A DNA stretch of 20,535 nt from a virus, in the IMG/VR virus record IMGVR_UViG_3300022202_000067, positions 1 through 20,535 of that record; one strand, written 5' to 3'. The position numbers and the translations under genes were made by a program. The notes below the pieces were generated by a model that was not told the DNA's origin, did not search any database, and saw only the letters and a list, made by a program, of their open reading frames with translations. Each line of letters starts with the position of its first letter. Position 1 is the stretch's first letter. Below are positions 1 through 20,535 of this stretch, piece after piece.

Positions 1-2
1 GT

Positions 3-3000
3 TCACATCAGGCTTTACGATCTGATGCGAACCTTTCTGCTGCGAGTCTACAAAAAATGGCGCGTGCTTCTCAAGTTGCGGCTGAACAAACAGTTGCGAA
101 TTTGGGAAGAATTGGTGAACGTTTTGTTCGATTAGCTCAAATCTCAGCAGTTATCTTTGGCGTTGGTATGGTTAAGGATTTCTTTACTGCTGGTGCTGGG
201 TTTGAAAAAGCAATGTCTGGTGTTCGGGCGGTATCGCAAGGAACTAGAGCGGATTTTCGTAAATTAGCTGACCAAGCAAAGCATCTTGGTGCGACAACTG
301 TATTCACGGCTGGTCAATCAGCAGAAGCGATGGAGAAACTCGCTCTATCTGGTCTTCAAGTAAATCAAATCTACGGAATTATGCCCGCTGTACTCAATCT
401 TGCTGCTGCTGGTGAGTTAGATATGGCGGATGCAGCGACTATTGCTGTTGGTACTCTAAAGGGTTTTGCACTTGAAACAGAAGGACTAGCTAAAGCTATT
501 GACGTTATGGCTTTCACGGCGTCGAACTCGAACCAAACAATTCGTGATATTGGTGTGTCGTTCTCATTTATGGGAACAGTTGCGAATCAAGCGGGTTTGA
601 GATTCAATGAAGTTAGTGCTGCACTAGCTATATTGGCTAACCGAAATATTCGTGCAGAGAGATCAGGTACCGCACTTCGTAGAATTATCACTACTCTGAT
701 TGGTGATGTTGAGGAAGGTTCGAAGGGACTTGCTGGATATGGACTTGAATTAACAAATGCTGATGGAACGCTTATTGGTCTTGCTGACGCTATTGATAAA
801 GTTAATGCGTCTGGTGCTAATATGCGTGATGTTATGGACGAGATGCGTCAACGTGCTGGTCCTGCTTTTCTTGCTATGGTTCAGGCTGGTGGTGAAGCTA
901 TTCGTCGGTTTGAGTTCTCCCTTGATCGTGCTGGTGGAACAGCGAAAGAGGTTGCAGAGATTCGACTTGATAACCTTCAGGGTAAGATTACTCTGCTGAC
1001 AAGTGCGTGGCGTAATCTTGCGATTGAAGTTTTTGAACGTGTTAATCCATCATTGACTGCATTGGCGGTGAAAGCTAGAAATATTATCACTGAATTTAGT
1101 AAAGGTGCTGATAGACTAGATAACTTAACAGCTACTTTAGTTCAAATAACGAAAGCAGCGATTAAATTACTATCTATACTGCTTTTATTTCGTGTTGGTA
1201 GGTTTTTTGTTGTTGCGTGGCAGGGATTAAAACTATTAAATTTTCACGTTTTGGCGGCTGGAAGTGGAATGTTAAAACTTAAAAATATTGCACTTCTATT
1301 AACTAAGCAGCTACGTGCAGTACATCTAGTAGGCGTAGCTGGTGCTTTAGCGATTGGATGGGAAGTTGGTAAACTCATTGGCAGATATTCTGGCTTAGAT
1401 AATAAAGTACGTGATATAATTGAACGTTGGAGAAGAAATCCAGAAGATATGCGGGCGTTTGCTATATCACTTGAAAACTCTGTAGAGTTGATGGATAAAC
1501 TTGTAGAAAAAGCTGGACAACCTATAGGGTTTCTTGAACCTGATGAACTTAGAAATATCTCTAGAGTTCGAGAATTACTCAGAACATTTAAAGATGCAGA
1601 TAGTAAGGGTCGAACTGCTGTAATGAAGAGTGTTACAGAAGTTCTTGAAAAGTTCGCTCCGACAGTAGATAAAGCGGTTAGTAGTTATACTCGTCTTGGT
1701 AAAGAAGCGAAGAAGTTTGAGAATGGTAGTAAGTCAATTTTAGAGATTTGGGAGAAAGCAGGAAGAGAGACTACTAATCAGACAGACCAGATTAATTTAG
1801 CAAATAAACTACTAGATGAACAACTTGAAATTGACAAAGAAATTGGAGAGCAGTTAGAACGTGCATCTAAAGCGTTGGAAAAAATTAGGGAGAACGCTAC
1901 TAAGTTTGTAGATACTTCATTAGCTGAAGTTCAATTGTTTAGACCAGAAGCGTTGAAAAATGAACAGGAAGCGTTCAAACAGTTTCAAAGAGACGTTGGT
2001 AAAGATATGCAACTCCTACAAGGATTTGCTGGTGCAGCTTCAGAACGTATTCTTGATTTCGTTGAAGCGCATAAAAAGTTAGGTGTTCCAATTCCTAATG
2101 AACTTAAAAAGTTTATTAAACTTCTTGAGCATTATGCTAGAGAAGCTGAACGTACAAAAACTCATTCTGAATTTGTTGAAGAGTCATGGGAAAGACTTGA
2201 AAGTGCCGCTGCTTCATCTGGTCTCGCTACTAAACGAGCACTCACAGATTTTTCGTTGTTCTGGACTGAAGTATCCAGTAAAGCAGAAGAAAATGGTGAA
2301 ACTGTAGAATTTGCATTGCGTGCAATTGCAGAAGAACTAACAGCGTTGATTGATGCAGCTAATAAAGCTGGTCAAGAGATACCAGAAAACTTAGCAGAGA
2401 TCGCAGATCAAGCACGTATGTTTGCTTCTGTTGATGGACTTGCTGATAAGTTTCAAAGTGAACTGGAGACAATGGTTGAACGTCTTCGAGAGTTTGGTAA
2501 AGAATGGAAGGAACAATGGAAAGATTACGGTATGTCTATTGTAACTTCTATTGGTGATACTACTGCCAAGATTATAGTTGATAAAGAGAACCTACAGAAA
2601 TCAGTAGGTGAATCGCTTAAGTCTATTGCAAAGCAGGGTATCTCGATGTTGATTCAATGGGGTATTCAAAAACTCATTTGGGATAAACTTACTAAGACTA
2701 GTATAGTTACAGAGCATATGGCGAACATGGCGGGTTATATGGGTGAGGTAGCTTTAAGCTCGTTTGCTTCTGCTGCTGCAATACCTGTTTGGGGTTGGGC
2801 TGCTGCACCAGGTATCGCGACTCAAAATGTAGGAATTGCGACAGGTATTGCTGCTGGTGCTATGTCAACAGGAGCCGCGTTAGGAGCCGGTACAGGGGCT
2901 TCACTTGTCGCGGCAGATGGTGGCATCTTTAATCGGCGTACGGATGTTACAATTGGTGAGGCGGGGCCTGAGGGAGTATTTCCGCTAAGAGGAGAAAGGG

Positions 3001-3188
3001 CTCGCCGTGCTGTCAAAGAGTTGGGGTTAGGAAACGAGTCTAACGTTGTGAATATCAGCATGCAATTTACTGGTGATAATTGGGTAGATAATGGAGTTAG
3101 TGATGAACTATCAAGGCGTGTTGCTGAATCCATTGACGAAATGATCGGTCTTGGTCAACTGATATCATTCCGACGGAGAACGATTTAA
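3..3188 (+). CDS. Phage tail tape measure protein (5' end outside window)
   Basis: This is the tail tape measure protein, which sets tail length and forms the core of the tail tube during assembly. The reading frame is open to the window edge: 18 extra codons precede the first ATG (57), and that ATG has no ribosome-binding site, so the true start probably lies upstream. Numbering from ATG 57, residues about 45-330 look like the conserved minor-tail/tape-measure domain (PhageMin_Tail type). A strongly hydrophobic stretch lies at about 367-440, as in tape measures that enter the host membrane. Residues 480-870 are largely charged helix. The C-terminal motif IGEAGPEGVFPL (966-977), preceded by a glycine/alanine-rich segment, is a family hallmark. 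There is no cysteine. At least 1043 residues implies a tail of roughly 150 nm or more, using the usual 1.5 angstrom per residue. The stop overlaps the next ATG by one base. Confidence 0.95.
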   Translation, partial: SHQALRSDANLSAASLQKMARASQVAAEQTVANLGRIGERFVRLAQISAVIFGVGMVKDFFTAGAGFEKAMSGVRAVSQGTRADFRKLADQAKHLGATTVFTAGQSAEAMEKLALSGLQVNQIYGIMPAVLNLAAAGELDMADAATIAVGTLKGFALETEGLAKAIDVMAFTASNSNQTIRDIGVSFSFMGTVANQAGLRFNEVSAALAILANRNIRAERSGTALRRIITTLIGDVEEGSKGLAGYGLELTNADGTLIGLADAIDKVNASGANMRDVMDEMRQRAGPAFLAMVQAGGEAIRRFEFSLDRAGGTAKEVAEIRLDNLQGKITLLTSAWRNLAIEVFERVNPSLTALAVKARNIITEFSKGADRLDNLTATLVQITKAAIKLLSILLLFRVGRFFVVAWQGLKLLNFHVLAAGSGMLKLKNIALLLTKQLRAVHLVGVAGALAIGWEVGKLIGRYSGLDNKVRDIIERWRRNPEDMRAFAISLENSVELMDKLVEKAGQPIGFLEPDELRNISRVRELLRTFKDADSKGRTAVMKSVTEVLEKFAPTVDKAVSSYTRLGKEAKKFENGSKSILEIWEKAGRETTNQTDQINLANKLLDEQLEIDKEIGEQLERASKALEKIRENATKFVDTSLAEVQLFRPEALKNEQEAFKQFQRDVGKDMQLLQGFAGAASERILDFVEAHKKLGVPIPNELKKFIKLLEHYAREAERTKTHSEFVEESWERLESAAASSGLATKRALTDFSLFWTEVSSKAEENGETVEFALRAIAEELTALIDAANKAGQEIPENLAEIADQARMFASVDGLADKFQSELETMVERLREFGKEWKEQWKDYGMSIVTSIGDTTAKIIVDKENLQKSVGESLKSIAKQGISMLIQWGIQKLIWDKLTKTSIVTEHMANMAGYMGEVALSSFASAAAIPVWGWAAAPGIATQNVGIATGIAAGAMSTGAALGAGTGASLVAADGGIFNRRTDVTIGEAGPEGVFPLRGERARRAVKELGLGNESNVVNISMQFTGDNWVDNGVSDELSRRVAESIDEMIGLGQLISFRRRTI

Positions 3189-4138
3189 TGGGTAAGCCGC
3201 TTATTCTATACGGGCAACCCAATCTACTCAATCACTCTTTTGAGGTAGATGCAGATGAAGCGGACCCATCAAGTTGGGACATTACCAGTTCGGTTAATGG
3301 ACTCAATGACGTCGATGACGCACAGTTCCATAGTGCAGGAATTGCCGCCCCATCGGTACAATCCCTTAGACAAAATGTCTCTATTGCTGGTGCAGGAAAC
3401 AAAGCCGTTGCTGCTCAACGTATCCAAGCAGATGATTTACTGGCAATTCTAAAAGCGGGTAATCTTGAATTCGGTGTTACTGCTATGGTTCGCTTAGGTA
3501 CACCTGGCGTAGATAATAACGTATATCTTGATCTGAAACAATACGATGGAAGTAATCTAACTGTTGGTGAAGGTACAGAGAAAACCGCGCCCACCTCTAG
3601 GTCATTTATTGTTGGTTTAGGACCAGAATGGCTTATGTATGTTACCGCCCAGACTATCCATGCTGATACTGATCGAATGGAAGTTCATCTCAGATATGAA
3701 ACTGATACAGTTAATGACTACGATGCTTCTGGTCATGTTTGGTGGGATAGGGTATTCATGGGAGGATTGGTTGATTTTCATAAGGGACTTAATAGGTATA
3801 AGTCTACTGGTAATACAGGTTATAATGTAAATCAAGGTGATGGTGTAGCGGAAATAGTTAAAGTTAATAAAAGTTCATCTGATTTAGATATCGATATAAC
3901 TAATGTCGTTGAAAATAGTGTATTAGACTACCATTTAAAGGGGTTTCAAAAATTAATAGGTAGCGATACTCCTGGTCAGTGTGCTTTTTGGGCTGATCGT
4001 GATCTTTTTACTAATGGAGAGAGACACTATCAGTTTTTGATTCCAGATCCTAAAACTCCAAAGATTGAATATCCACCTGGATTTAATCGACGTAATTATA
4101 AGTATAAGTTTCTTGCGTACACGGAGTACACAGATTGA
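3188..4138 (+). CDS. Tail protein with N-terminal carbohydrate-binding-like fold
   Basis: This 316-residue protein probably belongs to the distal tail or baseplate, judging from its place directly after the tape measure. Residues about 10-195 look like a CBM4/9-type beta-sandwich: they open with NLLNHSFEVDADEADPSSWD, a variant of the typical 'NLLxNxxFE...W' opening, and close with HVWWDRVFMGG (183-193), resembling the terminal 'vyiDdv' strand of such modules. The C-terminal third (about 200-316) is a different, beta-rich, lysine/tyrosine-rich segment that I do not recognise. The ATG overlaps the tape measure stop by one base (TAATG), with GGAG at 3176-3179 placed 8 bases upstream. It could be a distal tail protein or a minor tail protein contacting host glycan. 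The fold assignment is by pattern only. Confidence 0.85.
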   Translation: MGKPLILYGQPNLLNHSFEVDADEADPSSWDITSSVNGLNDVDDAQFHSAGIAAPSVQSLRQNVSIAGAGNKAVAAQRIQADDLLAILKAGNLEFGVTAMVRLGTPGVDNNVYLDLKQYDGSNLTVGEGTEKTAPTSRSFIVGLGPEWLMYVTAQTIHADTDRMEVHLRYETDTVNDYDASGHVWWDRVFMGGLVDFHKGLNRYKSTGNTGYNVNQGDGVAEIVKVNKSSSDLDIDITNVVENSVLDYHLKGFQKLIGSDTPGQCAFWADRDLFTNGERHYQFLIPDPKTPKIEYPPGFNRRNYKYKFLAYTEYTD

Positions 4139-6351
4139 GTCTTTCAGATCAAAGTAAGACTATTTGCGTAGTGTGGGACTTTCCTGAAATTCAAACTAGA
4201 TTTGTCACACGCGATCACGCTTTATTGAATTTACCTTCGGGGTGGACTCAATTTGTTGGTGCTATATCTACACCTAGTAGTGGCGCTAAGTTCGATCTAA
4301 CTAAAGCTAGTCTTGAAGTAGGTGATTCAGAATTCAGTATTACAGATGTGGATCAATTAGTAACGGCATGGTTATCGACTAATGATGCCAACCTTTCTGA
4401 AACGTTAGTAATTAAACGTCAAGGTCTTTTTGGTGAAGATGAAGCAGATTATTTAGTATCTCGTTGGCAGATGGAAGACTATAGAATTGATATGGGTTTT
4501 GGTGGCGGATATAAATTCATGTTGACTAACGCATTTAAAGCTATGAGTAATGCGTTATATGAAGACTTTGATTCTGAAGCATTTGAATTAGCTGGTGATT
4601 TTAGAGATGGTGATTTAACAATTACTCTTGCTAATGTAGGTACTGATTCTTTATTTAGAGTGCCGGGTTATCTTTTAATAGTCGATAGAAGAACTAAAGA
4701 ACAAGAACTAATCCAATATACGCAGCAAAATGGTAGAGCGTTTTCAGGAATTACTAGGGATTATTTTGGTGTTGGTGCTAGTAATAGTACCGGTAAAGAT
4801 TTCATTATTGACCAATCTGAAGTATTCCATGTATGGGTGAAAAGAGGAAGTCCGGTAGACGTTCTTATGGAGTGGTTGACAACCACAGATGCAACGTTAG
4901 AATCTGGTGGCGGTGAACAACTAACAAATAGTGACCTCGATGATTGGTCCGGCGGTGAACCCGACAATTGGAATACTACGGGTACTGTAACCGAAGAAAC
5001 TACAATTGTCCGTAGTGGTAGTAGTGCCAAATTGGATGGTAATTCGTCAAGTCCTACACTTAGTATTGAGCCTGCCTCGCAACCTAGTTTGACTCCCGGT
5101 AAGGGTTACAACGTATCAGTATGGGTATACGTCGCTGATGCGGGTAATGCATCTGAAACAATCAGAGTCAGGATCAGAAATGAAGACGGTTTAAAAATCT
5201 GGATTGAAGAAACTCAAACTTGGGATACATACGATTTTCAATGGTCAGATGAAGTAACTATTACTAGATTCGGTGTGTGGATTAAATACCATTGGTCAAT
5301 TCTAACTGATTCTGGGTTTGATCCAGCCGATGATTACTCAGTAAACATCAACTTAGCTCAACAAAGTAGTGCTATCGCATACGTCGATGATTATTCTGTA
5401 ATAGGTCCCTATGATAAGCAGACAAACGGACCATATGATTTAGGTGATGGAGATGGTGTAGGTGTAAAATATACACTCATCAACTTTAATAAAGTATATG
5501 AGATTCGTGACACTCTATGGCCTGTACCCACATTTGATGCGGCAACTGGTAATAAAGAAACTGGAACAGCCGTTTTATTTGTTGAAACTGAACCAATTGA
5601 TGAACTTAAAGAATTTGCAGAATTACATCTACTTCTTCCGTTCGCTTTAAAACCACTCGTCAATTCAAAAGAACAATTCGTTATTGACCGATACCATGAT
5701 TTCTTCCCTACTGAAACTACTATTGGTGATAATTGGGTAAAGAAAGACTTTTCAGCAGCAAAGTGGAAACGTAATTATAGCAAGGTCATTAATAATGCCA
5801 GTATGATGACTGACTATAATGTTAGTCGTGGTAAACTAATTCATTCGATTTCGGTTGATTCAATGGAAAGTGTGTCGGCTTATGGTCGATCTAAACCTTT
5901 ATTGTTAGAGAGTCGCGGCGGGCGATCTGGTAGACTTTCTTTCCCAGAGTATGATAGTATCAATGATTGTGAAGTTGCGTGGGGTAGGATTGCATTAGAA
6001 CTTAGTAATCCTTGGACGCAATTAGAAGTAAAGGTTTTTTATGAGTTCCGTGATCTTTCTCAAATCGATGCAGTATTGATGAATATTCCTAATATACCTG
6101 ATTTAGTTAATGGTGTTAGAGGGTTGACTAATCAGAGGTTCTTCGTTGATTCTAAGAAGATCGATGAAAAGAAGGGGTATATTATATTGACAATACGTCA
6201 ACGTAGAGAGCCTTTTAGACCTGCATTGGTAGCTCCTAATGGTTTATCAGATTATAATGCGGAATCTGACGCAAACCATATTTACGCTTTTGTTGGTGCA
6301 GATCCACCCAATCCATTTAGTGATGGTTCAGAAGTGTACAGGGTAATTTAA
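4135..6351 (+). CDS. Large baseplate/tail hub-type protein with inserted carbohydrate-binding-like module
   Basis: This 738-residue protein starts with TTG, overlapping the previous stop by four bases (TTGA), with GGAG at 4123-4126 eight bases upstream. Size and position after the tape measure and a distal-tail candidate suggest the tail hub or baseplate protein that organises the tail tip. Residues 1-255 and 430-738 appear to form one architecture: the first part ends in VDVLMEWLTTTDATLESG, and the second carries an RFFVDSKKIDEKKGYIILTI strand pair resembling hub beta-barrels. Between them, about residues 262-423, lies a segment opening with QLTNSDLDDWSGGEPDNW and closing with AYVDDYSVIG. 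This is the look of a CBM4/9-type beta-sandwich, apparently inserted. Such an insertion would suit binding to cell-surface polysaccharide. The hub role is inferred mainly from gene order. Confidence 0.8.
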   Translation: MSLSDQSKTICVVWDFPEIQTRFVTRDHALLNLPSGWTQFVGAISTPSSGAKFDLTKASLEVGDSEFSITDVDQLVTAWLSTNDANLSETLVIKRQGLFGEDEADYLVSRWQMEDYRIDMGFGGGYKFMLTNAFKAMSNALYEDFDSEAFELAGDFRDGDLTITLANVGTDSLFRVPGYLLIVDRRTKEQELIQYTQQNGRAFSGITRDYFGVGASNSTGKDFIIDQSEVFHVWVKRGSPVDVLMEWLTTTDATLESGGGEQLTNSDLDDWSGGEPDNWNTTGTVTEETTIVRSGSSAKLDGNSSSPTLSIEPASQPSLTPGKGYNVSVWVYVADAGNASETIRVRIRNEDGLKIWIEETQTWDTYDFQWSDEVTITRFGVWIKYHWSILTDSGFDPADDYSVNINLAQQSSAIAYVDDYSVIGPYDKQTNGPYDLGDGDGVGVKYTLINFNKVYEIRDTLWPVPTFDAATGNKETGTAVLFVETEPIDELKEFAELHLLLPFALKPLVNSKEQFVIDRYHDFFPTETTIGDNWVKKDFSAAKWKRNYSKVINNASMMTDYNVSRGKLIHSISVDSMESVSAYGRSKPLLLESRGGRSGRLSFPEYDSINDCEVAWGRIALELSNPWTQLEVKVFYEFRDLSQIDAVLMNIPNIPDLVNGVRGLTNQRFFVDSKKIDEKKGYIILTIRQRREPFRPALVAPNGLSDYNAESDANHIYAFVGADPPNPFSDGSEVYRVI

Positions 6352-6839
6352 TGGTTTGGACAAGCATACCACTCACAAGGTTTGATGATGATACGCCTAT
6401 TGATGAAGATTTTTTAGGTGATATCCATGATAACCAAGAAGAATTACTCCTTACAAATGTAGATTGTCGAATTGATGGAACTGATGCTAGGACAACTTCA
6501 GGAACGTATGATAATATAGTATCAAACTACGTTACATTTCCATCTATGTTAGCAGTAACTTCAAATACGTGGCAATGGAAGTTGGCGTTTGAACATCAAC
6601 GTAGTGCCGGATCAGCTTCATACGATATTCGTGCTAGAATAAATAACGGATCATGGATTGAAAAGTTAGCGTTGGGTTCTAGTATTTGGTTAGCAGATAC
6701 GTTTATATTTCCTGATTCAGAAATAAAGGTAGCGTCATTACAAAATCAAGTATTGCTCGAAATTGAAGCAAAAATCGTTAGTACAGCTTTTGTTGAAGTT
6801 CGTAATCTTGGTGGTCTTTCTAGAGTGGAGATGGTGTAG
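6351..6839 (+). CDS. Small tail-block protein, paralogue of the next gene
   Basis: This 162-residue protein is of unknown function. It lies between the hub-type gene and further small tail genes, with one-base overlaps on both sides (TAATG upstream, TAGTG downstream), so it is almost surely co-translated with them. A short acidic, helical N-terminus containing HDNQEELL (about 26-33) leads into a beta-rich domain. The domain resembles the next gene product along its length: YDIRARINNGSWIEKLALGSSIW here against HDVRVRIDGGSWKERLNLTTSIW there, then a shared VEVRNL/VDLRDI ending. The pair therefore looks like a tandem duplication. A minor tail, tail-tip or fibre-connector role is plausible from context only. 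There is no signal peptide or transmembrane segment. Confidence 0.8.
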   Translation: MVWTSIPLTRFDDDTPIDEDFLGDIHDNQEELLLTNVDCRIDGTDARTTSGTYDNIVSNYVTFPSMLAVTSNTWQWKLAFEHQRSAGSASYDIRARINNGSWIEKLALGSSIWLADTFIFPDSEIKVASLQNQVLLEIEAKIVSTAFVEVRNLGGLSRVEMV

Positions 6840-7375
6840 TGCCTATTGCACCCGCAACATGGCTGGATTTCATAGAGATACTAGATGATGAATCTAGATC
6901 AGGTACTGAACTTGATGAAGAACACTCTGGTATTCTAAGTGCGTTATTCAACAATCAAGAACATTTGCGTGAACTACAGATAGACACAACGTTTCCCGAA
7001 ACAAATGTCACATCCGCTACATACGTAAATGTCGTCACAAAGAAACTGTGGATTCCAGCATGGTGCGCAATACCTGTATCTGGAGCATTGAGTAGTATTA
7101 ATTTCGTATGTAGTTATCAATCTAAGCAAACTGGTGCTACAGACCATGATGTGCGTGTACGAATTGATGGTGGTAGTTGGAAAGAACGTTTAAATCTAAC
7201 TACAAGTATATGGACGTCACCAGAAGTAATTACTATTACTGATGTTGATTGGGATGCAGACGCTGCTGCTGGAACTGAAGTTGATTATGAAGTTGAAGCT
7301 CTGGTTACTGGTGGTGGGAGTGTTGATTTACGTGATATTTCATGTTGTTCATTTCTTAGAAGAGCGAATCCATGA
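6839..7375 (+). CDS. Small tail-block protein, paralogue of the preceding gene
   Basis: This 178-residue protein starts with GTG overlapping the previous stop by one base, with GGAG at 6827-6830 eight bases ahead. The N-terminus is helical and acidic, with DEEHSGILSALFNNQEHL matching the HDNQEELL region of its neighbour. The rest is a beta-rich domain with the shared RVRIDGGSWKERL and EVDYEVEALV...VDLRDI strands. Two adjacent cysteines (CC) lie close to the C-terminus; the paralogue lacks them apart from one internal cysteine. The function is unknown. Two diverged copies side by side could build a hetero-oligomeric ring or a connector between tail tip and fibre, but nothing in the sequence proves this. 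It overlaps the next gene by four bases (ATGA). Confidence 0.8.
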   Translation: MPIAPATWLDFIEILDDESRSGTELDEEHSGILSALFNNQEHLRELQIDTTFPETNVTSATYVNVVTKKLWIPAWCAIPVSGALSSINFVCSYQSKQTGATDHDVRVRIDGGSWKERLNLTTSIWTSPEVITITDVDWDADAAAGTEVDYEVEALVTGGGSVDLRDISCCSFLRRANP

Positions 7376-8013
7376 CGGAATTAATTAGACCGCAACGTTG
7401 GTCTTTATGGACTAGTTCAGAACGTGAAGCGGCACGTGAAATTAATCAAGTTATGATACGTAAGATACGTAATCGTTATAGTGCATTACGTAATCGACCA
7501 GCAGTACGTCCTTTTTTTGGAATCCAAACTCTAGCTGGTGGATCTGGATATACTGCAATGGGTCCAGGACCGGCTTATATGGGTATACCTAACGGTGCTC
7601 AACGTTTACTATGTAGAGCGCAAGTTAAAGCAAATATGACTTCAAACGTCCAAACTAGTTTTATTTTTAGATGCACACTTGGTAGTCATACAGGTAAGTT
7701 GACTCAAAGAACATTATCACCGAACTACGATCCTGATCTAGAATGGTCACTCCTTGATGGTAATGTTCTTGATAATGATGATACAACGTGGTGGGATATG
7801 ACTTCAATCATACCTGATCCAACTATAGATGGTCCGTTTGTAGAGGCTGATTGGAATAGTGGGATTCATTTAATAGAAGTAGAGTTATCGGCTACTGATG
7901 CAAATTTAGTTGATTTAGAGGTTAGAACTGATAGACGTCAATGGGAATGGATTTCAGAAGATTATTTACCTACTATGCCTCCTGACTGGCAGGCTGGAAC
8001 TGAATACACATAG
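7372..8013 (+). CDS. Tail-block protein of unknown function
   Basis: This 213-residue protein starts at the ATG of an ATGA overlap with the preceding gene. The N-terminus (about 1-45) is strongly basic and probably helical, with SEREAAREINQVMIRKIRNR. A glycine/proline-rich loop follows (about 50-75), then a beta-rich domain with many aspartates and tryptophans. The final strands (HLIEVELSATDANLVDLEVR) are reminiscent of the terminal strands of the two preceding paralogues, so this may be a third, more distant relative; I hold that weakly. It ends with TAG, ten bases before the next ATG. I do not recognise the family. Gene order suggests a tail-tip or fibre-attachment component. Confidence 0.75.
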   Translation: MTELIRPQRWSLWTSSEREAAREINQVMIRKIRNRYSALRNRPAVRPFFGIQTLAGGSGYTAMGPGPAYMGIPNGAQRLLCRAQVKANMTSNVQTSFIFRCTLGSHTGKLTQRTLSPNYDPDLEWSLLDGNVLDNDDTTWWDMTSIIPDPTIDGPFVEADWNSGIHLIEVELSATDANLVDLEVRTDRRQWEWISEDYLPTMPPDWQAGTEYT

Positions 8014-8016
8014 GAG
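8012..8016 (+). promoter_or_regulatory. Ribosome-binding site AGGAG
   Basis: AGGAG sits six bases before the ATG at 8023 and overlaps the stop codon of the previous gene. It fixes that start, and is one of the few well-formed ribosome-binding sites in a block otherwise joined by overlapping stop and start codons. Confidence 0.7.
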
Positions 8017-8022
8017 TATATT

Positions 8023-8334
8023 ATGGCTATCACAACTATTGTAGTTTCAGGTAAGATTGTTAAACCAGATGGAACTGCACAAGTTGGTGGTAAAATTCAA
8101 ATTACCCCTGTAACTTCAGGTACAGTAGATGATGCTGGAACTGAGCAACAAGTTAGTGGTGCATTAATTGTAGACATTGGTCAAGATGGATCAGTAAATT
8201 TCAACATCATACCTAGTGCAGAATATACTGGTGGATCAATCGATTACAACGCTAAGTTCATTCTTCCTGATGGATCAGTATTTACAAAGGTATGGACTGT
8301 TCCTGGTACAGCTACTGATATTGGCGATCTCTAA
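8023..8334 (+). CDS. Small beta-rich tail-block protein, first of a tandem pair
   Basis: This 103-residue protein has short alternating strands and glycine turns, with no signal peptide or membrane span. The opening GKIVKPDGTAQVGGKIQITP has the cadence of a small prealbumin/Ig-like domain often seen at the base of phage fibres; that fold is only suggested by pattern. The sequence matches the N-terminal 105 residues of the next gene product: GKIV-PDG, GTVDDAGTEQ, DGSV-F--IP, PDGS, and a final NIGD/DIGD. The next protein therefore looks like this domain plus a C-terminal extension. ATG 8023 is supported by AGGAG six bases upstream. The stop overlaps the next ATG by one base (TAATG). Confidence 0.8.
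   Translation: MAITTIVVSGKIVKPDGTAQVGGKIQITPVTSGTVDDAGTEQQVSGALIVDIGQDGSVNFNIIPSAEYTGGSIDYNAKFILPDGSVFTKVWTVPGTATDIGDL
8119..8148 (+). repeat. 30-base exact direct repeat, copy 1
   Basis: This copy is identical over 30 bases to 8430-8459. It encodes the segment GTVDDAGTEQ in the first gene of the tandem pair. The flanking codons have diverged. Confidence 0.9.
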
Positions 8335-9116
8335 TGGCTATTGCAGTAAAAACCATCGATGGTAAAATCGTTACTCCTGATGGAGTAGGGTGGGCTGGTG
8401 GTACTATTTATTTTAGTCTTAGTGTCCATGGTACAGTAGATGATGCTGGAACTGAGCAAATAGTAGCAGCTAATGGTGTTACTGTAATCCAATCTGATGG
8501 TTCTGTTGATTTTGATCTTATACCTAATGATATTATAACTCCTGCTGACACTGTATACATTGTAAAATTCTTTGCACCAGATGGAAGTCGAATGACGCAA
8601 CATTGGCGTATATTGACTACCGATCCTTCAACTATTAATATCGGTGATGTTACAAGAGTATTCTCTTCATCTGGTGCATATAGTGCGGGTACATTAGCGA
8701 ATCTATTAGATACTGATGTTACTGGTGTAAGTAATGATGAAGTACTTACTTGGAATTCAACTACTGAGAAATGGGAGCCAAAGCCAAGTAGTGGTGCTGG
8801 ATCTGATTCGGATGCCATCCATGATAACGTGGCAGGAGAGATTTTACTTGTCTCAGAGAAGTTAACTCCAGATAGCCTTGACCTTGTTCTAATTGAGGAT
8901 AGCGCAGCAGGACACGCAAAGAAACGCGTTAAAATGAGTAATCTACCTGGGGGCGCGCAAGCGGAATATACGACAGGTGGTAAACCCGCTGCAAATGCAT
9001 CAAATAAAAATACACCTTATGTTGTAAAAGACCCAGGAGAGCACGCACATGGTGAAATCATTTACGAACGTGATGATACTAGTTTCGCTTATTTTATTAC
9101 TTGGCGGCCCTTCTAG
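8334..9116 (+). CDS. Fibre-base-like protein: duplicated beta domain plus C-terminal extension
   Basis: This 260-residue protein has residues 1-105 paralogous to the whole preceding protein. Residues about 118-150 contain LANLLDTDVTGVSNDEVLTW followed by NSTTEKWEP, a motif common in phage tail fibre and collar-fibre proteins ('LxDtDvt...vLtwNstt.kW'). The C-terminal part ends AHGEIIYERDDTSFAYFITW, resembling the terminal strand of short fibre proteins, so the stop at 9116 looks authentic rather than a broken frame. ATG 8334 overlaps the previous stop by one base. The last 68 bases overlap the start of the next gene in a different frame. A role as fibre base or tail-tip protein is inferred. 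Confidence 0.82.
   Translation: MAIAVKTIDGKIVTPDGVGWAGGTIYFSLSVHGTVDDAGTEQIVAANGVTVIQSDGSVDFDLIPNDIITPADTVYIVKFFAPDGSRMTQHWRILTTDPSTINIGDVTRVFSSSGAYSAGTLANLLDTDVTGVSNDEVLTWNSTTEKWEPKPSSGAGSDSDAIHDNVAGEILLVSEKLTPDSLDLVLIEDSAAGHAKKRVKMSNLPGGAQAEYTTGGKPAANASNKNTPYVVKDPGEHAHGEIIYERDDTSFAYFITWRPF
8430..8459 (+). repeat. 30-base exact direct repeat, copy 2
   Basis: This is the second copy of the 30-base repeat at 8119-8148, in the same reading frame of the paralogous gene (GTVDDAGTEQ). The two copies are 311 bases apart. Confidence 0.9.
9035..9040 (+). promoter_or_regulatory. Ribosome-binding site AGGAGA inside upstream gene
   Basis: AGGAGA lies eight bases before ATG 9049, inside the coding region of the preceding gene. 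It supports 9049 as the real start of the giant fibre-like gene, and so supports its signal peptide. Confidence 0.7.
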
Positions 9117-12100
9117 CGCACAAAACCAAACAGGTCCTGTTCAAACCGTAGACGCGGTTCCGTCTGGGGCGTGTAACACCAAGATTGTTCTCAAGGTTGG
9201 TGGTGAAGCTGCCGCAGCAGATCAAGGAAAGACGTACTGCTGTACTGCCAGCACCTGGTCGCAATGTTGGGAGGTTGACGTATCAGCAGAACTTGCTGCT
9301 GCGTTAGCTGATGAAACAGGTTCTTCTGCGGACAGTTTTGTCGTGTTTAGCGATAGTCCAACCTTTGTTGGTTGGGATGATGGTGAGACTGTTTTTGAGT
9401 GGGATGATGGTGGAGGTCACCCACACGAAATCAAAATGCGGATGGACCACGATTGTTTTGGTGGTCTTTGTCCGACTGGTGGCGACCATTATGTCGTACT
9501 CGTATGGGAACCAGAGTATGACGGTGACACACTTCTAGACGTATCTGGATTTGCAATGGGAGACTTTCGAGGCGTAAATGCTGCTGGTGGTGCAGCCATC
9601 CTCCAGATACGCGATCCTACAGATTTGTACCCTGACCTAGCTCTTACAGGGACGAATGTTCTCACTGACGTTGTAACCTTTAATCGTGATCCGAATGACG
9701 ATTTGCAGATTCGAGTAAAGGGTGGTGATATCGGTCTTTTAGACGACAACCTCACTACGACTGGAACGATTACTGGGGAACAGATTACTTCAACTGATGA
9801 CGCTACAGTAACTGGTAAACTGACGTCCGGTGATGTGACCACCGGAGGACTGACCTCTACTGGTAACACTGATATCTACAACTTTCAAGGTAACTTGGCG
9901 AAGGATAACAGCGGTAATTTCTTGGAGTGGTTCGTCGGAAACTCGCGTAGTGTCTTGACCAACTATGGACGTTGGCCGACCGCCGAGCTAACGTGTAACA
10001 CTGGAGATTTCGCCTTGTCCGGCGACGATTGTACCGACTTGTTCAATTCGACGGGTCACTTCACATCGGATGTAGTTGATGCCGTGGGTTGTCCTGTACC
10101 CGGCCCTGGATGCGCACCGCAGTTAGAAGAGTTGGTGATCGTCGTCGGTGGCAATGACAACGGGCCGATTCATCCGAGCGATATCAACCATACAATTGGT
10201 AAGTGGTTCTGGCAAGCACGCTTCCACGGTTCTGAGTTTTACATACCTGACAATATGAAAGTCGAACTTCAGTATGACAACGATCTGGTGGGCGAGTCTG
10301 CTTGTTGCGACTCCGGAGGGACGGCCTGTACCTGGCAGACGGCGCAAGATGTTTCAGGATACCAAGCGAACGGTGACATTGAATCTCTTTTTCAATATAC
10401 TCTGACCAGTGATTTACCTAATTACCCTGCGGGAGCAGTTTCCGTTTGCGGTATCCGCTGGACATGGGGTGACTGGCGCTGTACTAATGGAGGTTCGTGC
10501 AACTTAGACAAGGTACGTCTCTCTGACATGACCTTCGGTTACTTCATGAATGAAACTCACGGCGAGTATCCACTGACGTATGATCCTGACAACCGTAACT
10601 TCATGCTCGACGCGATCGAATGGCTGGACGACAGCGGCACGCTTTACGGAGTGGAATTCAATACTACGGCAGATCAGTTTGAACTTGACGCAGGAGTTGT
10701 AGTAAAGAATAAAACCAATGCGGTTGAGAACTGGACTATCGAAGCACTTAACTCAATTGGATACGGAAATCTCGTCATTCAAGATACTACGGATAGTCCA
10801 GGCGGGGGTTACGTATGTATTGGTGACTGGGACGGCACCGCCAATAAGGACTGTGCAGACGCGGGTTTTCTTGGTCAGCTGAACCTTTTGTCAGGGCTAG
10901 GGTACGCCGAACTCGTTCTAGCTGATACGAATATGACAGGTAGAGTTACATTCAATGCCAGTTCTACAGGAGATTTGACGATAACTCCTATTGGTGGCGA
11001 CCTCAACATCCCTAACGCAACGCTAAATATTACTGGAACGGGGAGCATTGATCTCACCAGCAACGCACTTGTTGACGGAATTCTTGACTCTGGTGTCGCC
11101 ACGACCACCCACGCTACAGACGCTAATTTCCTCCAGCTACTGCGTCATGCCACCGATTGCACCGCTATCACCGACGGCAAAGACGGTGAGCTGTGCATCG
11201 AGGAGGACGATGACGCGTTGTACTCCTGCCAGGAGACTGGCGACGGTACCTGCAATACTCCGGGCGAGTGGATCTCTGTGGGTGGTGGCGGGTTTAGTCC
11301 CACCGATCTTGCTACCGATTATGGCACCGAGACAATTACGGACACTTGGACTATCCAATCACTGTTTAACTTCGATAGTGGTACCGAGGGTACGTTACGA
11401 CTCCCTACCAGTACGTCACTCCCCGGTACTTGCTCGATTGGTGACACCTACTACGACACTGATGGTGATACCGACGGTGAGTTGTACGTGTGTCGAGCAG
11501 CGAACACGTGGAAAGCAGTCGATGATGATGGTGGTGCGGGTGGGTTTGTTAGCTGGGACGTGACTGACACCGACGCCAGTCCGATTCTAACTGTTGATTC
11601 AACCGAGCAAGTTCAATTCATCGGTGCCGGTACTGTGACAGTATCTGCGGCTGCTGACGGTGCCAACCATGACGTAACAATAACTGGTTCAGAAACCAAC
11701 GATCTAGAGACTGACGGAGCCAACGGAATCGCAGACGAAGAAATCGTATGGGGTACCGGTACTGGGACAGCGGCCTATGGAAAGATTTCTACCCTTCCAG
11801 AAGAGCTTGCACCGGCAGCAGGAGATTGGTTACTTGCTGAAGATGATACCGGAGCACTTAACAAAATTGACGTAGGCGATCTCCCAGGTAGTGGTACAGT
11901 TGGAGGAAGTGGTAACGTTCAGTATAGTAATGGGGTGGGAGGCCACGACTCTGAAGCCGCGTTTAATTATACTCCTGGGACCAATACACTTGCGGCTGAT
12001 GTGTATACTTTTCCCGACGATAGCGTTGGTAAATTAGGTGTGATATCCTATAGTGTTGCAACCGATACCTATATGTATGGTAGTGCCGCTGACGCGATTT

Positions 12101-14097
12101 ATCCTACTGCGTTTGGTTCTAGAGGAGTGTCGTATCTCGAAGCAAACTACGTCCAAGATAAGGTGATTATCAAGAAACCATTCGTTACTGACGTTGGTAT
12201 CGGTGGCTCATTCTCGGATAGCGTAAAGGTTGATTCACCAGGAATACTTAGCGCATCGCATTTATCAACGGCATCGGCAGCCGGGACGACTTGTGCGACG
12301 GGCGCTGACCTTGAGAATCAAATCAATCGTTTCACGACAGTTGGCACCGGCACAGCGAATTATGCTCGCATGGAGTCGTGCGTCACGATTGAGGCAGGTT
12401 CTTTATTCACAGTTATCAACGACGACAGTAGCGGTAACGATACTCTCAACCTATGTCCTGCGACCGGTGGTGATATTGGAGCTGGGATTAATACGGCAAT
12501 CGAGGTCCCATATGGGATGGTGGCAATCTGCACTTGTCACAACACCGATACGTTTGCTTGCGCACTTGACTATTGGGAGGGGTCTGGACTTTCTGACGCA
12601 GAGATAAACGACTTGTCGGTTGCTGTCACTTGGGCTAATGTTCCCGATGCCAACGTGGACGGCGGCAACGAACGCGATGAGGTTCTGGTCGCTGCTGCTG
12701 GTGGTACGGATCTCACCTGTGCCGCTGGTGTGTGCAACGTGGACAGCCCGGTCACATCAGCGACCACCGCGACAACTGCGACGACTGCGAACAATTTAGC
12801 GTCTGCTGCACTTGATGCCACAGCGGAAATTGACGGTACACTTTGTGGCACCAACGAGATTCTTGAGGATCAGGGGGCGTCGTGGGTTTGCATCGCTACG
12901 CCTTCTGGCGGCGGTCATGGCGACGGGCTAAACTGCGCCGTTGGAGAGATCCCGTTGGGTGTAGATGCCAACGGTGCGGTGCAGGGTTGTTACGAACCGG
13001 CAGAGGCAGATATTACTGATCTTTCGCACTTTACGACTGGTGACGAGATTAATAACCTAAGTGTCGCCGTCACTTGGGCTAATGTTCCCGATGCGAATAT
13101 CAACGGTGGAAATGAGCGTGACGAGGTTCTAGTCGCCGCTGCCGGCGGTACGGATCTAACGTGCGCCGCAGGCGTTTGCAATGTAGACAGTCCAGTAACG
13201 TCGGCAACGACCGCTACAACGGCAACGACCGCTAACAACCTCGCCGCTGGCGCACTCGACGCAACGACTGAGATCGACGGGACTATGTGTGGCACCAACG
13301 AGATTCTTGAGGATCAAGGCGCGTCATGGGCTTGTATCACTACCCCGGCTGGCGGTTCTGAAACGAATACGCTGACCACCGTGCTTACCGGGATCGTAGA
13401 CGACCAGTTCGTCGTCGGCGGCGCAGGTGTGGCGACCTATGACACCGTGCCTGACTGCGATGCTGCTGGTGCCGCTCTGACCTACGACACGACTGCAAAC
13501 AATGTTGCCTGTGCAACGGACTTGGCTACCGATACGGAGCTTGCGGCGCAGGATGAGTGCAGTGAAATCACAGGCTGCGTCGTCAGTGCCATTACCGCAA
13601 CCGGCGTGACCTACGAGAACCTGAGCACCAACAGTGACATTGGGTTCGGCGCATCCCAGGTGCCGCAGGGTTCGCTCACTGCACCATTGGCAAGTCCGGC
13701 TTTAACTGGTACGCCTACAGCACCGACTGCATCGAGTGGTGACAGCGACACGAGCATTGCCACAACTGACTTTGTTGACCGGCGTACGCAGCATCAGTGC
13801 AAGACCGTTGAAAGTCTCGTAGCTGCGGATGACAACATAATAATGGACGTATTCCGACAAGCCGTAACGATCACCGCAGTTGCGTGCGAATCCAGTGCAG
13901 CCGCGACAGTGGTGCTTGAAGACTATGGTGGTACAGCCATCGAGACTATTGTCTGTAACACCGATGGTTCACTCACTTGGGATATTTCAATGTCAGGTAC
14001 GGCAACACTGATAGCAGGAGAAGTTATGCGGATGGACACCACATCGGAGTCAACGCCGACCTGGACGATGATTTGCTGGGAGTGGACGAATGACTAA
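9049..14097 (+). CDS. Giant exported fibre/adhesin-like protein, cysteine-rich
   Basis: This 1682-residue mosaic protein resembles a tail fibre but begins with a textbook Sec signal peptide: basic MVKSFTN, hydrophobic VMILVSLILLLGG, then PSSA before Q25 as a likely cleavage site. AGGAGA eight bases upstream supports this start. I count about 48 cysteines, often in close pairs (for example YCC, TCSIGD...YVC), which suggests disulfides. Low-complexity Thr/Gly/Asp strands fill most of it (residues about 240-270 have T-G-x-I-T-style repeats). Residues 1186-1289 and 1334-1437 are near-identical repeats. Residues about 1545-1577 (LASPALTGTPTAPTASSGDS, then SIATTDFVD) match the tail fibre repeat of lambda Stf type (Phage_fiber_2). 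No intramolecular chaperone or peptidase domain is visible. GC content is higher than in upstream genes. It could be a receptor-binding fibre or a phage-encoded adhesin on the host surface; the signal peptide favours the latter. Confidence 0.85.
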   Translation: MVKSFTNVMILVSLILLLGGPSSAQNQTGPVQTVDAVPSGACNTKIVLKVGGEAAAADQGKTYCCTASTWSQCWEVDVSAELAAALADETGSSADSFVVFSDSPTFVGWDDGETVFEWDDGGGHPHEIKMRMDHDCFGGLCPTGGDHYVVLVWEPEYDGDTLLDVSGFAMGDFRGVNAAGGAAILQIRDPTDLYPDLALTGTNVLTDVVTFNRDPNDDLQIRVKGGDIGLLDDNLTTTGTITGEQITSTDDATVTGKLTSGDVTTGGLTSTGNTDIYNFQGNLAKDNSGNFLEWFVGNSRSVLTNYGRWPTAELTCNTGDFALSGDDCTDLFNSTGHFTSDVVDAVGCPVPGPGCAPQLEELVIVVGGNDNGPIHPSDINHTIGKWFWQARFHGSEFYIPDNMKVELQYDNDLVGESACCDSGGTACTWQTAQDVSGYQANGDIESLFQYTLTSDLPNYPAGAVSVCGIRWTWGDWRCTNGGSCNLDKVRLSDMTFGYFMNETHGEYPLTYDPDNRNFMLDAIEWLDDSGTLYGVEFNTTADQFELDAGVVVKNKTNAVENWTIEALNSIGYGNLVIQDTTDSPGGGYVCIGDWDGTANKDCADAGFLGQLNLLSGLGYAELVLADTNMTGRVTFNASSTGDLTITPIGGDLNIPNATLNITGTGSIDLTSNALVDGILDSGVATTTHATDANFLQLLRHATDCTAITDGKDGELCIEEDDDALYSCQETGDGTCNTPGEWISVGGGGFSPTDLATDYGTETITDTWTIQSLFNFDSGTEGTLRLPTSTSLPGTCSIGDTYYDTDGDTDGELYVCRAANTWKAVDDDGGAGGFVSWDVTDTDASPILTVDSTEQVQFIGAGTVTVSAAADGANHDVTITGSETNDLETDGANGIADEEIVWGTGTGTAAYGKISTLPEELAPAAGDWLLAEDDTGALNKIDVGDLPGSGTVGGSGNVQYSNGVGGHDSEAAFNYTPGTNTLAADVYTFPDDSVGKLGVISYSVATDTYMYGSAADAIYPTAFGSRGVSYLEANYVQDKVIIKKPFVTDVGIGGSFSDSVKVDSPGILSASHLSTASAAGTTCATGADLENQINRFTTVGTGTANYARMESCVTIEAGSLFTVINDDSSGNDTLNLCPATGGDIGAGINTAIEVPYGMVAICTCHNTDTFACALDYWEGSGLSDAEINDLSVAVTWANVPDANVDGGNERDEVLVAAAGGTDLTCAAGVCNVDSPVTSATTATTATTANNLASAALDATAEIDGTLCGTNEILEDQGASWVCIATPSGGGHGDGLNCAVGEIPLGVDANGAVQGCYEPAEADITDLSHFTTGDEINNLSVAVTWANVPDANINGGNERDEVLVAAAGGTDLTCAAGVCNVDSPVTSATTATTATTANNLAAGALDATTEIDGTMCGTNEILEDQGASWACITTPAGGSETNTLTTVLTGIVDDQFVVGGAGVATYDTVPDCDAAGAALTYDTTANNVACATDLATDTELAAQDECSEITGCVVSAITATGVTYENLSTNSDIGFGASQVPQGSLTAPLASPALTGTPTAPTASSGDSDTSIATTDFVDRRTQHQCKTVESLVAADDNIIMDVFRQAVTITAVACESSAAATVVLEDYGGTAIETIVCNTDGSLTWDISMSGTATLIAGEVMRMDTTSESTPTWTMICWEWTND
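12604..12915 (+). repeat. In-frame 104-codon repeat, copy 1
   Basis: Residues 1186-1289 of the giant fibre-like protein. They share about 93 of 104 residues with copy 2 (13048-13359), including VTWANVPDAN, LTCAAGVCNVDSPVTSATTA and CGTNEILEDQGASW. By my hand count 56 codons differ synonymously and about 11 non-synonymously. Each copy carries four cysteines at equal positions. Confidence 0.9.
13048..13359 (+). repeat. In-frame 104-codon repeat, copy 2
   Basis: Residues 1334-1437 of the giant fibre-like protein. This is the second copy of the 104-codon repeat at 12604-12915, separated from it by a 44-residue linker with its own cysteine pair (LNCAVG...QGC). Confidence 0.9.
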
Positions 14098-14662
14098 GCG
14101 AATCCTGGCAGTCCTGCTGCTGGCGTGTTCGCCCGCGCTGGCCGACACCTACTACCTACGCGACACCACGGGTGAGGCGTGCGGTTCGGGTACTCGGCGC
14201 GATCTCAGTACAACGGCAGGCACGGCAACGCTCACCACCAGTATCGTATCGGCGACGACCTGGAACATCGTTCCCGGAGCGGGCGACTACGCCTCGGGAA
14301 CGTGGACGAACAACATCAAGGTGCAGGTCGGCAGCGGCGGCGGGCCTGCAAATCGCGTGACCTGTACTGTCGCCCGCTATAACAGCGGTTGCACGTTGCA
14401 GGAAACGATGGTGAGTGCGGAGTCAGGCACCATGACCAAGGGCACCGTCTGTGGTACCGATGCTGAGAGCATCAATACGACCGGGTCGCCGGGCGCTGTG
14501 ACGTTTGCCGCAACCGACATTCTAGTCATCGAATGCTCACGCACGAACGGCAACAAGTCCATTGATACCTGCTACGACGGCAATAGCGGGGACTACAATT
14601 CGAATCTGACGACGCCAACATTCACCCCTGCCGCAGCAGGGCGTTCGCGGCGGATGTTTTGA
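14090..14662 (+). CDS. Small exported beta-rich protein with signal peptide
   Basis: This 190-residue protein starts at ATG inside an 8-base overlap with the giant gene (ATGACTAA), with GGGAG at 14078-14082 seven bases upstream. MTKRILAVLLLACSPALA is a clear Sec signal peptide with an ALA cleavage site before D19. LLAC could alternatively act as a weak lipobox, making a lipoprotein. The mature part is Thr/Gly/Ser-rich and beta-rich (TWNNIKVQVGSGGG at about 72-85) with six cysteines, in keeping with folding outside the cytoplasm. It ends in a short basic tail RSRRMF. GC is high: 40 of 60 bases in 14161-14220. I do not recognise the family. It is probably co-expressed with the giant exported protein and may be a partner or companion surface protein. 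Confidence 0.8.
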   Translation: MTKRILAVLLLACSPALADTYYLRDTTGEACGSGTRRDLSTTAGTATLTTSIVSATTWNIVPGAGDYASGTWTNNIKVQVGSGGGPANRVTCTVARYNSGCTLQETMVSAESGTMTKGTVCGTDAESINTTGSPGAVTFAATDILVIECSRTNGNKSIDTCYDGNSGDYNSNLTTPTFTPAAAGRSRRMF

Positions 14663-14970
14663 GTTATCGTAAACAGCGGCTTACTGGATATATGAGTGCT
14701 TTCGCTGTGATGGTCGGAGTCACTATGGGCGGTGTATTTTCAACCTACGTTGATCGCACCAGCCCAATAAATTCTAACCCCGCGTTTATAGAACGTCCAC
14801 CCATCGAAAATATGAGATGCCCAGTTTGTAGTTCGCCAAAGTCTGATCCGTTCGATGGTGACCGCATGTATCTAAAAAATCCAAACGGACCTGATCCTCG
14901 CGTGATGTTCTGTAAGAATAAACATACGTGGCGTGGAGATACAGGTGAACAGATTAGACTCGTTCCGTAA
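14659..14970 (+). CDS. Membrane-anchored small protein with zinc-ribbon-like motif
   Basis: This 103-residue protein starts at a TTG overlapping the previous stop by four bases (TTGA), the same junction type as at 4135. ATG at 14692 is an alternative, but the TTG start supplies the basic segment RKQR before the hydrophobic segment at about 12-31, as expected for a membrane anchor or uncleaved signal. After a proline-rich linker comes C54-P-V-C57 and then C85-x3-H89, a spacing that could bind one zinc ion. The stretch between them is rich in Asp, Pro and Asn. GC falls again relative to the preceding gene. The function is unknown. Its place as last gene of the tail operon and its membrane anchor would suit a host-takeover or exclusion factor, but this is inference only. 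Confidence 0.65.
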   Translation: MSYRKQRLTGYMSAFAVMVGVTMGGVFSTYVDRTSPINSNPAFIERPPIENMRCPVCSSPKSDPFDGDRMYLKNPNGPDPRVMFCKNKHTWRGDTGEQIRLVP

Positions 14971-14980
14971 TTTGAAGAAT

Positions 14981-15071
14981 GGAAGCACCGGGCTCTGCTG
15001 ACCTACCCGGCGGGACACGGTCTTGAGTTTACCCCCTCTTCTCAAGATCGGTTACAAAGCCCGGTGCCTCC
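14981..15071. repeat. Long inverted repeat with internal hairpin, possible terminator
   Basis: The arms 14981-14994 and 15058-15071 are complementary at 13 of 14 positions, with a perfect ten-base core GCACCGGGCT / AGCCCGGTGC. The one mismatch is A-C in plus-strand RNA and G-U in minus-strand RNA. Inside lies a second stem, 15018-15027 with 15041-15050, enclosing a 13-base pyrimidine-rich loop. It sits 10 bases past the end of the plus-strand operon. No long T run follows directly; the nearest is TTTTT at 15092-15096. A terminator is likely from position, but the branched shape could also be a structured RNA. Confidence 0.7.
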
Positions 15072-15082
15072 TGTTACGGATT

Positions 15083-15193
15083 GAACCTTCCTTTTTGTGG
15101 GCTATATAGGCTCATTTCCCGTCAGGCAGCGTAGGACCTTCCCTAACCAATTTGACCCCGATATCGGGCCATTGCCCTAGCCTATGAAGGTTC
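15083..15193. repeat. Split inverted repeat in the convergence region
   Basis: The 15 bases 15179-15193 (AGCCTAT then GAAGGTTC) are complementary to two nested blocks on the left: 15106-15112 pairs with the first half and 15083-15090 with the second. A 15-base bulge on the left separates the blocks. This stem competes with, or would form a pseudoknot with, the 15130-15215 inverted repeat. A 12-base perfect palindrome CCCGATATCGGG lies inside at 15157-15168. Confidence 0.55.
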
Positions 15194-15215
15194 GGGCGTT
15201 AGGGAGCGTCCTACG
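15130..15215. repeat. 18-base imperfect inverted repeat overlapping end of minus-strand operon
   Basis: The arms 15130-15147 and 15198-15215 match at 16 of 18 positions (CGTAGGAC, two non-complementary bases, TCCCTAAC, against its reverse complement). The right arm lies inside the last codons (about residues 130-136) of the minus-strand coiled-coil gene. This is a candidate bidirectional terminator element between the two converging operons. Confidence 0.65.
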
Positions 15216-15604
15216 GAGCCATTTTTCGGTTCAGAAGCGTCGGGTGTCCTCCACTCCTTGTTTTCTTTTAAACGGATGCGTGTTTGCTTACCGAAGTCTT
15301 TAACTTCCATTGAAGGGAAGTGATTATGTACTTGCAATAGTTCAGTGTTTTCAATGTAAAGATAGAAACGTTGCTCTCTTGATACTAAGGCTTTAATAAA
15401 CCCTTCTAAGATCACGGATCTGGTCTTTAGATTAGTGATCATTCCTCGTTTATCATCGAGTAACAGTATGTATGATTCAATGCGCACCTTACTATCTTTG
15501 AGTTGTTCTTTTAGTGAGTCTATATCTTCATTCAGTTTATAGACCAAGTTGATTTTTGTGAGTTGCGACAGAACTCTTATAACTTTTCTAATCCACTCAC
15601 GCAT
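15182..15604 (-). CDS. Coiled-coil protein at end of replication operon
   Basis: This 140-residue protein is of unknown function. Its ATG overlaps the primase stop by eight bases, with GGAGG (15611-15615) six bases upstream. Residues 1-22 form an amphipathic basic helix (REWIRKVIRVL). Residues about 23-78 are a charged heptad-like coiled coil (KLNEDIDSLKEQLKDSK and on), followed by a short mixed region with FYLYIENTELLQV. The tail (about 110-140) is polar and probably disordered, and is partly encoded by the right arm of an inverted repeat. No cysteine or membrane span is present. Following a primase-helicase suggests a replication accessory role, such as a helicase-loader or scaffold-like helper, but nothing specific can be recognised. 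Confidence 0.7.
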   Translation of the reverse strand: MREWIRKVIRVLSQLTKINLVYKLNEDIDSLKEQLKDSKVRIESYILLLDDKRGMITNLKTRSVILEGFIKALVSREQRFYLYIENTELLQVHNHFPSMEVKDFGKQTRIRLKENKEWRTPDASEPKNGSVGRSLTPEPS

Positions 15605-17687
15605 TAGCTTCCTCCCTCTTCTTCTTACGTTTCTTACGTTTGATCCGTAAACGCTTTCTATTCAGTAGCTCTGGATCTTCGTATACCGATGAGCCCGTTA
15701 TACACTTCCGAATATAGTCACTTAAAGACCAACTAAAGCGGGACTTGGAACCCACCCGAGTGACTATCTCCAGAAGGTTAAAGTTAGCCATGAGCCGTGA
15801 TACTGTAGCTGTGGGATACCTTGTACCAATTGCGATATCTCTGGTACCTATTGAATCATCTTCATGTGGACACTCTTTCCACATGTACCGAATGATATCT
15901 TCTACTCGTTGTGGAAGTGTGTCCAGCACCACTTTCTGAATGATTCGTAGATCGGTATCATTAACTTCATTTCGATCATCAACCATAGCCAGCGACATAG
16001 CCAACTTAGCAAGTTGCTTTCCGAGTCTTGATCCAACTTCCGCAGATGGTCTACCCTCGACCATATCAGGTCGGTATCTATCACGCGCAATGGACGCTCT
16101 CGCTCTTGCTCCCAGTTTTGCCAAAGCGATGATAGTACCCAGGATTTTACTCGGTATCTGAGGTTTGGTTGTACCGTTTCGTTGCATGAACGATTGGACA
16201 ACGTCTTCCATTTCTGAACGCATTTCAGTTTCGATATTAACGTTGGAAATTGCCTTTGCGATAATTTCGTCTTCACTGAAATGGCGTAAATTATCTGCGA
16301 CACAGAACTTAAGAAAGCGTTCTCCGAGTGAAGCACTCTTGGAACCTTCGCTGTAAATTGCTGGTGTGACAGCAGCAAGTATTGAGAATCGGCTATCATA
16401 TCTACGGACAATGCCGTTGCCAAAAACCTTACCGCAGCTTCCGTCGTATGCGTCCCTAAGAATCCCAAAGATTTCATCCTTCTCATTATCACGCATCTCC
16501 ATGATTGTAGTAAAGTCCTTTATTATCAACACTTTACCATCCAACTTAGGAATCAATGATGGATCTACACCGTTCCGAAAATGGAATCCACTAATCAAAC
16601 TGCGCGATGTGAGTGATGAAGTTATATACGTTTTCCTTGTCCTATTAAACGCAGAGAGTGTGGCTGTTTTAGAACCTCCTGGGGGTGCGACAAAGAACAT
16701 CCAAATTGGGTCACCATCTAATCGGTTGGACAATACTGTGGCTAGTGCAACTCGGATACCGTCTGTATCACTTAAGTGGAGCCATTTTTTGAAGACCTTT
16801 TGGACCTGCGTAAATGATGCAGGTTTCTTGTACGCACTTTTCGTGGAAACGTCGGAGTCCTCATCATCGCCCGAGAGACGCGGTTCTCCCACAAAGAGCG
16901 TTTGGAATTTTTTGAGACCTGTCTTCGGTTTCTTTTTATTGTACCACTCAACGACCCAATCGCGGACGTCAGTTCCATCACTGCTTTCTTCAGGGAATCT
17001 AAGGAAGTGGAGAGTGCGACACTTATCATGGAGTTTCTTGAAGGTTTTGAGTTCACCTTGCGCTCCTGCTTCGTCGTTATCGTAACATAAATAGACGTCT
17101 CTATTCTCGAACCACTCTACCCATTCATCCCGAAATGTACCAGCACCGGGAGTCGCTACAACAATACCACTCTTACCACATTTACGCAACAACCATTGGA
17201 GCGCAATAGCGTCCCATTCACCTTCGCAAACGTAGATGGGTTTGTTAGGGTGCGCTCGCGCCATCTTTTCAGCACCAAGCAACCCTGGCTTACACCCTTT
17301 AGTTGTCCATACACCATGAACCTTAGGTCGCCAATAGCGGATATCAATAACTTTACCTTCTCGGTTCCGAACGGGAATGGTGTATTTCCCTGCCCCATAG
17401 CCTACACCCCAGAAATCAAACGCTTCTTCGGGTAGACCTCTATTCTTTGCCAGTTTAGGAAGTCTACCGCTCGCATTGAGTTCGGAAATAGCTTCAAGAA
17501 ACTGATAAAGATTTCCCTTGAGATTAGCAGTTTTACTATCCCATAAGAGAGTTTTTTTATTGACGTAGAACTTACTAGATTTGTCAGTGAATGGACACCG
17601 ACCATAATATTGAGATGTGGATTCGCCCTCGAACTCTACGCCGTGTAATTCAAAGGCGCGTACATTACTGTCCTTCGGGAGTTTCAC
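15597..17687 (-). CDS. TOPRIM primase fused to P-loop ATPase (primase-helicase)
   Basis: This 696-residue replication enzyme starts with GTG; GGAG (17695-17698) lies seven bases upstream and the start overlaps the 76-residue gene by 23 bases. Residues 31-65 align with the CHC2 zinc ribbon of DnaG-type primases (CPFTDKSSKFYV against CPFHxEKxPSFxV), but the His is Thr and the CFxC pair is absent, so zinc binding is probably lost. The TOPRIM core follows: CEGEWDA (E155, D159) and CYDNDEAG (D203, D205), the metal-binding acids for RNA primer synthesis. Residues 325-465 form a P-loop ATPase: APPGGSKT (334-341) as a non-standard Walker A, VLIIKDF (D391) as Walker B, and R457 of GERF as possible arginine finger. 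This is not the DnaB/T7-type helicase. A winged-helix-like region lies at about 590-660, and an extremely basic tail at 677-691. It is expected to prime and unwind at the phage fork with the neighbouring polymerase. Confidence 0.85.
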   Translation of the reverse strand: MKLPKDSNVRAFELHGVEFEGESTSQYYGRCPFTDKSSKFYVNKKTLLWDSKTANLKGNLYQFLEAISELNASGRLPKLAKNRGLPEEAFDFWGVGYGAGKYTIPVRNREGKVIDIRYWRPKVHGVWTTKGCKPGLLGAEKMARAHPNKPIYVCEGEWDAIALQWLLRKCGKSGIVVATPGAGTFRDEWVEWFENRDVYLCYDNDEAGAQGELKTFKKLHDKCRTLHFLRFPEESSDGTDVRDWVVEWYNKKKPKTGLKKFQTLFVGEPRLSGDDEDSDVSTKSAYKKPASFTQVQKVFKKWLHLSDTDGIRVALATVLSNRLDGDPIWMFFVAPPGGSKTATLSAFNRTRKTYITSSLTSRSLISGFHFRNGVDPSLIPKLDGKVLIIKDFTTIMEMRDNEKDEIFGILRDAYDGSCGKVFGNGIVRRYDSRFSILAAVTPAIYSEGSKSASLGERFLKFCVADNLRHFSEDEIIAKAISNVNIETEMRSEMEDVVQSFMQRNGTTKPQIPSKILGTIIALAKLGARARASIARDRYRPDMVEGRPSAEVGSRLGKQLAKLAMSLAMVDDRNEVNDTDLRIIQKVVLDTLPQRVEDIIRYMWKECPHEDDSIGTRDIAIGTRYPTATVSRLMANFNLLEIVTRVGSKSRFSWSLSDYIRKCITGSSVYEDPELLNRKRLRIKRKKRKKKREEANA

Positions 17688-17895
17688 AGGACAACTCCAC
17701 TAATCCAGCTTCCGTTATATTAAATCTTTCCTCCAAAGGGTTTTTAGTAATGATTATAGTATTTCTAGGATCATTACCAACTCTATGCAACCAATCCACA
17801 AAGTTGAAAATGTCAGATTGGCACGCCGCTGTTAGATAGGTTGGAACTGTAAACTCTTTTTTCTTCTTACCGTCACGGATTAAGACCGCTCTCAT
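17665..17895 (-). CDS. Small unknown protein between polymerase and primase
   Basis: This 76-residue protein has its ATG overlapping the polymerase stop by four bases (ATGA) and a GGAGG (17900-17904) four bases upstream; its end overlaps the primase start by 23 bases. That packing supports a real gene. It opens with a strand and a basic turn (RDGKKKKEFTV), then a helix-rich middle with FNFVDWLHRVGNDPRNTIII, and an acidic tail. No motif is recognisable. It could be a small accessory factor for the polymerase or primase, by position only. Confidence 0.7.
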   Translation of the reverse strand: MRAVLIRDGKKKKEFTVPTYLTAACQSDIFNFVDWLHRVGNDPRNTIIITKNPLEERFNITEAGLVELSCETPEGQ

Positions 17896-19811
17896 GCGAC
17901 CTCCAGTTCTATCTCTTTGGTCTTATGCCATCTTGTACGGCATATCTTAACTCCGACAGGTAATTTCTGTGGGAGTTGAAGGGGCTCTCCTGCACGTTGC
18001 ATACAGGTAATGAGATCGCGCATTAAACGCTTACAGTGGTAATGTAACGGGAGTTCAATAATCTGCTCATCATGGAGTGACATTAACTGTCTAGCCTCCG
18101 GCCATTTCTCCTTTAGTACAGAATGAACGTTAATCAATGCTTCTTTCTGAACGTCTGCTGCTGTTCCTTGAACCAAGTAGTTCACCGCTTTGTAGGTGTA
18201 ATCAGGGTGCACATATGAATGACGTCCATAGACGTTACTGACAAAACCATCTTTTCTTGCTCTGTTACCTAATCGGTGAATGTATTGTTCGATGTTCCCG
18301 AGTCTCTGCATATAGGCATCTTTATACTTCTTCGCTTGTTCATGCGAGCACGGAACAGTTTGTGACAACTTCTTGATGCCTCCTCCATACAACGTTTGAA
18401 AGATAATGAGTTTTCCACATTTCCGATAGTAGACCAGTCGATCCTCATAATCCGGTTCATCACCAAATACGATCTTTCCGATCTCACCATGAAAGTCTCC
18501 ACCACCCATGAGTACATCTAGCATCTTTTGATTCTTAGACACCATAGCGAAAATCCATACTTCCAACTGACCGAAATCAGGGAGATACCACATATGTCCT
18601 GGTCGTGGACCTAATGTTTCGCGTGGTTTGAGAGCCACGTTAGATCGCCTACGTCCCGTTGTCTCTGAAGCTACGTTCATTAAGTTGGGATCATGTGATG
18701 ATAGTCTACCAGTAATAGCACCTATACCTCTAATTTGAGGGTGTAATATATACACACCATCTTCTAACACCATATGCTGTCTATAGGTTTTGATAAACCC
18801 ATTGACCGCCCGCCTCGCATTTGACCATTCTAGGATAGCACGACAGAGGGGGTCTGGATTTTCTTTCTCAGCATGAAATTGTAAGAAGTGTCCACTGACC
18901 TGAGGCTGTCCGTTTGGAAATTTCTTCGATGGTTGGGTCATCCTCTGAACTTCAAGACCACGCTTCTCAACAAGTTCTTTAATTTTCTGTGGACCGCTAT
19001 TGGGATTGAACCCTTTGTACGCTTCCTTGCGTATGACACGTTCCTGCTTCTTAATGTAGTCATTATAGTACTTTGCTAACCGATCTACATGGTTTGGGAA
19101 TACTCGCATCCCCGCAAACTCCATGGTCTTGATCGGTCCATCATACAGTGCAGTCTCTCTATCAAACACCGCTTTATACTTTGCGTTTTTAGCTACCTTT
19201 GGTGCCAGTAGCATATATAGAAGCATGGTTCGTTCGGCATCTTGAACCGCATATCTCTTACAGAGTTCAGGATCCGCTAACCAATAATCCGCAAAGTGTG
19301 GTTTCTTACCGAAGTGCTCCTCTGTAGCAATACACCAACCTTTGTTCTTAGCGATTTGTCTTGCAGCTTTTGTACTAGCTTCTAACTGCTCCTGGTCATC
19401 CTTGGGGAATCCAAACCATTTCTCCCCCAGAAATTTCAGATCGTACCTAAACTCATTTCCATGCGTTACAATGTGCGCCATTAGAAGAGTATCTAATATG
19501 GGTCCACGGATTGTAAAACCTGCATGGATTAACTGCTTGTAATCAAACGGAGCGTGGTGTAGTACTTTAATGGTGTTAGGATCACCAAGTATTTGTTGTA
19601 CCTTTTTAAAGGTTTTGGGTTTTCTTTTGTAAAGTACTTCACGGGTAAAAGGATCTACTTTGAAGCGAGCATATCCTGTAGTTTCATCATCCCAACACCA
19701 ACTGATAGCAAACGGTCTTGCTGGGTGAAATAAACCACCTTTAGACGCATTATCCCAGGGTATGAGACCTGTTGTCTCCGTATCGACCGCTATGACTTTA
19801 TGTTCACTCAT
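17892..19811 (-). CDS. polA: Family A DNA polymerase with 3'-5' exonuclease
   Basis: This is a phage replicative DNA polymerase of the Pol I family, 639 residues from ATG 19811. A TTG at 19844 would add 11 residues, but neither start has a clear ribosome-binding site, and ATG 19811 overlaps the preceding membrane-peptide stop by eight bases, the same overlap length as two other junctions here. Exonuclease motifs are complete: DTETTG (D10, E12), HHAPFDY (D90) and YAVQD (Y187, D191), so proofreading should be active. Polymerase motifs: TGRLSS (367-372) with PNLMN; motif A as DFGQLEVW (D412, E417) in place of the common DYSQIELR; motif B RKCGKLIIFQTLYGG (K467, F471, Y475); motif C HDE (580-582). 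The position equal to E. coli F762 is Phe. There is no 5'-3' exonuclease domain. It ends with a four-base overlap into the 76-residue gene. Confidence 0.93.
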   Translation of the reverse strand: MSEHKVIAVDTETTGLIPWDNASKGGLFHPARPFAISWCWDDETTGYARFKVDPFTREVLYKRKPKTFKKVQQILGDPNTIKVLHHAPFDYKQLIHAGFTIRGPILDTLLMAHIVTHGNEFRYDLKFLGEKWFGFPKDDQEQLEASTKAARQIAKNKGWCIATEEHFGKKPHFADYWLADPELCKRYAVQDAERTMLLYMLLAPKVAKNAKYKAVFDRETALYDGPIKTMEFAGMRVFPNHVDRLAKYYNDYIKKQERVIRKEAYKGFNPNSGPQKIKELVEKRGLEVQRMTQPSKKFPNGQPQVSGHFLQFHAEKENPDPLCRAILEWSNARRAVNGFIKTYRQHMVLEDGVYILHPQIRGIGAITGRLSSHDPNLMNVASETTGRRRSNVALKPRETLGPRPGHMWYLPDFGQLEVWIFAMVSKNQKMLDVLMGGGDFHGEIGKIVFGDEPDYEDRLVYYRKCGKLIIFQTLYGGGIKKLSQTVPCSHEQAKKYKDAYMQRLGNIEQYIHRLGNRARKDGFVSNVYGRHSYVHPDYTYKAVNYLVQGTAADVQKEALINVHSVLKEKWPEARQLMSLHDEQIIELPLHYHCKRLMRDLITCMQRAGEPLQLPQKLPVGVKICRTRWHKTKEIELEVA

Positions 19812-19923
19812 TATTTTTAGAGTTAATAACGCCAAGTCGTACAATAATTGATAGCGCTATTCCAAGAATAACTGCTGCTCCTGTTATTGCACCAAAGAAA
19901 AACGTAGCCCAATTGAAGTCCAT
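19804..19923 (-). CDS. 39-residue single-span membrane peptide
   Basis: This short gene encodes 39 residues: MDFNWATFFFG, then a hydrophobic helix about 7-33 with an Ala/Gly/Ile-rich core (GAITGAAVILGIALSIIV), then RLGVINSKNNE. It would span the inner membrane once, with a positively charged end at R29 and K36. A perfect AGGAGG (19929-19934) lies five bases before the ATG, overlapping the methyltransferase stop. The stop overlaps polymerase ATG 19811 by eight bases. The packing, very strong ribosome-binding site and clear amphiphilic design support a real gene. The function is unknown: it could be a membrane tether for replication, a small host-interfering peptide, or a holin-like peptide, though it is not near lysis genes. 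Confidence 0.7.
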   Translation of the reverse strand: MDFNWATFFFGAITGAAVILGIALSIIVRLGVINSKNNE

Positions 19924-19928
19924 TACTC

Positions 19929-19934
19929 CCTCCT
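19929..19934 (-). promoter_or_regulatory. Consensus ribosome-binding site AGGAGG
   Basis: AGGAGG lies five bases upstream of the ATG at 19923 on the minus strand and overlaps the last codon of the methyltransferase. It is the best-formed ribosome-binding site I see in the window and is the main support for the 39-residue gene. Confidence 0.75.
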
Positions 19935-20535
19935 ACCAGGATGCGTGAATGGTTGAAATCTTATTCGCACTCATTTGCTGTTCATTTGAATAGTCACGTA
20001 TTTTCATTCCTACGCAAATGAATAATGCTTCAATTGCTTGACGCTTACGGACACCGTGGCATTCCACGATAACGTGATCGATCTTCTTTAAGTGGTCAGT
20101 TATTTCTGGAAGGATTACAGTTTCAAATCCTTCACAATCAATTTTCAGTAGTCGGATTCTTCTACCAGCACGTGATAGTACCGTATGAATTCTAGTATTG
20201 GCGCTTACTAGAGTGATCTCCTGGTGATGGTTGTCCTTCTTAGGGTCGAGGAACGGACCAATACCTAATCCAAACGACCTAGTCGCCCTACCCATAATAT
20301 CCTTTTTCTCATACGTATTCGATAAACCAACGTTCTTGATTGAAAAACGCACTCCGTTCAATCTCGCATTCTTGACGGCGAGTTTGAAAAGAACTGGGTG
20401 AGGTTCAAAAGCAAAGACCTTCGCTGCTCCGTGGAGTCCGAATAGGATCATGGTGTCACCGATATATGCACCAATGTCAATGACATACTCACCTTTGATA
20501 CCAATCTCATCTAGGAGTGGTCCGTAGATATCATC
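19933..20535 (-). CDS. FkbM-family SAM-dependent methyltransferase (5' end outside window)
   Basis: Two hundred residues are visible, and the frame is open to the window edge; the first ATG (20451) is internal because motif I lies before it. The visible part begins DDIYGPLLDEIGIKGEYVID. VIDIGAYIGDT (18-28) is the SAM-binding motif I, FAFEPHP (41-47) the acidic loop that holds the ribose of SAM, and LLKIDCEGFE (129-138) the FkbM hallmark KIDxEGxE. IDHVIVECHG (152-161) fits the following strand. FkbM enzymes usually O-methylate sugars or other small or surface molecules. It ends nine bases before the membrane-peptide gene and shares its stop region with that gene's ribosome-binding site, so it belongs to the replication operon. 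The substrate cannot be told. Host glycan or phage-surface modification is plausible; DNA is not the usual substrate for this family. Confidence 0.85.
   Translation of the reverse strand, partial: DDIYGPLLDEIGIKGEYVIDIGAYIGDTMILFGLHGAAKVFAFEPHPVLFKLAVKNARLNGVRFSIKNVGLSNTYEKKDIMGRATRSFGLGIGPFLDPKKDNHHQEITLVSANTRIHTVLSRAGRRIRLLKIDCEGFETVILPEITDHLKKIDHVIVECHGVRKRQAIEALFICVGMKIRDYSNEQQMSANKISTIHASW

Follow-up and report, generated by a model that had tools for sequence, protein, structure and literature searches.

The window, i.e., the complete stretch of 20,535 nucleotides of viral DNA that was analyzed, contains on its minus strand an open reading frame (ORF) of 696 amino acids, which starts with GTG at position 17,687 and whose stop codon ends at position 15,597. 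It is a genuine ORF, and its product is a member of a family of phage proteins in which a primase is fused to a motor domain. Its position and the motifs CPFTDKSSKFYV (residues 31–42), APPGGSKT (residues 334–341) and IIKDF (residues 388–392), all named in the first-pass annotation, were recovered. The domains of the gene product and the adjacent upstream genes are listed below.

15597..17687, minus strand: whole gene, TOPRIM primase fused to a predicted MCM-like AAA+ motor (696 aa)
17472..17618, minus strand: ribbon domain without zinc ligands, residues 24–72 (sites C31, T34, S51, A54)
17238..17462, minus strand: N-terminal part of the primase catalytic domain, residues 76–150 (T7 primase match, jointly with TOPRIM)
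16902..17237, minus strand: TOPRIM domain, residues 151–262, with E155, D203 and D205 (Toprim_2 above cutoff)
16821..16901, minus strand: variable linker, residues 263–289 (linker lengths across 123 rows)
16248..16820, minus strand: AAA+ core, residues 290–480 (motor model and fold searches)
15708..15911, minus strand: winged helix, residues 593–660 (predicted models; collinear with the MCM winged helix in hhalign)
15600..15683, minus strand: basic tail, residues 669–696 (net charge +8; not conserved)
17665..17895, minus strand: 76-aa ORF separating the PolA and primase genes (no Pfam match)
17892..19844, minus strand: DNA polymerase A with 3'–5' exonuclease domain, upstream (650 aa)

The very basic tail described previously is present in the window protein but does not characterize the family, since a net charge of at least +6 was calculated for only 42 of 123 tails.

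Within its own record, a DNA search returned the primase-motor gene itself as sole match. In a tblastn search of 50,697 phage records with the whole protein, 47 records were matched, all with less than 60% identity and over less than 80% of the query length; among the matches listed (40 rows), all fall within residues 30–294. The motor as tblastn query yielded chance-level matches only (best E about 2) in phages and plasmids. An initial search for relatives with the whole protein returned none, and relatives were obtained with a short motor query. Before the first alignment (74 rows), six duplicates, the partial sequences L011, L012, L091 and L092, and the motor-only sequences L094–L101 were excluded. 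The first tree comprised 71 rows after removal of L040, L041 and L042, a second one 115 rows after removal of 8 of the 123 pool rows (ribbon gapped or fewer than 600 aa), and a third one 95 rows after removal of 20 near relatives. A description of the family was not found in the literature searched; a 2016 survey of dsDNA-virus replication (doi 10.1093/nar/gkw322) and a paper on Cch (PMC5052118) may mention it.

The polymerase gene is a constant neighbor. In all 105 relative loci featuring a complete PolA ORF, this ORF is located upstream on the same strand, in 88 of them within 500 bases of the primase gene. Furthermore, 38 larger phage contigs (taken from 80 kept loci, with L026/L027 and L035/L043 as near-identical pairs) were screened by profile search: DNA_pol_A was present in all 38, an SF2 helicase in 34 and DnaB_C in none. 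The SF2 helicase could unwind the replication fork, an observation counted against a helicase role of the motor.

Primase half and repeated change of the zinc ligands

The N-terminal half of the protein is a TOPRIM primase of the T7 gp4/DnaG type. Toprim_2 matched the window protein above the Pfam cutoff (28 vs. 22.1 bits), and T7 primase (1nui_B) aligned to model residues 6–266 with a Z-score of 17.4 and an rmsd of 2.9 (185 aligned residues; VIA). The protein would presumably have priming activity.

The DnaG zinc ribbon profile matched residues 23–84 below the Pfam cutoff (19 vs. 24.9 bits). Instead of four ligands, the ligand sites hold C31, T34, S51 and A54, confirming the earlier notion of a ribbon domain devoid of zinc ligands, while the sequence around these sites is kept and strands were predicted for residues 40–43, 49–51 and 56–58 (block pLDDT 87–92). 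The lost ligands suggest that the ribbon carries no bound zinc. The replacement at the second ligand site had been read as His to Thr; the ancestral residue was most likely Cys, which occupies this position in all 72 family rows with intact ribbon, His being found in the more distant primases of the cultured phages BSP7 and THSA-485A.

Among the 118 family rows with a readable ribbon, four cysteines are retained in 72 and ligands are lost in 46, including the window protein. In 45 of these zinc-less rows three or four ligands are gone, with Cys2 to Thr/Ser, Cys3 to Ser and Cys4 to Ala as recurring substitutions. Approximately unbiased (AU) tests were performed on 48 chosen rows (LG+G4, quick search) for groups named after inspection of the trees. 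One clade of all zinc-less rows was rejected (p 4.8e-8), as were the groupings A+B (p 3.0e-7), A+B+C (p 1.9e-5) and A+D (p 8.3e-5). B+C (p 0.30) and A alone (p 0.26) as clades were compatible with the data. Since the latter two were not rejected while larger groupings were, three is the safe number, and at least three separate ligand changes occurred; on the best trees, the minimum number of changes was 4 (71 rows), 5 (115 rows), 6 (95 rows) and 5 (48 rows). The trees are unrooted, and the changes are taken as losses rather than gains because zinc ribbons are general among DnaG-type primases. Moreover, identical replacements recur in groups separated by the AU tests. Homologs with intact ligands, which the first-pass annotation would have taken as a sign of sequence error, do exist, but loss in 46 of 118 rows with multiple origins argues against an error in the window sequence.

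In order to evaluate selection on the ribbon, dN/dS values were calculated for nine chosen zinc-less pairs, with synonymous differences near saturation, yielding 0.092 for the ribbon, 0.093 for the AAA+ core and 0.104 for the TOPRIM domain; three zinc-bearing control pairs were too saturated for a ribbon value. The ribbon is thus under selection in the zinc-less rows. Exceptions were counted against its continued use: in two of the nine pairs the ribbon was not slower-changing than the rest, and in L039/L044, which includes a row with a single ligand lost, it changed faster (pN 0.231 vs. 0.108). The TOPRIM residues E155, D203 and D205 are present in all 46 zinc-less rows, which together with the slow change of the ribbon makes sequence error or decay an unlikely cause of ligand loss.

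The median PolA length is 700 aa in 43 zinc-less loci versus 619.5 aa in 62 zinc-bearing ones. An association of zinc loss with longer PolA was dropped, as there were only four independent pairs on supported branches, within which PolA lengths mostly did not differ.

Motor domain

The motor was modeled separately (pLDDT 91, pTM 0.90). Its motifs are as follows:

16665..16685, minus strand: Walker A, PPGGSKT, residues 335–341 (Lys in 120/120 rows covering the site)
16509..16532, minus strand: Walker B with Lys-Asp, VLIIKDFT, residues 386–393 (Lys in 119/122, Asp in 122/122 rows covering the site)
16395..16439, minus strand: beta-hairpin preceding sensor 1, residues 417–431 (two strands in both models)
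16362..16379, minus strand: sensor 1, LAAVTP, residues 437–442, Thr replacing Asn (Thr in 122/122)
16311..16328, minus strand: putative arginine finger, LGERFL, residues 454–459 (Arg in 122/122)

MCM chains account for each of the best 50 Foldseek matches to the motor model (best E 1.5e-11) and for each of the best 50 VIA matches (best Z 20.1, rmsd 4.3, 277 aligned). The predicted models feature the AAA+ fold, the hairpin before sensor 1 and the C-terminal winged helix characteristic of MCM, the last in line with the winged-helix-like end noted before. This confident model points to an MCM-like AAA+ motor and not to one of the RecA/DnaB type, a family in which no profile search placed the motor either, as the first-pass annotation had expected. 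Since the fold lists cover the highest-ranked matches, kinship with other AAA+ proteins is still conceivable, e.g., BchI, which was among the Foldseek matches in the whole-protein search (E 4.7e-6).

At the sequence level, the alignments support no firm placement of the motor. Neither MCM nor DUF927 was listed for the window protein (Pfam, E up to 10), and the families listed at E up to 0.01 for 38 motor members did not include MCM. Pfam matches to the motor were at chance level (DUF7627, E 0.17; DUF3987, E 0.19, with 11.3 bits against a 27-bit cutoff), and no credible family covers the motor in the Pfam and PHROG searches. Using hhalign, probabilities of 21 for MCM, 83 for ComM-type proteins and 52 for DUF3987 were obtained, i.e., weak to middling alignments, that with MCM being collinear over 296 columns including the winged helix. 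Nothing was aligned with four DnaB proteins (probability 0.6), the motor HMM scored 7.3 bits at best on control proteins, and a distant kinship with DUF3987 may exist, given the weak match. The weak sequence kinship with MCM was counted against an MCM-like helicase, as were the non-MCM residues in Walker B and sensor 1.

The N-terminal OB/zinc domain of MCM is missing, and only the linker joins TOPRIM to AAA+; with a median of 31 aa and a maximum of 49 (123 rows, fragments included), it is so short that room for such a domain is absent. Walker B shows Lys-Asp where MCM has Asp-Glu (register inferred from the ComM-type alignment), and sensor 1 contains Thr in place of the MCM Asn, LAAVTP being aligned with LVSATNP of ComM-type proteins. 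In the first row set, Walker B reads KD in 72 of 74 rows and TD in two. Conservation as an artefact of the KDF search pattern was considered and rejected, as KD persists in loci retrieved by other patterns: all 28 covering rows of 29 new ones from a C-terminal motor search have KD, as do 19 of 20 new rows from a primase search, the remaining one having QD.

Proposed role and alternative explanations

The protein probably represents a primase-helicase of a tailed phage, combining a primase with intact active site, a zinc-less but still used ribbon and an MCM-like AAA+ ring motor. It would serve this function in a phage equipped with a family A DNA polymerase of its own. The ribbon would still be folded and most likely serve to recognize the template and to retain the primer, and the MCM-like ring with its winged helix would occupy the place of the RecA-type ring of T7 gp4. 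The motor may form a ring and unwind DNA, probably in 3' to 5' direction by analogy to MCM and Cch, and would presumably hydrolyze ATP despite its Lys-Asp Walker B.

A more far-reaching proposal, i.e., an active, zinc-independent DnaG-type primase fused to a 3'–5' MCM-like ring with Lys-Asp Walker B, can only be advanced tentatively. If correct, the ring carrying the primase would be located on the strand opposite to that of T7 gp4/DnaB. Priming of the lagging strand would then require a geometry similar to that of eukaryotic CMG with Pol alpha, but within a single phage polypeptide. Repeated zinc loss would then indicate that the template-reading ribbon depends on shape and not on metal. Closely related phage primases that have or lack zinc ligands share the same conserved active-site residues, which makes the zinc requirement of template reading directly testable. 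Moreover, the motor represents an AAA+ group without a name in Pfam or PHROGs and with an unusual conserved Walker B; its gene is located downstream of PolA, and the ring may have a polarity opposite to that of the standard T7-like replisome.

A division of labor in which fork unwinding is left to the SF2 helicase, the primase half acts as usual and the MCM-like motor serves in origin opening or replisome remodeling is rather unlikely. The frequency of the SF2 helicase and the atypical Walker B and sensor 1 residues in nearly all rows would fit it, but the fusion also occurs in rows retrieved by the primase alone, the motor is well conserved, DnaB_C was not found in the 38 records screened, and SF2 proteins of such size may act in recombination or repair.

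Loss of zinc cysteines in primases is usually interpreted as loss of priming, e.g., in animal Twinkle, in which both were lost (PMC3610141). T7-type priming is thought to need the zinc ligands, and the ribbon could accordingly be the remnant of a dead primase, the motor alone being of importance. This is improbable in view of the TOPRIM acidic residues kept in every zinc-less row, the low dN/dS values of TOPRIM domain and ribbon and the same replacements recurring across AU-separated groups.

Retention of Cys31 in 40 of 46 zinc-less rows, and of three of four ligands in L044, would agree with a ribbon still binding metal via Cys31 together with further residues, or with the help of a partner protein, its zinc need being altered and not lost. 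This explanation is very improbable, since the other sites mostly hold Thr/Ser, Ser and Ala, which are poor zinc binders, and ribbon positions 9–71 in 37 zinc-less rows show no additional conserved Cys or His apart from His15, which precedes the ribbon and is common in zinc-less and zinc-bearing rows alike. An ordinary T7 gp4-like primase with RecA/DnaB motor and locally damaged ribbon can practically be dismissed: human Twinkle was the top whole-protein Foldseek match (E 8.1e-10, rmsd 15.7) and two longer T7 gp4 chains were found by VIA (Z 18.4/17.9, rmsd 15.2/18.3), but these long alignments show very high rmsd values where the T7 primase part alone fits well, the isolated motor matches MCM and not DnaB, and ligand loss is shared and repeated.

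Relation to known systems

Fusions of a TOPRIM primase to an MCM or DUF927 motor are already known from cultured phages, and the window protein is a variant thereof; the suggestion of a little-described primase-motor type holds within this frame. Wollypog gp50 (Arthrobacter phage), BSP7_045 (Bacillus phage) and Sparcetus gp51 (Microbacterium phage) likewise have an MCM-type P-loop domain C-terminal to a TOPRIM primase, with Pfam MCM scores of 24.0, 27.7 and, just below the cutoff of 23.3, 22.3 bits, respectively. Their primases are strongly homologous to that of the window protein (hhalign probability 99.5–99.8), whereas their MCM motors could not be aligned with its motor (probability 0.6). 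In addition, they are longer (about 960–984 aa vs. 696 aa) and their ribbons retain zinc-ligand-like residues, unlike that of the window protein. The primase/helicase of Thermoanaerobacterium phage THSA-485A, composed of CHC2, DUF927 and a Cch winged helix, shares the joining of a DnaG-type primase to a motor but differs in its DUF927 domain and its retained CHC2 ligands. Its motor and that of staphylococcal Cch belong to the DUF927/Cch family, described as MCM-like and helicase-active (PMC7581432, PMC5862659), and are in this respect similar to the motor predicted for the window protein.

In common with T7 gp4 and Twinkle, the window protein is a primase-motor fusion alongside a family A polymerase, and its primase fold fits T7 primase; their motor is RecA-type, whereas an MCM-like AAA+ motor is predicted here. 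Unlike in animal Twinkle, the TOPRIM residues are kept although the zinc ligands were lost. Archaeal and eukaryotic MCM share the predicted AAA+ fold, the pre-sensor-1 hairpin, the terminal winged helix and a collinear profile with the motor, which in turn differs by its absent N-terminal domain, Lys-Asp Walker B, sensor 1 Thr and lack of a Pfam MCM match. Finally, mobile elements contain fusions of AEP primases to MCM, DUF927, DUF3987 or VirE motors (PMC5862659), which likewise combine a primase with a non-DnaB AAA+ motor and winged helix, the primase being of the AEP type in those fusions and of the DnaG/TOPRIM type in the window protein.

Replication block and composition of the primase-motor protein

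The window is a virus record of 20,535 bases. The gene under study belongs to a replication block whose order on the minus strand is DNA polymerase A (PolA), a 76-aa ORF and the primase-motor gene:

17892-19844, minus: DNA polymerase A with exonuclease (Pfam), first gene of the block
between DNA polymerase A and the primase-motor gene, minus: 76-aa ORF
15597-17687, minus: primase-motor ORF, 696 aa, start codon GTG

The motifs named in the first-pass annotation, which had proposed a primase with a degenerate zinc ribbon joined to a non-standard P-loop ATPase, were found in the 696-aa protein. Toprim_2 exceeded the Pfam cutoff and the DnaG zinc ribbon was matched under it, while only chance-level Pfam matches were obtained for the motor; every PHROG match lay within the primase half. 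The sign of the GC skew flips at approximately 15,000, where the coding direction also switches, and the plus strand encodes a phage tail protein (PhageMin_Tail match). Moreover, the plus strand carries a 1682-aa ORF (9049-14097), which has a GC content above that of the rest of the window and was not matched by Pfam up to an E of 0.05, as well as a 103-aa ORF (14659-14970) in which a CPVC motif is followed by another Cys, zinc-ribbon-like by eye and likewise without a match in the Pfam search. An FkbM-type methyltransferase gene (19933-20535, minus), located upstream of PolA, is interrupted by the window end.

In order to collect relatives, IMG/VR was searched with a short motor query, yielding 10 loci, and an alignment of nine full-length proteins was then applied as query, yielding 93 related viral loci (80 kept) and nine loci in genome contigs. 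After two further searches, one using the C-terminal motor part (80 of 101 loci kept) and one using only the primase (80 of 145 kept), the pool comprised 123 distinct rows. Within what was searched, the family is chiefly viral, and a motor search across 294 genomes of one phylum returned a single match, in the starting genome. The match spans nearly the whole protein in one of the nine genome-contig loci, originating from a planctomycete MAG; in the other eight, from bacterial and archaeal MAGs, it starts only at approximately residue 282. Motor relatives without the primase half (loci L094-L101) reside on planctomycete, Dehalococcoidia, Omnitrophota and archaeal MAG contigs, and their motors possess the KDF Walker B of the primase-fused relatives. 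Since the available DNA of these eight MAG loci and of two viral loci yielded no primase part, the motor may also exist alone.

Loss of zinc ligands in the primase ribbon

Ligand positions of the zinc ribbon correspond to residues 31, 34, 51 and 54. Among the 123 rows, 72 feature Cys4, 46 have lost ligands and five miss the region. Zinc-less patterns, written as the residues at the four sites, are CTSA (23 rows), CSSA (11) and ten rarer ones (12 rows), with three or four ligands gone in 45 of the 46 rows. Of these 46 rows, 40 retain Cys31, 44 have Thr or Ser at position 34, 39 have Ser at position 51 and 35 have Ala at position 54. Locus L044 has lost a single ligand and its close relative L039 three (CSCC vs. 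CSSA); the ribbons of this pair diverge more than the remainder of the protein, and a half-way state or an exchange is possible.

Trees calculated without the ribbon columns require a minimum of 4 to 6 changes of ligand state. In AU tests on 48 rows, a single clade of all zinc-less rows was rejected (p 4.8e-8), as were the zinc-less groups A+B, A+D and A+B+C, while B+C as one clade was not (p 0.30). Because these groups were named only once the trees had been seen, it is claimed from the sequences that the ligand state changed at least three times, and no exact number is claimed.

Among nine pairs of closely related zinc-less rows, the lowest dN/dS values were those of the ribbon (0.092) and the AAA+ core (0.093), followed by TOPRIM (0.104), lid plus winged helix (0.121), the linker (0.175) and the segment preceding TOPRIM (0.195); these figures are rough because synonymous changes are near saturation. 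Ribbon pN was below that of the rest in seven of the nine pairs, equal to it in L035/L075 and above it (0.231 vs. 0.108) in L039/L044 with their differing ligand sets. Furthermore, F33, N43, W49 and G58 are retained in 37/37 zinc-less rows of the first alignment, and the TOPRIM residues E155, D203 and D205 in 46/46. The zinc-less ribbon thus seems to be still in use. Some ribosomal proteins occur in zinc-binding and zinc-free forms of the same fold, an analogy that would fit a primase that gave up its metal. In animal Twinkle, cysteines and other primase motifs are altered and priming is absent (PMC3610141), whereas the zinc-less rows of this family keep the TOPRIM acidic residues. In plant Twinkle, the template is read by the zinc finger domain (PMC10557236). 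The simplest reading of the sequences is that template reading would be performed here by the metal-free ribbon.

Fold and active site of the motor

AlphaFold2 returned pLDDT 83 and pTM 0.57 for the whole protein, and pLDDT 91 and pTM 0.90 for the motor alone with 38 sequences. For the motor, the best 50 of 171 Foldseek rows (E up to 0.001) were all MCM chains (best 1.5e-11), and MCM chains also made up all 50 of the matches listed by VIA (best match: Z 20.1, rmsd 4.3, 277 aligned). The nearest matches in the viral library were two uncharacterised uncultured-phage proteins (TM 0.84 and 0.82). Profile comparison with archaeal MCM was collinear across 296 columns, Walker A through winged helix, at a modest probability of 21; ComM-type proteins reached probability 83 over 110 columns and DUF3987 a middling 52. 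Neither DnaB nor the MCM motors of three cultured phages were matched (probability 0.6 each). Therefore, the motor is an AAA+ protein, belongs to the class in which a hairpin precedes sensor 1, and is MCM-like in its predicted structure. The DnaB comparison and the structural matches to MCM chains also bear out the earlier impression that it does not resemble a DnaB/RecA-type helicase. Membership in MCM itself failed on the Pfam profile, on the N-terminal domain, which is missing, and on the residues at Walker B and sensor 1. Pfam matches among 38 motor members (E up to 0.01) comprised the winged-helix families MarR_2 (four members) and HTH_IclR (three), others being single or double and weak, e.g., AAA_5 in two; PHROGs provided three weak matches, in one member each.

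In the profile alignment, LIIKDF of the motor pairs with LFLDEF of ComM-type proteins, so Lys390 would occupy the place of the Walker B Asp and Asp391 that of the catalytic Glu, a register based on this alignment and on predicted strand ends. Among the 122 rows covering the site, Lys is present in 119, Asp in all and Thr as sensor 1 in all; the Lys-Asp Walker B also occurs in loci retrieved without the KDF motif. Such an active site is odd for an ATPase, and ATP hydrolysis is considered putative.

Replication context, proposed mechanism and known systems

A complete PolA ORF was detected in the window and in 105 loci among 122 relatives, upstream and on the same strand in 105/105, at a distance of at most 500 bases in 88, at most 1000 in 99 and 2126 at maximum. 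The median length of PolA is 700 aa in zinc-less phages, against 619.5 aa in the zinc-bearing ones, a difference that may reflect kinship. DNA_pol_A was present in 38/38 larger phage records and DnaB_C in 0/38. One SF2 helicase (Helicase_C) accompanies the primase-motor fusion in 34 of these records (loci within L014-L089), which argues against the fusion simply standing in for the DnaB/gp4 ring. A marine-virus survey reports gp4, DnaB, SNF2, RecB, RecA and UvrD helicases as PolA neighbours, and the word MCM is absent from its main text (PMC6302109).

In the mechanism proposed, the metal-free ribbon would read ssDNA and the TOPRIM site would make short primers for the neighbouring PolA, while AAA+ subunits may assemble as a ring driving DNA by the hairpin, with the winged helix assisting at origin or fork. 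Cch, a DUF927 protein described as close to MCM, and MCM are referred to as 3'-5' (PMC7581432). If the ring likewise moved 3' to 5', the leading-strand template would carry it, and the primase tethered to it would have to reach the displaced lagging strand, a feature unlike T7.

Cultured phages already carry TOPRIM primases fused to MCM-like motors: Wollypog gp50 and BSP7_045 score above the Pfam MCM cutoff, Sparcetus gp51 slightly under it, and THSA-485A combines DUF927 with a Cch winged helix. The primase halves of these proteins are clearly homologous to the one studied here (hhalign probability 99.3-99.8), and their ribbons retain zinc-ligand-like residues. AEP primases joined to MCM, DUF927, DUF3987 or VirE motors are also on record (PMC5862659). 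Since fusions of a primase and an MCM-like motor are known in phages, the overall architecture is not of a new kind; new are the motor group, which the searched libraries do not name, and the apparent independence of the primase from zinc.
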